Source: Synechococcus lacustris
Lineage (GTDB): Bacteria; Cyanobacteriota; Cyanobacteriia; PCC-6307; Cyanobiaceae
Direction: 5' to 3'
DNA length: 64,000 nucleotides
NCBI GenBank assembly: GCA_903943975.1
Contig: CAJAQB010000013.1
Coordinates: forward strand, 1 to 64,000
Positions 1 through 64,000 of the stretch are shown here, piece after piece. Made by a program: the position numbers and the translations under genes. Under the pieces are notes generated by a model that was not told the DNA's origin, made no database searches, and saw only the letters and a list, made by a program, of their open reading frames with translations. Positions within the stretch are counted from its first letter, which is position 1, and the number at the start of each line of letters is the position of its first letter.

Positions 1-65
1 AGCATCGGCTTGGCGAGACGGACCCCTCTCGAGTTGCCGATTTTGACCAGCTTCGCTCGAACCAT
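1..65 (-). CDS. MazE/AbrB-type antitoxin, N-terminal part, cut by window edge
   Basis: Only the first 21 codons are inside the window. The reading begins MVRAKLVKIGNSRGVRL, which matches the start of the SpoVT/AbrB swapped-hairpin fold used by MazE antitoxins to bind DNA. It lies just beyond the attC site at 132-221 on the strand read by all cassettes, so it is the first gene of the next cassette. An in-frame GTG two codons upstream (69-71) is an alternative start. The toxin gene would be expected beyond base 1. Function rests on the N-terminal motif only. Confidence 0.6.
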   Translation of the reverse strand, partial: MVRAKLVKIGNSRGVRLAKPM

Positions 66-131
66 GGCCACGGCCTGCAGACGTACTCACATTGTAGCCA
101 CGCACGCGACTTCCGCGCATCTCCCTGCTCT

Positions 132-221
132 GGCTAACGCTGCCCCTGAGTGGCAGGCCAATAGCTACAGCATCTATCAGTAATTCAGGGAGGCCAGTCC
201 ACTCGAGGGGGCGCGTTCGAA
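132..221 (-). other. attC recombination site (cassette boundary)
   Basis: Imperfect palindrome of 90 bases. On the minus strand it opens with TTCGAAC and ends with GTTAGCC, close to the R'' (RYYYAAC) and R' (GTTRRRY) boxes. The inner arms pair (GAGTGG with CCACTC), with an extra base in the 5' arm, the asymmetry that orients attC sites. It closes the TA cassette at 272-882. Its arms are nearly the same as those at 1699, 7401 and 8222. Confidence 0.75.
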
Positions 222-271
222 GGGCCTGCTCAACAGCTGTCCGTCGCGGACTTATTCCGCAAGACTGAGGT

Positions 272-583
272 TCAAGCCACCTCAGCTTCATCACGCACAC
301 CCGCGCTCAGTTTAAGCCCAAGCGCGGAGATCACTTTGAGTACAGTATCAAAACTCGGGCTACGTTCACCTGAAAGCGCTTTATAGAGGCTCTCGCGAGA
401 CAAACCTGTCTGGCGCGCGATCTCTGTCATACCTTGAGCGCGAGCAATATCTCCGAGGGCCTTGGCGATGAAAGCTGCATCACCATTCGCTTCTTCAATG
501 CAGGCTTCTAGGTAAGCCGCCATTTCATCGGGAGTTCTGAGCGTCTCAGCGACGTCATAGAGCCTAGTCTTGATCTCGATCAT
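272..583 (-). CDS. HigA-like addiction-module antidote protein
   Basis: A 103-residue antitoxin of the HTH-containing addiction-module antidote family. The C-terminal two thirds is an XRE/Cro-type helix-turn-helix (MTEIARQTGLSRESLYKAL) followed by SFDTVLKVISALGLKL, typical of partners of RelE/ParE-fold Gp49-like toxins. It should neutralise the upstream toxin and repress the operon. Its ATG overlaps the toxin stop codon (ATGA, 580-583), so the two are translationally coupled with the toxin first. A second copy at 7540-7851 differs at only two residues, both near the N terminus. The gene ends about 50 bases before an attC site, as expected of a cassette. Confidence 0.88.
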   Translation of the reverse strand: MIEIKTRLYDVAETLRTPDEMAAYLEACIEEANGDAAFIAKALGDIARAQGMTEIARQTGLSRESLYKALSGERSPSFDTVLKVISALGLKLSAGVRDEAEVA

Positions 584-882
584 CCATCCTCCTTGATCTG
601 TCGGGACAGCATCAGTGCCTCCTCGATATCTCTGACCTGGGATGACTTATCGCCACCTGCCAGGAGGATGATCAACCTGGAGTCCTTCTGCTGGTAATAG
701 ACCCTGTAGCCAGGGCCGTAGTCGATCCGTAATTCAGAAACGCCAGACCCAACAGGCCTGACATCGCCAGGATTGCCGCCAATGAGACGCTCAATCCTGA
801 CCTGAACCTTCGCCCTGCCCCTCAGATCACGAAGATCCTGGAGCCACTGAGCAAACCGCTCTGTCTGACGGACTTCAACCAC
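580..882 (-). CDS. RelE/ParE-fold (Gp49-like) toxin
   Basis: A 100-residue toxin. Features typical of the Gp49-like/RelE superfamily are QTERFAQWLQDLRD near the N terminus, RIERL, GDVRPVGSGVSELRIDYGPGYRVYY in the core, and IILLAGGDKSSQ near the C terminus. Members usually cleave mRNA on the ribosome; activity here is inferred from the family. It is the first gene of a toxin-antitoxin pair (antitoxin at 272-583, 4-base overlap). An inverted repeat at 892-907 just upstream is a likely autoregulatory operator. The paralogue at 7848-8150 differs at about 8 of 100 residues. Confidence 0.87.
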   Translation of the reverse strand: MVEVRQTERFAQWLQDLRDLRGRAKVQVRIERLIGGNPGDVRPVGSGVSELRIDYGPGYRVYYQQKDSRLIILLAGGDKSSQVRDIEEALMLSRQIKEDG

Positions 883-891
883 GCCACCACT

Positions 892-907
892 GTAGCCACC
901 TGGCTAC
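892..907. promoter_or_regulatory. Inverted repeat, probable TA operator
   Basis: GTAGCCA-CC-TGGCTAC, 7-base arms, lying 9 bases upstream of the toxin start. The second TA cassette has the same element with 6-base arms at 8161-8174, at the same distance. Conservation of a palindrome outside the coding region in both copies suggests the binding site for the HTH antitoxin. Confidence 0.55.
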
Positions 908-953
908 GCCGGGGCAAGCTGCAGATCTGAATCAGCTCGCTTCTGCCAGCTCC

Positions 954-1043
954 TTCGAACGCTCGCCATCACATGGCCGCAAGGTGTGCTCGGCGAAGAA
1001 GACAGCTTGGAGGAGGCGGCTCAGGTGAATGGCGGTGTTAGAG
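954..1043 (-). other. attC recombination site
   Basis: On the minus strand it begins CTCTAAC (R''), which contains the stop codon of the mazF-like gene, and ends GTTCGAA (R'). Arms AACACCGCCATTCAC and AACGCTCGCCATCAC (the latter reverse-complemented) pair with one extra T in the first arm, the position of an attC extrahelical base. The inner sequence differs from the 132/1699/7401/8222 family, so it was found by fold rather than by similarity. Confidence 0.65.
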
Positions 1044-1394
1044 AGTGGCAGGAGTATCGGGTTCAAGAAGCGGTAACACCCTGGCAGTCACCATCGCCAT
1101 TACATCTGGGCTGACCCGCTCGATAAACTTCACTTTCCTCGACCGCCAGTCAAGGCTCTTGAGTTGGTCGGACAGAACAACTCCACTCACGGCGTATCCA
1201 TCAGGAAGTTCCACCTCAAATGGGTAGCCCTTGAACTTTGAAGTCAAGGGACAGAATAAGGCTAGTCCGACTTTGCCATTGTAGGACTTTGGAGACAAGA
1301 CGAGTGCTGGTCTTCTCCCGCGCTGTTCACTTCCGGCTTGCGGTGTGAATTCCAGCCACACCAGATCGCCATGATCGGGCACGTAGGACGACAT
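1038..1394 (-). CDS. mazF: MazF/PemK family endoribonuclease toxin
   Basis: A 118-residue protein with the MazF/PemK fold: DHGDLVWLEFTPQAGSEQRGRRPALVLSP at residues 7-35, the CPLTSK segment and the conserved VVLSDQLKSLDW strand-helix near residue 72. Family members are sequence-specific mRNA interferases. The ATG overlaps the antitoxin stop (TGATG, 1392-1396), giving the order antitoxin-toxin. The TAA stop sits inside the R'' box of the next attC, so the gene fills its cassette to the end. Confidence 0.92.
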   Translation of the reverse strand: MSSYVPDHGDLVWLEFTPQAGSEQRGRRPALVLSPKSYNGKVGLALFCPLTSKFKGYPFEVELPDGYAVSGVVLSDQLKSLDWRSRKVKFIERVSPDVMAMVTARVLPLLEPDTPATL

Positions 1395-1636
1395 CAGAAT
1401 GCTTCGGCGCCTACGGCATCCCCTGTATCAACAGAGGCATGGATGTTCTCTGGCGTGACCCCCGCGAGGAGATCCGCAAGCCTGAGCCGGCTTGGCACGG
1501 CGGGCCTTAAGACCAGTTCACCATCCTTCGCGGTCAGACTGACCTCAGTACCAGCTCCCAATCCCACCTCTTCAGCTAAGCCGCGTGGAATCCTCACGCC
1601 AAGGCTGTTTCCCCACTTCTGAACCTTCGTCTGCAT
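1394..1636 (-). CDS. mazE: MazE/AbrB family antitoxin
   Basis: An 80-residue protein. The N terminus MQTKVQKWGNSLGVRIPRGLA is the SpoVT/AbrB swapped-hairpin DNA-binding domain found in MazE and PemI. The tail (LADLLAGVTPENIHASVDTGD) is the acidic segment that typically wraps the toxin. It precedes mazF with a TGATG overlap. A CTATAC direct repeat (1650-1666) 14 bases upstream of the start is a likely autoregulatory site. The start codon is the ATG at 1634-1636. Confidence 0.92.
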   Translation of the reverse strand: MQTKVQKWGNSLGVRIPRGLAEEVGLGAGTEVSLTAKDGELVLRPAVPSRLRLADLLAGVTPENIHASVDTGDAVGAEAF

Positions 1637-1649
1637 GCCCCAGCCGCGG

Positions 1650-1666
1650 CTATACGCCGACTATAC
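1650..1666 (-). promoter_or_regulatory. CTATAC direct repeat, probable mazEF promoter/operator
   Basis: CTATAC occurs twice with an 11-base period, about one helical turn (1650-1655 and 1661-1666). Read on the minus strand the repeats are GTATAG, resembling a -10 element (TATAGT). It lies directly before the mazE start, where MazE-type antitoxins usually bind. Confidence 0.45.
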
Positions 1667-1698
1667 CACCTTTGGCCACTACGGAGTGCCCCCCATCT

Positions 1699-1790
1699 CT
1701 CTAACGCTGGCTCTGAGTGGCAGGCAACGAGCTTAGGATTGCGCAGCAGATATCTGGTGGTGTCCTGTCCACTCCAGGGGCTTGTTCGAA
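1699..1790 (-). other. attC recombination site
   Basis: Minus-strand R'' is TTCGAAC and R' is GTTAGAG. Paired arms carry the family sequence (GAGTGGACAGG against CCTGCCACTC) with extra bases in the 5' arm. It closes the restriction-modification cassette. The methylase promoter begins 139 bases away on the other strand. Confidence 0.72.
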
Positions 1791-1928
1791 GTGTCATTAC
1801 AGGTTCGCGCCAACACTTACCATGAAGGATTGTTCATAAACCACAAATAACTTTTCACCAAAGCTTAAGTAAGCTATCCAAGAGAGAGGCAACTCCAAAT
1901 CCTCCAAGTCAGCTTCATCCCGACAGAG

Positions 1929-1958
1929 CTTGAAATCTTTCAAGTTCCGTGGTACACT
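1929..1958 (+). promoter_or_regulatory. Sigma-70-type promoter with overlapping palindrome for the methylase gene
   Basis: TTGAAA (1930-1935), a 17-base spacer and TACACT (1953-1958) form a near-consensus promoter. A perfect palindrome, CTTGAAA-TC-TTTCAAG (1929-1944), covers the -35 box. Initiation would fall near 1965, only a few bases before the ATG at 1972, implying a very short or absent leader. The palindrome is a candidate operator for autoregulation of the methylase, inferred from position alone. Confidence 0.6.
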
Positions 1959-1971
1959 TGCACTATTTGCA

Positions 1972-3837
1972 ATGCCCAGCATGGGAAGAGCTCGGAAGCT
2001 TGGCACCACTTTTGACGAATCGCACAACTTCCTTCGAAATCAAGAAGGACTGCAGCCAGCAGAAGCACTGGATGAATTAGTCAAGCTTTTGCTTTGCCGT
2101 GAATACCTAGATGCAACTGGTGAGCTTTTAAATTTCCCCAATCATCGACCCACTCAAGAAACCCTAGACAACACAATTAGGCATTTTGGGCTTGAAGACT
2201 ACAAGATTGGTCGCATACAACTTTCAGAAGCTAGCATTTCGAAAATGTGGCGCCTATTGGAGGACGCCAATAGTGAATACGGTGATCTTGATCTTGGCAG
2301 TCACGCATTGAGATCATTTACAGGAAGAGACTCTAGACGCGGACTTGGAATATTCTTAACGCCCGAGAATCTTGTCGGCACAATTATTGACTACGTTGGG
2401 ACTTCTTGTGGCACACGTGTACTCGATTTGGCTGCAGGATCAGGCACTTTTTTGAAAGTATTTCTTCAACGGCAGCCGCGTAATTGCAGCGTTGTAGTTG
2501 CCGAAAAGAATCCCAAGTTAATGCTGTTGGCTCGCATCAACCTGATTCCATTCGAGGGCTCTGCTCACATTGATTATCGAGTAATTGATTCATTGCATGG
2601 CCTTCTTGATGCTGAGAAGTTTGACACCATAGTTACAAACCCGCCATTTGGCGTTAGCACTGCATTGAGCGATGACACTCTTTCAGGCTACCAGACTGTT
2701 ACGGCCTTGGCACGGTCTTCTGGATTCAACTCTATTCCGAGTGAACTGCTCTTTCTGGAAAAGTGTTTTAAGTTGCTCAAGCCGGGCGGACGATTAGCTA
2801 TTGTATTGCCAAAGAGCATTGCAACCAACATCTCCCTGCAAGCGGCAAGAGAAAGCCTGGGTCAATATGGATTTATTGATGCGATCCTCACGCTCCCTCC
2901 AGAGACATTTGCCCTTACTGGAACCCAAGTAAGTACAATTGTCATTTTCGCAATGAAATACAAGCAACTCGATGAGAGGAACGAGCTCGGACGGACATTC
3001 TCTTATAACTGCAAATCAGTTGGACATGACTCAACTGGGAGAAGCACAGGACCAGGCGATTTACAGGACTTTCTTCTCTGCAAGGATTCGTCGAAGAGCT
3101 TACCAAGAGACATTACTGATCGCATATCGTATGATTCGTTTATACCAAGAGGCGACTCTTTTGCTCGACTATCAGATATCTGCATGGATTCACGAGATTA
3201 CAGCTCATCTCAGAACGGCGCTAGGCTATCAGACTTCTGTACACTTATTCGCACCGGCAGGACTCCTGCGCGAAGCAAGTATACAGATGCAGGTTTCTTC
3301 TTAATTAAGGTTGGCAATCTCACAGGTAGTGGCATCGACTGGTGTCCTAGGGATCGCAACTTTATTCCAGAGGATGAAATGTTGAAGAGAATGTCAGCAA
3401 GGAGTGGGCTCATCTTGCAAGAGAATGATATTCTATTGACTTCCTCCGCTCACAATAGCTCATATATAGCAAAAAAGATTGACATCCTGTCGGATATTCC
3501 CGATTTTGTTGACATGCCGCTTTCATATGTTGGCGAAGTAATGCTCATTAGGCCTGACCCGTCGAAGGTAGATCCTTTTAGGCTTCTTGCGTATCTCCGT
3601 CTGCCATCTGTTGGAGCGCAACTCAGAGGTATGGTGCGAGGCCAAACAGCACATCTTCACTCCGCAGATGTAGAATCTCTGCCAGTTAACAAAAATGTCC
3701 TATTGGGCCATCCTAAAATTCATGATTATGCTTCCTTGGCTTTAAAGGGGTCCGAGCTTTGCAAGGTCATGTCAGAGTTGACTTATCAACAGAGAAACAT
3801 AGTAACAGTGATTGATGGCCAACTCATGGAATCCTAA
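1972..3837 (+). CDS. N6-adenine DNA methyltransferase with built-in target recognition domain (MamI-like system)
   Basis: A class gamma m6A methylase, 621 residues from the chosen start. It has motif X-like TPENLVGTIIDYV, SAM motif I VLDLAAGSGTF (about 150-160) and catalytic NPPF (about 223-226). The C-terminal third (SDFCTLIRTGRTPARS onward) resembles a type I HsdS recognition domain, so the enzyme probably reads its own site. A TTG at 1930 would extend the frame but is the -35 box of the promoter, so ATG 1972 (or 1981) is preferred. It converges on the endonuclease gene with 19 bases between. It is the only gene in the array on the plus strand. Codon use is AT-richer than the core genes. 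Confidence 0.88.
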   Translation: MPSMGRARKLGTTFDESHNFLRNQEGLQPAEALDELVKLLLCREYLDATGELLNFPNHRPTQETLDNTIRHFGLEDYKIGRIQLSEASISKMWRLLEDANSEYGDLDLGSHALRSFTGRDSRRGLGIFLTPENLVGTIIDYVGTSCGTRVLDLAAGSGTFLKVFLQRQPRNCSVVVAEKNPKLMLLARINLIPFEGSAHIDYRVIDSLHGLLDAEKFDTIVTNPPFGVSTALSDDTLSGYQTVTALARSSGFNSIPSELLFLEKCFKLLKPGGRLAIVLPKSIATNISLQAARESLGQYGFIDAILTLPPETFALTGTQVSTIVIFAMKYKQLDERNELGRTFSYNCKSVGHDSTGRSTGPGDLQDFLLCKDSSKSLPRDITDRISYDSFIPRGDSFARLSDICMDSRDYSSSQNGARLSDFCTLIRTGRTPARSKYTDAGFFLIKVGNLTGSGIDWCPRDRNFIPEDEMLKRMSARSGLILQENDILLTSSAHNSSYIAKKIDILSDIPDFVDMPLSYVGEVMLIRPDPSKVDPFRLLAYLRLPSVGAQLRGMVRGQTAHLHSADVESLPVNKNVLLGHPKIHDYASLALKGSELCKVMSELTYQQRNIVTVIDGQLMES

Positions 3838-3856
3838 GGATTAGACGCTTTCACCT

Positions 3857-4864
3857 TCATAAAGCATCCCTGAGGTTCAGAAGCTTTTGCACAGGATCTA
3901 GGTCTCTGAGCCGATTGGGTATATCCTCTAAAACTGCTTCAAGGCGTGGGTAATAAACATATATTGATAGATCATCAAGCTGGGCCTGAGATGCTCTTCC
4001 CGAATCATTCCTCTCATGAACAAGCGAGATTTCGTGAATTATCGAGTTTAGGTCTTCACGATTCCCAATGCCCAAGGTTTCACTGTAAGCCGAAATGGAA
4101 TTCGTGATGCCAGGATTCTTGCTTTCCTTAAGAAGATCGGTTCTCAGCTGAGTTGTCAAGGGTTGAATACTATGTTGAATTGGCTCGTCCCTTCCAGGAA
4201 AGATCCTGGTTACTACGCTCTCATCGGTAACAATTGATCTATAGACAAGCTGGCCGCCCATCAGATCTCTCTTCAGTCTGTGTGGCCAGATGTTAAGAGG
4301 TGCCTTTGAGCTTGAATGCATCCTGATGTTAAACCAGTAATCTATGAGCGCTAACAGAAACCCTGGACTGCTTGAGGCAACTTTCCAAATGCTGGCAGCA
4401 ATCTCCCTCGGATCGGCAAGATCTACGAACTCGAATAGTACAAAGTAGTAGAAAGATGGATCGGCTATCTGCGAAAGATCATTTATATTCTGAAGACCAA
4501 TAAGCCACTTCGAATCATCTTTTCGCTCTATGTGATGCGATGCACATCGTGGGCATGCAATCTCAATCGCTGAGACCGAACAGCCACATTCACCGCACTT
4601 TCCCAATTGATCAACTCTGTAACAGGTTTTAATCTCAGCATGGCGATCATCTGGAAGTACCAGGTCATATCCACGTGCACCTGATCTTCCACCTGGGTAT
4701 CCGGTGACGATACTCGTTAAATGCTGCCCTATGTATCCCATGCGTGCTTGTGGAGTCTGATAAGTGATGCTTGCCCAATTATTCACGCGTTGCCTAAGAT
4801 CAATATATAAATCCTTTATTAGTTGCTCCGAGCTCTGCAGGTCGCCCAAGGAGTGAGGAGGCAT
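3857..4864 (-). CDS. MamI-family type II restriction endonuclease
   Basis: 335 residues. The region GYDLVL...AEIKTCYRVDQ gives a PD-(D/E)XK-type catalytic set (D67, E77, K79). It is followed by a four-cysteine zinc-ribbon (C90/C93 or C95 with C104/C107) and KWLIGLQN. This layout is what I recall of the MamI restriction endonuclease family, which cuts an interrupted palindrome; specificity here is not known. It is paired convergently with the methylase at 1972-3837, and both lie between the attC sites at 1699 and 5245, so the whole system is one cassette. The family call is from memory of the motif arrangement. Confidence 0.72.
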   Translation of the reverse strand: MPPHSLGDLQSSEQLIKDLYIDLRQRVNNWASITYQTPQARMGYIGQHLTSIVTGYPGGRSGARGYDLVLPDDRHAEIKTCYRVDQLGKCGECGCSVSAIEIACPRCASHHIERKDDSKWLIGLQNINDLSQIADPSFYYFVLFEFVDLADPREIAASIWKVASSSPGFLLALIDYWFNIRMHSSSKAPLNIWPHRLKRDLMGGQLVYRSIVTDESVVTRIFPGRDEPIQHSIQPLTTQLRTDLLKESKNPGITNSISAYSETLGIGNREDLNSIIHEISLVHERNDSGRASQAQLDDLSIYVYYPRLEAVLEDIPNRLRDLDPVQKLLNLRDAL

Positions 4865-5244
4865 TGAGATCTCTTGTCTTTATCCCTTTATAGCATATGC
4901 TTCTCAGAATGGCCCATGTTAATATTTTCCGTTCGACCTCTGCGGAGGGAAGCACGCCGGCTTTTTGTCATCACTGGGAGAAATTCAGTATCTATATATA
5001 ATCGTAAAATGCCTTGACGCCTAGGAAAGGTAATGGCTCAAAGTATCAAAACTATCAAAATCCACTTGTTCACTGTATTCCCTTCTTACAACCAGGGGGC
5101 ATATTGGCTTAGCGGCGGATGTTCGAAATTAGAAATCGATGAGTCCGCAGTGCAGTTCCATTTTGATAGAACTTCTCTAGCTGCGGTAATTGGTCTTAAG
5201 GCTTTCTGCCTCAAGCAATTTGTTGACATGGATTCGGTTGATCC
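4865..5244. other. Non-coding upstream part of the restriction cassette
   Basis: About 380 bases between the endonuclease start and the attC at 5245. It must hold the endonuclease promoter. A TATAAA-like box (minus strand) lies about 25 bases before the start. A plus-strand frame from 5033 was judged spurious because it runs through the attC into the next cassette. No other structure was seen. Confidence 0.5.
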
Positions 5245-5305
5245 TTCGAACGCCTGCGATAAGCTGCGGGGCGAAGCCCCGTCAGCCTTAATCGCATTGT
5301 TGGGC
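5245..5305 (-). other. attC recombination site, short GC-hairpin type
   Basis: 61 bases. Minus strand R'' is GCCCAAC (perfect RYYYAAC) and R' is GTTCGAA. Arms TGCGATTAAG and CTTATCGCA pair with one extra T in the first arm, the expected extrahelical base. The loop is a strong hairpin, CGGGGCTTCGCCCCG. This matches the compact attC style of proteobacterial chromosomal integrons more than the 90-base sites here. It starts 8 bases after the Gp37-like gene's stop. Confidence 0.82.
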
Positions 5306-5312
5306 TGCTCAT

Positions 5313-6116
5313 TTAGACGCAAGCCGGCTTCCGGTCTACGAGAGTGGCCAACACACGCATACGTTCAGTACGAGAAGGCCTAGGTGTGACATTGGCGGAT
5401 GGGAACTCTCCATACACCTTTCCATCAAGATATCTTCCGGCCAGTTTCTTGTTTTTCCCGCCCCACTGCTTGAAGAAGAATCTTGTGTTATTCGTCATAC
5501 ACTGGTCTCGAATGCTGCGCACCCATTCGGGCGACATGGTGCGTGCTTTAAGGCCGCTTTCACCGCCAACTATGACCCAATCTATGCCTCGGAGATCGAT
5601 CTCTCCAAGATCCTCAAGAAGAGGCTCGATGGATAGAAATCTTGTCGAAGCAGGAGTGGAGCGCAAATGCTCAATTCGGGGCAATCCTTGAGCCTTATTC
5701 TCAACGCTTACGCCAAGCCATATGTTGCTGCAACTAGTAAGGCCTTGAATCTCAGTTTGCGCCAGTGCTGCAAGCCGCGTTGGCCGCTTCGTTAGGACTT
5801 GAAAAACATGCCAACTAGCAGCCTGCATAACACGAAAGACAGAGCCAATGAATGCATCAGGAACATCATCATGAAACAAGTCACTCATTGAGTTTACGAA
5901 TATCATTCGTGGCCTTGCCCAAGTGAGTGGCTCAAAAAGCTTATCTTCTACAAGACGCAAATCAAAACCATGCTCGTACGGGTGACCTTTGGTTCCACGC
6001 CATCTCTCGGCGAAAGTCTCAGCATAGCAATTTAGACAGCCTGCACTTATCTTTGTGCAGCCACGAACGGGATTCCAAGTGGCATCAGTCCATTCGATAC
6101 CAGTTTGAATGCTCAT
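5313..6116 (-). CDS. Gp37/Gp68 (DUF5131) family three-Cys-motif protein
   Basis: 267 residues, start ATG overlapping the TcmP stop (ATGA). The N terminus IEWTDATWNPVRGCTKISAGCLNCYAE carries the three-cysteine motif (C-x6-C-x2-C) of this phage-associated family, followed by the family signatures PRMIFVNSMSDLFHDDVP, QVLTKRP, WLGVSVEN and SIEPLLE. The cysteine spacing suggests an iron-sulfur or radical-SAM-like centre. The biochemical role of the family is not established as far as I know. Its usual partner TcmP is directly upstream. The pair is one cassette. Confidence 0.87.
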   Translation of the reverse strand: MSIQTGIEWTDATWNPVRGCTKISAGCLNCYAETFAERWRGTKGHPYEHGFDLRLVEDKLFEPLTWARPRMIFVNSMSDLFHDDVPDAFIGSVFRVMQAASWHVFQVLTKRPTRLAALAQTEIQGLTSCSNIWLGVSVENKAQGLPRIEHLRSTPASTRFLSIEPLLEDLGEIDLRGIDWVIVGGESGLKARTMSPEWVRSIRDQCMTNNTRFFFKQWGGKNKKLAGRYLDGKVYGEFPSANVTPRPSRTERMRVLATLVDRKPACV

Positions 6117-7282
6117 TTCCCTTGGCTCCTGATTGTGATTGTGTGCTTGTCACTTAGAGTTGGCTTACCATTATATCGCCTACGCGTGCTGGCAGTTGTG
6201 GGCTTGCCTTTTGAATCCAGGACAATGATAGAGCCCACCTGCTCAAGCTCAAGCAACGCTTCCCGATACGCTGGTTCGCAAAAGAGATTATCTGACCGGC
6301 TTGTAAGATCATGATAAAAATAGTCTGCTTTGCGGGGAGCCGTAAGCTCCTTTAGGATTGATTGCTTGAATGCGTCCCACTCTGGATCAAAAAGAACGTG
6401 GCCATCCGTAAGACTCTTTTGCATCAACGCTAGCCCGCCTCTGCCTGCTTCGGTTTTGCCAACACCCCACATAATACTTTTCATGATCCGGAACCCAAGC
6501 TCATGCCTTGTGATATGAATTAGGTAGTGCGACACGGTTCGTCTATTCTCCTTTTCAATCCTAAAGCCAGTAATGTAATTTGCTCCAATATCTCGTTTGA
6601 CAATATCGTAGTATCGTGCAATAATTAGATCTTCTTTCTCTGTCGATGACTTGTTCTCGATTGCTTTGAGTAGATCTTCTGCCTCTCTGTCTGATCCAAA
6701 GAACTGAGCAAGCGTGTCACCGCGCGCTTCTCCAAGGCCAAGTATTCTTCTTATGCCATCAATATTGAAAAACAGGAAGATCTCGCAACTCCCGAAATTC
6801 ATCAACCTAGCTAGCGTGTCGAAGTAGACACCATTAACTCCACATGGATCTACAAAGAGAAATGTAGGAGCCAGGGACCTGCTTTTCTTTTCAAAGGGTT
6901 GGAGCATAATCTCCATGCCTTCTCTAAACTCATTATTGAGACATATTGGCTCGCGAATGTTCGGATTGTCTCTATAAAATGATTGAACTTCTGCTTGCAA
7001 GTCCTCATGTAGCTGTTTATCTTTCTCGATGAAGACAGTTGTTACACGTTTAGCGAGTTCAGCATCGCTGGAAATTAGAGAAAGGGCACGAATGGGTGAT
7101 CCAGGCTGGGACGAGCCGTTATTCTGATAGGCTCCTGGTCCGGCGAAGCCATCAATAAACAGAAGATTGTTATTCCAGCGCTTAAGAACATGAAGGTAGG
7201 CTCGTAAATACTTCTCAAGTATTTCGTGCTTTACTCTGGTTTGTTCTCGATATTCCTCAAAGTGGTTTCGATCATTGCTCAT
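6113..7282 (-). CDS. tcmP: Three-Cys-motif partner protein TcmP
   Basis: About 390 residues. Family features include FIDGFAGPGAYQNNG (about 44-58), a Rossmann-type glycine motif resembling a SAM-binding loop, FLFVDPCGVNGV (a DPxx active-site-like motif) and KSIMWGVGKT downstream. TcmP proteins are defined by pairing with three-Cys-motif (Gp37/68) proteins, as here. The two genes are coupled by a 4-base overlap. The ATG at 7280-7282 is preferred over a GTG three codons earlier, although neither has a strong ribosome site. Together they may form a modification or anti-phage module; that is inference from phage association and cassette context. Confidence 0.85.
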   Translation of the reverse strand: MSNDRNHFEEYREQTRVKHEILEKYLRAYLHVLKRWNNNLLFIDGFAGPGAYQNNGSSQPGSPIRALSLISSDAELAKRVTTVFIEKDKQLHEDLQAEVQSFYRDNPNIREPICLNNEFREGMEIMLQPFEKKSRSLAPTFLFVDPCGVNGVYFDTLARLMNFGSCEIFLFFNIDGIRRILGLGEARGDTLAQFFGSDREAEDLLKAIENKSSTEKEDLIIARYYDIVKRDIGANYITGFRIEKENRRTVSHYLIHITRHELGFRIMKSIMWGVGKTEAGRGGLALMQKSLTDGHVLFDPEWDAFKQSILKELTAPRKADYFYHDLTSRSDNLFCEPAYREALLELEQVGSIIVLDSKGKPTTASTRRRYNGKPTLSDKHTITIRSQGK

Positions 7283-7400
7283 GATTACCACTTTCTACGA
7301 TGGTTTCCCTCATGACCCAGACTTCTGTAGCTTTTGATTCTTTATGAAAATAGCTACTGCCAGAGAGATGTCAACCAAGGCGCGCCAGCATGGTTTGCCA

Positions 7401-7489
7401 GCCCAACGCTGCCTCTGAGTGGCAGGCCAAGATCTCCTGCTTCAGCCAGGAATGTACGGGGGTCTGTCCACTCGAGGGGCGCGTTCGAA
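7401..7489 (-). other. attC recombination site
   Basis: 89 bases. Minus-strand R'' is TTCGAAC and R' is GTTGGGC, a perfect GTTRRRY. Arms follow the shared GAGTGG/CCACTC family pattern. It closes the second TA cassette and opens the TcmP-Gp37 cassette. Confidence 0.75.
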
Positions 7490-7539
7490 GGGCCCGCTCA
7501 ACAATCATCCATCGCGGAGTTGCGCTGCATCAAGGAAGG

Positions 7540-7851
7540 TCAGGCAACCTCAGCTTCATCACGCACACCGGCGCTCAGCTTCAACCCCAGCGCGGAGATC
7601 ACTTTGAGGACGGTATCAAAACTTGGGCTGCGTTCACCTGAAAGCGCTTTGTAGAGGCTCTCACGAGACAAGCCTGTCTGGCGTGCGATCTCTGTCATAC
7701 CTTGAGCACGGGCAATATCGCCCAAAGCCTTGGCAATAAACGCTGCATCCCCATTCGCTTCCTCAATGCAGGCTTCTAGATAAGCCGCCATCTCGTCGGG
7801 AGTTCTGAGCGTCTCAGCGACGTCATAGGGCCTGGTTTTGATCTCCATCAA
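7540..7851 (-). CDS. HigA-like addiction-module antidote protein, second copy
   Basis: 103 residues, differing from the protein at 272-583 at two N-terminal positions only (I2M and L8P). The HTH (MTEIARQTGLSRESLYKAL) is unchanged. It overlaps the toxin stop by ATGA. Such high identity means the two antitoxins probably cross-neutralise and cross-regulate. It is one gene of a whole-cassette duplication that includes promoter, operator and attC. Confidence 0.88.
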   Translation of the reverse strand: MMEIKTRPYDVAETLRTPDEMAAYLEACIEEANGDAAFIAKALGDIARAQGMTEIARQTGLSRESLYKALSGERSPSFDTVLKVISALGLKLSAGVRDEAEVA

Positions 7852-8150
7852 CCATCCTCCTTGATCTGACGGGACAGCATCAGTGCCTCCTCGATATCTC
7901 TGACCTGTGATGACTTATCGCCACCAGCTAGGAGAATGATCAATGTGGAGCCCTTCTGCTGGTAATAGACCCTGTAGCCAGGGCCATAGTTGATCCGCAA
8001 TTCAGAAACGCCAGATCCAACAGGCCTGACATCACCGGGATTGCCGCTGATGAGACGCTCAATCCTGGCCTGAACTCTCGCCCTGGCCCTCAGATCACGA
8101 AGATCCTCAAGCCACTGAGCGAACCGCTCTGTCTGACGGACTTCAACCAC
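7848..8150 (-). CDS. RelE/ParE-fold (Gp49-like) toxin, second copy
   Basis: 100 residues, about 92% identical to the toxin at 580-882. Substitutions cluster in the N-terminal helices (WLEDLRDLRARARVQARIERLISG) and around YYQQKGSTL. The core VRPVGSGVSELRI.YGPGYRVYY is retained. Toxin has diverged more than antitoxin (8 versus 2 changes), consistent with the antitoxin being under stronger constraint. An inverted repeat (8161-8174) lies 10 bases upstream. Confidence 0.87.
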   Translation of the reverse strand: MVEVRQTERFAQWLEDLRDLRARARVQARIERLISGNPGDVRPVGSGVSELRINYGPGYRVYYQQKGSTLIILLAGGDKSSQVRDIEEALMLSRQIKEDG

Positions 8151-8160
8151 ACACCCACTC

Positions 8161-8174
8161 TAGCCATCTGGCTA
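8161..8174. promoter_or_regulatory. Inverted repeat, probable TA operator (second copy)
   Basis: TAGCCA-TC-TGGCTA, 6-base arms, the counterpart of 892-907. Same position relative to the toxin start in both cassettes. Confidence 0.5.
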
Positions 8175-8221
8175 CGCATGGGCAAGCCGCAGAGCTGCAG
8201 CAGCCTGCTTTTGCCTGCTCC

Positions 8222-8311
8222 TCCGAACGCTGCCCCTGAGTGGCAGGCAAGAAGCTATTGCTATCCAAGCAGACTCGACGGCGGCCTGTCCACTCCAGGG
8301 GCTTGTTAGGC
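8222..8311 (-). other. attC recombination site nearest the integrase
   Basis: 90 bases. Minus-strand R'' is GCCTAAC (canonical) and R' is GTTCGGA. Arms CCCCTGGAGTGGACAGGC and the complement of GCCTGCCACTCAGGGG pair with two extra bases in the first arm. It closes the first cassette (DUF2513 gene). The GTTAGGC matching its R'' recurs at 9242-9248, where the first cassette should begin. Confidence 0.78.
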
Positions 8312-8325
8312 ATTAATCGCTGAAC

Positions 8326-8700
8326 CTATAGTCCAAGAGGGAGACCAAGATGCTGTTGGGCCTCGTTCCTAAGCCAGTACTTTAGTAGATCAAACGTAAA
8401 AGAGGCCCCCTCTTTAAGCACAGTTCTAGTGGCTTTCTTCCATATGACATCATCGCGTGCAGCGTCTGCAAAGTCATGCCCAGACCATGTCACCGAATTC
8501 AGTATGGCATTGGGACTTGGAAGACCGGTGACATTTCTAACGGCTGCGTCTACAAGTCCAGCTTGACGCAGGAGATAGACATGATAAGCCACCTCTTCTT
8601 CCGTGTGTCCGGGGATCTCCGGATTGCCATCGACGTAACCGTGTGGTTGTTCTATGGCCCAAACAAGTATCTCACGGGCAAGATTCATGTCACGATTCAT
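8326..8700 (-). CDS. DUF2513 family protein
   Basis: About 124 residues from ATG 8700, which has a clear AGGAG ribosome site 7 bases upstream and starts MNRDMNLAREILVWAIE, the standard DUF2513 opening. A frame open 30 bases further upstream lacks such a site. Other family marks are EVAYHVYLLRQAGLVDA, LTWxGHDFADAARDDVIWKKA (VTWSGHDF here) and SFTFDLLKYWL. The family looks like a winged-helix protein and is common on phages and mobile elements; no molecular role is established. It lies just before the attC at 8222. Confidence 0.85.
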   Translation of the reverse strand: MNRDMNLAREILVWAIEQPHGYVDGNPEIPGHTEEEVAYHVYLLRQAGLVDAAVRNVTGLPSPNAILNSVTWSGHDFADAARDDVIWKKATRTVLKEGASFTFDLLKYWLRNEAQQHLGLPLGL

Positions 8701-8764
8701 ACTGCAACTCCTGAGTAGATGGCCAAGCATTTCACCATCATACCTTAGATCGCAGATAATCAGC

Positions 8765-8780
8765 GATTCAAATTTGAATC
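8765..8780. promoter_or_regulatory. Perfect 16-base palindrome upstream of DUF2513 gene
   Basis: GATTCAAATTTGAATC, fully self-complementary, 64 bases before the DUF2513 start and inside the same cassette. It lacks a T run and GC stem, so an operator is more likely than a terminator. A weak -35/-10 pair (TTGAAT, then TAAGGT) begins within it on the minus strand. Confidence 0.4.
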
Positions 8781-8849
8781 ACAATCCAAGGGATTTCTCG
8801 AGTCTAAACATTGCCCACCTCATTCAGAACGAAGCGATGAGGCAACTAT

Positions 8850-9182
8850 TCAGAAGTACTGGCGATAGGGCTTGCCATCAGAATTGAAGCGAGTTCGATA
8901 TCTGCCGCCCCTTGGCCCGACTTGAGAGCCATCATCGCTGTTGGTAGTTTGATCGATTAGCGTATCCTGGCTTCCTTTTGTATCTCTTGTTCTTGCCGGC
9001 CAATAGCCCCTGGGATCATGAAAGGTTTCTGGCGCTACATCATCATCAGCCTTTTTGATTCGATCCCGATTCTCAACGGCCAAAGCATCCTCCAACCTTT
9101 TCTGGAGCCTTGGTGGAACTGCCCAGTTCGGGAGCGCTGCAAGTTCTTCTATCGTTAAGTCGTCAAGAGACCTAGAATCCAT
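8850..9182 (-). CDS. Hypothetical cassette protein with GPRGGRY C-terminus
   Basis: 110 residues, charged, no signal peptide or membrane segment. The middle (about 55-90) is rich in Asp, Thr, Ser and Asn and probably disordered. The end, VGPRGGRYRTRFNSDGKPYRQYF, resembles a short basic motif I have seen at the C terminus of other small mobile-element proteins. No function can be given. It is the first gene after the presumed attI and shares its cassette with the DUF2513 gene, as no attC was found between them. Confidence 0.55.
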   Translation of the reverse strand: MDSRSLDDLTIEELAALPNWAVPPRLQKRLEDALAVENRDRIKKADDDVAPETFHDPRGYWPARTRDTKGSQDTLIDQTTNSDDGSQVGPRGGRYRTRFNSDGKPYRQYF

Positions 9183-9241
9183 AACGAATGAAGGTAATGA
9201 TGTTCAACCTGACTTGACTCAAGCTATTTGCCAACATAAGA

Positions 9242-9385
9242 GCCTAACGCCATTTAGAACGTCCTCGTAGCTCTCAATGAAACGATTCTTAGTCCCCATA
9301 CCCGCTTCGCAGCCATTCGCACCCCCAAGTGCTGAAGGGCTTGTGAGGTTCTAACCAGATCTTATGCGGATCCGCAGAACAAGTT
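9242..9385 (-). other. Candidate attI region
   Basis: On the minus strand a canonical crossover box GTTAGGC (9248 to 9242) occurs between the integrase remnant and the first cassette gene, and it matches the R'' of the attC at 8222. attI sites are poorly conserved, so the assignment rests on position and this box. If right, the attI lies at the 3' end of the integrase gene rather than its 5' end. Confidence 0.4.
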
Positions 9386-10085
9386 TCAGAGCAGATCCGC
9401 CGGGCTGGTCACACCTGCAGGGCCACGGTTGAGCACATGGGTGTAGATCATCGTGGTCTTCAGATCACTGTGGCCAAGTAATTCCTGGATCGTGCGGATA
9501 TCTGAACCACGCTCCAGTAGGTGTGTGGCAAAGCAGTGCCGGAATGGGTGGCAACTTGCTGGTTTGCTGATGCCTGCCGCCTGCACCGCAGCCCTTACCG
9601 CCCGTTGGATCACAGACGGATCTAGATGGTGGCGACCCTGTTCAGCTGTGTCGCGATTGCGCCAGCGCGTCACCTGTAGGAACAGCCACTGCCAGATCCA
9701 AACGATGCAAACGCCTGACTTCTTGCAGGTGGATCTGTAGTGGTTCCATCTGGTTCTGGGGCAACACCGTGACGTGGTCCTTGTTGCCTTTGCCACCGCG
9801 GATTATCAGCTGTTTACCTGCAAAATCAAGGTCTTTCACCCACAAAAACAACAAGGCCGCTAGCGCCTGATTTTGGGTAGATGCGCTCACCCGCTCCTCC
9901 ACAGCCAGATGAGTAAGAAATGCATTTATCTCTGGCCCGCCCATCTCCCTGGGATGGCGTAGCAGGTAAAAGCGTAGGAAGCGCCGCAGCCAGCTCTCGT
10001 AGGTGTCGATGGTTCGGTGGGCATAATGACGTGCTATCAGGGCTTCGCGGTAGACGCTAACTAGAGGACGATCAGCTGAATTCAT
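9386..10085 (-). pseudogene. intI: Integron integrase (IntI) remnant with internal deletions and frameshift
   Basis: Two overlapping frames (9642-10085 and 9386-9796) together read as an IntI-type tyrosine recombinase of about 230 residues; intact IntI is near 320-340. The N-terminal core-binding domain is present (RHYAHRTIDTYESWLRRFL). The frame then jumps from AALLFL directly to [22 protein letters not shown], losing about 65-70 residues that include the first catalytic Arg. A second gap near 9650-9700, plus a frameshift, removes the IntI-specific LPYALERKYP segment. The end retains [20 protein letters not shown] and the nucleophile region YTHVLNRG. It is very unlikely to be active. It faces the same way as the cassettes. 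Confidence 0.88.
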
Positions 10086-10225
10086 GGCGACACACGTTCT
10101 GCCCTGAGCATTCCCCTAACCGGCAGGTTGGCGTGCTTCGCAGGAGCAACATCTCTGTAGCCAAACCTTGCGTCCAGGCTGTAGTGGCCCTGGATCAATG
10201 CAACTTGTCAACGCAACTAATGGTA

Positions 10226-11353
10226 TTAGGTGGGTCGATAGCTTTGCCCAGTTGTTGCCATTGCATCAGCAATCCGTTGCGCCGCCCATTCGGCGCTGGC
10301 TGGGCCCAGCAGGATGCCATTGCGGTAATGGCCGCTGAGTAGCAACAGCCGCGGCAGTGGTTGCTCCAGCAGCGGTGCTGGCCTACCCACCGGCCGGCAA
10401 CGCAGCCCCTGCCAGTGGCTTACTAACTCAGCGTTGCGCAGCCAGGCGGGGGCGGTGCCCCCCAGGCTGAGCAGGGTTTTCAGGGCCTCGGGATCCGCCT
10501 TAGTTCCAGGCTCGAGGCTGGCCCCCAGCCAGAGGCGACCGCCGGGGCGGGGCACCAGATTCACCCCCTGCCACACCAGGCAGCCAGCCCAGGGGTCTTG
10601 GCCCGGCGCCAAGGGCAGCGCCAATTGCAATTCCACCGCCTGGCCCAGCACCGCTTCCAGGGGTAGCTCAATGCCCAGGGGTTCCAGCAGGCTGGGGCTG
10701 GCCAGCCCAGCGCAAACCAGCACCCAGTCGCCGCTCAGCTGCGAACCATCCGCTAAGTCCAGTTGCCATTGGGCTTGGGGATCCCCTGGCGGAGGTGGCC
10801 GCAGGGCAGTTACCCGTCCTGATATTTCGCGCAGGCCCCGCTGGATTGCAGCGGCCCCGAGGGCGGCAGCCCAGGCGCCCGGATCCAGCTGGCCATCTTG
10901 CGGCGACCAGAGGCCCCCCTCCACCCCCTGGGGCAATTCCGGCAAGGCGCCCTGGGCTACCGCCGCCTGCAGGTCTGAGCGGGAGCGCAGTTCCAGGGGA
11001 AAGCCCTTGGCCTGGCGTTGGCTCCCTAGCCGCTGCTGCCTTTGCCATTCATCGGCGCCGCTGGCCAGCAGCAACAGGCCCCGGCGCAGTTCCACCGGCT
11101 GGCCGGCCTCCGCCAGTAACCCCTGCCATTCCTGCAGCAGGGCCAGGGAACGCTGGCGCAGGCGCCAACCGCGGCCACTACTGCGTTGATACATCTGGGC
11201 CATCAACAGGCCCAGGGCGGCGCCACTGCCACTGCGGGCTGGCGGCTCCGGCGCCTGGTCCACCAGGCTTACCTGATGGCCGAGCTGGCTGAGTAACCAG
11301 CCGCAGCAACGGCCTACAAAGCCGCCACCAATTATCAGGACTGACTTGCTCAG
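10226..11353 (-). CDS. thiO: FAD-dependent glycine/D-amino-acid oxidase family protein (ThiO-like)
   Basis: FAD oxidoreductase of the DAAO family, about 376 residues. The dinucleotide-binding motif VLIIGGGFVGRCCG lies upstream of the first ATG/GTG/TTG (GTG at 11263), so translation must begin earlier. The only sensible position is a CTG at 11351-11353 that overlaps the psbQ stop as CTGA. The C terminus GHYRNGILLGPASAEW is the ThiO signature. ThiO oxidises glycine to iminoglycine for thiazole synthesis. It follows psbQ and is probably cotranscribed and coupled to it. CTG initiation is inference; a sequencing error is an alternative. Confidence 0.82.
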   Translation of the reverse strand: MSKSVLIIGGGFVGRCCGWLLSQLGHQVSLVDQAPEPPARSGSGAALGLLMAQMYQRSSGRGWRLRQRSLALLQEWQGLLAEAGQPVELRRGLLLLASGADEWQRQQRLGSQRQAKGFPLELRSRSDLQAAVAQGALPELPQGVEGGLWSPQDGQLDPGAWAAALGAAAIQRGLREISGRVTALRPPPPGDPQAQWQLDLADGSQLSGDWVLVCAGLASPSLLEPLGIELPLEAVLGQAVELQLALPLAPGQDPWAGCLVWQGVNLVPRPGGRLWLGASLEPGTKADPEALKTLLSLGGTAPAWLRNAELVSHWQGLRCRPVGRPAPLLEQPLPRLLLLSGHYRNGILLGPASAEWAAQRIADAMATTGQSYRPT

Positions 11354-11841
11354 ACCTGGCGCAGGGCGGTCTTCACTTCTTCGGGGAGCACCTGGGCATA
11401 GAGGCCGAAGTCACTGGCAACGCGGATGTAATCGCGGGTTAGCCGTTCGCCTTCCTGGAGGCGGGCGGCTTCATCCAGTTCTGCCAGGGCTGTTTTCAGT
11501 TCTTCGGCCCGTTTGTTGGCCTCAGGACGGTCAGCGGGCAGCAGCCGCTGGTTGATGTAGCTCATCTCGCGGCCCACCTCCTGCATGGGACCGTGGATCA
11601 GGTTGCGGGTGAACACCCAGTTCTTTTCATTCACCAGGGTGGCCAGCTCAGGCAGGTGGTCCCTGGCGTCGAGGAAGCCCTCGGCCTGGTGGGTGATGAA
11701 GGCGATGTCGGCTGGGCTGAGGCTGGGGGCGGCCTTGGCCTTGCCGCCGTCACAGGCGGCTAGCCCCACGGACAGCACCAGGGCCATCGCCAGCAGGGCA
11801 AAGCGACGCAGAACAGAAACCAGGGGGGAAAGCATCGTCAC
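11350..11841 (-). CDS. psbQ: CyanoQ, photosystem II lipoprotein PsbQ
   Basis: 163 residues. An N-terminal signal with lipobox (LSVGLAAC, about residues 22-29) predicts lipid attachment at the thylakoid lumen face. The rest is a four-helix bundle sequence with family features (NEKNWVFTRNLIHGPMQEVGREM, LPADRPEANKRAEEL). CyanoQ stabilises the oxygen-evolving complex of photosystem II. Start is the GTG at 11841 or the ATG two codons later. The stop overlaps the thiO-like CTG start. Confidence 0.9.
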   Translation of the reverse strand: MTMLSPLVSVLRRFALLAMALVLSVGLAACDGGKAKAAPSLSPADIAFITHQAEGFLDARDHLPELATLVNEKNWVFTRNLIHGPMQEVGREMSYINQRLLPADRPEANKRAEELKTALAELDEAARLQEGERLTRDYIRVASDFGLYAQVLPEEVKTALRQV

Positions 11842-11942
11842 CAGCTGAGCAAAGAGGGACTTCTAGGGGCGGAGTTTAACGAGTTCCGGCCTGGTCCCCT
11901 GGCGGTGTTGCGGCAGCATCAGGCCTAGCGACTGGTTCCGCC

Positions 11943-13532
11943 GTGCCCCAGGTCTTTGACCCCCAGCGCAACTACGACGCCCTGGTGGTGGGCAGTGGCG
12001 CCACCGGGGCAGTGGCCGCCCACACCCTGGCGCAACAGGGTTTGCAGGTGCTGGTGCTGGAGGCCGGGCCCGATCTGGGGCCGGCGGCGGCCCTCGGTTC
12101 TGAACCGCTCAACAGCCTGCGGCGGCTGGCCCAGCTCAGCGCCGGCCGCCAGCGCCTCCAAAGCCAGCACCCTGGCTATTGGAAAAACAACCCGAATCTT
12201 TACGTAGATGAGGGTCAACACCCCTACAGCACCCCCGCCGATCAACCCTTCCTTTGGACCCGGGGCCGCCAGGTGGGGGGCAGGAGCCTCAGCTGGGGGG
12301 GCATCACCCTGCGGCTTTCCGACCAGGAGTTCCGCCAGGGCTGGCCACTCAGCCATGAAGAGCTATCCCCCCACTACGGCGCCCTGGAGCGGCAGCTGGG
12401 GGTGTGGGGCCAGCGCGACCATTTGGAACTGTTGCCCGATGGGGAATTCGAGCCGCCAGCCCCCTTTACCCCCGCCGAACGCCACCTGGCCCAGGGGTGT
12501 GGCCAGCTGGAACTGCCCTTTATCCATTCCCGTGGCTTTGGCCGCCATCGCCCCGCTAGCGATGGGCCCTGGCCGCGCTTCAGTGCCCAGGGGGGTGCCC
12601 TGGCTTGGGCCCTAGCCAGTGGTCGGCTGACCCTGCGCAGCAATTCGCTGGTGAGTCAGCTGCTGTTGGCCCCAGACCAGAGCCGGGTGGAGGGGGTGCT
12701 GTTTATTGATCGGCTCAGCGGCGTGGAGCATCGGGCCCGGGCCCAATTGGTGGTGCTCTGTGCCTCCACGATCGAAAGCCTGCGCCTGTTGCTGCTCTCC
12801 CGCGATGACCGGCTCAGCGGTGGCTTGATCGAGCCCTCTGGGCTGCTGGGCCAGGGCTTGATGGATCACGTGTCGGTGGCCCGTTTCTTTGCCCTGCCCG
12901 ACCAGCCGCCGGCGCCGGCGGGCACGGGGCTGTCGGGGGCGGAGAGTGTGTTTATTCCCAATACCGGCGCTGGCTATGGCCTTTGGGGGGCCGTGCAGCG
13001 CTTTGGGCTGCCGGCCTTGTTACGGCGCGATCCCGCTGCCGCCGTGGGCTTTTTGATTGGCCATGGGGAGGTGCAGCCCCAGGTCAGCAATCGCGTCAGC
13101 CTGGCGCCTGAACTGCGCGATGCCTGGGGAATTCCGGCCCCCCACATCGCCATGGGCTGGGGGCCGGCGGAGCAGGCCCTGGTGGGCCAGATGTTGGAGC
13201 GCATTGGCAGCGTGGTGGCTGCCGCCGGCGGGGAGGTGCGGCCGCTTGAAGACCTCTTCCGCCTGCCCTTGGTCGAACCCTGGCTGCGGGCCAGCGTTGC
13301 CGGTTCCCAGGCGGTGGCACCGCCCGGTTATTACATCCACGAACTGGGCGGTGCCCCCATGGGCAGCGATCCCAGCCGCTCGGTGCTGGACCGCTGGAAC
13401 CGGCTCTGGACCTGCCCCAACCTGCTGGTGACCGATGGGGCCAGCTGGCCCAGCTCCGGTTGGCAGAGCCCCACGCTCACCTCGATGGCGTTGACGCGGC
13501 GGGCCTGTTTGCGGGCAGCCTCAGGGCGCTGA
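11943..13532 (+). CDS. GMC-family FAD oxidoreductase
   Basis: 529 residues from a GTG start. The N terminus YDALVVGSGATGAVAAHTLAQQGLQVLVLEAG is the Rossmann FAD-binding motif, followed by QVGGRSLSWGG and the GMC C-terminal domain with YYIHELGGAPMGSDPSRSV (His region of the active site) and LLVTDGASWPSSGWQSPTLT. Substrate unknown; GMC enzymes oxidise alcohols, sugars or sterols. The 3' end overlaps the acetate kinase gene by 56 bases tail to tail. Common in cyanobacteria. Confidence 0.9.
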   Translation: MPQVFDPQRNYDALVVGSGATGAVAAHTLAQQGLQVLVLEAGPDLGPAAALGSEPLNSLRRLAQLSAGRQRLQSQHPGYWKNNPNLYVDEGQHPYSTPADQPFLWTRGRQVGGRSLSWGGITLRLSDQEFRQGWPLSHEELSPHYGALERQLGVWGQRDHLELLPDGEFEPPAPFTPAERHLAQGCGQLELPFIHSRGFGRHRPASDGPWPRFSAQGGALAWALASGRLTLRSNSLVSQLLLAPDQSRVEGVLFIDRLSGVEHRARAQLVVLCASTIESLRLLLLSRDDRLSGGLIEPSGLLGQGLMDHVSVARFFALPDQPPAPAGTGLSGAESVFIPNTGAGYGLWGAVQRFGLPALLRRDPAAAVGFLIGHGEVQPQVSNRVSLAPELRDAWGIPAPHIAMGWGPAEQALVGQMLERIGSVVAAAGGEVRPLEDLFRLPLVEPWLRASVAGSQAVAPPGYYIHELGGAPMGSDPSRSVLDRWNRLWTCPNLLVTDGASWPSSGWQSPTLTSMALTRRACLRAASGR

Positions 13533-14571
13533 CCTGGCGATAGATCTCCGACTCCTCATCGGCGGCCACGATCTGCAGCTGGGCCGGGCCGCTGGGGGCG
13601 AGGCCCAGCCCCTGGAGCCGTTGCTGCAGCCAGGCCTGCAGGGCGCTGTCGTGTTCGCCGATGCCACCGGTGAGGGCGAGCACATCAAAACCGCCCAGCA
13701 GGGCGATGCCGGCACCGATCGCCTTGAGCAGTTGCTGCTGGAACACGGCGATCGCCAGTTGGGCGTCGCCATCGCCGGCGGCACTGGCCTGGCGCAGCAC
13801 CCGCATGTCGCCGGAGCGGTTGGAGAGGCCCAGCAGGCCACTGCGGCGGTGCAGCCCCTCATGCAATTCCGCTGGAGTTACCCCCTGGGCCAGCAGTTCC
13901 AGCAACAGGCCCGGGTCGAGGCTGCCGCTGCGGCTGGCCATCACCAGGCCATCTAGCGGCGTGTAACCCATGGTGGTGTCGATACAACGGCCCTTTTCGA
14001 TCACCGCCAGGGAACAGCCACCCCCCAGGTGGGCGCTGATCAGCCGCACCCCTGGGAAGCGTTGGGCGATCGAACCATGGCTGAGCCCATGGAAGCCAAA
14101 GCGGTGCAAACCCCGGGCCCGCCATTCCGCCGGCAGCGCATAGGTGCTGGCCTCCGGCGGCAGGCTGCGGTGGAAGGCGGTGTCGAAGGCGGCCCCATGC
14201 CAGGCCCCGGGCAACAGTTTGCGCAACACCGCCAGGCTGTCTAGGGCCGGGCCGTTATGGAGGGGGGCAAGCCGGCGTAACTTCTCCAATTCATGTTCCA
14301 CCTGCGCATCAAGGACCACGGCTGAGCGGAAGTGGTCGCCCCCATGCACGATCCGGTGGCCCACGGCTTTGATCGCTGCGGCCCCCCCGGCGCTGGGGGG
14401 CAACTGCTCGAGCAATTCCCCTAGGGCGGCAGCCAGGCTGGCCTGGTCCTGGGCGAGGGCGCCCCCCCGCTCACTCCAGTCGATCGCCCCCTGCCAGAGC
14501 CGCTCCCCTTCGGCGTCAAACAGCACCAGCTTGTGGCTGCTGCTGCCGGCATTAAGCACCAGGGTGGACAT
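13477..14571 (-). CDS. ackA: Acetate kinase
   Basis: About 364 residues, slightly short of the usual near-400. It contains VLNAGSSSHKLVLFD (phosphate-binding N terminus), GHRIVHGGDHF (substrate Arg/His), RRYGFHG-type segment HRFGFHGLSHG, SAHLGGGCSLAVI, DTTMGYTPLDGLVMASRSGSLDPG and ALTGGIGEH. It converts acetyl phosphate and ADP to acetate and ATP. AGGAG precedes the ATG at 14571. It starts 7 bases after xfp, so it takes the acetyl phosphate made by phosphoketolase. Its 3' end overlaps the GMC gene. Confidence 0.95.
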   Translation of the reverse strand: MSTLVLNAGSSSHKLVLFDAEGERLWQGAIDWSERGGALAQDQASLAAALGELLEQLPPSAGGAAAIKAVGHRIVHGGDHFRSAVVLDAQVEHELEKLRRLAPLHNGPALDSLAVLRKLLPGAWHGAAFDTAFHRSLPPEASTYALPAEWRARGLHRFGFHGLSHGSIAQRFPGVRLISAHLGGGCSLAVIEKGRCIDTTMGYTPLDGLVMASRSGSLDPGLLLELLAQGVTPAELHEGLHRRSGLLGLSNRSGDMRVLRQASAAGDGDAQLAIAVFQQQLLKAIGAGIALLGGFDVLALTGGIGEHDSALQAWLQQRLQGLGLAPSGPAQLQIVAADEESEIYRQVSALRLPANRPAASTPSR

Positions 14572-14577
14572 CACTCC

Positions 14578-17016
14578 TCAGTTTTTTTCGCAGGAGCCGT
14601 AGCCAAACGGCCAGTGCCAATCATTCACGGCGGGATCGTCCATGCCGTGTTTGTAGGCGTAGGCCCGTTGCTTGAGGATTTCGTCTTGCATTTGTTGCTT
14701 GAGGTGGGCGGCCCGGGAGCCCAGTTCGGGCACCCGATCGATCACATCAATCACCAGGTTGAAACGGTCGATCTGGTTGATGATCGCCAGCTCCAACGGT
14801 GTGTTGATGTTGCCGTTTTCCTTATAGCCCCGCACGTGGATATTCACGTGGTTATGGCGTTTGTAGGTGAGGCGGTGAATCAGGAAGGGGTAGCCGTGGA
14901 AGTTGAAGATCACCGGACGATCGGTGGTGAAGAGATCGTCGAAGTCTCGGTCGGGGAGGCCGTGGGGATGTTCGGAGGGGAGGGTAAGGCTGAATAGCTT
15001 AACTACATTTATGTAGCGGATCTTCAGCGACGGCAGTTCCCGCCGCAGGATTTCGATCGCCGCCAGGGTTTCCTTGGTGGGCACATCACCGGCGGAAGCC
15101 ATCACCACATCGGGGTGATCCATGCTGTCGGTGCAGCTGTCATTGCAGGCCCAAGACCAGAGGCCGATGCCCCTGGCCACATGGCGGCGGGCGGCATCCA
15201 GATTCAGATATTGCAGGTGTTTCTGCTTGTCTGAAACGATGATGTTTGCCACATTCGTTTCCCGCAAGGCCTCCTCGGCCACCGCCAGCAGGCAGTTGGC
15301 ATCGGCCGGGAGATATACCCGGGTAACACTGCCTTTTTTATTGCCGGCCAGGTCGATGAAGCCGGGGTCCTGGTGGGTGAAACCATTGTGATCCTGACGC
15401 CAGACGGTGGAGGAGATCAGGCAGTTCCAGGAACCGATTGCCGCCCGCCAGGGCACGTCTTCGCACACATCCAGCCATTTGCAGTGCTGGTTAAACATCG
15501 AAGAGATCACATGGGCAAAGGCTTCGTAGGTGTGGAAGAAGCCATAGCGACCGGTGAGCAAATAGCCCTCCATCATCCCCACGAGGGTGTGCTCTGAGAG
15601 CATCTCCACCACGTGGCCATCCATGCTCAGTTCACCGCCATCGGCATCCTCTGGCAGATATTCCGCCATCCATACTTTCTTGGTGGTTTCATACACCGCC
15701 TGCAGACGGTTTGAATGGGTTTCATCGGGGCCAAACAGGCGATAGCGGCCGCGGTTGAGCTCGATTAACTCCTTGATTAATTTGCCCAGGGGGTAGGTGT
15801 TCTCCGCTTCGCTTTGGCCGGGGGTTTCCACCGGCACCGCCAAGGCATCAACGTCGGGCCAGCGCAGTTTCTGGCGCAGGCGACCGCCGTTGGCATGGGG
15901 GTTGGAGCCCATGCGCTGGTGGCCCGTGGGGGAGAGCTGGCGCAGCTCAGCCCGCAGGCGACCGCCCTCATCAAACAATTCCTCTGGCTTATAGCTGTGC
16001 AGCCACTCTTCAAGGGCGGCCAGTTGTTCTGGCTTGTGTTTGGGGTCGGTGAGGGGCACCTGGTGGGAGCGCCAGAAACCTTCGAGCTTGTGGCCATTCA
16101 ACTCGCTTGGCCCTGTCCAACCCTTGGGGGAGCGCAGCACCAACATCGGCCATAGGGGCCGGTAGGCCTTGCCGCTGCTGCGGGTTTGTTGCTGGATGGC
16201 GCGGATTTCCTCCACTGCCCCATCCATGGCGGCGGCCATCGCCTGGTGCATGGCGTGGGGTTCACTGCCTTCCACAAAGATCGGCCGCCAGCCGTAGCCG
16301 CGCATCAGGCTTTCCAGTTCCCCGTGGGGAATGCGGGAGAGGATCGAGGGATTGGCGATCTTGTAACCGTTGAGGTGCAGCACCGGCAGCACCGCCCCGT
16401 CGCGGATCGGGTTGATGAACTTATTGATGTGCCAGGCCGTGGCCAGGGGGCCGGTTTCCGCTTCGCCATCCCCCACGCAGGCCAGGGCGATCAAATCGGG
16501 GTTGTCAAAGATGGCGCCGCAGGCGTGGGAAAGCACATAGCCCAGCTCGCCCCCCTCATGGATTGAACCGGGGGTTTCCGGGGTGCAGTGGCTGCCGATG
16601 TGGCCGGGGAAGGAGAACTGCTTGAAAAAGCGCTTCAGGCCGATGACGTCTTGCGATTTGTCGGGATATACCTCGCTGTAGCTGCCGTCTAGATAAACCG
16701 GTCCAAGCATGCCGGGGGCGCCATGGCCTGGCCCCGACAGATAAATCATGTCGAGCTGGTGGCGGCGGATCAGCCGGTTGGCATGGGTCCAGATGAAGCT
16801 TTGGCCGGGGCTGGAGCCCCAGTGGCCCAGCAGGCGGTTTTTGATGTGTTCCGGCCGCAGGGGTTCCCGCAACAGCGGGTTGTCCTGCAGGTAGATCATG
16901 CCCACCGCCAGATAGTTGGCGGCCCGCCACCAGGCATGGAGCTGTTGCAGCTCCTGCTCGCCCAAGGGCTGGCCTGGGGTCTGGGTGGGGCTTGGGGGGA
17001 ATTCCGTTGTAGTCAT
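14578..17016 (-). CDS. xfp: Xylulose-5-phosphate/fructose-6-phosphate phosphoketolase
   Basis: 812 residues, full length. Typical sequences are the N-terminal WWRAANYLAVGMIYLQDNPLL, IWTHANRLIRR, GPGHGAPG, FKQFSFPGHIGSH, the ThDP motif GDGEAETGPLATAWH and the C-terminal RGYKENGNINTPLELAI. It cleaves xylulose-5-P (or fructose-6-P) with phosphate into acetyl phosphate and glyceraldehyde-3-P (or erythrose-4-P). Acetate kinase follows in the same operon, giving an ATP-yielding acetate route useful in the dark or in fermentation. Confidence 0.97.
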   Translation of the reverse strand: MTTTEFPPSPTQTPGQPLGEQELQQLHAWWRAANYLAVGMIYLQDNPLLREPLRPEHIKNRLLGHWGSSPGQSFIWTHANRLIRRHQLDMIYLSGPGHGAPGMLGPVYLDGSYSEVYPDKSQDVIGLKRFFKQFSFPGHIGSHCTPETPGSIHEGGELGYVLSHACGAIFDNPDLIALACVGDGEAETGPLATAWHINKFINPIRDGAVLPVLHLNGYKIANPSILSRIPHGELESLMRGYGWRPIFVEGSEPHAMHQAMAAAMDGAVEEIRAIQQQTRSSGKAYRPLWPMLVLRSPKGWTGPSELNGHKLEGFWRSHQVPLTDPKHKPEQLAALEEWLHSYKPEELFDEGGRLRAELRQLSPTGHQRMGSNPHANGGRLRQKLRWPDVDALAVPVETPGQSEAENTYPLGKLIKELIELNRGRYRLFGPDETHSNRLQAVYETTKKVWMAEYLPEDADGGELSMDGHVVEMLSEHTLVGMMEGYLLTGRYGFFHTYEAFAHVISSMFNQHCKWLDVCEDVPWRAAIGSWNCLISSTVWRQDHNGFTHQDPGFIDLAGNKKGSVTRVYLPADANCLLAVAEEALRETNVANIIVSDKQKHLQYLNLDAARRHVARGIGLWSWACNDSCTDSMDHPDVVMASAGDVPTKETLAAIEILRRELPSLKIRYINVVKLFSLTLPSEHPHGLPDRDFDDLFTTDRPVIFNFHGYPFLIHRLTYKRHNHVNIHVRGYKENGNINTPLELAIINQIDRFNLVIDVIDRVPELGSRAAHLKQQMQDEILKQRAYAYKHGMDDPAVNDWHWPFGYGSCEKN

Positions 17017-17142
17017 CGCAATCTTGCGTTCATAACTGACTGTGGTCTAGGCGGCTTTGGCAAAGGGGGCATTAGGAAACCCTTTGGGTTTTCAATCCCC
17101 CTTAATTCGGTTCAATTGAGCTGAGCTGCTGGGATTAGCGGC

Positions 17143-18498
17143 TCAGACCACCCGGGATCCGGAGGCTTTTTCCTGGATATCAGGATCAAACACGGCGGCA
17201 ATCACCCGGATCAACCAGCGGCCCCGTTCGGTGACGGTGATGCTGTTGCTGTGGCGATCGAGCAGGCCCTCCGCCTCCAAGTCCCCACACAGGGCCCACT
17301 CCTTGGGGAAAACACTGGCCACGTCCACGGCCAGGGGCGAGAAATCCACGGCGAAATGACACATCAATTCCTGGATGATGTGGCGCCGCAGGATCACCAT
17401 CGGATCCTTCACCTCCAAGCCCCGGTCCACCGCCAGTTGGCCTTGTTTTGTGGCCTCCTGGTAGGCCTTGAGCGAGCGGCTGTTTTGGGTGTAGAGCTCG
17501 GGGAAGAGGCTGATGGCAGACAAGCCCACCCCCAGCAGATCGAGGTTGGCGCGGGTGGTGTACCCCTGGAAATTGCGGTGCAGGGTGCCCTGCTGGGCCG
17601 CTATGGCTAGGGGATCGTCGGCGAGGGCGAAGTGATCCATGCCGATGGCCACATAGCCCTGGTCCAGCAGATGGCCATGGGCGTTTTCCAGCATTTGCAG
17701 CCGCTGTTCCCGCGAGGGCAGTTCCTCCGCTTTGATCCGCCGTTGCAACGGCAGCTGCTCGGGCAGGTAGGCAAAGCTGAACAGGGAAACCCGATCGGGG
17801 CGCAGGTTGCTCACTTCCCGCATCGTGGCGGCGAAGCGTTCCGGTGTTTGCAGCGGTAGGCCACAGATCACGTCGAGGTTGACGCTTTCAAAGGCCGCCT
17901 CCCGCATCCAGCCCATGGCGGCCCGCAGTTGTTCCACCGGCACGGGACGATTCACCGCCGCCTGCACGGCCGGGTCCACGTCTTGCAGCCCAAAGCTGAT
18001 CCGGTTGAAACCCAGCTGGCGCATCTGTTGCACTTCACTGCGGTCGAGCCGTTCGGGGTTCACCTCGATGCCGGCCTCCAGGTCGGCCTCCAGGGGGAAG
18101 CGTTGGGCAACCGCCTGCCACACCCGTTGGCGTTCCTCGGCATTTAGGTAGTTGGGGGTGCCACCGCCCCAGTGCAGCTGGGCGAGCGGTCGGGGGCTGG
18201 GCATGGCCGCCACCAGCAGATCCAGTTCCCGTTCGAGGGCATCGAGGTAGGGCAGCACCGCCTTGGAACCGGCGGAGGTGGTGATCCGGTTGCAACCACA
18301 GAACCAGCAGGCTTCCCGGCAGAAGGGCAGGTGCACATACAGCGACAGGGGCGCTGGGTTGGGTTTGGCCAGTTCCGCCAGCAGGTGGCTGCCCTGCACG
18401 CCGGGGTGGAAGGCCTGGGCGGTGGGGTAACTGGTGTAGCGGGGCACGGGACGGTCGTGCCGCATTAGCTGGTCGAGCGGCAGGGTGGCAGTGGCCAT
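17143..18498 (-). CDS. hemN: Oxygen-independent coproporphyrinogen III oxidase (radical SAM)
   Basis: 451 residues. The radical SAM motif is C60-x3-C64-x2-C67-x-C69 in LPFCREACWFCGCN. RPVPRYTSYPTA at the N terminus, HWGGGTPNYL, EVNPERL, RISFGLQDVDPAVQ and GMDHFALADDPLA are HemN signatures. It makes protoporphyrinogen IX without oxygen, supporting heme and chlorophyll synthesis at low O2. It lies 39 bases after the heme oxygenase gene in the same direction, so ho-hemN is probably one operon. Confidence 0.95.
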   Translation of the reverse strand: MATATLPLDQLMRHDRPVPRYTSYPTAQAFHPGVQGSHLLAELAKPNPAPLSLYVHLPFCREACWFCGCNRITTSAGSKAVLPYLDALERELDLLVAAMPSPRPLAQLHWGGGTPNYLNAEERQRVWQAVAQRFPLEADLEAGIEVNPERLDRSEVQQMRQLGFNRISFGLQDVDPAVQAAVNRPVPVEQLRAAMGWMREAAFESVNLDVICGLPLQTPERFAATMREVSNLRPDRVSLFSFAYLPEQLPLQRRIKAEELPSREQRLQMLENAHGHLLDQGYVAIGMDHFALADDPLAIAAQQGTLHRNFQGYTTRANLDLLGVGLSAISLFPELYTQNSRSLKAYQEATKQGQLAVDRGLEVKDPMVILRRHIIQELMCHFAVDFSPLAVDVASVFPKEWALCGDLEAEGLLDRHSNSITVTERGRWLIRVIAAVFDPDIQEKASGSRVV

Positions 18499-18537
18499 AG
18501 GGATTGAGGGGGGGCTAGGTAGGGATTTGGCCGCTGC

Positions 18538-19245
18538 TCAAGCGGTGGCGGGGGTGGGGGCGAGATCAGCGAGGGCGCGCAGCAGTTTCTGATTGAGGCG
18601 GAAACCAGCGGGGGCTTCTTCCAGCAGGGCGGCTTCTTCGGCGTCGGTGAGGGGCCACTGCTCAATGCCGTCGTGCATTTCCTGCTTCAGCTCGGCGATC
18701 GGCCGCGGGAAATTCCAGAAGTTCACCGGGGGTAGCCCTGCCTTGGTGAGGATTTCATTGGCTTGCACGGCCAGTTGCTGGCCGCCGGAGAGGTCGCCGC
18801 CGTAACGCACGTACACATGGGCGAGGAACCGGGCCGGCGACTCCTTGGCCAGCGTCGTCAGGCTGGTCACCACGGTTTCCACCAGCGCATCGAGTTCAGC
18901 CAGCTCGGGGTGGTGGGCCACCACGTCGGCGTGGGCGGCCACGTCCTGCTCCAGGGTTTGGTGGCGGGAGAGGTCGGCCCAGGGAATGCCGCTGTGGCCA
19001 AGGCCATCGGGCAGGTTGGCCACAGCGGTCTCCAGGGCTGTGTAGATCGGCAACAGGGCACGGATCAGGCTGGCCAGCTGGAGGGGGGTGGCTTCCCCTT
19101 GCAGCAGCGAGCGGGAGAAAACCATGCCTTCGGCGTCGCGGTGGGCGGCGCCGATTACCCGGTGCAGTTTCTGGAGGCGGGGGCCCAGGGGGGCCCGACC
19201 TTGGTCGTGCACGGAAATCGGCAGGTTTGGATGGGAGGCAGTCAT
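18538..19245 (-). CDS. ho: Heme oxygenase (biliverdin-forming)
   Basis: 235 residues. LGPRLQKLHRVIGAAHRDAEG contains the proximal heme His (about H35). VYVRYGGDLSGGQQL is the distal-helix glycine motif. It cleaves heme with ferredoxin to biliverdin, the precursor of phycobilins. Next to hemN and close to acsF it matches the low-oxygen paralogue (HO2) of other cyanobacteria, inferred from context. The promoter region (19246-19307) carries the ACAACGTT motif also found before the hemerythrin operon. Confidence 0.93.
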   Translation of the reverse strand: MTASHPNLPISVHDQGRAPLGPRLQKLHRVIGAAHRDAEGMVFSRSLLQGEATPLQLASLIRALLPIYTALETAVANLPDGLGHSGIPWADLSRHQTLEQDVAAHADVVAHHPELAELDALVETVVTSLTTLAKESPARFLAHVYVRYGGDLSGGQQLAVQANEILTKAGLPPVNFWNFPRPIAELKQEMHDGIEQWPLTDAEEAALLEEAPAGFRLNQKLLRALADLAPTPATA

Positions 19246-19307
19246 GGGATCAGCTCGACTGCGTTAACGATATAATGGAAACGTTGTAATGACATGCTGC
19301 TTCGCAA
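19246..19307. promoter_or_regulatory. Divergent promoter region with shared AACGTTGT motif
   Basis: 62 bases between ho (minus) and the hypothetical gene at 19308 (plus). AACGTTGT at 19280-19287 and flanking TGA recur, in opposite orientation, at 22552-22559 before the hemerythrin operon. A TATAAT lies at 19271-19276 on the plus strand, and TTATAT on the minus strand next to the motif. It is a likely regulator-binding site overlapping promoter elements. Confidence 0.5.
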
Positions 19308-19670
19308 ATGATTGCTGTTCGTCTCGCTTCCGTGCTTTTTGCCCCTCCGGGCTCCCTCAGTGGCGATGGCCAGTTGCGGGAGGTGTTTGAGGAGCGCATC
19401 CGTGGCCAGGAACCCGCCGGCCGGGATCTCTGGTTTGTGTCCGCTGATCAGTTCAGTGAGCAGCTGCGCGATGCCCTAACCCAGCGGGGACCCCGACCCA
19501 CTGGGCCTTTGGAACTGCTGATCAGCAGTGAACCCCATCTGCTGGTATGGCTGCAGGTGCGCTTTGGTGGGGAGCTGCTGGAGCAGGTGGCCCTGCCGGG
19601 CGCTGGTTTCCAAGACCTGGCCGCCAGCCTGCCCCCCGCCGCCGCCCCAGTCGGTTTAGAGGTGCGCTAA
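19308..19670 (+). CDS. Hypothetical protein of the low-oxygen cluster
   Basis: 120 residues, soluble, no signal or membrane segment, not recognised. The first part reads MIAVRLASVLFAPPGSLSGD and it ends in a Pro/Ala-rich tail. It is divergent from ho across a shared motif-bearing promoter, and its 3' end overlaps the aldehyde-oxygenase-like gene by 15 bases. The position suggests joint control with the cluster, but its role is unknown. Confidence 0.65.
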   Translation: MIAVRLASVLFAPPGSLSGDGQLREVFEERIRGQEPAGRDLWFVSADQFSEQLRDALTQRGPRPTGPLELLISSEPHLLVWLQVRFGGELLEQVALPGAGFQDLAASLPPAAAPVGLEVR

Positions 19671-20360
19671 GGCGCGGGCGACGGCCGAAGTGCTGATCGC
19701 CATCGCTTCCTTGGGTTGAAAGCCGATCGCCACCAGGGAATCATTGAAGAGACCGCTGAATTCAGCCACCAGTCCATCGGGGGCGATGCCAATCGCCTCC
19801 AGGTCTGACCAGAGTTCCTGCAGGATTGTGAGGGTGGTGGGCAGTTCCCGGCGGCAGGCCTCAGCGATTTCCTCCCGGTGGCTGCTGAAATTGCGTTGCA
19901 GCCATTGCTCCCCATAGTTGAGGTGCAGATGTTCATCGTCTATCACCCAGGTGGTGATGCCCTTGGCGTAGGGGTCAGCCACCGGCAGATAGCAGTGATA
20001 GGCGGCAATTGCAAAGCATTCGATGATCAGGCACTGGATCACCAGGGGACGCACCAGTTCCCCCTGCTCCAGGGCACTGGTAAGGCTGTCGTGCAGGGGT
20101 TGGAAAAGTTTGCGAGCCAAGGGAATGTCGGCCTGCACCTTGAGATTGCGGCCACAGCCCACAAACTCCCGGGCATGGCGCGCTTCCATTGCCGCCAAGG
20201 CGAGTAGTTCCTCCCGGTCGGCGGGGATCGCATCTGCCAGCAGGCGGAAGTGATGGTCGGCGTGGTTTTCACCCATGATCACCACCCCGTTGATCAGGGC
20301 ATAGGCCTTGCGGTAGGCCTCGGTGCTGTAGTCGATGGTTGGGGCTGTGGAGAGGGTCAT
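19656..20360 (-). CDS. Aldehyde-deformylating oxygenase (ADO) family diiron protein
   Basis: 234 residues, close to cyanobacterial ADO length (about 231). All six diiron ligands of ADO are in place: E31 (MGENH), E59 and H62 (AMEARH), E114 (IIECFAIAAY), E143 and H146 (DDEHLH). CGRNL and PVADPYA are also family signatures. ADO turns fatty aldehydes into alkanes plus formate. No acyl-ACP reductase, its usual neighbour, is in the window, and here it ends a four-gene low-oxygen operon (ATGA overlap with the gene before). It may be a second paralogue with another substrate; that is inference. Confidence 0.85.
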   Translation of the reverse strand: MTLSTAPTIDYSTEAYRKAYALINGVVIMGENHADHHFRLLADAIPADREELLALAAMEARHAREFVGCGRNLKVQADIPLARKLFQPLHDSLTSALEQGELVRPLVIQCLIIECFAIAAYHCYLPVADPYAKGITTWVIDDEHLHLNYGEQWLQRNFSSHREEIAEACRRELPTTLTILQELWSDLEAIGIAPDGLVAEFSGLFNDSLVAIGFQPKEAMAISTSAVARALAHL

Positions 20361-21064
20361 CGGGCGATGGCAAGGGGGGGATGGAGGGGGGCATTTAGCA
20401 GCTGATGGCCCTCAGACCAGCGGTCGGCTTCAGCGCAATTGAGGCAGTCGTCAAACCAGGGACCCCCGAGGGTGTAATGCAGGATTTTGGCTTCGGAGGG
20501 GATCGACTGCACGTCCACCAGCACGTTCCATTCGGCTGGTAGGGCGCCAATTTCAGCGTCTTTTAACCAATGGAACTGGTGCAGTTCCAGGCCAGAGGCA
20601 GTGTTCACATAGGTGGGAGTGAGGGCGGTGCAGCGGCTGCAGTTGAACAACATCACCGACGACCAGTTCTTGCGCCGATAGGGGGTTTGGGGCATCCCCT
20701 GGAACTTCTGGCCAGCTTCACACTGGTGCTGGTGCTGAACCACCTGCACTGCCTTGCTTTCATCGCGCAGGGCCCAGAGCTCGGCGATGTCAGCGAGGCA
20801 GAGCATGTCTGCATCGATGAACAGGGCCCAGCCCTCGTAGCCCATCAGATAGGGCACGAGGAAGCGGCTGAAGGAAAAGGCCGTGCTCTGCAACGGATCC
20901 TGGGGCCGTTGGTAGACGGACCCCAGTTGTTCCAGGCGCACCTGGGCGATTTGCACCGGCAGGCTGGCGTGGGCCTGGATTGAATCCGTGAGCACATTCA
21001 CCGCCACCCGTTCCCGGGGGTCGTAGCCGATGAATACCTGGGCCACCGGCGGGTGGTGCGTCAT
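20357..21064 (-). CDS. Glycosyltransferase-like protein (nucleotide-sugar transferase fold)
   Basis: 235 residues. VFIGYDPRERVAVNVLTDSI at the N terminus, SFSRFLVPYLMGYEGWALFIDADML with a DAD metal motif, a WSSVMLFNC segment and ILHYTLGGPWF near the end are as in GT8-like transferases. The acceptor is unknown. Both ends overlap neighbours by four bases (acsF before, ADO-like after), so it is translated as part of the operon. A glycosyltransferase is unexpected between two diiron oxygenases. Confidence 0.78.
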   Translation of the reverse strand: MTHHPPVAQVFIGYDPRERVAVNVLTDSIQAHASLPVQIAQVRLEQLGSVYQRPQDPLQSTAFSFSRFLVPYLMGYEGWALFIDADMLCLADIAELWALRDESKAVQVVQHQHQCEAGQKFQGMPQTPYRRKNWSSVMLFNCSRCTALTPTYVNTASGLELHQFHWLKDAEIGALPAEWNVLVDVQSIPSEAKILHYTLGGPWFDDCLNCAEADRWSEGHQLLNAPLHPPLAIAR

Positions 21065-22074
21065 TGGCTGGCTTCCATCGGGTTGAACAGTTGGCGGATG
21101 GCATGGCCAGCAAACTGCAGTTTCAGGCCAAGGCTTTGGAAGCTACGTTGCAGCGACCAGTCTTGGGTGGCCAGGGATTGCAGTTGCTGGAAGCAATGCA
21201 CCAGGCCATCGCGGTGGGCCAGGAAGCGATCGTCGCTCAGCTTGAACACCACCGGGAAGGCCTGGCGGGCGGTGCGGTTGGTGGCTTCGATCACGGCATC
21301 GTCAAAACGGCGGGCATCCATGCCCAGCAGTTCGTAGAAGTCACTGCGTTCTGCCACCGTGAGGCTGTGGGTGAGAAACACCGACCAGAGGAAGAAACGG
21401 CTGAGCAGTTGACCGCGCAGCCCTTGGGTCATCTTCGGCCAGCATTGCAGCAACACATTGAAGATGTCGCCGTGGCGGTTTTCGTCTTGGCACCAGGGCT
21501 CGAAGAAATCAAACAGCGGTGCGAAACGGTTGCCGGGGTGGCCATCTAGATGGCGCTTGATCAGGATGTAGCGCCAGTAACCGATCTTTTCGGATAGATA
21601 AACGCTGTAGAGCACCCAGCTCAGCGGGAACCAGGTCACCGGCCGGCGGCCGCTCAGCTGGGGCAGGTCGAGTTCGATCCCTTCAGACACCAGGGCCCTG
21701 TTGAGGAAACCGGCGTGGCGGGCCTCATCCCGGGCCATCAGCTGAAACAAATTACTGAGCTCCGGCCGTTGGGCTTCCTTCAGGCGGCGGGAGAGTTCTT
21801 TGAACAGCAGGAAACCGGAAAATTCCGACACACAGGAGCGCACCAGATAGCTCTCGTAGGCCTCCTTCTCCTCCTGGGTGAGGGCCTGAAGGCGATCGAG
21901 GGGGGCACGGCGATCGAAGTGGTTGCGGTTGTGGTCGGCCTGCATTTCAGCCTGGAGGGCCTCAAAGCGCTGGCGGGCCCCCTCCAGGTTGGTTTGGGCG
22001 GCCTTTTCGATTTCGGTGGTGTAAAAGCGCGGGGTGAGCAGGTCTTCGCGCAGATGGGGGGCGGAGGTGGTCAT
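21061..22074 (-). CDS. acsF: Mg-protoporphyrin IX monomethyl ester oxidative cyclase (AcsF/ChlA)
   Basis: 337 residues from the ATG at 22074, which overlaps the hemerythrin stop as ATGA; a longer open frame upstream is an artefact of that gene. Diiron signatures are EFSGFLLFKEL, ARDEARHAGFLNRAL and WCQDENRHGDIF. The enzyme forms the isocyclic ring of chlorophyll using O2. Cyanobacteria often carry two copies, one induced at low oxygen beside ho2 and hemN; the neighbourhood here fits that second type. It is followed by the glycosyltransferase (ATGA overlap). Confidence 0.95.
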   Translation of the reverse strand: MTTSAPHLREDLLTPRFYTTEIEKAAQTNLEGARQRFEALQAEMQADHNRNHFDRRAPLDRLQALTQEEKEAYESYLVRSCVSEFSGFLLFKELSRRLKEAQRPELSNLFQLMARDEARHAGFLNRALVSEGIELDLPQLSGRRPVTWFPLSWVLYSVYLSEKIGYWRYILIKRHLDGHPGNRFAPLFDFFEPWCQDENRHGDIFNVLLQCWPKMTQGLRGQLLSRFFLWSVFLTHSLTVAERSDFYELLGMDARRFDDAVIEATNRTARQAFPVVFKLSDDRFLAHRDGLVHCFQQLQSLATQDWSLQRSFQSLGLKLQFAGHAIRQLFNPMEASQ

Positions 22075-22529
22075 CGGTGGGCTTGCTGCAGTTGAAGGGA
22101 TTGGGGATTGCTTTTGGCTTGTTTGTGCTGGGCATCGGCCCGGGCGTAGGCGATTGCATCGGCCCCATGGCGATGGGCGTGGAACCACTCCTGCACATCC
22201 ATTAGTAGTTGCATGCGCCGGATCGGGTCGTTCAGGCACTGGGGGAGCGCCTGCTGGACCTGTTGCTTGATTTCCTGGTGGCCGAGCCGGTGGCCGCCAC
22301 AGAGACTGCGTTCCGTAAGCAACCACCGTTCCTCCAGGCGCAGATGCAGCCCTAATCGCTGCACCAACTTGAGGAAACGCCGCTGCAACCCTGCGTCTGG
22401 GGCCTGGGCCCCATGGGCGGTGATCAATGCCTCCAGTTCCTGTTCAAGACCATCATGCTGGCGTTCCAGCAGAGGTTTGCGACTCAACCAGTTTCGGGGC
22501 CAGGGCCTCCTGGCCAATCGAAGCGTCAT
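22071..22529 (-). CDS. Hemerythrin-like protein
   Basis: 152 residues, with a hemerythrin-type ligand pattern: H25 (RQHDG), H62 and E66 (HLRLEE), H80 and H84 (HRLGH) and H119-x4-D124 (WFHAHRHGAD). Hemerythrins bind O2 reversibly at a diiron site. It is the first gene of the operon with acsF, coupled by an ATGA overlap. The simplest inference is that it stores or delivers O2 for the O2-using AcsF and ADO-like enzymes, or senses O2. Sequence identity to typical hemerythrins is low, and the call rests on ligand spacing. Confidence 0.72.
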   Translation of the reverse strand: MTLRLARRPWPRNWLSRKPLLERQHDGLEQELEALITAHGAQAPDAGLQRRFLKLVQRLGLHLRLEERWLLTERSLCGGHRLGHQEIKQQVQQALPQCLNDPIRRMQLLMDVQEWFHAHRHGADAIAYARADAQHKQAKSNPQSLQLQQAHR

Positions 22530-22639
22530 CGGCGGCTATCGCGGTATCACGACAACGTTATACTAAACATGCCGGGTCAGCACTGCCAGCCATCTGTGGA
22601 ACGCTGGTAGCGTTAGCCGAACTCACTCCTGATAACCCC
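22530..22639. promoter_or_regulatory. Divergent promoter/operator between hemerythrin operon and arsR-type gene
   Basis: 110 bases. ACAACGTT at 22552-22559 matches the motif before ho (19280-19287, opposite orientation), with TGA at the same flanking offset. On the minus strand TATAAC overlaps it as a -10 for the operon; TATACT on the plus strand could serve the regulator. The layout fits binding by the divergently encoded ArsR-type protein. Confidence 0.5.
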
Positions 22640-22945
22640 ATGGAAGCCCTGGCCGAGTACTTCAAGGTGTTCAGTGAGCCCAACCGTCTTGCTGTGCTTG
22701 AGGCCCTGCACCAGGGGTCCCTCAACGTGACAGCAGTGGTGGAGGCCACGGGGCTCAGCCAGGCCTTGGTGTCTAAGCACCTGAAGCTGCTCACGATCGC
22801 CGGGGTGGTGAGGCGGCGGCCCGAGGGCAGCCTCGTTTATTACGAAGTAATAGACCGTGGCGTTTTCCGGCTGCTGGCGACGGCCGAGAAGCAGCTGCAG
22901 GTGAGCCGTCAGCAGCAACTAAATGCCCTGCAGGCGGTGCTCTGA
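22640..22945 (+). CDS. ArsR/SmtB-type winged-helix transcription regulator
   Basis: 101 residues from the ATG at 22640; a longer open frame to 22427 covers the divergent gene's start and is rejected. EYFKVFSEPNRLAVLEALHQG and SQALVSKHLKLLTIAGVVRRRPEG (recognition helix and wing) are the ArsR signature. No cysteine is present, so the classical metal or sulfur-sensing sites of SmtB, ArsR or SqrR are absent. It is divergent from the hemerythrin-acsF operon and is the best candidate regulator of the cluster, where other cyanobacteria use the MarR-type ChlR. Confidence 0.9.
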   Translation: MEALAEYFKVFSEPNRLAVLEALHQGSLNVTAVVEATGLSQALVSKHLKLLTIAGVVRRRPEGSLVYYEVIDRGVFRLLATAEKQLQVSRQQQLNALQAVL

Positions 22946-22964
22946 ACCTTGCTCTGGCAAGGTT
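22945..22964. repeat. Inverted repeat after the arsR-type gene
   Basis: AACCTTGC-TCTG-GCAAGGTT, perfect 8-base arms, beginning at the last base of the stop codon and ending 5 bases before the pentapeptide-protein start. There is no T run, so it is a poor rho-independent terminator. It could be a transcript stabiliser, or a hairpin masking the next ribosome site. Confidence 0.5.
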
Positions 22965-22969
22965 GATGG

Positions 22970-23623
22970 ATGGATTACGCCGGCAACGCCCCGCTCCCCA
23001 CAAGCCTTGATGGCCTGAGGCAACAACTCAGTGAAGGTCGCCTTTGCTTCCCCGGTCTCCAGCTGGAGGAGGAGGACTTTGCTGATCTGAATCTGGCGGG
23101 CTGTGACCTAAGCAATGGGGACTTCAAGGCCAGTCGCTTCGGCCATGGTCGGCTTACGGGGGTGCGTCTCACCGCTGCCTGTTTGCAGCAGGCCCTGCTT
23201 TGGGGGGCAGATCTGTCTGAGTGCCAGGCCCATGGCTCCCAGTGGCATGAGGCCGATCTATCCGGGGCCCGGCTCCAGGGGGCTGATTTCCAAGGGGCCT
23301 ACCTGCACCGGGCCTGCCTGCGGGGGGTGATCGCCCCCCACAGCCATTGGCAGCAGGCCCGCTTGATTGAGGTGGATTTCCGTTCGGCCCTTGATCAACT
23401 CACCGACCTGGGCCAGGTGGATTTCCGGGGCGCCGACCTCAGCTTTGCCCAGTTCGGTGGCGCCCAGCTGCAAAAGGCCGACCTGCGCGGCACCTGCCTG
23501 TACCAGGCCAGTTTCCGCGCCGCCGACCTGCGCGGTGCCGACCTGCGCGGTTGCGATCTCTCCGACAGCGACCTGCGCGAGGCGCAATTGGATGGGGCCC
23601 AGCTGGAGGGGGTGCAGACCTAG
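22970..23623 (+). CDS. Pentapeptide-repeat protein
   Basis: 217 residues. From about residue 38 onward most of the chain is A(D/N)LxG-type pentapeptides (ADLNLAGCDLSNGDF, ADLSGARLQGADF, ADLRGADLRGCDLSDSDL), predicting a right-handed quadrilateral beta-helix. The first 35 residues are non-repeat. Function is unknown; such proteins are abundant in cyanobacteria and range from gyrase binding to transport. The stop overlaps the convergent AAA/ferredoxin gene by 4 bases. Confidence 0.9.
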   Translation: MDYAGNAPLPTSLDGLRQQLSEGRLCFPGLQLEEEDFADLNLAGCDLSNGDFKASRFGHGRLTGVRLTAACLQQALLWGADLSECQAHGSQWHEADLSGARLQGADFQGAYLHRACLRGVIAPHSHWQQARLIEVDFRSALDQLTDLGQVDFRGADLSFAQFGGAQLQKADLRGTCLYQASFRAADLRGADLRGCDLSDSDLREAQLDGAQLEGVQT

Positions 23624-25617
23624 CCCAGCACCACCAGCCAGCGGCCGCCGGCCCCCAGCAGCAGCGCCAAGCCGGAGCCCCACCAGAGCAGGCGGCCTTC
23701 GCCAAGCAACATCCTTCTCAGCAGCAGCAGGCTGGCCCCTACACCCGTAAACACAGCAGTGCTCTGGCAAAAGGCCAGCACATGGGGATCGGCACTCCAG
23801 CCCGGCCAAGCGGGCCCCAGGGTCACCGGCAGCAGCTGGCCCGCTTCGGCCATGGCTAAGGGCAGGTGCCGGGCCAGCAATACCCCCCAAACCAGGGGCA
23901 AGAGGCCGTAGAGCGTTTGGCGCCACTGCTCTGGGCTCACCAGGCGCCCTAGGGCCAGGGCCAGCAGGCTGGGCAGGCCCAGGGCCAGGGCGGCCAGGGG
24001 GAAGCGGGCCAGCGGGGGCAGGGCCTCCAGGGCCGGTTGCCAGTGGTGCAGGCACACGCCCCCCGCTAGCACCAGCAGCAGCGCCGGTTCGCCTTCGGGC
24101 ACGGTCATCTCCCGTTGCAGGTCGGCGGCGGGGGGGCGCAGGCTCAGCTGCACGGAGCGATGGGGACAGGCCTGGGCGCAGGTGAAACAGAGCACACAGT
24201 TGCGGTTGTCGCTGAGGTGGGCCGGGTGGGTGCCCAGGGGGCAGCCGGCGCTGGCTAGGCCCTCTCCTTCGGCGGGGCCCCCCTTGAAACAGGCGTAGCT
24301 GCTGCAGCTACCGCTGCAGGTGCCGGCCTGGGCCCGTAATTCCAGGATTGAGAGCTTGGCGAACAGGCCGTTCATGCCGCCCACGGGGCAGAGGTAACGG
24401 CACCAGAAGCGTTTTTCAAAACGCAACGAGCCCAGCACCGCCCCGGCGGTGATCAGCAGCAGCAGGCAACTGCTGAGCCAGGCGGTGGTTTCCAGGTGGG
24501 CCAGCTCTTCCCAGAGCAGGATCGCTGCAAAACCGGCTGCCATCAATGGCGAGGCCCAGCTGTCGCTGTTGCCCCGGGGCCAGCGGGGGGGCTGCCAGCC
24601 CAGCAGCGCCGCCAGCCGCTGCACGATCTCCCCCCAGACCATGAAGGGGCAGAAGGAACACCAGAGCCGCCCCACCAGGGGAAACCCCAGCAGGATCAGC
24701 GGCCACCACCAGGCCCAGAAGATGTTTAGGGCGCCGTTGTGGGCCCGGTCCTGGGGGCCAAGCCAGAGCCAGAGGTTCACCAGCACAAACACCCAACTCA
24801 CCAGGCCAAACAGCAGGCCGTTCCAGAGCAGGGGCGAGCGCAGCAAGTTGCGCAGCTCAGGTTTCCAGCGCCAGAGGTCAAAACGCAGCCGGGTTTGGCG
24901 GTTGGCGGTCCAAAACACGTCTTCCGGCAGTTGCTGGGGCAGTTCATTGCCCTGGATCCGGCGGGCCTGCTGCAGGGCCCGATAGATCAGCACCTCCAGT
25001 TCCCGCAGGTTGTTGGGGAAGTCGTATTGCTGCAGCCGTTCCACCACCCCGGGGGCCACGCTGGGTGGTTGCTTCCAGCCCAGCCCACGGCTTTGTTGGC
25101 GGATGCCGTAGCGCAGCCATTCCCCCAGGTCTTGGCGGCGTACCCGCAGCGGCGGCACCCGGATCAGGCGGCAGCGGCGGTCAAAGCTGGGCAGGGCCGT
25201 TTCGCTGGTAAAGAGCAGCCGGCCGGGGTGGCTGTCCGCCAGGCCTAGCAGGCGTTCCTGCAGGGCGGGGTCGGCCAGGTCCACGTTGTCGATCAGCAGG
25301 CTGCCGCCCTCAAGGCAATCGAGCAGGGAGCTTTGCTCACCGCTGCCCGGGGTAAACAGTTCGGCGCCATCGGCCCGCAGCAGGGCCGCATCCAGCCGAA
25401 TCAGCGGTAGCCGCCGTTCGGCGGAGCCGAAATGGATCAGGGCGGCCAGGTTGTCTTTCTCCAGCCCCGGTTCGCCCATCAGCAGCACCGGCTGGCGGCT
25501 GGGGTCGGCGGCGGCCTGGCGCACCGCCTCCCGTAGGGATTTGGCATAGCGGCTGCTGCCCACGATCCCCCGGCGGGTCTGGGCCACCAGATAAGGAGCC
25601 AGTCGCCGCAAGTCCAC
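23620..25617 (-). CDS. Fusion of degenerate sigma-54-activator AAA+ domain with NapH/NosR-like membrane ferredoxin
   Basis: 665 residues. Residues about 15-230 resemble the AAA+ and helical domains of NtrC-type activators (NNLRELEVLIYRALQQAR). The Walker A is altered (GEPGLEKD, 48-55), the Walker B reads GGSLLIDNVD (104-113, Asn for Glu), and no GAFTGA loop was seen. From about 262 there are several membrane helices with cysteine pairs C320/C323 and C406/C410 (CRYLCP) as in NapH/NosR/CcoG, a cysteine cluster at 434-459, and a 4Fe-4S motif C474-x2-C477-x2-C480-x3-C484P. More helices end the protein. It is probably a membrane redox protein with a regulatory head; its role is unknown. Confidence 0.82.
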   Translation of the reverse strand: MDLRRLAPYLVAQTRRGIVGSSRYAKSLREAVRQAAADPSRQPVLLMGEPGLEKDNLAALIHFGSAERRLPLIRLDAALLRADGAELFTPGSGEQSSLLDCLEGGSLLIDNVDLADPALQERLLGLADSHPGRLLFTSETALPSFDRRCRLIRVPPLRVRRQDLGEWLRYGIRQQSRGLGWKQPPSVAPGVVERLQQYDFPNNLRELEVLIYRALQQARRIQGNELPQQLPEDVFWTANRQTRLRFDLWRWKPELRNLLRSPLLWNGLLFGLVSWVFVLVNLWLWLGPQDRAHNGALNIFWAWWWPLILLGFPLVGRLWCSFCPFMVWGEIVQRLAALLGWQPPRWPRGNSDSWASPLMAAGFAAILLWEELAHLETTAWLSSCLLLLITAGAVLGSLRFEKRFWCRYLCPVGGMNGLFAKLSILELRAQAGTCSGSCSSYACFKGGPAEGEGLASAGCPLGTHPAHLSDNRNCVLCFTCAQACPHRSVQLSLRPPAADLQREMTVPEGEPALLLVLAGGVCLHHWQPALEALPPLARFPLAALALGLPSLLALALGRLVSPEQWRQTLYGLLPLVWGVLLARHLPLAMAEAGQLLPVTLGPAWPGWSADPHVLAFCQSTAVFTGVGASLLLLRRMLLGEGRLLWWGSGLALLLGAGGRWLVVLG

Positions 25618-25749
25618 GGGTGCGTTGCTATGGGCCTTTGCAATGTCTACTGCCGTTTGGCCCCAAACCCTGAAAATTTTCAGCTGCTGGGCCTGCCATC
25701 GGGCCGTTGGCGCCCAACTCGGTAGAAAAGGGTGTGCTCGCTAACTTTC

Positions 25750-26604
25750 ATGTCTTCCGCCACGGCGATTTTTCGCTTGATCTGCCCCGATCGGCCGGGG
25801 TTGGTGAGTGAGCTGTCGGGCTGGGTGGCAGCTAACGGCGGCAATATCCGCCATGCCGACCACCACACCGACTGTGGGGCTGGCTTGTTTCTGAGCCGGA
25901 TCGAGTGGGATCTGCAGGGTTTTGGCCTGCCCCGGGGGGCCCTGCCGGCGGCGGCCACGGCCCTGGCCCAGCGCCTGGGGGGCGAGGGCCAACTGCATTT
26001 CTCCGATCAGCCCCCGCGGGTGGCCCTGTTCGTGAGCAAGCAAGACCATTGCCTGCTGGATCTGCTCTGGCGCACTAAGGCCGGTGAACTGCCGATGGCG
26101 GTGCCGCTGGTGATCAGTAACCACCCAGACCTGCGACCCATCGCCGAAAACTTTGGTGCCCGTTTCGAACACATCCCGGTAACGGCTGCCACCAAACCGG
26201 AGGCGGAAGCCCGGCAGCTGGAGTTGTTGGCGGAGGAAGCCATTGATCTGGCGGTGCTGGCTAAATACATGCAGGTGTTGAGTGGCAGCTTTCTGCAGCA
26301 ATTCAGCCCAGTTATCAACATTCACCATTCCTTTTTGCCGGCCTTTACCGGTGCCCAGCCCTACCTGCGGGCCTGGGAGCGGGGGGTGAAATTGATCGGT
26401 GCCACGGCCCATTACGTGACTGAGGAACTGGATGCCGGACCGATCATTGAGCAGGCCACGGTGCATGTGAGCCACCGGGATGAGGTGGAAGATCTGATCC
26501 GTAAGGGTCGCGACATGGAGCGCCTGGCCCTGGCCCGGGCCCTGCGGCTGCACCTGCGCCATCAGGTGATGGTTTATCGCGGTCGCACGGCGGTGTTTGA
26601 CTGA
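25750..26604 (+). CDS. purU: Formyltetrahydrofolate deformylase
   Basis: 284 residues from ATG 25750 (a GTG at 25732 is a weaker alternative). The N-terminal ACT domain reads LICPDRPGLVSELSGWVAANGGNI. The C-terminal formyl-transferase fold has SNHPDLRPIAENFG, KYMQVLSGSFLQQF, NIHHSFLPAFTGAQPY (catalytic His) and HYVTEELDAGPIIEQ. It hydrolyses 10-formyl-THF to formate and THF, balancing one-carbon pools. The membrane-protein gene downstream begins close to or overlapping its end. Confidence 0.96.
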   Translation: MSSATAIFRLICPDRPGLVSELSGWVAANGGNIRHADHHTDCGAGLFLSRIEWDLQGFGLPRGALPAAATALAQRLGGEGQLHFSDQPPRVALFVSKQDHCLLDLLWRTKAGELPMAVPLVISNHPDLRPIAENFGARFEHIPVTAATKPEAEARQLELLAEEAIDLAVLAKYMQVLSGSFLQQFSPVINIHHSFLPAFTGAQPYLRAWERGVKLIGATAHYVTEELDAGPIIEQATVHVSHRDEVEDLIRKGRDMERLALARALRLHLRHQVMVYRGRTAVFD

Positions 26605-26626
26605 GCCACCCCTGGTTCCGGGCTTG

Positions 26627-27919
26627 ATGCGGCTGGATTCGCTCTTGCAGTGGTGCCGGCAGGAGCGGCCCGTGGCGGCCACGGCCTCCGGTTGGATCGC
26701 CTTTCAGTTAGGGCTGTTGCTGCTGGCCAGCAGCCTGTTGCTGGCGGTGCCGCCCCTGTTTTGGGCCCTTTTGCAAGGCACTCGCCGCCTAAGGCGCCCC
26801 TGGGGGAGTGATCGGCTCAATTGGGTTTTTCTGCTGATCGCAGGGCTGATGCTGCTGGGGGCTCCCCGGGCCCATAGCGGCTGGCTGGCCTGGGTGGGCT
26901 TGATGAATTGGTTGCCGTTCTTTTGGGGGTTCTGGGGGTTCCAGCCCTACATGGCCACCCCTGGGGCCCGGCGTCGCATGGCCCTGCTGATCGTGGCGGG
27001 CGGCGTGCCCGTGCTGGTAACTGGCCTGGGCCAGCATTTCCTCGGCTGGAGTGGCCCCTGGCAGGCGCTTGGCGGTTTGGTGATCTGGCACATGGCCCCC
27101 GGCGGCCTGCCCCCCGGCCGGCTTTCCGGCTTGTTTGATTACGCCAACATCGCCGCCGCCTGGTTGGCCTTCAGTTGGCCCCTGCTGTTGGCGGCAGCTT
27201 TTGAGTGCTGTAGCAGGTTTCGGGGCGGCCAGGCCCGTTGGCGTTTGCCCGTGGTGGCGATCTTGGTGATTGCCCAGTTGGCAGCCCTTTATCTCACCGA
27301 TTCCCGCAATGGCTGGGGGGCGGCGGTGCTGGCGCTGCCGCTGGTGCTGGGCCCCGCCCGTTGGCTTTGGTTGCTGCCGCTGCTGCTGCTGGCCCTGGCG
27401 CCGGTGCTATTGGCGGTGCTGCCGGGGGTGCCGGAATTGTTGCAACATCCGGCCCGGGCCCTGGTGCCGGAAGCGATTTGGGGTCGCTTAAGTGATCTGG
27501 CCTTTTCCGATCGCCCCCTGGCCTCCACCCGCCTGGGCCAGTGGACCGTGGCGGCGGGCCTGGTGGCGGAACGACCCTGGTTGGGCTGGGGGGCGGCGGC
27601 CTTCTCCCTGGTGTACCCCAAGCGCGCTGGGGTGTGGCATGGCCATCCCCACAACCTGCCCATGGACCTGGCCATCAGCCATGGGTTGCCGGTGGCGTTG
27701 TTGTTGGTGGGGGTGGTGCTCTGGCTGTTGCTGCGCTCCGCCCGGCTGGGTATGGCTGGGGGGCCGGTGTTTGAGCGGGCCTGGTGGGCGGCGGTGTTGA
27801 TCCTGGTGCTGTTGCACGCCACGGATTTGCCCTTCTATGACGGGCGCCTGAATGTGGCCGGTTGGCTGCTACTGGCGGGCCTGCGGGCGGCCTGTTGGCC
27901 CCAGGCGTTTAGGCCCTAA
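26627..27919 (+). CDS. O-antigen ligase/polymerase-like membrane protein
   Basis: About 430 residues, strongly hydrophobic with some 10 or more predicted helices. GLFDYANIAAAWLAFSWPLLL and TDSRNGWGAAVLALPL are the Wzy_C/WaaL-type motif, and GWGAAAFSLVYP and HPHNLPMDLAISHGLPVALLLVG follow as in that family. The family includes O-antigen ligases and IctB-like cyanobacterial proteins; the substrate is unknown. ATG 26627 is chosen, but TTG 26597 (overlapping the purU stop) is possible. The 3' end overlaps the radical SAM gene by 11 bases. Confidence 0.82.
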   Translation: MRLDSLLQWCRQERPVAATASGWIAFQLGLLLLASSLLLAVPPLFWALLQGTRRLRRPWGSDRLNWVFLLIAGLMLLGAPRAHSGWLAWVGLMNWLPFFWGFWGFQPYMATPGARRRMALLIVAGGVPVLVTGLGQHFLGWSGPWQALGGLVIWHMAPGGLPPGRLSGLFDYANIAAAWLAFSWPLLLAAAFECCSRFRGGQARWRLPVVAILVIAQLAALYLTDSRNGWGAAVLALPLVLGPARWLWLLPLLLLALAPVLLAVLPGVPELLQHPARALVPEAIWGRLSDLAFSDRPLASTRLGQWTVAAGLVAERPWLGWGAAAFSLVYPKRAGVWHGHPHNLPMDLAISHGLPVALLLVGVVLWLLLRSARLGMAGGPVFERAWWAAVLILVLLHATDLPFYDGRLNVAGWLLLAGLRAACWPQAFRP

Positions 27920-29540
27920 GAGCCTCCTGGTGGTGTTTGGCGAGGGAGGCCACGGGTAGGGGGCCCTCCAGGTGGTCCCAGGGGAGCAGCCGATCTGTGG
28001 CCCAGCGGCCGTGGATCACCTCCTCCCAGGCGGGCAGGGGGGCGCCGCCGTTGACGGGTTGGCTGGCGATTTCCCGGTAGGCCTTCTTCCAGCCCCCCAG
28101 CTGTTCGTGGTGGCCGCGTACGGCAACGATCACCGGCGCCAGCCGTCGATCGCTGCGGGAGAGCAGCGCCTGGATCAGGCTCCAGCCATAGCTCTCGGGC
28201 CGCAATTCGATCCCCTTGGGGTTAAGCCTTTTGGCCAGCAGTTTCAGTCGTTTTTCCGCCTCAGGTCGCACCCCCTCCCATTGGAAGGGGGTGTGGGCCT
28301 TGGGCACAAAGCTGCTAACGCCCAGGGAAAGACGCAGGCCGGGGGTGGCTTTTTTTAGGGCGATTAACAGCTCGGCGGTGGCCTCCACATCGGCCTCCTG
28401 CTCCGTGGGCAGCCCCACCATCCCGTAGAGCTTTAGCCCCGTGAGCCCCCCCTCTTTGGCATAACGGGCGGCGCCATAGATCTCCTCGGTGCTGAGTTTC
28501 TTATTCACCACCTCACGCAGGCGTTCGCTACCGCTTTCGATTGCGATCGTGAGTGATTTACTGCCGCGTTTGGCCAGGATCTCGGCCAGCTGGGGGGTAA
28601 CCGTGGCGGCCCGCACTGAACTCACACTCACCCGGGTGTCAGCAAAGCGGTCTTGGTTTAGCCAGCTGAGTAGTTCGCTGAATTGGGGGTGCTGGGTCAC
28701 CGAGGCCCCCAGCAGCCCCAGCCGTTGGGTGGCCTTGAGCCCCAGTTCCACCGCCGGGATCAGGCCGTCCTCAAGCGAAGGGGTGCGAAACGGCAGGGTG
28801 AGGTAGCTGGCCAGGCAGAAACGACAAAGCTCCGGACAGCTGCGCACCACCTCCACCATGTGGATCGAGGGCCAGGCGGCCGCCGGGGTGATCACCGTTG
28901 AGTGGGTGAGGCTGTTGCCGCGCCAGGTTTGTTTGGCAATGCTGGCGGGAATGCCGCTTTCGATGGGTTCCACGGCCAGTAGCTGGCCAGCAGGGTCGTA
29001 GCGGGGGGCGTAGAGGCTGGGCACGTAGAGGCCGGGCAGCTGGGCCAGCTGCCTTAGTCGCTCGGCCCGCCCCAGCCCCTGGCTGGCCACGGCCCCATCA
29101 AGGAAGGCCGGCAGCAGCTCCTCGCCGTCGCCGAGCAGCAACACATCAAAGAAGGGGGCCAGCGGTTCGGGGTTGGCGGTGAGCACCGGGCCGCCGCCAA
29201 ACACCAGCGGGTGCTGGTCGCCCCGCTCACTGCTCCAGAGCGGAATCCGTTGTTGTTCGAGCAGATCCAGCAGCACTGGCCCATCCAGCTCCCAGCTCAA
29301 CGAGAGGCCAAACAGGTCGAGGTCTGGCCCGCGGCCGCGCTGGCCCCCGTGGGGCGGATCCCCCTGGTCGGTGAACAGGCGCCTTACGTCGATGTCTGAC
29401 CGTTGGGCCAGGGTGGCCCAAACCATTTGATAGCCCAGGCTGGTGATCCCCACGGAATAGCTGCTGGGAAAAGCCAATACCGCCCGCAGGGCGCCGGCCC
29501 TGGGCTGGGCTGGTTCAAACAGCAGGGTTTCCTGGTTCAG
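27909..29540 (-). CDS. B12-binding-domain radical SAM protein
   Basis: About 544 residues. The N-terminal region (AFPSSYSVGITSLGYQMVWATLAQR, RRLFTDQGDPPHGG, LFGLSLSWELDGP) is a cobalamin-binding-like domain. The radical SAM cluster is in VVRSCPELCRFCLAS (C-x3-C-x2-C), and SLTIAIESGSERLREVVNKK and LYGMVGLPTEQEADV follow. The substrate is unknown; similar proteins are widespread in cyanobacteria. The start is uncertain: no ATG/GTG/TTG fits the family's beginning, and CTG 29540 is given as a marker. A much longer frame upstream is antisense to the DUF4143 remnant. Confidence 0.85.
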   Translation of the reverse strand: MNQETLLFEPAQPRAGALRAVLAFPSSYSVGITSLGYQMVWATLAQRSDIDVRRLFTDQGDPPHGGQRGRGPDLDLFGLSLSWELDGPVLLDLLEQQRIPLWSSERGDQHPLVFGGGPVLTANPEPLAPFFDVLLLGDGEELLPAFLDGAVASQGLGRAERLRQLAQLPGLYVPSLYAPRYDPAGQLLAVEPIESGIPASIAKQTWRGNSLTHSTVITPAAAWPSIHMVEVVRSCPELCRFCLASYLTLPFRTPSLEDGLIPAVELGLKATQRLGLLGASVTQHPQFSELLSWLNQDRFADTRVSVSSVRAATVTPQLAEILAKRGSKSLTIAIESGSERLREVVNKKLSTEEIYGAARYAKEGGLTGLKLYGMVGLPTEQEADVEATAELLIALKKATPGLRLSLGVSSFVPKAHTPFQWEGVRPEAEKRLKLLAKRLNPKGIELRPESYGWSLIQALLSRSDRRLAPVIVAVRGHHEQLGGWKKAYREIASQPVNGGAPLPAWEEVIHGRWATDRLLPWDHLEGPLPVASLAKHHQEALRA

Positions 29541-29589
29541 GGGGCTGGGGGTTGGCGGCGGTGGGAACAGTCTGGCGGGGCGGTGGGGG

Positions 29590-30443
29590 GCTTCTCCTTT
29601 CTGCGGCTGCGGCCGATGAGCCTGGTCGAAAGTGGCGCCGGCCAGGGCGGCGTCTCGCTGGCGGCGCTGCTGGAGGGGGAGCCGCCCAGCTGCGCCGATC
29701 CGGGGTTGGCGGTGACGGATCTGGCCGAGCTGGTGTGCCGTGGCGGCTGGCCGGCCCAGCTGGAGCAGGTGCGCCAGGTGGACGTGCAGCGGCTGGATGG
29801 GCGGCGGCGGGATCCCCAGCGGTTGGGGGCCCTGCTGCGCTCCCTCGGCCGCAACGGGGCCACCGAGGTGAAGCTGTCCACCCTGGCGGCCGATGCCGGT
29901 GGTGCCGATGGGCCCCTCGACCCGCGCACCATGAACGACCACCTGCAGGCCCTGGAGCGATTGATGGTGCTGGAGAACCAGCCGGCCTGGCGGCCCCACC
30001 TGCGTTCCAAGGCGGCCCTGCGCCAGGGGTCCCGGCGCCATTTCTGCGACCCCTCCCTGGCGGTGGCGGCCCTCGGTGCCAGCCCCGATCGGCTGCTGAA
30101 GGATTTGGAGTGGCTGGGGTTGCTGTTTGAGTCGCTGGTGATCCGCGACCTGCGGGTGCTGGCCCAGGCGCTGGATGGCGAGGTGTTCCACTACCGCGAC
30201 GACTACGGCATTGAGGTGGACGCGATCGTGCAGCTGCGCGATGGCCGCTGGGGCGCGATCAAGATCAAGTTGGGTGAAGGCCAGGTGGATGCTGCTGCCC
30301 AGGGGCTGCTGCGTTCCCGCCAGCAGATAGACACCAGCCGTACGGGGGAACCGGCCTTCCTGGCGGTGGTGTGCGGCAAGGGCTATGGCTATCAGCGCTC
30401 TGATGGCATCGCAGTGATACCGGTGGGGGCGTTGGGGCCTTGA
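29590..30443 (+). pseudogene. C-terminal remnant of a DUF4143-type ATPase
   Basis: The frame reads LRLRPMSLVESG, SLAALLEGEPPS, DLAELVCRGGWPAQL, LRSLGRNGATEVKLSTLAADAG, LDPRTMNDHLQALERLMVLENQPAW, FCDPSLAVAALG, GLLFESLVIRDLRVLAQ and VFHYRDDYGIEVDAIV, the C-terminal half (DUF4143) of a common AAA_14/DUF4143 protein. The N-terminal P-loop half is missing, and the remnant begins next to the start of the divergent radical SAM gene. No function is expected. These proteins are often mobile or TA-like. Confidence 0.75.
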
Positions 30444-30470
30444 GGTTAGTTTGGCAAAAGCAGACGTTAT

Positions 30471-31040
30471 TCAGTGGGCTGAGGATTGTGGATTTGATTC
30501 GATCAAGGTATTTGATGTTTCTGGATAATCATCCATGGGTATTTGATCGGCTATTTTTTGAGCGGAGTCAATGCTTAATTGGCGCAAGCTAAGTATAAAT
30601 TGTTTAAAGTCTTCGGGCGGTAAGCTCTTGATTTTCTCTGAGATTTCATTGCGGAGTTGATGGTAGACATCACTTTTTTCTGTTTGAATATTATTTTCTG
30701 TATTCAGTTTGAGGTCAAAATTTTCTTCTGCAAATAATTCATTGCTTGGCTCTGCTTGGGAGCTTTGAAGCAGCTGTTTACCAGAATTGCTGAGTGTATA
30801 AGTTTCTAGGTTTGGGCTCTCTACAAGTCCCGAATCAGATAGAAATGCTAAGGCTAAATCTATCTGACTGTCTAAAGTATTGTGCTTTAGATTGAATTGT
30901 TCTTCGCTAAAGGATTCTGACGTTAGGTTAAGTTGGTTGGCTATGGCTTTGCGCAGCTGGCTAGATGTCAGCGTATGGCCGCTACTAAGAACATTAACCA
31001 GGGAAAGAGCTAAAGCCTGAAGGGAAGAAATGTTCTTCAT
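30471..31040 (-). CDS. Mrr-N-like winged-helix protein without nuclease domain
   Basis: 189 residues. The first 100 (LALSLVNVLSSGHTLTSSQLRKAIANQL, DSQIDLALAFLSDSGLVES, YTLSNSGKQLL) match the winged-helix domain at the N terminus of Mrr-type restriction proteins. No PD-(D/E)XK domain follows. A short internal repeat is present: SFSEEQFNLKHNT and LFAEENFDLKLNT. The tail is acidic and probably disordered. Base composition is much AT-richer than the genes to the left, marking the edge of an accessory block. Confidence 0.65.
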   Translation of the reverse strand: MKNISSLQALALSLVNVLSSGHTLTSSQLRKAIANQLNLTSESFSEEQFNLKHNTLDSQIDLALAFLSDSGLVESPNLETYTLSNSGKQLLQSSQAEPSNELFAEENFDLKLNTENNIQTEKSDVYHQLRNEISEKIKSLPPEDFKQFILSLRQLSIDSAQKIADQIPMDDYPETSNTLIESNPQSSAH

Positions 31041-31310
31041 TTTTTAACTCCCTCAACCTGCTTGCGTGGTTTAGTCGTAGTTTAGCAAAATGCAGAATCA
31101 GATTCTTATACATGGGATGGAATTTTTTTAAATTGCAGGATTTGCAATGCTAGCTTTTATGCAGCTTATGCATATGGCCATTGAGGTGGTAGGGGGTCTG
31201 GCTATGAACTTAGCTAGTTGAGAATGGACTTGCTTGTGGCATCTAAAAAGTCAGATACCTTGAGAGCTAGTACATTTTTTCTGAATAATTTTTTTAAGTA
31301 TGTAATAACC

Positions 31311-31712
31311 TCACGGGAAGCGTATTGGTTGTATCTTCCATTCGCGGCCGGTATTAGTTTTTAGGGTAGTGCCAGACTCTGAAGCATCTATATTTTTCCA
31401 ATAGCCGTTATTTCCAAGACGCCTATCAATTGGGGTGCCTGGTTGATGGCTTGGCACCACTGGCGAACCCGGAATCCTGGGACCAGTTGGAGATCCATAG
31501 TAACCTTCTGAGGCATAACCCTGCTGAAAACTTGATTGGTTGATGCCTGATTGTTGTGGATTAGCTAAATTTGGAAAGCATAAATTGCCAGGATTTTCAC
31601 CATTGGGATCGTTGGGATAACAGGGATTTGCTTTTGTAGGTAGATTGGGGGCAATTGTCAATAAACAGGAGTAAAGTATAGCCATGCATTTAAAGTGAGG
31701 AGATTGTGTCAT
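31311..31712 (-). CDS. Small exported protein, unknown
   Basis: 133 residues. A hydrophobic N terminus (MAILYSCLLTIAPNLPTKA) predicts export. The mature part is Pro/Asn/Gly-rich (NPCYPNDPNGENPGNLCFPN, GSPTGPRIPGSPVVPSH) with two cysteines. It ends in NTGREWKIQPIRFP. Not recognised. It is the last of a run of exported-protein genes on this strand, preceded by 270 bases to 31040 in which nothing was seen. Confidence 0.6.
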   Translation of the reverse strand: MTQSPHFKCMAILYSCLLTIAPNLPTKANPCYPNDPNGENPGNLCFPNLANPQQSGINQSSFQQGYASEGYYGSPTGPRIPGSPVVPSHQPGTPIDRRLGNNGYWKNIDASESGTTLKTNTGREWKIQPIRFP

Positions 31713-31734
31713 TTTATGATGTTGTTCTTGGTTT

Positions 31735-32256
31735 TTAGAAGGAGTCAGTAAAAGTTTGGTCAGTTTGATTCAAGTCTGCAGGAGGAGTTGAATCAAGAAA
31801 TGGATTTAAATTTATTGGTTTACTTGTATCTTTTATTGTGGGCTTTTGGTCTAAAGTTTGGCTAGGCGTTGGCTTTGGGCTTGGCTTTATAGGTGCTATT
31901 TTTTGATTATTTGTATCAGTGCTATCAAATAATCCATCATTAATATTATCGCTAGATTTATTTTCACAGGAAAGTTGTACTTGAACTTGTCCTGTATCAA
32001 TAAAGCCAAAAGGCACGCATTCATATTTATTTTGTTTTCTGTCTTGGCATTCAACTGTTGCTCCAGGCATGCCTATGCAGCTAATAGGCTTTTTATTGTC
32101 ATCGCGGGTGCAGTTACCAGTGCCATCGCCATTGCTAATGCAGTATATCGAAAAGGAAGCATTGCCTGTGTCGGCTAATGCTGGTGAAATCAGAGAGTTT
32201 AGGAGGACTGAAAAGAGAGTTTGTATAAATAAATTTGATGTTCTTGTAATTGTCAC
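31735..32256 (-). CDS. Exported cysteine-containing protein, unknown
   Basis: 173 residues with a signal-like N terminus ending PALA. The first half has six or more cysteines (YCISNGDGTGNCTRDD, SCIGMPGATVECQDRK, YECVPFG, LSCEN), suggesting a small disulfide-bonded domain. The second half is a Pro/Thr/Lys linker (PIKPSPKPTPSQT) that could span a wall or glycan layer. Spacing to the next genes is 7-22 bases, so it is probably in one operon with 31311 and 32264. Function unknown. Confidence 0.65.
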   Translation of the reverse strand: MTITRTSNLFIQTLFSVLLNSLISPALADTGNASFSIYCISNGDGTGNCTRDDNKKPISCIGMPGATVECQDRKQNKYECVPFGFIDTGQVQVQLSCENKSSDNINDGLFDSTDTNNQKIAPIKPSPKPTPSQTLDQKPTIKDTSKPINLNPFLDSTPPADLNQTDQTFTDSF

Positions 32257-32263
32257 AATAATA

Positions 32264-32905
32264 TCAGAGGACCCTTATGGTTTTAGGCTTTAGTGAAGCT
32301 GGGGGTATATTTTGTGGTTCTACCACAGGAGGGGGAGGATTGTTATTGGTGTTATTTAAGCTGCTTTTTGTATCTTTTACACATGGCTTAAGCAAAGGAT
32401 ATTTTTGTGGATCTACCACAAGACCTTCTTTTTCCAATTGATAGCAAGTACGTAGCATAGACAGTTGCGAGGAAATCTCTCTGTCCTTGGCAATTGATAA
32501 GGCAAGTTGCTTGCAATAGTCAATTATTTGAGAGCCAAATGGCAGCACTAGCCCAGCATTAACAGCATAGTTAAGTGTTTTATTTCCAGTTACTTGAATT
32601 GGATCAAACGCATCTAGGGAGCTATTACCCCAGTTACCACCAATGTAAAGTGTAGGTGTTCTACAATAAATACCTGGAGCAAAACCTGTATCATTATTAA
32701 AAGTGTTGTTAGATTGATAATTAATATTTGTTCCTCCAGTTGTCACTGAGGAAGCAGAGGGAGCAGCAGAATTAGTTAGGCTTGATGAGTTATTGGTTTG
32801 CTGAGAGTAGCTTTTCGGGGAGAATCCAACTAAATAAAGCAAAAAAAGGATAACATAAATAGATATCATGCACAGGTTGTTAAATTTAGGAATTGCAATT
32901 AGCAT
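32264..32905 (-). CDS. Exported protein with structured C-terminal domain, unknown
   Basis: 213 residues. An N-terminal hydrophobic helix (ISIYVILFLLYLVGF) is a signal peptide or anchor. A Ser/Asn-rich stretch follows, then a conserved-looking domain (FAPGIYCRTPTLYIGGNW, LNYAVNAGLVLPFGSQIIDYCKQLA, LSMLRTCYQLEKEGL, KPCV) with four cysteines, and a Pro/Asn tail. Of the run, this is the member most likely to fold stably. It is 9 bases from the next gene upstream. No function is recognised. Confidence 0.65.
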   Translation of the reverse strand: MLIAIPKFNNLCMISIYVILFLLYLVGFSPKSYSQQTNNSSSLTNSAAPSASSVTTGGTNINYQSNNTFNNDTGFAPGIYCRTPTLYIGGNWGNSSLDAFDPIQVTGNKTLNYAVNAGLVLPFGSQIIDYCKQLALSIAKDREISSQLSMLRTCYQLEKEGLVVDPQKYPLLKPCVKDTKSSLNNTNNNPPPPVVEPQNIPPASLKPKTIRVL

Positions 32906-32914
32906 ATTTAGAGT

Positions 32915-33454
32915 TTAATATGCTTTCTCTAGATAATTTTGTATAGAATTTGCATTTTTTTCAATGGTAATTGTCATGGAGTGGGTTGCTGTTGCTGATG
33001 CTGTGCCACTGCTCGTAAGTGCTGGATTGGGATTGTCGATTGTTTTTAGTGCAGATCTAAAAAAGGTACCATCATCAATTAGAAAAAGATTTTCTCCTGT
33101 TAATCCTGATAAATTTACATTAGCGCCGTTGGGGGTGGCCGTAAAAACAACAGAAGAATTACCAGATGCATCTCCAGATTTATTTGTAAGCTTGCTGCCA
33201 GATTTTAATTTTAAAACTGCTTCAGTATCTGCAAGCATATTGCCATTTACTTGGGCTGATGTAGATGTTCCATAGGTAGATTGAATGCGGTAGGAAAATA
33301 CCGTTTGTGTGCTAGAACCCTTTGTAATTTCTCTCATTCCTGGGGCAGTCTGTGCATAAATTTTATTGCCAAAGGATAAAACAACTAAGCCTAAGGGAGC
33401 AATTAAAAAGAATAATTGTTGCGAGGAAGATTTTAGCATTTTAATAAATTTCAT
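32915..33454 (-). CDS. Exported Ser/Thr-rich protein with C-terminal aromatic motif
   Basis: 179 residues. Signal peptide FFLIAPLGLVVLSFGNKIYAQ. The mature chain is rich in Ser, Thr, Gly and Asn (GSSTQTVFSYRIQSTYGTS, SGKSG-like patches) and predicted beta. It ends NSIQNYLEKAY. The proteins at 33457 and 35088 end NFTSIFSQAF and KFSSVYIQSY, a shared pattern with an aromatic last residue. It starts 2 bases after the gene at 33457. Possibly a surface fibre or matrix subunit; this is inference. Confidence 0.65.
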   Translation of the reverse strand: MKFIKMLKSSSQQLFFLIAPLGLVVLSFGNKIYAQTAPGMREITKGSSTQTVFSYRIQSTYGTSTSAQVNGNMLADTEAVLKLKSGSKLTNKSGDASGNSSVVFTATPNGANVNLSGLTGENLFLIDDGTFFRSALKTIDNPNPALTSSGTASATATHSMTITIEKNANSIQNYLEKAY

Positions 33455-33456
33455 AT

Positions 33457-34074
33457 TTAAAATGCTTGGGAGAAAATACTGGTGAAGTTTGAGGTGTTGA
33501 TGTCAACATTTGTATTGCTATTCACCATTGCATTGCCAGCTGCGCTGGAGGTTTGATTGCCTGTTTTTAGCTGAGCACCATTTTGACCATTGGTGCCATA
33601 GCTTGAGTGCAGGGTAGTTGTTTGAGAAGAGAAGCCTGTACGAGCACTATCCAGTGTTAGGTCTAATTTGCCTTGTACACCGCTGAGTTCTGCCTTGCCA
33701 GATGATGATGTATTTGCATTATTTTGAGTTTTAAGATTTTCAATATTAGCGGAGGTGACACTTGGTATTGCGCCTGTGCCAATCGAAAGATTTAGGGTTG
33801 CTCCACCTGCAGGAGCCAAAGAACTTGATGAACTGGCGGAGGTACCTTCAGTTGCATTTAAAGTAACATTGCTGCCAAAGCTTGTTGCACTACCGAAGCT
33901 TAGTGAAGATCTTGTGCCATTTTGTATTGACATATTTATGGTTTCCCCTTTTGTGGGCTTGGGAAGATCGGGAAGGGTTTGGGCGACGGAGGCTGTGCCG
34001 AGGGCGAGGCTTGAAGCCAAGGCTGCAAAAAAGTAGAACCTCACTTTTGGGGCCTTTAAATTTCTCATATTCAC
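33457..34074 (-). CDS. Exported Ser/Asn-rich protein with C-terminal aromatic motif
   Basis: 205 residues. Signal peptide with FFAALASSLALGTASVAQ. The mature chain is low complexity (SSLSFGSATSFGSNVTLN, SASSSSSLAPAGG, LHSSYGTNGQNGAQLK) and ends NFTSIFSQAF. The gene downstream, 2 bases away, is similar in composition and ending. A terminal Phe with alternating hydrophobics resembles an outer-membrane beta-signal, but the protein lacks obvious barrel strands. Function unknown. Confidence 0.65.
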   Translation of the reverse strand: MNMRNLKAPKVRFYFFAALASSLALGTASVAQTLPDLPKPTKGETINMSIQNGTRSSLSFGSATSFGSNVTLNATEGTSASSSSSLAPAGGATLNLSIGTGAIPSVTSANIENLKTQNNANTSSSGKAELSGVQGKLDLTLDSARTGFSSQTTTLHSSYGTNGQNGAQLKTGNQTSSAAGNAMVNSNTNVDINTSNFTSIFSQAF

Positions 34075-34234
34075 TTTAGCATTTGTCCCTTTGATTTTGG
34101 AAGCGGGACTGGCTAGATTCTAATTAGCATAGCTTATCTCTTTCTTTGGGCAGGGTTTGCCTGCTGCAGGGAGCTTCGTAAACAAGGGCGCTCTAGTGCT
34201 TTTCTTTGGCGAAGGGGGCTGGGGCTTGGTTCGC

Positions 34235-34930
34235 CTAGCGGCAGAGTTTTGCTAGCCATTCAGCGGCATCAACGATGCCTAGGTCTTTGCTTTTACTCCA
34301 ATCATCACAGGCACCTTTCTTGTCTCCGATCAAGTGCTTTGTTAACCCTCTATTGCGAAAAGCATCCGCATAGTTGGGATCAATCTGGATTACTCGATCG
34401 AAGTCAGTGATGGCAAGCAACGGTTTATTTAGTCCGCCATAGGTGACCCCACGATTTATAAGTGCTGCTAAATTTTTGGGATCAATAATGAGGGCTTGGT
34501 CAAGATCGCTTAAAGCGCCATCTATATCTTTCAGGGCTCCTTTAACAAGGCCTCTATTGATGAATGCATTGGTATATTTTGGATTAAGAAAAATTGCAAT
34601 GGAATAGTTGGAAAGAGATTCGGTATTGCGGCGCAAATCTTGTAGGGCTCTGCCTTTCAGAAAAAAGTATTGGCTGTCGGTGTTTGATTGGCTTGAATTT
34701 TTGTTTAATAAATCAAGTGCTTCTTGGCTCTTGCCTGCCTTTAGATTTTCGCGGGCTTGATTTTTTATAGTTAGAGGTGTTGCGAGTGCCGAGGAGGGGG
34801 CTGGCAGGTTGGTTAATCCAAACCCTATTGCCAAGATAGTAATCACATTAAAATTTAAGATAATGCTATTGCCCATATGGCTTAATCTGCTCATTTTGGC
34901 TGCATGGCTATTATTTTTTGCTAATGTCAT
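34235..34930 (-). CDS. Exported TPR-repeat protein
   Basis: 231 residues. The N-terminal hydrophobic segment (LNFNVITILAIGFGLTNL, then SSALA) predicts export. About five tetratricopeptide repeats follow (ALDLLNKN, SLSNYSIAIFLNPKYTNAFINRGLVKG, ALSDLDQALIIDPKNLAALINRGVTYG, AITDFDRVIQIDPNYADAFRNRGLTKH). TPRs bind partner proteins. Lying between exported low-complexity proteins, it may assist their assembly. It ends CDDWSKSKDLGI..WLAKLC. Internal ATGs (codons 13 and 19) are alternative starts. Confidence 0.75.
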   Translation of the reverse strand: MTLAKNNSHAAKMSRLSHMGNSIILNFNVITILAIGFGLTNLPAPSSALATPLTIKNQARENLKAGKSQEALDLLNKNSSQSNTDSQYFFLKGRALQDLRRNTESLSNYSIAIFLNPKYTNAFINRGLVKGALKDIDGALSDLDQALIIDPKNLAALINRGVTYGGLNKPLLAITDFDRVIQIDPNYADAFRNRGLTKHLIGDKKGACDDWSKSKDLGIVDAAEWLAKLCR

Positions 34931-35033
34931 CTTTGGAGCCTTTTGGTTGCTGTTATTTTGTAATTAAAATCGCAGCTGAGTAGGAGTCCATGTTGCATGC
35001 GCAAGGCTTCTTAGTTCTCTTTGGTATATTAGG

Positions 35034-35067
35034 TACAAAAAAAGCCGCTTGAAAATCAAGCGGCTTT
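35034..35067 (-). terminator. Rho-independent terminator
   Basis: AAAGCCGCTTGA/TCAAGCGGCTTT with a 3-base loop; on the minus strand the stem is followed by a run of seven T. It lies just after the gene at 35088-36083 and separates it from the TPR gene. Confidence 0.9.
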
Positions 35068-35087
35068 GGATTGGTGATAGAACAGAT

Positions 35088-36083
35088 TTAGTAAGATTGA
35101 ATATAAACGCTTGAGAACTTGGTTGCAGCTGCATCGGCTGATGCGGTGCTGCTTACGTTTGCTCCGGCTGATCCGGAGGCAGTACCAGATGTGCCTACTG
35201 CGGGAGTGCCAGCTCTTCCGGTAATTGTGCTACTAAACACTGAATTGGCTTGAGCATTGACGCTGGCTGCGTTACCGATTCCGCTAACTGTGACCTGGTT
35301 TTGTGAGTTATCTCCAGCTGGTGTTGTGGTGGTTGAACTACTAGCTACAAATGACCCAGAAATTACGCCGTTAGCAGCTTGGGATGCACTTGCTGATGAG
35401 GAATATTCAGATTTTGCACTACCGTAAGCACTATTATAAGATGAATCAATTTGACCTCCAGAAGTTGTGTTTGTTTTTGCTTGATCATAGCTCTGGGTTG
35501 CCATGCCAGAATGCCACCATGAATACCTTGAACTGGCGGACGAATCTACTGCGATCTCACTCTTAGCTTTTTCATAATAAGAGCTGGCACTTTTACCAAC
35601 ACTTGTGTCTGCGTAGCTTGACGCAGAAGATTCTCTAGCTGATGCAGTCTCGCTAACTCCAGATGTGCCGATTGTTTGACGTAAATTAGATGAACCAATG
35701 CCAAGGGTGGCAGTACTATTGGTCATGTAATCGCTCGTAGATGATGACGAAGCATTCACGCTGATATTTGTGCTTGTACCAACTGCGAAGCGTTGCTGGT
35801 CCCCCTCACTCAAACTAGCTTGAAATGTACCTACCTTTCCACCTCCGCCCGTTGTTATTACGGTTGTTCCACCGGTTGAAATTCCATTTGCATCAATAGT
35901 GGCACCCTCAACTCTTGTGCCACCAACATTTGAAAGGGCTGAGAATCCAGTAGCTGCACCTGAACCGGCTGGGCCAAAAGCTGATTGTTGTAGGCCAGCG
36001 CTGACTTGAGCTGAGGCAGGAGACACAAGCCCGCATGCCAGCCCTAGGGCAGCAGCAGCCTTGATGAAAGCTGATTTGTTCAT
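35088..36083 (-). CDS. Large exported Ser/Ala-rich protein with C-terminal aromatic motif
   Basis: 331 residues from ATG 36083, which begins a clear signal peptide (MNKSAFIKAAAALGLACG..PASAQ); ten codons of open frame upstream lack support. The mature chain is very rich in Ser, Ala, Thr and Gly (SVNASSSSTSDY, SASSRYSWWHSG, YSSSASASQAANG) with periodic Tyr. It ends KFSSVYIQSY, the same ending pattern as the proteins at 32915 and 33457. Followed by a strong terminator, so it is a separate transcript. The composition suggests an extracellular fibre or matrix protein; no homologue is recognised. Confidence 0.7.
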   Translation of the reverse strand: MNKSAFIKAAAALGLACGLVSPASAQVSAGLQQSAFGPAGSGAATGFSALSNVGGTRVEGATIDANGISTGGTTVITTGGGGKVGTFQASLSEGDQQRFAVGTSTNISVNASSSSTSDYMTNSTATLGIGSSNLRQTIGTSGVSETASARESSASSYADTSVGKSASSYYEKAKSEIAVDSSASSRYSWWHSGMATQSYDQAKTNTTSGGQIDSSYNSAYGSAKSEYSSSASASQAANGVISGSFVASSSTTTTPAGDNSQNQVTVSGIGNAASVNAQANSVFSSTITGRAGTPAVGTSGTASGSAGANVSSTASADAAATKFSSVYIQSY

Positions 36084-36253
36084 GGTGCTCTGGATAGAAC
36101 TTTGGATTGGCAATGCGGGTAACCACCGGGAATTTGCCCAGTAAGCCAGCCGATGCAGTCAAGTTATTGATCCAGAAAGCCAGGGTCAACCCATTGGGCT
36201 TGCGTTATTTGCAAGCTGGTATGTAAATTTGCATACAAGCCTAAATCGGTGGC

Positions 36254-36346
36254 ATGCGATTTTTGCATAAATCCATTATTGCTCTGCGCTTTGCCCCGCT
36301 TTTGCTGCTACTTTTAATGGTGGGGGGGGGGGTTCAGCGGTGGTAA
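36254..36346 (+). CDS. Short hydrophobic leader ORF containing an 11-G tract
   Basis: 30 codons, MRFLHKSIIALRFAPLLLLLLM then Val, three Gly, VQRW and TAA. The stop overlaps the ATG of the LysR-like gene (TAATG, 36344-36348). Eleven consecutive G (36322-36332) lie inside it. With one more G the leader would read straight into the regulator's frame; with one fewer it would run into a third frame. The ORF may be a translated leader whose coupling depends on the tract length. Its expression is unproven. Confidence 0.35.
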   Translation: MRFLHKSIIALRFAPLLLLLLMVGGGVQRW

Positions 36347-37200
36347 TGCTAGAGCAGCTGGAGGCGCTGGATCTAGTTCAATGGCTTCGCTCAGGCGCTG
36401 CTGCTGCACGGATTTCCTACTGTGATGAGAGCTCCATAACTCGCCGCACTAGGGCCTGCCTTAAGGCCCTAGGGCTTCAGTTATCCCGTGGTTCTGAATT
36501 TGGGTTGGTGGGAGATGCCACCCTTTTGGTGTTGCAGAGGCTTGTTCACCAGCAGGCTCGCTTTTTAGGTCACCGTTCGCTGCGGCTGGATGCAACCCAC
36601 TACATAAGGCAGCAGCTTTGTGCGCCGCCTGTGCCCGGTTGGGTCCTAGGTCCCTGCGACCACCGGGGCAATGGAGCAATGCTCGGATTACTTCAAGGCA
36701 GGGTGATTGATGCTTTGATAACCAGTGACTTGAAGGGTTTACCTTCATCCCCTGAGTTAACAGTAATATCTCTTTGGGATTGGCCCGGGGAGCTGGTGGT
36801 TAGCAGCTGCCATCCACTGGCCGGTGAGCGAGGCCTCAGCCGTGGGGATATTGATATGTTTCCAATGCTGACCCTGCCCGATGATCTTTATCCAGAGCTG
36901 GCGAGCGCTATTCATGCCATGGGATTTGGTGGCACTAGTCTGCTAAATCGCTATGACGTGGGCCCATGGGATCGCATAACAGAAGATGCTGTAAGTATTT
37001 CCTATGGTAGTTGTATATCGCTAGCTGCGGATAACAACCTCAGCCCCCTTGACTGGAAGCATGACTTCATTGGTGGTGAAGCTCTGATCCTGTTAAGCGA
37101 GTGGCTTGATAATCCGGCAATTGGCTTGCTACTCGAGGACCTGCGATCTAGGCAAAAAACACTGCAGAAGCAATTGCCCCAGTTAGTTGGCCATCTCTGA
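36346..37200 (+). CDS. Divergent LysR-type regulator-like protein
   Basis: 284 residues from ATG 36346. LDLVQWLRSGAAAARISYCDESSITRRTRACLKALGLQL has the spacing of a LysR helix-turn-helix. The rest resembles the two-lobed effector domain (GAMLGLLQGRVIDALITSDL, VVSSCHPLAGERGLSR). Identity to typical LysR proteins is low, so the target is unknown. It sits beside the exported-protein block and behind a poly-G tract, which could make its translation phase-variable. Confidence 0.65.
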   Translation: MLEQLEALDLVQWLRSGAAAARISYCDESSITRRTRACLKALGLQLSRGSEFGLVGDATLLVLQRLVHQQARFLGHRSLRLDATHYIRQQLCAPPVPGWVLGPCDHRGNGAMLGLLQGRVIDALITSDLKGLPSSPELTVISLWDWPGELVVSSCHPLAGERGLSRGDIDMFPMLTLPDDLYPELASAIHAMGFGGTSLLNRYDVGPWDRITEDAVSISYGSCISLAADNNLSPLDWKHDFIGGEALILLSEWLDNPAIGLLLEDLRSRQKTLQKQLPQLVGHL

Positions 37201-37245
37201 ACTGATCAATCAAACTGCTGCCAGCAACTCCCTGGACCCCTGGGG

Positions 37246-37326
37246 ATGGCCCGGGACCAGTTGGTGGCACCTGAGACCATCGATTCCGTTAATCCCCTGA
37301 TCGCCGAGCTGTTTGAGCAGGGTTGA
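37246..37326 (+). pseudogene. C-terminal remnant of a VapB/Phd-type antitoxin
   Basis: 26 codons (MARDQLVAPETIDSVNPLIAELFEQG) whose TGA overlaps the vapC start (TGATG). Placement and overlap are those of an antitoxin before a PIN toxin, but the DNA-binding N terminus is absent. It could also be an unrelated short coupling ORF. Confidence 0.35.
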
Positions 37327-37718
37327 TGCGACTGCTGCTTGACACCCACACCGCTCTCTGGGCGATCAGCGATGACCCCAGGCTGGGCGCCCACAGCCGT
37401 GATCTGATCACGACAGCGGCCAGTGGCGTGCTGCTCAGCCACGTGTCGATCTGGGAGATCGCCATCAAGCACGCTCTTACCCGTTCAGACATGCCGCTTT
37501 CCGCAGCCCAGGCCATTCAGTGGGCCGAGGATTGTGGGTTTGATTTGCTGCCCCTAGAGCTTCCCCATCTGCTCACTTTGGAACAGCTGCCTCTGCACCA
37601 CCGCGATCCCTTTGATCGCTTGCTAGTGGCCCAGTCGATCCGCGAATCGCTCACGCTGCTCAGTGCCGATGGCGCCTTTGTTGCCTATGGCTGTCCCTTG
37701 TGGGATGCACGCCACTGA
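37326..37718 (+). CDS. VapC-like PIN-domain toxin
   Basis: 130 residues, start ATG 37326 with TGATG overlap. PIN-domain acidic residues are present: LLDTHTALW (D6), SIWEIAIK (E), HRDPFDRLLVAQS (D) and LSADGAF (D). Family members cut tRNA or rRNA. With only an antitoxin fragment upstream it may be orphaned or silenced. It lies among remnants of defence genes (hsdR) in this block. Confidence 0.85.
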   Translation: MRLLLDTHTALWAISDDPRLGAHSRDLITTAASGVLLSHVSIWEIAIKHALTRSDMPLSAAQAIQWAEDCGFDLLPLELPHLLTLEQLPLHHRDPFDRLLVAQSIRESLTLLSADGAFVAYGCPLWDARH

Positions 37719-37739
37719 GGAAGGCGTCAGAATTACCCA

Positions 37740-38015
37740 ATGACTGCATTGGCCCGCTCCTCTAGTTATCACTACGTGGTGGATGAGCCGCTGCTAAGCA
37801 CGATTGCGGCGGAGATCCAGACGGCCATCGAGAAGACTCAGATGCTGCGCGACCAAGGCGCCGTCGTTGAGCCCTTCCTTGGTCTCAGCCGCTTCACCCT
37901 CTTTGCCGTGTTGTGGAGATACGACGACGAACCGGAGCAGGAGGATCTTGATCGCGCCGCCTGGAACCAGCTCGGCGCTGATCTGCTTGAGCAGGTGGCC
38001 TCACTGATCCCATGA
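37740..38015 (+). CDS. Small hypothetical protein before the hsdR remnant
   Basis: 91 residues, acidic, no known motif. Its stop overlaps the hsdR start (ATGA, 38012-38015), so it was once cotranslated with hsdR. Helical with EIQTAIEKTQMLRDQG and EDLDRAAWNQLGADLLEQV. Not recognised; an accessory of the type I system is possible. Confidence 0.6.
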   Translation: MTALARSSSYHYVVDEPLLSTIAAEIQTAIEKTQMLRDQGAVVEPFLGLSRFTLFAVLWRYDDEPEQEDLDRAAWNQLGADLLEQVASLIP

Positions 38016-38948
38016 ACGAGGCCGAAACCCGCGCCGAACTGATCGATCCGCTCTTGGTGGCGGCCGGTTGGGGGGTGGTGGAGGACAGCCGTATTCGCCG
38101 CGAATTCAAGATCACCGAAGGCCGCCTGGAAGGTGCTGGTCGCCGCGGTAAAACCCTCACTGCCGATTACGTGCTCACCTACCGCAACACCAAGCTGGCG
38201 GTGCTGGAAGCTAAGGCCGATACCGCCCCGCTCAGCGAAGGCGTGGGCCAGGCCAAGGATTATGCCGAGAAGCTGCAAATCCGCTTCGCCTACTCCAGCA
38301 ATGGCAAGGGCGTCTACGCCATCGACATGACCAGCGGCGAGGAGGGGGAGGCCGCTGGTTTCCCCAGCCCCCAGGAGCTGTGGGATCGCACCTTCGCCGA
38401 AGAGAACGCCTGGCGCGATCGCTTTCCAGATCATCTGGAAGCTGTTCCAGGCCCGCTGGAACCTTTCCGGCCAACCCAGGCGCCGGCCCCGTCTTCTGTT
38501 TCTTGCCGATCGCAACAACCTCGCCGATCAGGCCTTTAACGACTTCACCGCTTTTGCCGCCTTTGAAGACAACGCCCTGGCGCGGATCGCTCCCGATGAC
38601 CTGCGCAAAAAAGGCCGGGTGCCCACCAACGCCAGCGTCTTCCTCACCATCTTTCAAACCTTCATGAGCGGGTCGGATGTGGATGGAATGCCCTCCCCCT
38701 GGTTTGGCCAGTACCCAGTCACCAGCAAGCAGGAGCTGTTCCTTAACTTCGTGCTGCAGCACTATGTGAGCACGGGGGTGCAGGAACTGGCCATCGAGAA
38801 GCTCACCCCTCTGCTGCAGCTCCGCTACCAGAACTCGATCGCTGATGCCGTTACCGATCTGGGCCCGCCGGCAGAGATAGGCAAGGTGTTTGCAGGGTTT
38901 CAGAAGTATCTCTACGAGCCGCAGGGAGGAGCCAGGGTATTCCCCTAG
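38012..38948 (+). pseudogene. hsdR: Type I restriction subunit HsdR, internally deleted and frameshifted
   Basis: The N-terminal nuclease domain is intact (ELIDPLLVAAGWGV, ADYVLTYRNTKLAVLEAKAD with D-x-EAK). After NAWRDR the frame shifts, and the text resumes AFQIIWKLFQARWNLSGQ, LLFLADRNNLADQAF and VPTNASVFLTIFQTFMSG: about 45 residues holding the Walker A motif are gone. A second jump, GQYP to VTSKQELFLNFVLQHYV, removes the DEAH helicase core and leaves only the C-terminal tail. No hsdM or hsdS is in the window. It cannot translocate DNA. The first junction contains HIP1 (GCGATCGC, 38415-38422). Confidence 0.85.
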
Positions 38949-40543
38949 ATGTAATTGCCCTGCGCCGCGTGCCGCTTGTTGTTGACAATGACGGAGGCAA
39001 AATATAAGCAAGATGTGATCATTAGCGATCCCAGGCATAGCCAGCCCAGCACGTGAAATCCTGCAATGGCAGCCTCTAGGTTTGGCAAGGCTGATTTATG
39101 TAAAAAAGATTTAAGATGATAACTTGATAGCCCAAAGCCATGCTGAAGCACGAATGATCTGCGGCCCTGAGTTATAAGCTCGGCGATAAAGGTGGTTTCG
39201 GAATTGCCAAGTGGCAGTGGTGATAATTTGTCAAATAGGTGATTTTGGAATGTGTCAAAGACGACCCTGGAGGAAAGTGCCGCACCAATGCATCCGGCAA
39301 TCGTATTTAAAATCATGCTAGAGGCCTCAAAATTGGCCAGCAAATTATTTGGTACAAAGTTTATTACAGATGTCGTGATCCCATTGTCAATTATGGTGTC
39401 AAATAGAACGTAGACTGCGATGGCCATGGATATACAGAATACCGTAGTATTCATGTTGATGCGTGTATATAGCAGGGCTATAATTAGACAGCCTGAGATG
39501 CCAAAAAAGATAATTTTCTTGACTCCAACCCTAAGGCTAAGTAAGCTAAAGAGGCTGGCTCCTGCAAGTCCAGCTAAATTTGAGGGTGTCAACCATACAG
39601 CTATTTCAGATAATTGGAGTGAATATCGCAGCGCTAGAAATCTTTCGGATAAATAATTCCAATCAACGAAGTTATTCGCTGCCAGCGCAGTGAGACCCAA
39701 TAAAATAACTGGATTTGCAATAAATCCCATTTGGCGCTTGAAATATAAGGAGTTTTTTGCGAATGAAATTGTTAGTGCAATCAGAATTGCATTGCAGGCC
39801 AGGATCAAGGGGAATGTGGTTGGTATTAGCGCATTAATAAGTGGCAAAGATGCCACTAGGCTAAAGCATAGCCCGGCTAGAATTAGTAAAATATAGTCAA
39901 CGTCATTGGCTGTTCTTTCGGCTTTATCGCGGTACAGGCTGAGCAGAAATATTGCCAATATCGTAAATATAATCCAAACAACACTTATTGCTTGGCGACT
40001 GTTGGAGATGTCGGCCAAAACCATGCTGCTGATTAGGGGCGATGTGACATAGCCGAGATTGCCAGAAAATGACCAAATGCCCACAAGCATGGCAATTGAT
40101 TTCGGCGTTAATTTGAAATTTCCTATTAGGTTATATCCAGCTATTGTTGAGATAGAACCCGCAAAGCCCAGTAGGGCTAGGCCGGGCATCAGCATTGCAC
40201 TGCTTTTGCTGAAATAGATGACAAGTGCCGCGATTCCATTCAGGGCAAGTCCAATTGTGAGGATTCTCTTGGTGCCATAGGCGCTACACAGGTTTCCTGC
40301 CAATAGAGCAACAGAAATGCCGGCTGCCCAGGGGATGGATTTGATTAATATAACGCGCTCAGTTGTTAAATTAAATGAGGATCTTATGTCTTGCAGTAAA
40401 TATGGCGTTGAGTCGGAGATGAATGTACACAGGTAGCGCACCACAAAAAGCAACGAGAGAGCAAGGATGAACTCTGAATGCCCTGATGCGTAACTCAGTA
40501 TTCGAGTGATTTGTTGTTTTGATTTGTTCATTGGGGCCGGCAT
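38945..40543 (-). CDS. MFS transporter
   Basis: 532 residues with about 14 hydrophobic segments. The N-terminal half has the MFS pattern (YLLQDIRSSFNLT, GNLCSAYGTKRILTIGLALNG). A central and C-terminal set of helices follows, as in the 14-helix DHA2 drug:H+ antiporters, and the end is basic. Substrate unknown. ATG 40543 overlaps the upstream stop (TAATG), so it is coupled to the gene at 40543-41082. It is much AT-richer than that gene, suggesting later acquisition. Confidence 0.8.
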   Translation of the reverse strand: MPAPMNKSKQQITRILSYASGHSEFILALSLLFVVRYLCTFISDSTPYLLQDIRSSFNLTTERVILIKSIPWAAGISVALLAGNLCSAYGTKRILTIGLALNGIAALVIYFSKSSAMLMPGLALLGFAGSISTIAGYNLIGNFKLTPKSIAMLVGIWSFSGNLGYVTSPLISSMVLADISNSRQAISVVWIIFTILAIFLLSLYRDKAERTANDVDYILLILAGLCFSLVASLPLINALIPTTFPLILACNAILIALTISFAKNSLYFKRQMGFIANPVILLGLTALAANNFVDWNYLSERFLALRYSLQLSEIAVWLTPSNLAGLAGASLFSLLSLRVGVKKIIFFGISGCLIIALLYTRINMNTTVFCISMAIAVYVLFDTIIDNGITTSVINFVPNNLLANFEASSMILNTIAGCIGAALSSRVVFDTFQNHLFDKLSPLPLGNSETTFIAELITQGRRSFVLQHGFGLSSYHLKSFLHKSALPNLEAAIAGFHVLGWLCLGSLMITSCLYFASVIVNNKRHAAQGNYI

Positions 40544-41082
40544 TAGTTCCACAGGGGCGAAGTTTGTGGCTCACGATGAAGCCGCCCGTGGGCCTTGAGC
40601 TTGAGGTAAAGCTGGTGATAGTCGCGTTTAAGTGATGGCCCCAGCTGGGCGATTGGCGCCATGATGCCATCGCAGATGATCTTTCCTTTGAACGGGCAAA
40701 GGGCGGTATTCAACACCCAACCGGTTTGGCCGGTGATCTGGGCCAGGGGCTGGGTGAGGCCCACCACGCTGTAGGCCTCCTGGCCCTGGTGGTCCAGCAG
40801 GATCGAGCCACTTTTAAGGTCCTTCAGGTAGATCCAGCGATCGAGCCGCATCTGGCCCAGGGCATCTAGTGCCTGGCTGTCGAGGCTGAAACCCTGCTTA
40901 CGTCCATGGGCCACAGCTTGATCCAGCAGTTCTGGGTTGGCCTGCAGCTGTTCCCGGGCAGTAAACAGGATCCGTGTTATCTGCTTGGCCGGAGCCAGCT
41001 TCAACAGCCGATGAACGGAGAAGGCCACCTGTTCATAGGTAGCAATGAAACGCTGGGCGTCTTCAGGGTTGAGCAGCATCAC
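40543..41082 (-). CDS. Conserved-looking hypothetical protein
   Basis: 179 residues, soluble, not recognised. It opens LNPEDAQRFIATYEQVAFSVHRLL with a helical first half, and has SILLDHQGQEAYSVVGLTQP, KGKIICDGIMAP and DYHQLYLKLKAHGRLH. GC content is like the core genome. The stop overlaps the MFS start (TAATG). A helical N terminus with a beta C-terminal half is all that can be said. Confidence 0.7.
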   Translation of the reverse strand: MMLLNPEDAQRFIATYEQVAFSVHRLLKLAPAKQITRILFTAREQLQANPELLDQAVAHGRKQGFSLDSQALDALGQMRLDRWIYLKDLKSGSILLDHQGQEAYSVVGLTQPLAQITGQTGWVLNTALCPFKGKIICDGIMAPIAQLGPSLKRDYHQLYLKLKAHGRLHREPQTSPLWN

Positions 41083-41105
41083 CTGTGGTTACCCCATGCT
41101 CCTTT

Positions 41106-43706
41106 CTATACCTCCGCCAGCAGCTCCTTGTGCTCAGCACTACTCAGCACCCGGCCACTATCGCTGAAATCTTCGATTAGATCAAAGCTTAGGTAGCGGT
41201 AGAGCTCGCTGGCCAGGGGTGCGATCCGTTCGGCGGCGATCGCTTGGTATTCCTGCTGGGTGGGAATGCGGCCCAGTTGGGCGCAGACCGCCGCCAGTTC
41301 GGCGCTGCCGAGATACACCTGGGCGCCATTGCCGAGGCGATTGTTGAAGTTGCGGGTGCTGGTGGAGAAGACCACGGCGTTATCGGCCACCCGTGCTTGG
41401 TTACCCATGCAGAGCGAACAGCCGGGTAACTCCAGCCGGGCGCCAAAACTTTCAAAGCTGGCGTAATAGCCCTCGGCCTTGAGGGTTTCCTCATCCATGC
41501 GCGTGGGCGGACACACCCATAGGGTGGCGCCACTGGCACTAACGCCCTCCAGCACCTTGGCCGCCGCCCGGTAATGGCCGATGTTGGTCATGCAGGAACC
41601 GATGAACACCTCATCGATCCGTTCGCCGGCCACCTCACTCAGCAGCTTCACATTGTCTGGATCATTGGGGCAGGCCAGGATCGGTTCTGTGAGTTCATCA
41701 AGGTTGATTTCGATCACAGCGGCATACTCGGCATTGGCATCGGCACTGAGCAGCTGGGGATTAGCCAGCCAGGCCTCCATTTCCTTAATCCGCCGCGCCA
41801 GGGTGCGGGGATCTTGATAACCGCGGGCGATCATGTTGTGCAGCAGCGCCACATTGCTGCGGAGGTATTCGGCAACGGTGGCCTCTGAGAGCTTGATCGT
41901 GCAGCCGGCGCAAGACCTTTCGGCGGAGGCGTCGGTGAGCTCAAAGGCCTGTTCCAGCTTCAGATCAGGCAGCCCTTCGATCTCCATGATCCGGCCGGAG
42001 AACACATTTTTCTTGTGGGCCTTTTCCACCGTGAGTAGTCCCTGCTGGATCGCCACATAGGGGATCGCATTCACCACATCCCGCAGGGTTACCCCCGGCT
42101 GCAGCGAACCTTTGAAACGCACCAGCACCGATTCCGGCATGTCTAGGGGCATGGCGCCGATCGCCGCTGCAAAGGCCACCAGGCCGGAACCGGCCGGGAA
42201 GGAGATACCTAGGGGGAAGCGGGTGTGGCTGTCGCCGCCGGTGCCCACGGTGTCTGGCAGCAGCATCCGATTCAGCCAGCTGTGGATGATGCCGTCGCCG
42301 GGGCGCAGGGCCACACCACCGCGGGAACTAATGAAATCAGGCAGTTCAGCGTGGGTTTTAACGTCCACCGGCTTGGGATAGGCGGCGGTGTGACAGAAAC
42401 TCTGCAGCACCAGATCAGCGGAAAAGCCCAAGCAGGCCAGCTCCTTCAGCTCATCACGGGTCATCGGCCCGGTGGTGTCTTGGCTGCCCACGGTGCTCAT
42501 CAGTGGTTCACAGCTGGTGCCGGGGTGTACCCCGGGCAAGCCACAGGCCTTACCCACTAACTTCTGGGCCAGGCTGAAGCCCTGGCCGCCGCCGCTGGGG
42601 TCCTCCGCACGGATGAAAACAGTGCTGGGGGGCAGCCCCAATTGGCTGCGCACCTTATCGGTGAGCGAGCGGCCGATTAGCAGGGGGATGCGGCCGCCGG
42701 CGCGCACCTCATCGCTGATCGTGCTGGGTTTCAGTTCAAAGCGGGCAATGATCTCGCCGGCGTTCACTTCGCCCGCCGCCCGTTCGACCGTGCCGGCGTA
42801 GGGGCGAATTGTGATTACATCACCCGAGTTGAGGGCACTCACATCACATTCGATTGGCAGGGCGCCGGAATCCTCGGCGGTGTTGAAGAAGATCGGCGCA
42901 ATCTTGTTGCCCAGGATTACGCCACCGCTGCGTTTATTCGGCACCTGGGGAATGTCTTTGCCCGTGTGCCAGAGCACTGAATTGATCGCTGATTTGCGCG
43001 AACTGCCGGTGCCCACCACATCACCTACGTAGGCCACGGGATGGCCCTTGGCCTTGAGCTGGGCGATCAGCTCCAGGCCGCCGGGTTGGCGGGTTTCCAG
43101 CATCGCCAGGGCGTGCAGGGGGATGTCTGGCCGGGTGGTGGCGTGGGTGGCTGGGGAGAGGTCGTCGGTGTTGGTTTCCCCCTCCACCTTGAACACCGTG
43201 ACGCTGATTTCGGCGGGCAGCTCGGGCCGGGCGCTGAACCACTCGGCCGCGGCCCAGCTATCCACCACCCGCTGGGCGTAGGCGTTGCTGCTGGCCAGCT
43301 CCAGCACATCGTTGTAGGCGTCGTACACCAGCAGGGTGCGGCCCAGGCCAGTGGCCGCCTCGGCGGCGATGCTGGGATCGCCGCTGGAGAGCAGCTCGAT
43401 CAGGGCGCCCACGTTGTAGCCGCCGATCATCGTGGCCAGCAGCTGGGTGGCCGCCAGGGGGCTAATTAGCGGGCTGCTGAGGCTGCCCTGGGCCACCGCC
43501 TTGAGCCAGCCGGCCTTCACATAGGCGGCCTCATCCACCCCAGGCGGTATCCGTTCGCTGAGCAGTTCCAACAGGAAGGCATCTTCCCCGGCGGGGGGCT
43601 GTTCCAGCAGCTCGATCAGGGCTTCCGCCTGGGCGGCATCTAGGGGTAGGGGGGGGATGCCAAGGGCCTCCCGGTCAGCGGCGGCCTGGCGGTAAGCAGC
43701 GAGCAT
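41106..43706 (-). CDS. acnB: Bifunctional aconitate hydratase 2/2-methylisocitrate dehydratase
   Basis: 866 residues, full length for AcnB. Landmarks are the N-terminal HEAT-like domain ([31 protein letters not shown]), [49 protein letters not shown], and the Fe-S cysteines in [15 protein letters not shown] and [14 protein letters not shown]. It interconverts citrate and isocitrate in the TCA pathway. Divergent from the DAHP synthase gene, with about 80 bases between starts. Confidence 0.97.
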
Positions 43707-43789
43707 CAGCAGTGGGCAGCGATATACCCATTGTTCCCGCAGGCCCGCCGCCTAGGGTTGTGACCAATGTGTCTGTCTGGCTGAGGGGC

Positions 43790-44830
43790 ATGCTTCCCAC
43801 CTCTGATTTGCACGTGGTGGAAACGCGGCCCCTGGTGGCGCCGGCGATTCTCCATGGCGATCTCCCCCTTAGTGATCGGGCTGCGGAGACCGTGCGGGGC
43901 ACCCGCCAGCGCATCCAGAAGATTCTGCGGGGGGAGGACCCACGGCTGCTGGTGATCGTGGGCCCCTGTTCAGTGCACGACGTGGGGGCAGCGGAGGAAT
44001 ACGCCGGGGCCCTGGCCCGGTTGCGGGAACGCCACCAGGAGCGGCTGGAGGTGGTGATGCGGGTTTATTTCGAAAAACCCCGCACCACCGTGGGCTGGAA
44101 GGGGCTGATCAATGACCCCCATCTCGACGGCAGTTACGACATCAACACCGGCCTGCGCCGGGCCCGCACTTTGCTGCTGCAGCTGGCCGAACAGGGGCTG
44201 CCGGCGGCCACGGAACTGCTGGATCCGGTGGTGCCCCAATACATCGCCGATCTGATCAGCTGGACCGCCATCGGCGCCCGCACCACCGAAAGCCAAACCC
44301 ACCGCGAGATGGCCTCGGGGCTGTCGATGCCGATTGGTTACAAGAACGGCACCGACGGCAGCATCGCCATTGCGATCAATGCCATGGAGGCCGCCGCCCG
44401 CCCCCACCATTTCCTCGGCATCAACGGCCAGGGCCAGGCCTCGATTGTTTCCACCACCGGCAACCCCGATGGTCACCTGGTGTTGCGGGGCGGCGGTAGC
44501 GGCACCAATTACCACCCGGAGGCGATTGCCGTGGCGGCCCAGCAATTGGCGGCCGTGGGCTTACCCCACCGGGTGATGGTGGATTGCAGCCATGGCAATT
44601 CCAATAAGGATTACCGCCGCCAGGGGGAGGTGCTGGAGGCGGTGGCGTCCCAGGTGCGGGACGGCTCCAGCGCTGTGCTGGGGGTAATGATCGAAAGCCA
44701 TTTGGTGGCGGGCAACCAGAAGTTGCCGGCGGATCTTTCGCAACTCACCTACGGCCAGAGCATCACCGATGCCTGCATCGACCTGGCCAGCACCGCAGCC
44801 CTGCTGGATCAGTTGGCGGCGGCGGTCTGA
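43790..44830 (+). CDS. aroG: 3-deoxy-7-phosphoheptulonate synthase (class I)
   Basis: 346 residues from ATG 43790 (GAGGGG just upstream). A GTG at 43712 would leave no room for the divergent acnB promoter. Signatures are LLVIVGPCSVHDVGAAEEYA, RVYFEKPRTTVGWKG, SWTAIGARTTESQTHREMASGLSMPIGYKNGTDG and HGNSNKDY. It joins PEP and erythrose-4-P as the first step of the shikimate pathway. The gene ends against the convergent phytol kinase gene. Confidence 0.96.
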   Translation: MLPTSDLHVVETRPLVAPAILHGDLPLSDRAAETVRGTRQRIQKILRGEDPRLLVIVGPCSVHDVGAAEEYAGALARLRERHQERLEVVMRVYFEKPRTTVGWKGLINDPHLDGSYDINTGLRRARTLLLQLAEQGLPAATELLDPVVPQYIADLISWTAIGARTTESQTHREMASGLSMPIGYKNGTDGSIAIAINAMEAAARPHHFLGINGQGQASIVSTTGNPDGHLVLRGGGSGTNYHPEAIAVAAQQLAAVGLPHRVMVDCSHGNSNKDYRRQGEVLEAVASQVRDGSSAVLGVMIESHLVAGNQKLPADLSQLTYGQSITDACIDLASTAALLDQLAAAV

Positions 44831-44831
44831 G

Positions 44832-45488
44832 TTAAGGCCCCAGCCAGCTGCATAGCCAGGCGGTGGCCAGCGGCACGCTGAGGTTGTCGAGGCCCCCCCA
44901 GGAGAGCTGTTCCAGGGCCGTGGCCGTGGCGGCAATCGCCAGCAGCAGCCCCCAGGGGGCCCCAGGTAGGAGCAGCAGCAACACCCCAGCACTGACGCTG
45001 GCCATCAGGGCGGTGCCCCAAAGCGATTTGGTTTGGCCAAACAGCTTCCAGCGGAAGCTGGGCAGGGCGGCACCGCCGAGGCCGGCGAGGCCGTCCCCCA
45101 GGGCCATGGTCAACACCCCGGCGGTTACCAGTTCGGGGCGGCTGGGCCAGTAAAGGGCCAGCAGCAGGGATATTGAGGCGCCGTAGGCGATCGTGCCCCA
45201 GCTGTGGCGACCCACGTCTTCCACCGCCGGCAGCAGCCGGTAGCGGTGGTTGAGGGCGGTGATCAGGGTGGCCCCTAGGGCAGCGGGTAGGGCGATCGCC
45301 AGGGGAATGGCAGTGGCCCAGGCGATCGGCAGGGCCAGGCCGGCCCCCATGTGCACCAGCTTGCGACTCAGTTCCCGTTGGCCGGGCCAGAGGCGGCGGG
45401 CCAGCCCAGCGGCCGTGAGCACCAGGGCCAGCCAGAGCAGCACCAGGGCCAAGCCACCCAGCAGGGGCAAACCACTAACCAGGGGCAA
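44832..45488 (-). CDS. Phytol kinase / polyprenol kinase family membrane protein
   Basis: 218 residues, about six helices. GQRELSRKLVHMGAG, HSWGTIAYGASISLLL, LTMALGDGLAGLGG (the DGLAGL nucleotide-binding motif) and GQTKSLWGTALMAS are the signature of the phytol/dolichol kinase family. It likely salvages phytol for tocopherol and chlorophyll synthesis. It starts 4 bases after the sigma factor stop, so the two are cotranscribed. Confidence 0.88.
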   Translation of the reverse strand: MPLVSGLPLLGGLALVLLWLALVLTAAGLARRLWPGQRELSRKLVHMGAGLALPIAWATAIPLAIALPAALGATLITALNHRYRLLPAVEDVGRHSWGTIAYGASISLLLALYWPSRPELVTAGVLTMALGDGLAGLGGAALPSFRWKLFGQTKSLWGTALMASVSAGVLLLLLPGAPWGLLLAIAATATALEQLSWGGLDNLSVPLATAWLCSWLGP

Positions 45489-45491
45489 GGG

Positions 45492-46463
45492 TCAGGCGGC
45501 GTTTTGTTGGTTGGTGATCAACCTCAGTTTGAGGATCGCCTTTGCTTCCAGCTGGCGCACCCGTTCGCGGGAAACGTTGATCTGGCGGCCGATTTCAGCG
45601 AGGGTGAGCGGTTCGGCCCCTTCCAGGCCGAAGCGCAGCTTGAGAATCTTTTGCTCCCGTTCGTTTAGCTGGGTGATCCAGGTGCCCAGGTGTTCCTTCT
45701 GAATCCGACGGTCCATGTGGTCCATCGGTTCCATGCTCACCGGGTCGGGGATCAGTTCGCCGAGGGTGCTGCGGTCTTCCTCGCCGCGGGCGTGGGCATC
45801 CAGGGAGGCGCAGGGGGCGCTCTGGCTTAGCAGTTCCTCCAGTTCCTGGGGTTCCATGCCCAGGGCATGGGCCAGTTCCAGGCGGTTGGGCTGGCGACCA
45901 AAGCGGTGGGAGAGTTCGCGGGTAACGCGCCGCATCTTCGACAGCTTTTCGCTGATGTGAATCGGCAGGCGAATGGTGCGGGCGCTGTTGTCGATTGCCC
46001 GGGTCATGCCCTGGCGGATCCACCAATAGGCGTAGGTGGAGAACTTGTAACCCATGGCAGGGTCAAATTTGTCCACAGCCCGTTCCAGGCCGATCGCCCC
46101 TTCCTGCACCAGATCCAGCAGCTCCAGGCCCTGGTTTTGATATTTCTTAGCGACGCTCACCACCAGCCGCAGGTTGGCCGCCATCATTCGATCCCGGGCC
46201 CGGCAACCCATGCGCACCTGGTGCCGTTGGCGGGGGGTGCGCTCGTTTTCAGCAATTTCCTGCAGGCGCTTCATCTGCTGCACCTGGTGGGCCAGCTCAA
46301 TTTCCTCTGCGGCGGTTAGTAGCGGCACCCGGCCGATGTTGCTCAGATACCACCCGATCGAATCGGTGCTCAGGCGGCCGCCGCTGCGATTGCTCGCCTT
46401 TCCAACGGCAGGGCGGGCCGGGGTTTGTTTCCCCTCGGGCCGGGCCCGTTGCGGTGTCCCCAT
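45492..46463 (-). CDS. Group 2 sigma-70 family factor
   Basis: About 323 residues. DSIGWYLSNIGRVPLLTAAEEIELAHQVQ (region 1.2), ANLRLVVSVAKKYQNQGLELLDLVQEGAIGLERAVDKFDPAMGYKFSTYAYWWIRQGMTRAI (region 2), and LTLAEIGRQINVSRERVRQLEAKAILKLR (region 4.2) are complete. Lack of a long region 1.1 and the cyanobacterial style indicate a non-primary RpoD-like factor used for light, carbon or nitrogen responses. ATG 46463 follows a GTG that is also possible. It precedes phytol kinase. Confidence 0.94.
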   Translation of the reverse strand: MGTPQRARPEGKQTPARPAVGKASNRSGGRLSTDSIGWYLSNIGRVPLLTAAEEIELAHQVQQMKRLQEIAENERTPRQRHQVRMGCRARDRMMAANLRLVVSVAKKYQNQGLELLDLVQEGAIGLERAVDKFDPAMGYKFSTYAYWWIRQGMTRAIDNSARTIRLPIHISEKLSKMRRVTRELSHRFGRQPNRLELAHALGMEPQELEELLSQSAPCASLDAHARGEEDRSTLGELIPDPVSMEPMDHMDRRIQKEHLGTWITQLNEREQKILKLRFGLEGAEPLTLAEIGRQINVSRERVRQLEAKAILKLRLITNQQNAA

Positions 46464-46660
46464 CACCCTGGCCTCCTGAGAATTTAATTTGGCCAGAATT
46501 TAGCACCTTTCGCCCCCATATATAAGTGTAATTACGAAGACAACCGGGGGAACAGCAAGGGGTTAAACGTGCTTCCGGTAACAATCGGATCAAAGGCCCC
46601 AGTGGGGGAGGCGCATCGCCTCAGATTTTGCCAAATCCGGTCAGTTTGCTTACTGGTTGA

Positions 46661-46687
46661 GCGCCGCAGAAAGCGGCGCGTTTTCTT
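46661..46687. terminator. Hairpin between ppk and the sigma factor gene
   Basis: GCGCCGC-AGAAA-GCGGCGC followed by GTTTTCTT on the plus strand. It is 7-33 bases beyond the ppk stop on the minus strand, where the T-rich side lies before the stem rather than after. It probably ends ppk transcripts, or stops plus-strand readthrough. Confidence 0.55.
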
Positions 46688-46693
46688 GAGCAT

Positions 46694-48850
46694 TTATGCC
46701 GGCTGCCCTTGCACGGCATTCCAATGATTCATTAAGTCGAGCTGGGAATCGTGTACTTCCCCATCGGGCTGACGCAGCACAAATTGACCGTCGGCATGCA
46801 TATCCCAGGCGCCACGGTTGTCATTGAGGTAGATCTGCAGCAGTTCCTCTAGGCGGCTGCGCAGTAGGGGGTCCTCCACTGGGGTTACTGCCTCCACCCG
46901 CCGGTCGAGGTTGCGCCCCATCCAGTCGGCGCTGCCGATAAACACCTCCGGCTGCTGGCCATTGCTGAACCAAAAGATGCGGGAGTGTTCGAGGAAACGA
47001 CCAATAACGCTGATCACGCGAATGTTTTCGCTGTGCCCCTCAAGGCCGGGTCGCAGGCTGCAAACCCCGCGGATGATCAGGTCGATCTTCACCCCGGCTT
47101 GGGAGGCCTCATAGAGCAGCGATATCAGGCGGGGATCCACCAGAGAGTTCATTTTGCAGATGATCTGGCCGCCCCTGCCACTGCGGGCATGGTCAATCTC
47201 CCGCTGGATCAGGGCCTCCATGCCGGACCGCAGGGTTACCGGGGCCACCAGCAGTTTGCGGAAGCTCTGTTGCTTGGAGAAACCGGTCAAATAGTTGAAA
47301 AGTTCCACCAGGTCGTGGCCCAGCTCCGGCCGGGCGCTGAGCAGGCCCACATCGGTATAGAGCCTGGAGGTTTTCGAGTTGTAGTTGCCAGTGCCCACGT
47401 GCACATAGGAGCGCAGCTCCTCCCGCTCCCGCCGCAGCACCAGGGTCACCTTTGTGTGGGTCTTGAGGCCGATCACGCCATAAACCACATGGACGCCGGC
47501 ATTTTCCAGTTGCCGGGCCCATTGGATGTTGTTCTCTTCGTCAAAGCGGGCCTTGAGTTCCACCAGGGCCATCACCTGCTTGCCGTTTTCAGCCGCAGTG
47601 ATCAGCGAGCTGATTACTTTTGAGTCCTTAGAGACCCGGTAGAGGGTCATCTTGATGGCGAGCACATCGGGGTCATCGGCCGCCTGGGCGATGAATTCCT
47701 CCACCGAGGAGCTGAACAGGTCGTAGGGGTGATGCACCAGCACATCACCACGTTTGAGCACGTCGAAGACGCTCTCGAATTCCTCCGGTTTGATTGAGCC
47801 ATCGGCCAGCAGGGCCTTCTGGGCCCTGGCTAGGGGGGCGGCAATCCGGGCCAGTTGGGGTTCGTCTTTGAGCTGGGGCAGGGGCAGGCCGGTGAGGGCA
47901 AACAGGTCATCGAGGCCGAGGGGACCATTGATCTGATAGAGGTCTTCCGCTTCCACGGCCATGCCTTCCATAAGCAGGTCGATCACGTCTTGGGGCATCT
48001 CATCGGCCACCTCCAGGCGCACCACCTCGCCGCCCATCCGTCGTTTGCGCAGGCCCTCCTGTAGGGCCAGCATCAGGTCATCGGCCTCCAGTTCCCGCAG
48101 TTCGAGGTCGGCGTCCCGGGTTACCCGGAAGAAGTAATGACCCTCGATGGTCATGCCTGGGAAGAGCAGGGCCAGGTTGAAGGCCACCACCTGCTCCAGG
48201 GGTACAGCCGTGTACAGCACCGGCCGGTCGCTTTCGGCTAGTTCCAGGGGCAGTTTGATGAAACGGGGCAGGTTCTTCTGGGGAACCTTCACCCGGGCAA
48301 ATTGTTGCTCCCCAGTTTCAGGATCACGGATCAACGCGGCGATGTTGAAGCTGAGGTTGCTGATAAAGGGGAAGGGGTGGGCCGGATCCACCGCCAGGGG
48401 GGTGAGCACCGGAAATATTGCATTGCGGAAATGGTTATTCACCCATTCCTTCTGGGCCGCATTCAGTTGCCCGTAATCAAGTAGCTGCACCCCCTGCTGG
48501 GCCAGTTGGGGCTTGAGCTGGGCCCGGTAATGCTCCTGCTGTTGTTCCAGCAGTGGCCGCAGTTTGGCCTGGATCTCCTGCAGTTGTTTCAACGGCGTGA
48601 GGCCATCCACGCTCAGGGTTTCGATGCCTGCCTCCACCTGGGACTTCAGGGACGCCACGCGCACCATGAAGAACTCATCGAGGTTGTTGCTGAAGATGGC
48701 GCTGAACTTGGCCTGTTCCAGCAATGGCGTGCGCTGATCCTGGGCCTGGGCCAGCACCCGTTGGTTGAAGTCGATCCAGGCCAGTTCCCGGTTTAGGTAG
48801 AGCTCGGGGGCAAGGGCGGCGGGGGCCATGGGGGGTGCGGAGGCAGCCAT
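46694..48850 (-). CDS. ppk1: Polyphosphate kinase
   Basis: 718 residues, full length. ELYLNRELAWIDFNQRVLAQA, FSAIFSNNLDEFFMVRVASL, VDPAHPFPFISNLSFN, HHPYDLFSSSVEEFIAQAADDPDVLAIKMTLYR, AENGKQVMALVELKARFDEENNIQWARQLENAGVHVVYG and GLKTHTKVTLV (phospho-His region) are typical. It makes polyphosphate from ATP for phosphate and energy storage. It ends at a GC hairpin. The following MFS gene is separate. Confidence 0.97.
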   Translation of the reverse strand: MAASAPPMAPAALAPELYLNRELAWIDFNQRVLAQAQDQRTPLLEQAKFSAIFSNNLDEFFMVRVASLKSQVEAGIETLSVDGLTPLKQLQEIQAKLRPLLEQQQEHYRAQLKPQLAQQGVQLLDYGQLNAAQKEWVNNHFRNAIFPVLTPLAVDPAHPFPFISNLSFNIAALIRDPETGEQQFARVKVPQKNLPRFIKLPLELAESDRPVLYTAVPLEQVVAFNLALLFPGMTIEGHYFFRVTRDADLELRELEADDLMLALQEGLRKRRMGGEVVRLEVADEMPQDVIDLLMEGMAVEAEDLYQINGPLGLDDLFALTGLPLPQLKDEPQLARIAAPLARAQKALLADGSIKPEEFESVFDVLKRGDVLVHHPYDLFSSSVEEFIAQAADDPDVLAIKMTLYRVSKDSKVISSLITAAENGKQVMALVELKARFDEENNIQWARQLENAGVHVVYGVIGLKTHTKVTLVLRREREELRSYVHVGTGNYNSKTSRLYTDVGLLSARPELGHDLVELFNYLTGFSKQQSFRKLLVAPVTLRSGMEALIQREIDHARSGRGGQIICKMNSLVDPRLISLLYEASQAGVKIDLIIRGVCSLRPGLEGHSENIRVISVIGRFLEHSRIFWFSNGQQPEVFIGSADWMGRNLDRRVEAVTPVEDPLLRSRLEELLQIYLNDNRGAWDMHADGQFVLRQPDGEVHDSQLDLMNHWNAVQGQPA

Positions 48851-48861
48851 TGGGCCGGACC

Positions 48862-50076
48862 CTAGCCCGCTGGCCTAAGGGTTCTGTTAACGCTTAGAAC
48901 ACCAACCGCGAAAAGAATCACCGCCGCCAGCAGAAACGGGCTGGTATGGCCCCAGTGCTCATAGCTCAGGCCCATTAGCGGTGGTCCCAGGAAGCTGCCC
49001 AGGCTCTGCAGCCCCTGGAGGCTGCCGAGGGCGGCCCCCTGGCCACCGGCATCAAGCCGCCGTGACACCAGGCTGCGCAGGCTGGGGATCACCAGGCCGG
49101 TGCCGGTGGCCAGCAGCGCCACGGCGCTGAATACCACCGCTTGGGCATTGGCGATTGTGGCCGTGGGGATCAGCAGGCAGCCCACCAGCACTAGGGCCAG
49201 GCCCACCAGGGTGAGCCGTTGTTCGCCGAAGCGTTTCACCAGGGGACCGATCAGCCCCCCCTGCACCACCGTGGCCACCACGCCCACGATCAGAAAGGCG
49301 GTGGTGGCCAGGGTCGGCCCCCAGCCGAACACCTGTTTGAAATAGAGCACCAACACGGCGGTAAAACCGTTGAAGGCCAGGAAGAACAGGAAAAAGCCAA
49401 GGCAGAGGCTGCTCACCTGCGGATTGCCAAACACCTTGGCCAGTTGGGCAAAGGGGTTGAGGGTCCGTTTGCGGGGCAGGGCTCGGCGTTGCTCTGGGGG
49501 ATGGGTTTCCGGCAGCAGGAGAAGCACCAGCAACAGGTTCACGGCGGCGATCGCCACGGAGATCCACACCGGCAGGGTCACACTCCAGCGGGCCAGCAGG
49601 CCGCCGAGGGCTGGGCCAAGGATGAAGCCGAGGCCAAAGGCCACACCGATCAGGCCAAAGGCCTTGGCCCGATTCTCTGGGCTACTGATATCGGCCAGCA
49701 CTGCGGCGGCGGTGGCGGCGGTGCCACCGCTGAAGCCATCCAGCAGGCGGCCGCCAAATAACAACAGCAAGGGCCAGGCGCTGCCCTGGGCCCAGGGGAT
49801 TTCCAGGGTGGTGGCAAACAGGCTGAGCCCCAGCACCGTGCCCGCCACGCTGCAGGCGATCACCGGCCGGCGGCCGAAACGATCGCTGAGGGCACCGATC
49901 AGGGGGGTGGCCAGGAACTGGGCCAGGGCATAGCTGCCCGCCATCAGGCCCAGGATGGTGCCACTGCTGGTGAAGCTGGCCAGCAGGAAGGGCAGCAGCG
50001 GAAACACCAGGCTTTCCCCCACCCGATCGTTCAGCAGGGTCACGAACACGCAGAGCAGCGTGGACGGACGTTTCAT
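48862..50076 (-). CDS. MFS multidrug/tetracycline-type exporter
   Basis: 404 residues with 12 helices. FPLLPFLLASF, GSYALAQFLATPLIGALSDRFGRRPVIACS (motif A) and RLLDGFSGGTAATAAAVLADIS are typical of the TetA-like DHA1 subgroup. An internal ENRAKAFGLIGVAFGLGFILGPALGG is motif C of antiporters. The substrate cannot be told. High GC, matching the core genome; starts upstream of ppk on the same strand with 11 bases between. Confidence 0.9.
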   Translation of the reverse strand: MKRPSTLLCVFVTLLNDRVGESLVFPLLPFLLASFTSSGTILGLMAGSYALAQFLATPLIGALSDRFGRRPVIACSVAGTVLGLSLFATTLEIPWAQGSAWPLLLLFGGRLLDGFSGGTAATAAAVLADISSPENRAKAFGLIGVAFGLGFILGPALGGLLARWSVTLPVWISVAIAAVNLLLVLLLLPETHPPEQRRALPRKRTLNPFAQLAKVFGNPQVSSLCLGFFLFFLAFNGFTAVLVLYFKQVFGWGPTLATTAFLIVGVVATVVQGGLIGPLVKRFGEQRLTLVGLALVLVGCLLIPTATIANAQAVVFSAVALLATGTGLVIPSLRSLVSRRLDAGGQGAALGSLQGLQSLGSFLGPPLMGLSYEHWGHTSPFLLAAVILFAVGVLSVNRTLRPAG

Positions 50077-50131
50077 GCGGTGCGGGCCCGGCGGTTCCTG
50101 AAACTACTGGCCCAGCAGTGAGGGCTTTGAT

Positions 50132-50749
50132 TTAGTTGCTGCTGGGGGCATCGCGGTCATGCAGCTTGTTGCCATATACATAGGTTGCCTTCACGGCCCG
50201 ATCGTCCCCCAGCATCATCAACACAAACAGGATTTCCAGGGGGGGTTTGGCATGGTCCATCCTCCAGGCCAGGAAGGGGGTTGACTGCTTATCTAGCACT
50301 ACGAAATCAGCTTCTTTGCCGAATTCAAAATTACCCAGCTTGTCGTCCATTGCCAGGGCCCTGGCGCCCCCGAGGGTAGTTAAATAGAATGCTTCAAAGG
50401 GAGATAGGGAATAGCCCTGGAGTTGAGCTGTTTTGTAGGCCTCTTCCATGGAGCGCAGCATGGAAAACGTGTTGCCGGCTCCGAAGTCGGTTCCTAGGGC
50501 AACTTTTACGCCAAAATCCTTGGCTTTTTGGAATTTGAAAAGGCCGCTGCCCAGGAACATGTTGGAGGGCGGATTTGGGCAAAGGACGGAGCCTGTTTCC
50601 TTATGGCCAAGGGCGCTTACCTTGCCGTTTTCAACAACAAGAATTCCATCCTCGAGGAATTCATAGGCGTCTTTGTTGTAACGGGGATCATCAAGAACAT
50701 GGAAAATCGAAGCCCGATAAGCCTGTTTGCCGCCGATTTTGCCGCCCAT
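50132..50749 (-). pseudogene. guaD: Guanine deaminase with internal deletion
   Basis: 205 residues in one frame against about 440 for intact enzymes. The N-terminal strand domain is present (AYRASIFHVLDDP, EFLEDGILVVENGKVSALG). The frame then passes directly to SVLCPNPPSNMFLGSGLFKFQKAKDFGVKVALGTDFGAGNTFSMLRSMEEAYK and the normal C terminus. The missing 200 or so residues carry the metal-binding His-x-His and proton-shuttle residues, so the product cannot deaminate guanine. It lies beside a decayed transporter, probably its former uptake partner. Confidence 0.82.
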
Positions 50750-50840
50750 GGATGTGAATATGTGAGGAGCAACGTGAAAAGGTCACGCCTGCCCTCAGTT
50801 TGGTACCGCCTCGGCAAAGTTTGTAGCTTTAATGAAATTT

Positions 50841-51314
50841 CTTACCCATTGGCCTGGGCTTTCGCTTCATTGGCGCCCCTGAAGGGGCCCCGTTGCAGGA
50901 ACAAGCTGGCTACGGCGGCGATTGCCGCAAAGGCGATGAACCAGTGCATTGCCACTTGATATGTGCTGAAGGCGTTCATCGGCAGGGTCGCCACGGCTTG
51001 GCCCACCGCCGGGGTGAGTAGGCCCCCCGCCAGGAAAACAACGGTGAGTCCATCACCAGGGCGCCCAGCCCTGCCAGCAGCGCTGATCCCCCCAGCAGCC
51101 AGCGGCTGGGCACCAGGCCAAATAGCGAGCCAAGCAGCAGCTGGGAGATCGCATAGGCAATGAAATAGCTGCCCCCCAGGCTGCCGATCTGGGCACTGCT
51201 CAGCCCCAGGGTTGTTTCAATGGCATGGCTGCCGATGGCATAGCTGATTACACCCCCCAGATTCAGGGAGAAGAACAGTAAAGCGAGACCCCATTGGATC
51301 AGTGAAAATCCCAT
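50841..51314 (-). pseudogene. MFS transporter with internal deletion and frameshift
   Basis: The 5' frame (51314 down to about 51000) encodes two to three helices of an MFS permease (MGFSLIQWGLALLFFSLNLGG, GLSSAQIGSLGGSYFIAYAISQLLLGSLFG). After LLAGLGALVMDSPLFSW it shifts. In another frame TPAVGQAVATLPMNAFSTYQVAMHW and a final helix (FIAFAAIAAVASLFLQ) run to a TAA at 50841. The central eight or so helices are gone. Adjacent to the guanine deaminase remnant, suggesting a lost purine-use pair. Confidence 0.75.
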
Positions 51315-51630
51315 ACCTAAATCAGTCCCGCTGATCCCTGGATTCTAAGGAGACTCTGGACAACAGGCTCCCGGGAGCGTGTCAAAGCAGCACTCTGTTT
51401 AAAGGAAGCGATCCTTATTGAGATCGAGGTGAATCACGGCAATTTGAGATTAGGTGAGCCAATTTCACCAAGTTTGTTTGGCTAATTAGCCGCCATTGGC
51501 ACAACAATGCCCTGGCCCTAAAGGACTGTCCGCAAAATCGTGGGGGTGGGGGGAAGCCCAGGAAGCGCAAGCTAAATTAAGGAGCTGAAGCAACAACAGC
51601 AACATAAAATAGCAACATCTAGACCCTGAA
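51315..51630. other. Intergenic stretch
   Basis: 316 bases between the MFS remnant and the moaA stop. AT-richer, no open frame of note, no clear hairpin with T run and no tRNA. It divides decayed genes from the molybdenum cofactor cluster. Confidence 0.6.
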
Positions 51631-52656
51631 TTAGCCACCTAGGTAGGCCATTTCCTTTGCTCCAGCATGGGGCCCTTGGCGCTCCTCGCTATAGCGATCT
51701 GAGCGGCCACGCCACAGGGTTCCTATGGCCTCCCTAAGGGCCTGCGGATCAGTGGCCGGTTGCAGCCAGGGGCGGAGGTCGGTGCCCTGGCAGGCAAACA
51801 AGCAGGTGTAGGCGATTCCCTCAGCAGTCACCCGCAGCCGATTGCAATCACCACAGAAAGGCGTACTGATGGAGGCAACCACGGCAATCGTGCCTTTGCC
51901 ATCGACGTAGCGCCAACGCATTGCTGTGGCACCGGGTGAACGGCCCACCGGCTCCAGCGGGAATCGGTTGCCAATTAACTGCACCATGGCGCTGGCCGGC
52001 ACCACATCCTCCAGCCGCCAACCATTGCGCGTGCCCACATCCATCGCCTCGATCAACCTGAGCTCAATCCCCCACTGCCGTGCCAGGCGTGCCAAGGGCA
52101 GGATCTGATCCTCGTTGCGGCCCCGCTGGACCACCGCATTGAGCTTGAGGGCTCCATCAGCAGGATCAAAGCCAGCCGCAACCGAATGCCCTAGGGCCTC
52201 GAGCACATTGCGAAGGGCTGCCTCCGCCCGGGGGCCAGGGGGAAGGCCGGCCATGCGCGCCACACTGGCCGCGGTTGTGCCATCGAGGCTGATGGTGATC
52301 CGATCCAAGCCCGCCGAGCGCAAAGCTCGCGCCCGTTCGGCGGTGAGCAGGCTGCCATTGGTGGTGAGGGCGATGTCTGCCAGGCCCTCGGCCCTGAGGG
52401 GCTGCACAGCCGCAATCAACGCCTCCAGTTGGGGATTCAGCAGCGGCTCTCCCCCAGTGAGACGTAGGGAATGCAACCCCAAGCGCACGGCCGCCCCCAC
52501 CACGGCGAGCCGTTGCCCAAGGCTAAGCAGGCCCGGGGGCTCCTGGCTATCGGGTAGGCAGTAGGGGCAAGCAAAGTTGCAACGGGCCGTGAGCGATAAC
52601 CGCAGCACCCCCAGCCGACGTCCCAGTTGATCAATGGGATTTTCAGGCAGGCTCAT
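51631..52656 (-). CDS. moaA: GTP 3',8-cyclase (molybdenum cofactor step 1)
   Basis: 341 residues from ATG 52656, overlapping the upstream stop (ATGA); a longer open frame is rejected. The N-terminal radical SAM cluster is TARCNFACPYCLP. The C-terminal cluster is STPFCGDCNRLRVTAEGIAYTC, and the Gly-Gly end (MAYLGG) is typical. SLRLTGGEPLL and TTNGSLL are also present. It converts GTP to the cyclic intermediate used by MoaC. Coupling to the sulfite-oxidase-like gene ties cofactor synthesis to a cofactor user. Confidence 0.96.
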   Translation of the reverse strand: MSLPENPIDQLGRRLGVLRLSLTARCNFACPYCLPDSQEPPGLLSLGQRLAVVGAAVRLGLHSLRLTGGEPLLNPQLEALIAAVQPLRAEGLADIALTTNGSLLTAERARALRSAGLDRITISLDGTTAASVARMAGLPPGPRAEAALRNVLEALGHSVAAGFDPADGALKLNAVVQRGRNEDQILPLARLARQWGIELRLIEAMDVGTRNGWRLEDVVPASAMVQLIGNRFPLEPVGRSPGATAMRWRYVDGKGTIAVVASISTPFCGDCNRLRVTAEGIAYTCLFACQGTDLRPWLQPATDPQALREAIGTLWRGRSDRYSEERQGPHAGAKEMAYLGG

Positions 52657-53384
52657 AGCCCCGCAAACCACTCGTAGCCCTGGTCCTCCCAATAGCCCTT
52701 GCGGCTTGCCATCAAGGTTGGTTCCACCCGGATCGCTGTGACCCACTTGCTGAGCTTGTAGCCCAGCTTGATCGGTGTGGCCAACCGCAAGGGAGCCCCG
52801 TTTTGGGCTGGCAGGGGTTCACCATTCATATGGGTGGCCAGCAAGGTTTGGGGATGCATGGCTGAGGCGATATCCCAGCTTTCGTAGTAGCCATCAGCGG
52901 AATCAAAGTAGACATAACTGCCAAGATTTGAGGCTTGGGCCAGCTTCAGCACATCAGCCAGGCGCACCCCCCCCCAAGCAACTATTGCGGCCCAGCCCTC
53001 CACACAGATATGGCGGATAATCATTTCTTGTTGCGGTAAAGCTGCTAGGGCCGCCAGATCAAGACTGAGCGGTCGACCCACTAAGCCTGCCACCTGGAGC
53101 CGATAGCTGGCTGGGTCTAGGGCTGGCACACCATTAAAACTATTTAGCAACAGCTCCTCTGGCCGCACCTGACTTCGCGGAAATTCCGGCCCAGGGCCCT
53201 TGCTTTGCAACCAAGCCTCAATCCGTTCATTTAGGGGACGAGTGGCGTTAGCTACATCCTCGCCGTAGCCATCCGCCCAACACCCCCCCAACAGCAACGA
53301 GCCACCAACCCCAAGCCCAGCTTTAAGAAGCTGGCGGCGGTTTAAGCATGGGGCAGAGGTTTGATCAGCATCCATTGGGCCCAT
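52653..53384 (-). CDS. Sulfite-oxidase-fold molybdopterin oxidoreductase, exported
   Basis: 243 residues. A twin-arginine-like N terminus (NRRQLLKAGLGVGGSLLLGG, with Cys after GG possibly a lipobox) predicts export. YRLQVAGLVGRPLSLDLAALAALPQQE, HICVEGWAAIVAWGGVRLADVL with the molybdenum Cys (in CVEGW) and GAPLRLATPIKLGYKLSKWV follow the MsrP/YedY pattern. The substrate could be a methionine sulfoxide or another S- or N-oxide. It is 4 bases after a cytochrome b gene, the likely membrane electron donor, and overlaps moaA. Confidence 0.88.
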   Translation of the reverse strand: MGPMDADQTSAPCLNRRQLLKAGLGVGGSLLLGGCWADGYGEDVANATRPLNERIEAWLQSKGPGPEFPRSQVRPEELLLNSFNGVPALDPASYRLQVAGLVGRPLSLDLAALAALPQQEMIIRHICVEGWAAIVAWGGVRLADVLKLAQASNLGSYVYFDSADGYYESWDIASAMHPQTLLATHMNGEPLPAQNGAPLRLATPIKLGYKLSKWVTAIRVEPTLMASRKGYWEDQGYEWFAGL

Positions 53385-53387
53385 CGC

Positions 53388-53954
53388 TTACACGGCCATC
53401 TTGCGCAGCAGCGACCAACCGCCGATGCGCCAGGAGAGAACCCCATGGCTGATCACCAAAGCCACCATGGCTGGAATGGTGGCGAAATGGAAAACCCGCA
53501 ACATTTGCCAGCTACCAAACAAACCAGAAAGCCACCAGAGCTGGACCGGCTTGTACATCGCCAAACCAGTAATCAGGCTGAAGCCCAAAATTACCAGCAT
53601 CAAGGTATAGATAAGTCGATGGGCTGAATAACGCCGCTTGGCCTGATTTTGACTACCCCGCCAAGTGACCACATCCGCCAATTGGGCCAGATGCCGACGG
53701 CGGTGCTGGAGCAACAGGCCAATCCAAATTCCCAGGTTGAGGGCAAACAATGCCATGAAACCCAAGTGCCAATAGCGGCCACCAGCCAGCCAGCCCCCCA
53801 GGGTGACGAGCTGTGGAAAGGTGGCACCGCCGCGACTGCCGAATACTGGATTGGCGTTGTAGATCTGCAGCCCACTGCCGACCATCACCAGCAGCACCAG
53901 GGCATCGAAGGCGTGAAACCAACGGGTCCAGAGTGGATTGTGCTGCACGGCCAT
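53388..53954 (-). CDS. Cytochrome b-type membrane subunit
   Basis: 188 residues with four to five helices. RWFHAFDALVLLVMVGSGLQIYN, YWHLGFMALFALNLGIWIG, YSAHRLIYTLMLVILGFSLITGLAMY and VFHFATIPAMVALVISHGVLSW each carry a His for heme b, as in the cytochrome b561/thiosulfate reductase gamma family. Directly upstream of the molybdoenzyme, it probably passes quinol electrons to it. The first gene of this minus-strand operon. Confidence 0.9.
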   Translation of the reverse strand: MAVQHNPLWTRWFHAFDALVLLVMVGSGLQIYNANPVFGSRGGATFPQLVTLGGWLAGGRYWHLGFMALFALNLGIWIGLLLQHRRRHLAQLADVVTWRGSQNQAKRRYSAHRLIYTLMLVILGFSLITGLAMYKPVQLWWLSGLFGSWQMLRVFHFATIPAMVALVISHGVLSWRIGGWSLLRKMAV

Positions 53955-54028
53955 TGGCGGCGTCGCTCCGTTCCTTAAGCGGTAAAGGGCAATTTTAGGT
54001 AAGGATCAAGGCAGCTGCGGCACCTGCC

Positions 54029-54526
54029 TTGACCGGCCAACCCCATCCCCCTGGCCTGAGCCACCTCAACAATGCAGGGGAAGTACATATGGTTGATGTG
54101 GGGGGGCGAAACCCGAGCGAGCGTGAGGCGATCGCCGAGGGGTTTCTGCAGATGAACCCTGCCAGCCTGGCCCTGGTGCTGGAGGGAAAAGCCGGCAAGG
54201 GCGATGTGTTGGCGGTGGCGCGGGTGGCCGCCATCCAGGGGGGCAAGCGCACCGCCGAGTTGATTCCCCTCTGCCATCCGATCCCGCTCACCTCCCTGGG
54301 GGTGGTGATTGAGCCAAGCAGCGATGGTGGCGGACTGCGCATCGAAGCCACGGCCCGCACCTGGGGCCCTACCGGCGTGGAAATGGAGGCCCTCACGGCC
54401 GTTCAAGTGGGGCTGCTTACGCTCTACGACATGGTGAAATCGGCTGATCCGGCAATGAGCATTGGGCCCGTTCGGTTATTAAGTAAACGGGGCGGCCGCC
54501 AAGGGGACTGGCAGCGCCATGGTTGA
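54029..54526 (+). CDS. moaC: Cyclic pyranopterin monophosphate synthase
   Basis: 165 residues from a TTG start (54029). [36 protein letters not shown]-like [33 protein letters not shown] and [29 protein letters not shown] are complete MoaC signatures. It acts after MoaA to make cPMP. It is divergent from the cytochrome b gene and overlaps moeA by 8 bases. Confidence 0.95.
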
Positions 54527-55754
54527 GCCATTCGGCCCCGAGGGGCTGCCCTTGGACCAGGCCAGGGAAGCAATCCTGGCAGCCTTGGCACCGCTAGGCG
54601 GCAGCGATCGGCTCCCCTTAGCAAAGGCCCTGGGCCGGGTGGCCGCTGAGGCGGTGCTAGCCAGCGCAGCGGTGCCGGGCTTTGCCGCCTCAGTAATGGA
54701 TGGCTACGCCATAGCTGGTGCCGAAATCCCCAACCCCGGCCAGCGCTGGCAACTGCTGGGCCGGTCAGGGGCCGGGGCGCCCTACCTAGGCCAGCTAGAG
54801 CCAGGCCAAGCCATTCGCATCCTTACCGGTGCCCCCGTCCCAGGGGGCTGCGGCAGGGTGCTACCCCAGGAATTAATCCAAAGCTCTGGGGAGAGCCTTG
54901 AACTACTGCGACCAGCTGGATCAAACCCCTGGATCCGCCAGGCCGATGAGGAAGCCGCTGCGGGCATGGAGCTCCTGGCGCCCGGATCCCGGCTGGGGCC
55001 CGCTGATCTGGCTCGTTTAGCCAGTTGCGGCATTAGCGAACTGGTGGTTCAGCGAAAGCCGCGCATCGGTCTATTGGTCAGCGGTGATGAGCTAATAACA
55101 GCCGGGCAGCCCCGGCAGGCGGGCCAGATTTGGGAGAGCAACAGCACCTTGCTGGCGGCTCTGCTGGAACGGCTGGGCTATGGGGTAGACGATTGCCGCA
55201 TGGTTAGCGACGATCCAGCGCCAATGCGTGCGGCCCTGGTTGAGCTCTCCCAGAGCTGTGATTTGGTGGTGAGCAGTGGTGGCATCTCCGCCGGTGACAG
55301 CGACTGGATTCGCCCCTTAGTAAGTGAACTGGGGGCCCTGCACTTTTGGAAACTGTTCCTTAAGCCTGGCCGCCCGTTTGCCTGGGGCCAAATCCAAGGC
55401 ACCCCTTTCTTTGGTTTACCAGGCAACCCAGTGGCTGCAGCCATCACCGCCCTGCAATTACTGTGGCCTGCCTTGCAACGGCTCGAGGGGGCTGAGCTGC
55501 AACTGCTGCCCCGCCTTGTGGTGCGCCTGGCCCAGCCCATCCGCCGGGGGGCCGGCCGGCCGGAACTGGCCCGGGCCCAACTGCGCTTTGACACGGAAGG
55601 CAGGCCCCTGGCCGAGGTGAGTGGCTCGCAGGCGTCCTCAAGGATTGGCTCCCTGCAGGGGGCAGATCTTTTGCTCGAGATACCCGCCGCCGCTGGCAAT
55701 TTGGAAGCAGGCACCAGCCTCTGGGCCCAGTTGCTAAGACTCCCCTTGTTCTGA
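54519..55754 (+). CDS. moeA: Molybdopterin molybdenumtransferase
   Basis: 411 residues. [80 protein letters not shown] and [22 protein letters not shown] define MoeA. It inserts molybdate into adenylylated molybdopterin. Translated from an ATG inside the end of moaC. The gene ends 6 bases from the convergent moaE. Confidence 0.96.
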
Positions 55755-55760
55755 CAAGGC

Positions 55761-56216
55761 TCAGCCGCCATCACCAAGCGGCGTATTGCCCTGCACCCAG
55801 GTGCCCACCCCAGCACTCCATTCCCGTTTCCAAAAGGGGGCATCGTGCTTAAGGGCCTCCAGTAACGCTTGGCAACAGCGCTGGGCTGGTCCGCGCCGAT
55901 CGGCGGCCACTGCCACCAGCACGATGGCCGCCTTTGGGGTAATCAAACCCACCCGGTGCTGCACCAACACCGCCTTAACACCATGGTGCTGGGCCTGGGT
56001 AGTGGCTAGTTGTTGGAGTTGGCGTTCGGCCATGCCGGGGTAATGCTCCAGCTCCAAGGCGTCTAGCTGTTGATTGGCGCCGGTGACCGGGCGGACGCGA
56101 CCAATAAAATGGCTTTCAGCGGCCGCTGGGTGGTCTGCACTCCAAATTGCCAAGAGCGAGTAGGGATCAAAGGGCTCCGGCGAGAGCAGCACTTGAACGG
56201 AAATCACTGGGCCCAT
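55761..56216 (-). CDS. moaE: Molybdopterin synthase catalytic subunit
   Basis: 151 residues from ATG 56216, which overlaps the moaD stop (TGATG). ESHFIGRVRPVTGANQ, LELEHYPGMAERQL, VQHRVGLITPKAAIVLVAVAADRR and LKHDAPFWKREW (catalytic Lys) are the MoaE pattern. With MoaD it inserts two sulfurs into cPMP to form molybdopterin. Confidence 0.95.
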   Translation of the reverse strand: MGPVISVQVLLSPEPFDPYSLLAIWSADHPAAAESHFIGRVRPVTGANQQLDALELEHYPGMAERQLQQLATTQAQHHGVKAVLVQHRVGLITPKAAIVLVAVAADRRGPAQRCCQALLEALKHDAPFWKREWSAGVGTWVQGNTPLGDGG

Positions 56217-56464
56217 CAACCGCCGGAGATAGGGGAAAGAAAGGCCAATTCATCACCAGGTTGCAAGGGCTGCTGCCGACCTGCAAACTCAAAATTTACG
56301 GCGATGCGCAGATCATCTAGGGAAGCAGTTAGCCCCAAAGACCGCCAGATTTGCTCAGGGGTGGGGGGCTGGTTCTGATCCGGCCAGGGCCAATCTTGCT
56401 GCTCCCAACCGGCTTCCTCCCGCAGCGAGGCAAACAAACGCAGGCGGATCGGTGCAGCGGCCAT
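56216..56464 (-). CDS. moaD: Molybdopterin synthase sulfur-carrier subunit
   Basis: 82 residues, ubiquitin-like. IRLRLFASLREEAG at the start, LRIAVNFEF in the middle and the essential Gly-Gly end in ELAFLSPISGG. The terminal Gly is thiocarboxylated to carry sulfur to MoaE. The stop overlaps the moaE start, ensuring balanced synthesis. Divergent from moaB with about 80 bases between starts. Confidence 0.94.
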   Translation of the reverse strand: MAAAPIRLRLFASLREEAGWEQQDWPWPDQNQPPTPEQIWRSLGLTASLDDLRIAVNFEFAGRQQPLQPGDELAFLSPISGG

Positions 56465-56544
56465 GGATACGAATCCCTGGGCTCAGCCTAGGAACGCCAG
56501 GGGGAAGCCTGCCTAGATTTGCCTGCCATTGGCAACTGCACCCT

Positions 56545-57045
56545 GTGGGACTTTCAATTGCTCTTCTCACCGTGTCTGACAGCCGCACCCTGGCGGAGGA
56601 CCGATCGGGTGATGTCCTGCAACAACGGCTTGAGTTGGCCGGCCACCTGCTAGCCGAACGCTGCCTTGTGCCAGACAACCGCTACCGCATTCGTGCCGAG
56701 TTGAGCCGTTGGATAGTTGATCCCCAGGTGCAAGTTGTGATCAGCACTGGCGGCACCGGGCTCACAGGCCGTGATGGCACCCCGGAAGCAGTGTCGCCGC
56801 TGCTTGACAAAACCATCGACGGCTTTGGTGAATTGTTCAGAGTGCTTTCATTTGAAACCATTGGCACCAGCAGCCTGCAAAGCCGTTGTTTGGCGGGGGT
56901 TGCCAATGGCACGGTGGTCTTTGTACTGCCAGGTTCTGTAGATGCAGTGGAAACCGGCTGGGACAAACTCATCAAAGGCCAACTTGATGAACGCACTTCC
57001 CCTTGCAACCTGGTGCAGATCTTGCCGCGGCTTTGTGAGAGATAG
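56545..57045 (+). CDS. moaB: MoaB/Mog-type molybdopterin adenylyltransferase-like protein
   Basis: About 166 residues. LSIALLTVSDSRTLAEDRSGDVLQQRLE, VVISTGGTGLTGRDGTPEAVSPLLDKTIDGFGELFR, TSSLQSRCLAGVANGTVVFVLPGS form the MoaB/Mog fold and pterin site. Usually involved in adenylylating molybdopterin before MoeA. The start is uncertain: GTG 56545 fits the family's N terminus, while GTG 56452 would overlap moaD. Confidence 0.92.
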   Translation: MGLSIALLTVSDSRTLAEDRSGDVLQQRLELAGHLLAERCLVPDNRYRIRAELSRWIVDPQVQVVISTGGTGLTGRDGTPEAVSPLLDKTIDGFGELFRVLSFETIGTSSLQSRCLAGVANGTVVFVLPGSVDAVETGWDKLIKGQLDERTSPCNLVQILPRLCER

Positions 57046-57602
57046 TTTATAAATATTTGGTACGCACGGGCATAGTGATCCGCTTGCTTTTTCCTGCATC
57101 GGAAACTCAGGCAAGCCTTTCAGCCCTTGGGCAGCATTGGTGGCATAAGCTCCTTGCTTGCAGTGAGCTACACCGGCAGCAAACAATACTGCTGAACAGC
57201 AAGACAGGAAGTATTCCTCATCGCTTTGTTGATTTGGGGCGACCGCCGAAAAATCAAGCAGTTAATGCTGGGCATAAGCAGTAACTCAGTGCAGATCAGC
57301 GCAGATGCAATGAAGTGGATGGAGGCTTTGGCTCGGGCAAGCGCAAGTATTCATTCAAGCTGATCATGGCGAGACTTGCTTGCGGAGCCGAGACCTCAAT
57401 CTCTATGTACTTGCTGGAGATGTGCACCGAGAAAATCCTGAGGTTACTCCGCCTCTTTTATGTGCTTCTTTCTGCCTGGTTTTAGCGCCAGCTCAGGCTT
57501 TATTGCTCAGTCGTTAAGCCCTGAGATGTTTATGGCAGGCTAAAACTCAACTCGAACTGCCGTGACGGTGCGATTTGCTGCCCGGCATTTTTCAGGAGTC
57601 AG
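57046..57602. other. Intergenic stretch
   Basis: About 557 bases between moaB and hrpB. A 75-codon plus-strand frame from 57057 has no ribosome site or recognisable sequence and was not accepted. No tRNA, clear terminator or repeat was seen. The hrpB ribosome site (AGGAG, 57594-57598) closes the region. Confidence 0.5.
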
Positions 57603-60110
57603 GTGACGCTACCGATCGAACCACTGCTGCCTGAGCTGCTGGCCCTGCTGCGGCAGCACGGGCGCTTGGTGCTGCAGGCGCCGCCTGGGGCGGGCAAAAC
57701 CACCCGGGTACCCCTGGCCCTGGCGGCGGCGGAGCCCTGGTGCCACGGCAAGATTTTGGTGCTGGAACCGCGGCGGCTGGCGGCCAAGCTGGCGGCCCGG
57801 CAGATGGCCCGCAGCCTTGGCGAAGCGGTGGGGGAAACGGTGGGTTACCGGGTGCGGCTCGACAGTTGCGTGGGCCCGCGCACCCGCATCGAGCTGCTCA
57901 CCGATGGCCTGTTTCTGCGGCTGCTCCAGGAGGACCCGGCCCTTACGGGGGTGAGTGCCGTGCTGTTTGACGAGGTGCATGAACGGGGGGTGGGCAGCGA
58001 CCTGGCCCTGGCGCTCACCTGGCAGGCCAAGCAACTGCTGGTGCCTGAGCTGGCCCTGCTGGCCATGTCGGCCACCCTCGATGCGGAGCCGCTGGCGCGG
58101 CTGCTTGATGGGGCGCCGGTGCTGAGCAGCAGCGGCCAGGCCTATCCGGTGCAGACGTTCTATGCCGAACGGCCGGCGCCGGAGCAGCCCACGGTGGCGG
58201 CGATCGCCGACCAGGTGCGGCCGGCGATCCGTCGGGCCTTGGCGGAGCAGCGGGGCAGTGTGCTGGTGTTCCTGCCCGGGCAGGCGGAGATCCGACGCTT
58301 GGTGGAGCAGCTGCAGGATCTGCCCGAGGAGGTGGAGCTCACCCCCCTCTATGGCGACCTCGATGGCCGGGCCCAGGATGCGGCGGTGGCCCCAGCGGCG
58401 GCGGGCCGGCGCAAGCTGGTGCTGGCCACGGCCCTGGCGGAGAGCAGCCTCACGATCGAAGGCATCACGGTGGTGGTGGATGCCGGCTGGAGTCGGGGGT
58501 CTCGCTTTGATCCCGCCACGGGCCTGGCGCGGCTGCTCACTGAAAAGGCCTCGCTGGCCCAGGCCGACCAGCGCCGGGGCCGGGCCGGGCGCCTTGGTCC
58601 TGGGGTTTGTTATCGGCTCTGGACCGCCATCGACCAGCAGCGCCGCCCGGCCCAGCCCCAGCCGGAAATCCTTGGTTGTGATCCCGCCCCCCTGGCCCTG
58701 GAGTTGGCCCTGTGGGGGGCGGCCAGCGGCGAGGAGCTGGCCTTCCTGGATCCGCCGCCAGCGGGGCCGTTGCAGCAGGCCCGCCAGCTGCTCACGGAGT
58801 TGGGGGGCCTTGATCTCAATGGCCAGCCCACTAAGCGGGGGCGGGCCTTGGGGCAGCTGGGCTTACATCCGCGCCTGGGGGCGATGCTGCTGGCGGCAGG
58901 GGAGTTGCAGCTGCCGGCGGAGTTGGGGCTGCCCGCCTGGGGCGCCCAGGAACGCCAGGCGTTGGCCTGTGCCCTGGCGGCCTTGCTGGGGGAGCGGGAC
59001 CCCCTGCGCCAGGAGGCGGCCAGCCTGGGGGCGGACCTCTGCCTGCGGTTGGATCGCTTGGAACGGGGGCGGGGCGATGGCTTGCCGTTGCTGCGACAGC
59101 TCACCCAACAACTGCGGCGGCAGCTGCGCTTGCCCCGGGATCTGCCGTTGCTGCCCGAGGGTTGGCCCGCCTGGGTAGGGATATTGCTGGCCCTGGCCTA
59201 CCCCGACCGGCTGGGCTTGCCGCGGGCGGCGGAGCGCCCCGGAGTGTTTCTGCTGGCCAGTGGCCGCGGGGCGGCTTTGGAGCCCAATGATCCCCTGGCG
59301 GCCAGTGCTGCCCTGGTGGCGGCCCACCTGGATGGGGACCGGCGCCAGGCCCGGATCTGGCTGGCGGCCGCCCTGCCGCGGGCGGCTTTGGAGTTGTTGC
59401 AAGCCGATCAGCTCCGCAGTAGAGACCTGGTGCAGTGGGACGACAACAGGCAGCTGGTGCAGGCCCGCCGCCAACGCTGTTTAGGTGCCTTGTTGTTGAA
59501 CGATGAGCCCCTGGCTAATCCCGATCCAGAGCTGTTGCGGGCCTGTGTGCTTGAACAGCTGCGCCGGGGGGGCCTGCAGCAGTTGACCTGGACGCCGGAA
59601 CGGCAACAGCTGCGCGGGCGGCTGGGGTTTTTGCAGCGGCTCGAGCCCGAGCTATGGCCAGCGGTGGACGACGCCAGCTTGCTGGCGGAACTGGAACTGT
59701 GGCTGGGGCCTGCTTTGGAGGGGGTGCGCAGCTTGGTGGATTTGCAACGGCTCGATGTGGGGGCAGCGCTGCTGGATCGGCTCGATTGGCGCCAACGCAG
59801 TGAACTAGATGTTCTGGTCCCTTTGCGCTGGCCCCTTTGCAGTGGTCGTGCCGGCCGGATTGATTACACGGGCGAGGAACCGGTGTTGAGCAGTCGTCTG
59901 CAGGACTTCTTTGGGCTCACCGCCACCCCGCGATTGCTGCGGGGGCGCCATGCGGTGCTGGTGCATCTGCTCTCGCCGGCGGGGCGGCCGGCGGCGGTAA
60001 CGCGGGACTTGGCCAGCTTCTGGCAGCAGGGTTATCCGCTGGTGCGCAAAGACCTGCGTGGTCGTTATCCCAAACACCGCTGGCCGGAGGACCCGCTGGC
60101 GCCTGCTTAA
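57603..60110 (+). CDS. hrpB: ATP-dependent RNA helicase HrpB
   Basis: 835 residues from a GTG start with AGGAGTCAG upstream. DEAH-box helicase motifs are LQAPPGAGKTTRVPLAL (I), LVLEPRRLAAKLAARQMA (Ia), FDEVHERGVGSDLAL (II, DEVH), AMSATLDAEPLARLL (III), and motif VI in QADQRRGRAGRLGPGVCYRLW. The HrpB C-terminal domain ends at PKHRWPEDPLAPA. Role in RNA metabolism, not tied to its Moco neighbours. Ends 11 bases from the convergent mobA. Confidence 0.96.
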   Translation: MTLPIEPLLPELLALLRQHGRLVLQAPPGAGKTTRVPLALAAAEPWCHGKILVLEPRRLAAKLAARQMARSLGEAVGETVGYRVRLDSCVGPRTRIELLTDGLFLRLLQEDPALTGVSAVLFDEVHERGVGSDLALALTWQAKQLLVPELALLAMSATLDAEPLARLLDGAPVLSSSGQAYPVQTFYAERPAPEQPTVAAIADQVRPAIRRALAEQRGSVLVFLPGQAEIRRLVEQLQDLPEEVELTPLYGDLDGRAQDAAVAPAAAGRRKLVLATALAESSLTIEGITVVVDAGWSRGSRFDPATGLARLLTEKASLAQADQRRGRAGRLGPGVCYRLWTAIDQQRRPAQPQPEILGCDPAPLALELALWGAASGEELAFLDPPPAGPLQQARQLLTELGGLDLNGQPTKRGRALGQLGLHPRLGAMLLAAGELQLPAELGLPAWGAQERQALACALAALLGERDPLRQEAASLGADLCLRLDRLERGRGDGLPLLRQLTQQLRRQLRLPRDLPLLPEGWPAWVGILLALAYPDRLGLPRAAERPGVFLLASGRGAALEPNDPLAASAALVAAHLDGDRRQARIWLAAALPRAALELLQADQLRSRDLVQWDDNRQLVQARRQRCLGALLLNDEPLANPDPELLRACVLEQLRRGGLQQLTWTPERQQLRGRLGFLQRLEPELWPAVDDASLLAELELWLGPALEGVRSLVDLQRLDVGAALLDRLDWRQRSELDVLVPLRWPLCSGRAGRIDYTGEEPVLSSRLQDFFGLTATPRLLRGRHAVLVHLLSPAGRPAAVTRDLASFWQQGYPLVRKDLRGRYPKHRWPEDPLAPA

Positions 60111-60121
60111 TTCTGGCTGGC

Positions 60122-60742
60122 CTAGGGCTGGCTGACATTAATGATTAGCGAAGCAGGGTCCCAGGGCCAGTCCTCGGGACGGTTGCAGTTGCTTAGGGCC
60201 CGAGGCTCCATGGGGAGGCAACGGTGCGGTTGAGTGGCGATGAAGCGGTTAAGGCTACGTTCGCCGTTGCCCAGGGCCGCGGCGAGGTTGTTAGCCAGCT
60301 CCGCTGGATAAATGGCTGTGAGTGGTTGGCGCCGGCCTTCGCTACTAACAACCAACAGTGTCCTTAGGGGATGCCAGGCCGCCAATAGTTGCTGCAGATG
60401 TTCAGGTTGCAGTAACGGTAGGTCTATGGCCAAGAGCAGTAGATCCTCGCCAGGGTGTTGGTTCATCAGCCGACCTAGGGCCCGCAGGGGACCCTCCCAG
60501 GGGGCTGGTTCCTTCAGTAGCTCAAGGGCCACGGGCAACTGGGGGGCCAAGGTTGTCGCCAGTATTAGGTGATGGGGATGGCCACTGCAAAGGCTTAGCG
60601 GTAGGCCGCAGCCACTGGCCAATCTCAGGCTGCGTTCCAGCCAGGTGCCCCCCTCCGGGTGGGGTAGCAACGCCTTGTCGCGGCCCATGCGGCGGCTGGC
60701 GCCACCGCTGAGTAAGCAGCAGCGCAGGGCCGGTGGCGCCAT
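60122..60742 (-). CDS. mobA: Molybdenum cofactor guanylyltransferase
   Basis: 206 residues from ATG 60742; longer frames (60853 or 60901) would overlap the cyanase start and lack family sequence. CCLLSGGASRRMGRDKALLPHPEGG is the GTP-binding signature, then LLLAIDLPLLQPEHLQQLL (metal Asp), QPLTAIYPAEL and SLNRFIATQ. It attaches GMP to molybdopterin, giving the bis-MGD cofactor that NarB uses. About 109 bases from the divergent cynS. Confidence 0.93.
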   Translation of the reverse strand: MAPPALRCCLLSGGASRRMGRDKALLPHPEGGTWLERSLRLASGCGLPLSLCSGHPHHLILATTLAPQLPVALELLKEPAPWEGPLRALGRLMNQHPGEDLLLLAIDLPLLQPEHLQQLLAAWHPLRTLLVVSSEGRRQPLTAIYPAELANNLAAALGNGERSLNRFIATQPHRCLPMEPRALSNCNRPEDWPWDPASLIINVSQP

Positions 60743-60851
60743 CTTTTCAGCCGTGCTTGGGCGTGATAACTCATTTTGTAGCGGTTGTCGCCAACCGACT
60801 AAAGACTGATTCTTAAGGTCCCCTGGATCTTCTGTTTCAGCTTGCTGCGCC

Positions 60852-61304
60852 ATGGCTCTCTCACCCCTTACGGCTGTTCTGCTCACAGCCAAGCGCAGCA
60901 TGGGGCTCAGCTTTGCTGATCTCGGCCAGCGGCTTGGGGCGGATGAGGTGTGGGTGGCGAGCCTGATCTATGGCCAGGCCACGGCCACCCCAGGGCAGGT
61001 GGAGGCCTTGGTGCAGGCCCTGGGGCTGGAGGGGGACGGCGCTGAGTTGGCTAAGCAGCTCACTATTTATCCGGTAAAGGGGGCTCTCGATCCAGTTATT
61101 CCCACCGATCCGCTGCTCTATCGCTTCTACGAAATACTGCAGGTTTACGGCCTACCGCTTAAGGATGTGATTCAGGAGAAGTTTGGAGACGGGATAATGT
61201 CGGCCATAGACTTCAGCCTCAATGTGGATCGTCAGGATGATCCCAGGGGCGATCGGGTGGTGGTGACGATGAACGGCAAATTCCTGCCCTATGGGAAATG
61301 GTGA
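60852..61304 (+). CDS. cynS: Cyanate hydratase (cyanase)
   Basis: 150 residues, full length. The N-terminal HTH-like domain ([33 protein letters not shown]) and the C-terminal active site ([36 protein letters not shown], with Arg, Glu and Ser of the catalytic triad) are intact. It converts cyanate and bicarbonate to ammonia and CO2, giving nitrogen. It lies 20 bases before narB in the same direction. Confidence 0.97.
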
Positions 61305-61324
61305 GCTAGTTGGCTTACCCGCCG

Positions 61325-63460
61325 ATGGCATTAGAAACTCCAACGGCCTCTGCCCGGGCCCAATGCCCCTACTGCGGGGTGGGTTGTGGCCTTGAACTCT
61401 TGCCGCCAAAGCAGGGGCTGGTTTGGACCGCCAGGGGCGATCGCCAGCACCCTTCCTCCCTCGGCCAGGTGTGCGTGAAGGGGGCCACGGTTGGCGAAAC
61501 CTTGGATAAAAATCGCCTCACCCAAGCCCTTTGGCGCGATCAACTTGATCAAGAATTTAGGCCGATCAGTTGGGATGAGGCCCTTGGGCGCCTTGGGGAC
61601 CAGATCAAAGCAACCGTGGCGCACCAGGGGCCTAAGGGCTTGGCTGTCTATGGCTCTGGGCAATTCCTTACGGAGGACTATTACCTGGCCCAGAAATTAT
61701 TTAAGGGTTTTTTGGGTACAAATAACTTCGATGCCAATTCTCGGCTATGCATGAGTTCAGCGGTGGCAGGTTATGCCCGCAGCCTTGGTTCAGATGGCCC
61801 CCCTTGTTGTTATGACGACCTTGATGGCGCCAGTTTAGTGTTTCTGATTGGCACTAATACGGCTGATTGCCATCCGGTGCTTTGGCAGCGCTTACTTAAG
61901 CGCAAACGCCGGGACCCAGAAAGTCTTCGCCTGGTGGTGGTGGATCCCAGGCGCACCGCCACTGCCGCTGCGGCTGATTGGCACTTGGCGATTCGACCCG
62001 GTACGGATCTGGCCCTGCTCCATGGCCTTGGCCATTTGCTCAAGCAAGGCAACACCCTTGACCTTGGCTTTATCGCTGACCACACTGAAGGGTTTGATCG
62101 CTACAAAGAGCTGTTGCGGGCTTGGACGCCGCAGCGGGTTAGTGATATCTGCGGTATCGACCCCACGGAGCTGGAGGCCGTGGCCCAGGCCTGGGGGCAC
62201 AGCCCAGCGGTGCTCAGTGGTTGGTCGATGGGGGTGAACCAGTCGCAGGAAGGCAGTGCCACGGTGAGTGCCATCGTTAATTTGCACCTGCTCACTGGTC
62301 AGATTGGCAGGGCTGGTGCCGGTCCCTTTTCGCTCACTGGCCAGCCCAATGCCATGGGCGGCCGCGAGGCGGGGGGCTTGGCCCAGCTGCTGCCTGGGTA
62401 TCGCAGCGTCGCTGTTGCCGACCACCGGGCTGAGCTCGAGAGCCACTGGGGCCTGCCTGGGGGTTCGATCGCTGCGGAGCCTGGCCTCGATGTGTGGGCC
62501 CAGGTGGAGGCCATGGAGCGGGGTGAGTTGGGTCTTTGGTGGGTGGCTGCCACTAATCCGCTGGTGAGCTTGCCTTCCCTCGATCGGGTGCGGGCTGCGG
62601 CCCAGAACTGCCCCCTGGTGGTGCTCAGTGAGGCCTATGCCGGCACAGAAACCGCTGCGGTGGCCCACCTTGTACTGCCGGCCGCCCAGTGGAGTGAGAA
62701 GCAGGGGGTGATGACCAATTCGGAAAGGCGGGTCACCCTCTGCCGCCAGTTCCGACCGGCGCCCGGGGAGGCCCGGGCCGATTGGGCGATCTTTGCTGAG
62801 TTGGGGCGAAGGCTGGGATTTGGGGAGGCCTTTAGCTATGCCGATAGCAGTGAGGTGTTCGCCGAGTTTGTGGCGTTAACTGCTGGTCGTGTTTGCGACA
62901 TGGCCGGTCTTAGCCATCAGCTCCTGGCTGACCATGGCCCCCAGCAATGGCCGTTTAGCCAAGGCACCGCTCCTGGCGCTGGCACGGCTCGGCTTTACCT
63001 GGACCACTGTTTCCCAACGGCGACCGGTCGGGCTTTATTCCATTGCGACCAGCCCTTTGGTCTGGCGGAACCCCCCTGTGACTCGTATCCCCTGGTGCTC
63101 AGCGTTGGCCGTTACTTGGGCCATTGGCACACCATGACCCGCACGGCCCAGGTGCCAAGGTTGCTTAAGCAGCATCCTGAGGCGTTGCTGGAGGTGCATC
63201 CCCGCGATGGCGCCAGCCATGGACTAGTTGATGGGGGCTGGGCCGAGGTGCGCTCGCGGCGGGCGGCGATCAGCGCAAGGGTGCAGATAACTGATTTGAT
63301 CCGTCCTGGCACCGTGTTTTTGCCGATGCATTGGGGTGCTTCCCAGCCCAATCCCTGTGAGGCCAATCGTCTGATGCACGAGCTGGGTTGCCCCCACTCC
63401 AAGCAGCCGGAGTTGAAGGCTGCAGCGGTGAGGCTGACGCCATTGCCCCAGGGCGGGTAA
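61325..63460 (+). CDS. narB: Ferredoxin-nitrate reductase
   Basis: 711 residues from ATG 61325 (a TTG five codons upstream is possible). The 4Fe-4S cluster is CPYCGVGCGLEL with the fourth Cys in GQVCVKG. Molybdopterin-binding sequences are NSRLCMSSAVAGYARSLGSDGPPCCYDDLDGASL, GTNTADCHPVLWQRL, VVDPRRTATAAAADWHL, SLTGQPNAMGGREAGG and the C-terminal SVGRYLGHWHTMTRTAQVP. It reduces nitrate to nitrite with ferredoxin, and needs the MoaABCDE/MoeA/MobA products made nearby. It converges on the nrtD-like gene, 8 bases apart. Confidence 0.97.
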   Translation: MALETPTASARAQCPYCGVGCGLELLPPKQGLVWTARGDRQHPSSLGQVCVKGATVGETLDKNRLTQALWRDQLDQEFRPISWDEALGRLGDQIKATVAHQGPKGLAVYGSGQFLTEDYYLAQKLFKGFLGTNNFDANSRLCMSSAVAGYARSLGSDGPPCCYDDLDGASLVFLIGTNTADCHPVLWQRLLKRKRRDPESLRLVVVDPRRTATAAAADWHLAIRPGTDLALLHGLGHLLKQGNTLDLGFIADHTEGFDRYKELLRAWTPQRVSDICGIDPTELEAVAQAWGHSPAVLSGWSMGVNQSQEGSATVSAIVNLHLLTGQIGRAGAGPFSLTGQPNAMGGREAGGLAQLLPGYRSVAVADHRAELESHWGLPGGSIAAEPGLDVWAQVEAMERGELGLWWVAATNPLVSLPSLDRVRAAAQNCPLVVLSEAYAGTETAAVAHLVLPAAQWSEKQGVMTNSERRVTLCRQFRPAPGEARADWAIFAELGRRLGFGEAFSYADSSEVFAEFVALTAGRVCDMAGLSHQLLADHGPQQWPFSQGTAPGAGTARLYLDHCFPTATGRALFHCDQPFGLAEPPCDSYPLVLSVGRYLGHWHTMTRTAQVPRLLKQHPEALLEVHPRDGASHGLVDGGWAEVRSRRAAISARVQITDLIRPGTVFLPMHWGASQPNPCEANRLMHELGCPHSKQPELKAAAVRLTPLPQGG

Positions 63461-63468
63461 CTGGGTTT

Positions 63469-64000
63469 TTAGCCCCCCTGGCGTTCGTATAGAAACTCAA
63501 GGGCGCGGTTGCGAAGTTCTCCGTAACGGCGGTCGTGCAGCAGGGAATCGCGGTCACGGGGGCGATCAAAGGGAATTGTCAGGATTTCGCCAATGCTGGC
63601 GGAGGGGCCATTGGTGAGCATTACAACCCGATCGGAGAGAAATAGGGCTTCATCAATGTCGTGGGTGATCATTAGCACCGTGCAGGATTGCTGTCGCCAA
63701 AGGGCAAGTAATTCCTCTTGTAATTCCTCCTTGGTGATCGGATCTAGGGCCCCAAAGGGTTCATCTAGGATTAATACTGGAGGTTTCATCGCCATGGCCC
63801 TGGCAATCGCTACTCTCTGGCGCATGCCACCGGATAATTCGCCAGGGTGACAGTCAAGGGCATCACCTAAGCCAACGGTTTCGAGCATGGCCTTGGCTTC
63901 TGCCACCAATAATTTACGCGGTTCCCCCCGGCGGATTGAACGAAGGCCTAAGACCACATTCTCGAGGGCCGTTTTCCATGGCAGTAGGGCGTAGTTCTGA
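63469..64000 (-). CDS. nrtD: Nitrate/nitrite ABC transporter ATPase (NrtD-like), cut by window edge
   Basis: The C-terminal ~177 residues are in view. Q-loop region (QNYALLPWKTALENVVLGLR), signature HPGELSGGMRQRVAIARAMAMKPPVLILDEPFGALDP with Walker B, and switch His in MITHDIDEALFLSDRVVML are typical of the NrtD/SsuB/TauB subfamily. NPVTKEELQ-like sequence is PITKEELQEELL. With narB and cynS beside it, nitrate/nitrite (or cyanate) uptake is the likely role. The start lies beyond base 64000. Confidence 0.88.
   Translation of the reverse strand, partial: QNYALLPWKTALENVVLGLRSIRRGEPRKLLVAEAKAMLETVGLGDALDCHPGELSGGMRQRVAIARAMAMKPPVLILDEPFGALDPITKEELQEELLALWRQQSCTVLMITHDIDEALFLSDRVVMLTNGPSASIGEILTIPFDRPRDRDSLLHDRRYGELRNRALEFLYERQGG

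Follow-up and report, generated by a model that had tools for sequence, protein, structure and literature searches.

Why should a hemerythrin-like protein, a cyclase of chlorophyll biosynthesis, a glycosyltransferase and an aldehyde deformylating oxygenase homologue share one operon? The question is raised by a 64,000-nucleotide stretch of DNA from Synechococcus lacustris (contig CAJAQB010000013.1; hereafter the window), in which the initial annotation described four translationally coupled genes. All four open reading frames are present on the minus strand, and at each of the three junctions the downstream start codon overlaps the upstream stop codon as ATGA. In order of transcription, they encode a bacteriohemerythrin-like (HHE) protein of 152 residues (22071–22529), recognized by its ligand pattern and fold; AcsF2, a Mg-protoporphyrin IX monomethyl ester oxidative cyclase of the ChlAII lineage (337 residues; 21061–22074); a family 8 glycosyltransferase (GT8; 235 residues; 20357–21064); and ADO2, a second aldehyde deformylating oxygenase homologue (234 residues; 19656–20360). 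AcsF appeared in the first list of open reading frames as a longer, GTG-initiated frame of 421 residues; the ATG at 22074 gives the 337-residue product. The order hemerythrin–AcsF–GT8–ADO recurs in about 23 of the 121 genomes of the family, and its recurrence in independent genomes with −4 overlaps or short gaps makes the operon arrangement more than chance. A literature search found no paper combining hemerythrin, acsF and cyanobacteria.

Downstream on the same strand lie genes for a heme oxygenase (HO; 18538–19245; PF01126, 92 bits), HO2-like by context, and for HemN, the oxygen-independent coproporphyrinogen III oxidase (17143–18498; TIGR00538, 487 bits). Between ADO2 and HO, a plus-strand gene (19308–19670) converges on ADO2 with a 15-base overlap and encodes Ycf54L, a diverged Ycf54 paralogue assigned from profile, fold and co-occurrence. 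An ArsR/SmtB-type regulator (22640–22945, plus strand; NF033788, over the cut-off) is transcribed divergently from the operon. Canonical AcsF (G000:C9), ADO (G000:C1) and Ycf54 are located elsewhere in the genome, so that the cluster versions are second copies; these copies and the plus-strand gene had been passed over in the initial annotation.

Relation to the low-oxygen chlAII cluster

In Synechocystis 6803 and Synechococcus 7002, the low-oxygen chlAII–ho2–hemN(–desF) cluster constitutes the ChlR regulon (PMC4500134). Judged from sequence, the present locus is the picocyanobacterial version of this known cluster, which sustains chlorophyll and bilin synthesis at low oxygen. AcsF2 matches NF010172 at 435 bits, over the cut-off, and in a tree rooted on proteobacterial AcsF it groups with beta-cyanobacterial ChlAII (support 99/98), the grouping on which this identification is based. 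Its identity is 48% to ChlAII, 44% to ChlAI and 36% to the proteobacterial proteins. The branch is long (2.22), indicating fast evolution, and the sole AcsF of Prochlorococcus is nested within AcsF2 with a cluster copy as its sister (support 97/94). A midpoint-rooted tree had set AcsF2 outside all beta-cyanobacterial AcsF, as if it were a third AcsF lineage; this candidate was rejected, since the proteobacterial rooting and the identities showed the placement to be a long-branch or rooting effect.

Both clusters combine a ChlAII-lineage AcsF with adjacent ho and hemN, both consist of second copies to aerobic enzymes and both have a divergent small winged-helix regulator. The micro-oxic character proposed in the initial annotation is thus supported as low-oxygen-type by the ChlAII-type AcsF beside ho and hemN. 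The present locus differs in the addition of Ycf54L, the hemerythrin-like protein, ADO2 and GT8, in its fast-evolving AcsF2 and in the absence from the window of a DesC/DesF-type desaturase, which is found in several relatives. Furthermore, the MarR-type ChlR, with its four Fe–S cysteines (4Cys), is replaced here by a cysteine-free ArsR/SmtB-type protein, for which reason we classify the locus as a variant and not as a ChlR regulon. Cysteine is absent from 27 of 29 ArsR homologues and from the ArsR of the window, and the cluster-type ArsR is limited to AcsF2-bearing genomes, with the exception of two that have a fragmentary AcsF.

A candidate operator, TATCACGACAACGTTATA (22545–22562), stands directly before the hemerythrin ATG and matches TATNACG-N4-CGTNATA exactly; a second, with two mismatches to the same motif, precedes HO (19271–19288). 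With a motif selected by inspecting the same sequences on which it was scored, the inverted repeat is kept at three or fewer mismatches before the operon in 42 of 45 relatives (4.7% in shuffles) and before HO in 26 of 33 (3% in shuffles). ArsR probably represses both transcription units at this common inverted repeat.

ADO2 and the glycosyltransferase

ADO2 matches TIGR04059 at 234 bits (cut-off 222.65). It has in common with canonical ADO the six diiron ligands together with C71, Q110, Y122 and Y125, but it is only 38% identical, forms a clade of its own and carries ten type-specific substitutions. The six predicted ligands are kept in all 24 ADO2 sequences. The view that three products of the operon are diiron proteins holds, by intact predicted sites, for ADO2 and the hemerythrin-like protein, while AcsF is assigned by family only. 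No AAR was seen among the scanned neighbours of ADO2, and the gene reads as broken or truncated at several loci. GT8 matches PF01501 at 28.8 bits, over the cut-off, and is 69–75% identical across other clusters, yet it is optional; the hemerythrin, ADO2 and GT8 genes are all patchy across AcsF2 clusters.

The four genes might form an ordinary operon brought about by gene packing, with ADO2 and GT8 serving a separate envelope or lipid function on the common transcript. GT8 adjoins ADO2 in most GT8-bearing loci, the two are inverted together in loci L036 and L039 and they are absent from others, as such a pair would be. However, all 24 detected ADO2 genes lie in AcsF2-bearing genomes and in the same cluster, which argues for selective linkage, and we consider gene packing a rather improbable account. 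ADO2 would instead be an optional diiron accessory of the cluster, most likely an O2-using lipid or aldehyde enzyme; in relatives, a DesC/DesF-type desaturase occupies a comparable position.

Ycf54L and the AcsF2-bearing genomes

Profile, fold and conserved residues identify Ycf54L as a second, previously unrecognized version of Ycf54, the helper protein of the cyclase. The best matches of its profile in the PDB are all Ycf54 (3hze at E = 1.4e-6), alignment with Ycf54 by hhalign gives E = 9.4e-6, the top eight Foldseek hits are Ycf54 and the VIA fold comparison gives Z scores of 8.2–8.7 to Ycf54 only, the next best being 4.4. Compared with Ycf54 (Slr1780; PDB codes 5M2P, 3HZE and 3JSR), it is alike in fold, size, linkage to AcsF and the residues A9, E22, E26, W78 and R82, which are invariant in Ycf54L (A9, E22, E26 and R82 in 36 of 36 sequences). 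It differs in being about 20% identical, in scoring 18.3 against a Pfam Ycf54 cut-off of 25 and in not keeping D39, F40 and F13; D39 is found in four and F40 in seven of the 36 sequences. Both residues are needed for CycI binding in Synechocystis, and their loss led us to designate the gene a Ycf54-like paralogue and not Ycf54 proper. On whole genomes outside the family the Ycf54L profile gave one weak match per genome; inside the family, several weak matches coincide with canonical Ycf54.

Within this family, Ycf54L is found only in AcsF2-bearing genomes. It is present in all 31 genomes that have AcsF2 alone (these are related to each other and do not represent 31 independent events), and in 25 of the 39 that combine AcsF1 with AcsF2, and it is missing from all 44 that have AcsF1 alone; the corresponding counts for canonical Ycf54 are one of 31, 39 of 39 and 42 of 44. 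In every AcsF2-only genome Ycf54L lies convergently beside AcsF2, with gaps of 403–1510. The 14 genomes with both AcsF types in which Ycf54L was not detected indicate that it can be dispensed with when canonical Ycf54 is present.

Low-light Prochlorococcus strains NATL2A, SS120 and MIT 9313 have ChlAII only (PMC4500134). The low-light Prochlorococcus genomes examined here fall in the AcsF2-only set, and AcsF2 and Ycf54L are their only cyclase–helper pair. Their sole AcsF belongs to the same clade as the window's and likewise has Ycf54L adjacent; the remaining cluster genes were not found beside it, apart from ArsR, which is kept in MIT 0701. Chen et al. are said to have proposed (PNAS, 2021) that the low-light Prochlorococcus cyclase is independent of Ycf54. 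On genomic grounds, the presence of Ycf54L beside the sole AcsF of the AcsF2-only set challenges this proposal.

Ycf54L could nevertheless have ceased to be a cyclase subunit, leaving AcsF2 independent of Ycf54 and itself acting otherwise, for example on HO or as a regulator. The poor conservation of D39 and F40 and the 14 AcsF2-bearing genomes without detected Ycf54L would fit, as would the N or T that AcsF2 has at the position of CycI D219. We ruled out this position as a marker of Ycf54 independence: beta-cyanobacterial ChlAII has K there, yet Synechocystis Slr1780/Ycf54 interacts with ChlAII (PMC4500134), and a changed D219 does not therefore imply independence. The invariant residues, the restriction of Ycf54L to AcsF2-bearing genomes with no AcsF2-only genome lacking it, and the fact that in Prochlorococcus AcsF2 adjoins Ycf54L whereas HO and HemN do not also speak against such a change of role, which we regard as unlikely. 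We lean instead towards Ycf54L being a dedicated functional subunit of AcsF2. On this account, the AcsF2-only picocyanobacteria, low-light Prochlorococcus included, would have lost AcsF1 and canonical Ycf54 and retained the AcsF2–Ycf54L pair inherited from the low-oxygen cluster as their sole cyclase pair, without evolving a Ycf54-independent cyclase.

The hemerythrin-like protein and the proposed module

The hemerythrin-like protein falls below the Pfam (21.1 against 25.3 bits) and NCBIfam cut-offs, with TIGR02481 at E = 2e-7, and its profile retrieved nothing useful from PDB sequences. Given how common four-helix bundles are, Foldseek gave weak E-values for it, and the assignment was decided by the ligand pattern and the VIA ranking, in which the top eight (Z = 12.4–13.1) are DcrH-Hr and other hemerythrins and non-hemerythrin bundles begin at 11.4. 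All seven canonical ligand positions (H25, H62, E66, H80, H84, H119 and D124) are conserved in 19 relatives (H62 in 18). The protein thus has the ligands and four-helix fold of bacteriohemerythrin and the DcrH-Hr domain, but it is small and stand-alone and has LHLRLEERWL and C-x-GHR motifs. The initial annotation saw in it a possible supplier of O2 to AcsF. For all the translational coupling and conserved ligands, it is very unlikely that the protein passes bound O2 to AcsF (and ADO) and thereby keeps the cyclase active when oxygen is low. Among the 35 AcsF2 loci outside Prochlorococcus that span at least 12 kb, the gene was found in only 12, and it was found at no AcsF2 locus of Prochlorococcus; nor do we know of a case in which a bacteriohemerythrin delivers O2 directly to a diiron oxygenase in a cyanobacterial cell. 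It may rather be an optional diiron accessory, most likely handling O2 or iron.

We consider it likely that the locus is a picocyanobacterial low-oxygen tetrapyrrole module in which AcsF2 is accompanied by its own helper. As oxygen falls, the cell would make AcsF2 for the chlorophyll E-ring, heme oxygenase for bilins and HemN for porphyrin oxidation without O2, with both transcription units otherwise held repressed by ArsR; Ycf54L would stabilize or activate AcsF2 through the conserved Ycf54 face (R82, W78, E22 and E26). The gene content, homology, folds, co-occurrence, phylogeny and common motif are direct results of the analysis; the low-oxygen induction, a physical AcsF2–Ycf54L complex, ArsR binding and all of the activities are inferred.

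Low-light Prochlorococcus accounts for a good part of the chlorophyll in the deep euphotic zone and in oxygen-minimum zones. The cluster suggests that freshwater picocyanobacteria have a low-oxygen regulon whose regulator does not resemble ChlR. If low-light Prochlorococcus indeed relies on a low-oxygen paralogue as its sole E-ring cyclase, and this enzyme has a Ycf54-like helper to itself, the view of these organisms as Ycf54-free would need revision, and the role of Ycf54 could be studied through two diverged cyclase–helper pairs.

The second cyclase cluster and its relatives

The four-gene coupled operon proposed in the initial annotation was borne out, with all of the genes at the described places on the reverse strand and an ATGA overlap at every junction. 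In a family scan the hemerythrin-like product (22071–22529) scored below the curated cut-offs, AcsF2 (21061–22074) scored well above its family cut-off, the third product (20357–21064) was a family 8 glycosyltransferase (GT8) and ADO2 (19656–20360) was an ADO homologue above the equivalog cut-off. The operon is followed, in the same orientation, by the HO (18538–19245) and HemN (17143–18498) genes. A gene for a 120-residue protein (19308–19670; Ycf54L), located between the ADO2 and HO genes but on the opposite strand, matches the Ycf54 family weakly (18.3 bits; cut-off 25). Since canonical ADO, AcsF and Ycf54 are each encoded elsewhere in the S. lacustris genome, AcsF2, ADO2 and Ycf54L are second, diverged copies.

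The module is of a known type, the low-oxygen chlAII-ho2-hemN cluster, which also carries desF in Synechococcus 7002 and is accompanied by the MarR-type regulator ChlR (PMC4500134); the regulator in the window is, in contrast, of the ArsR type. In a tree rooted on proteobacterial AcsF, AcsF2, on a long branch (2.22), and the beta-cyanobacterial ChlAII form one group (99/98) separate from canonical AcsF; the window therefore holds the picocyanobacterial form of this cluster.

About 23 further genomes among 121 sampled from the Cyanobiaceae encode a second, diverged ADO, and in the regions fetched around these genes the cluster recurs in variable form: ArsR diverges from the series hemerythrin–AcsF2–(desaturase)–(GT8)–ADO2, which is followed by the Ycf54-like gene in opposite orientation and finally by HO–HemN. 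When named genomes were searched with a fragment specific to AcsF2, matches came from Synechococcus, Cyanobium, Vulcanococcus, Aphanothece and numerous Prochlorococcus, including MIT 0701. Of the non-Prochlorococcus loci, 35 span at least 12 kb, although contig ends truncate some of them; among these, AcsF2 was present in 35, ArsR in 33, HemN in 27, HO in 25, ADO2 in 21, Ycf54L in 19, GT8 in 13, hemerythrin in 12 and a desaturase in 11. At one locus (L050) the cluster AcsF2 looks degenerate, whereas ADO2 and the desaturase remain open.

Immediately downstream of hemN, an ORF that by eye encodes a phosphoketolase (14578–17016, reverse strand) may be part of a fermentative or low-oxygen neighbourhood. 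A reverse-strand gene at 23620–25617, also found near the cluster in several relatives, combines an AAA domain resembling those of sigma-54 activators with an iron–sulfur membrane domain of the NapH type, which is unusual, since cyanobacteria are not known to have sigma-54.

Identity and distribution of Ycf54L

With a profile of 36 Ycf54L sequences, the highest-ranking solved structures were those of Ycf54 (3hze at E = 1.4e-6, followed by 3jsr and the three 5m2 entries), and profile–profile comparison with canonical Ycf54 gave E = 9.4e-6 and a probability of 83%. The top Foldseek matches of the predicted model (pLDDT 82) were Ycf54 structures only, and by VIA these scored Z = 8.2–8.7, the next row scoring 4.4. 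Residues A9, E22, E26, W78 and R82 are invariant in Ycf54L; D39, F40 and F13 of Ycf54 are not. In Synechocystis Ycf54, loss of R82 abolishes the CycI interaction, as do D39A and F40A (PMC5317394). Strong profile matches are limited to the Cyanobiaceae, and other cyanobacteria give one weak match per genome, consistent with canonical Ycf54.

Across the same 121 genomes, classed by our sorting of scores, Ycf54L occurs in 31/31 AcsF2-only genomes, 25/39 with both AcsF types (G016, G023, G059 and G078 being placed here via match counts or truncated copies) and 0/44 with AcsF1, the canonical AcsF, only. Canonical Ycf54 occurs in 1/31, 39/39 and 42/44, respectively, a weak partial match in G002 (25.7 bits) being left out of the count; the single AcsF2-only case is G073, 85% complete. 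Many AcsF2-only genomes are single contigs and 99–100% complete, so that the absence of Ycf54 is no assembly gap. Ycf54L is convergent beside AcsF2 in all 31 (gap 403–1510 bases). Because these genomes are related, the counts may reflect a single evolutionary event.

Regulator and accessory proteins

Homologues of the cluster ArsR (22640–22945, forward strand) are cysteine-free in 27/29 cases, and the type is restricted to AcsF2-bearing genomes (41/43; the two exceptions have fragmentary AcsF). A HetL-like pentapeptide-repeat gene (22970–23623, forward strand) nearly always adjoins that of ArsR in cluster-bearing genomes. An inverted repeat, TATNACG-N4-CGTNATA, is matched exactly directly before the hemerythrin start (22545–22562) and more poorly before HO (19271–19288). 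With three mismatches or fewer it precedes the operon in 42/45 relatives (shuffles 4.7%) and HO in 26/33 (shuffles 3%), figures that are descriptive because the pattern was picked after viewing these sequences. Position and symmetry suggest a candidate repressor site, which ArsR would presumably bind. MIT 0701 retains ArsR, with a repeat-like stretch upstream.

The hemerythrin-like protein has a predicted hemerythrin fold, and all seven ligand positions are retained across 19 members of its family, with a single substitution. ADO2 forms a separate clade with 38% identity to canonical ADO and ten type-specific changes; its six ligands and second-sphere C71, Q110, Y122, Y125 and D143 are kept in 24/24. 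AAR was not seen among ten scanned neighbouring proteins. Neither protein is likely to be essential to AcsF2, since ADO2 is broken or truncated as read in several loci (L069, L064, L070, L121, L085 and L132) and most clusters are without hemerythrin. Our best guesses are an O2 or iron buffer for the hemerythrin-like protein and an O2-dependent lipid enzyme for ADO2. In relatives, a desaturase occupies a similar place to these accessory genes.

Proposed function and low-light Prochlorococcus

Beyond the observed gene content, homology and co-occurrence, we infer low-oxygen induction, binding and activity: most likely, falling oxygen would cause ArsR to free two transcription units, AcsF2 with Ycf54L, HO and HemN would sustain chlorophyll, bilin and heme synthesis, and the diiron accessories would adjust O2 or iron and membrane lipids. 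As far as the literature searched shows, the Ycf54-like partner gene strictly associated with AcsF2, the ArsR regulator with its shared repeat, and hemerythrin and ADO2 as cluster accessories are new.

The AcsF2-only genomes are assigned to low-light Prochlorococcus on the basis of named loci and a published table that lists ChlAII alone for NATL2A, NATL1A, SS120 and MIT 9313 (PMC4500134). In 16/16 named Prochlorococcus genomes the single AcsF is of the AcsF2 type, and Pfam Ycf54 was found in 0/16. The Prochlorococcus AcsF is nested within AcsF2, sister (97/94) to the cluster copy of L125, a MAG contig that carries both cluster-type and Prochlorococcus-type AcsF2 and two Ycf54L copies; in its duplicate locus, L036, a [2Fe-2S] ferredoxin gene also lies between the copies. 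This arrangement is a possible intermediate, though from a MAG. Chen and coworkers reportedly described a Ycf54-independent cyclase in low-light Prochlorococcus in 2021, and the Ycf54L finding bears on that proposal.
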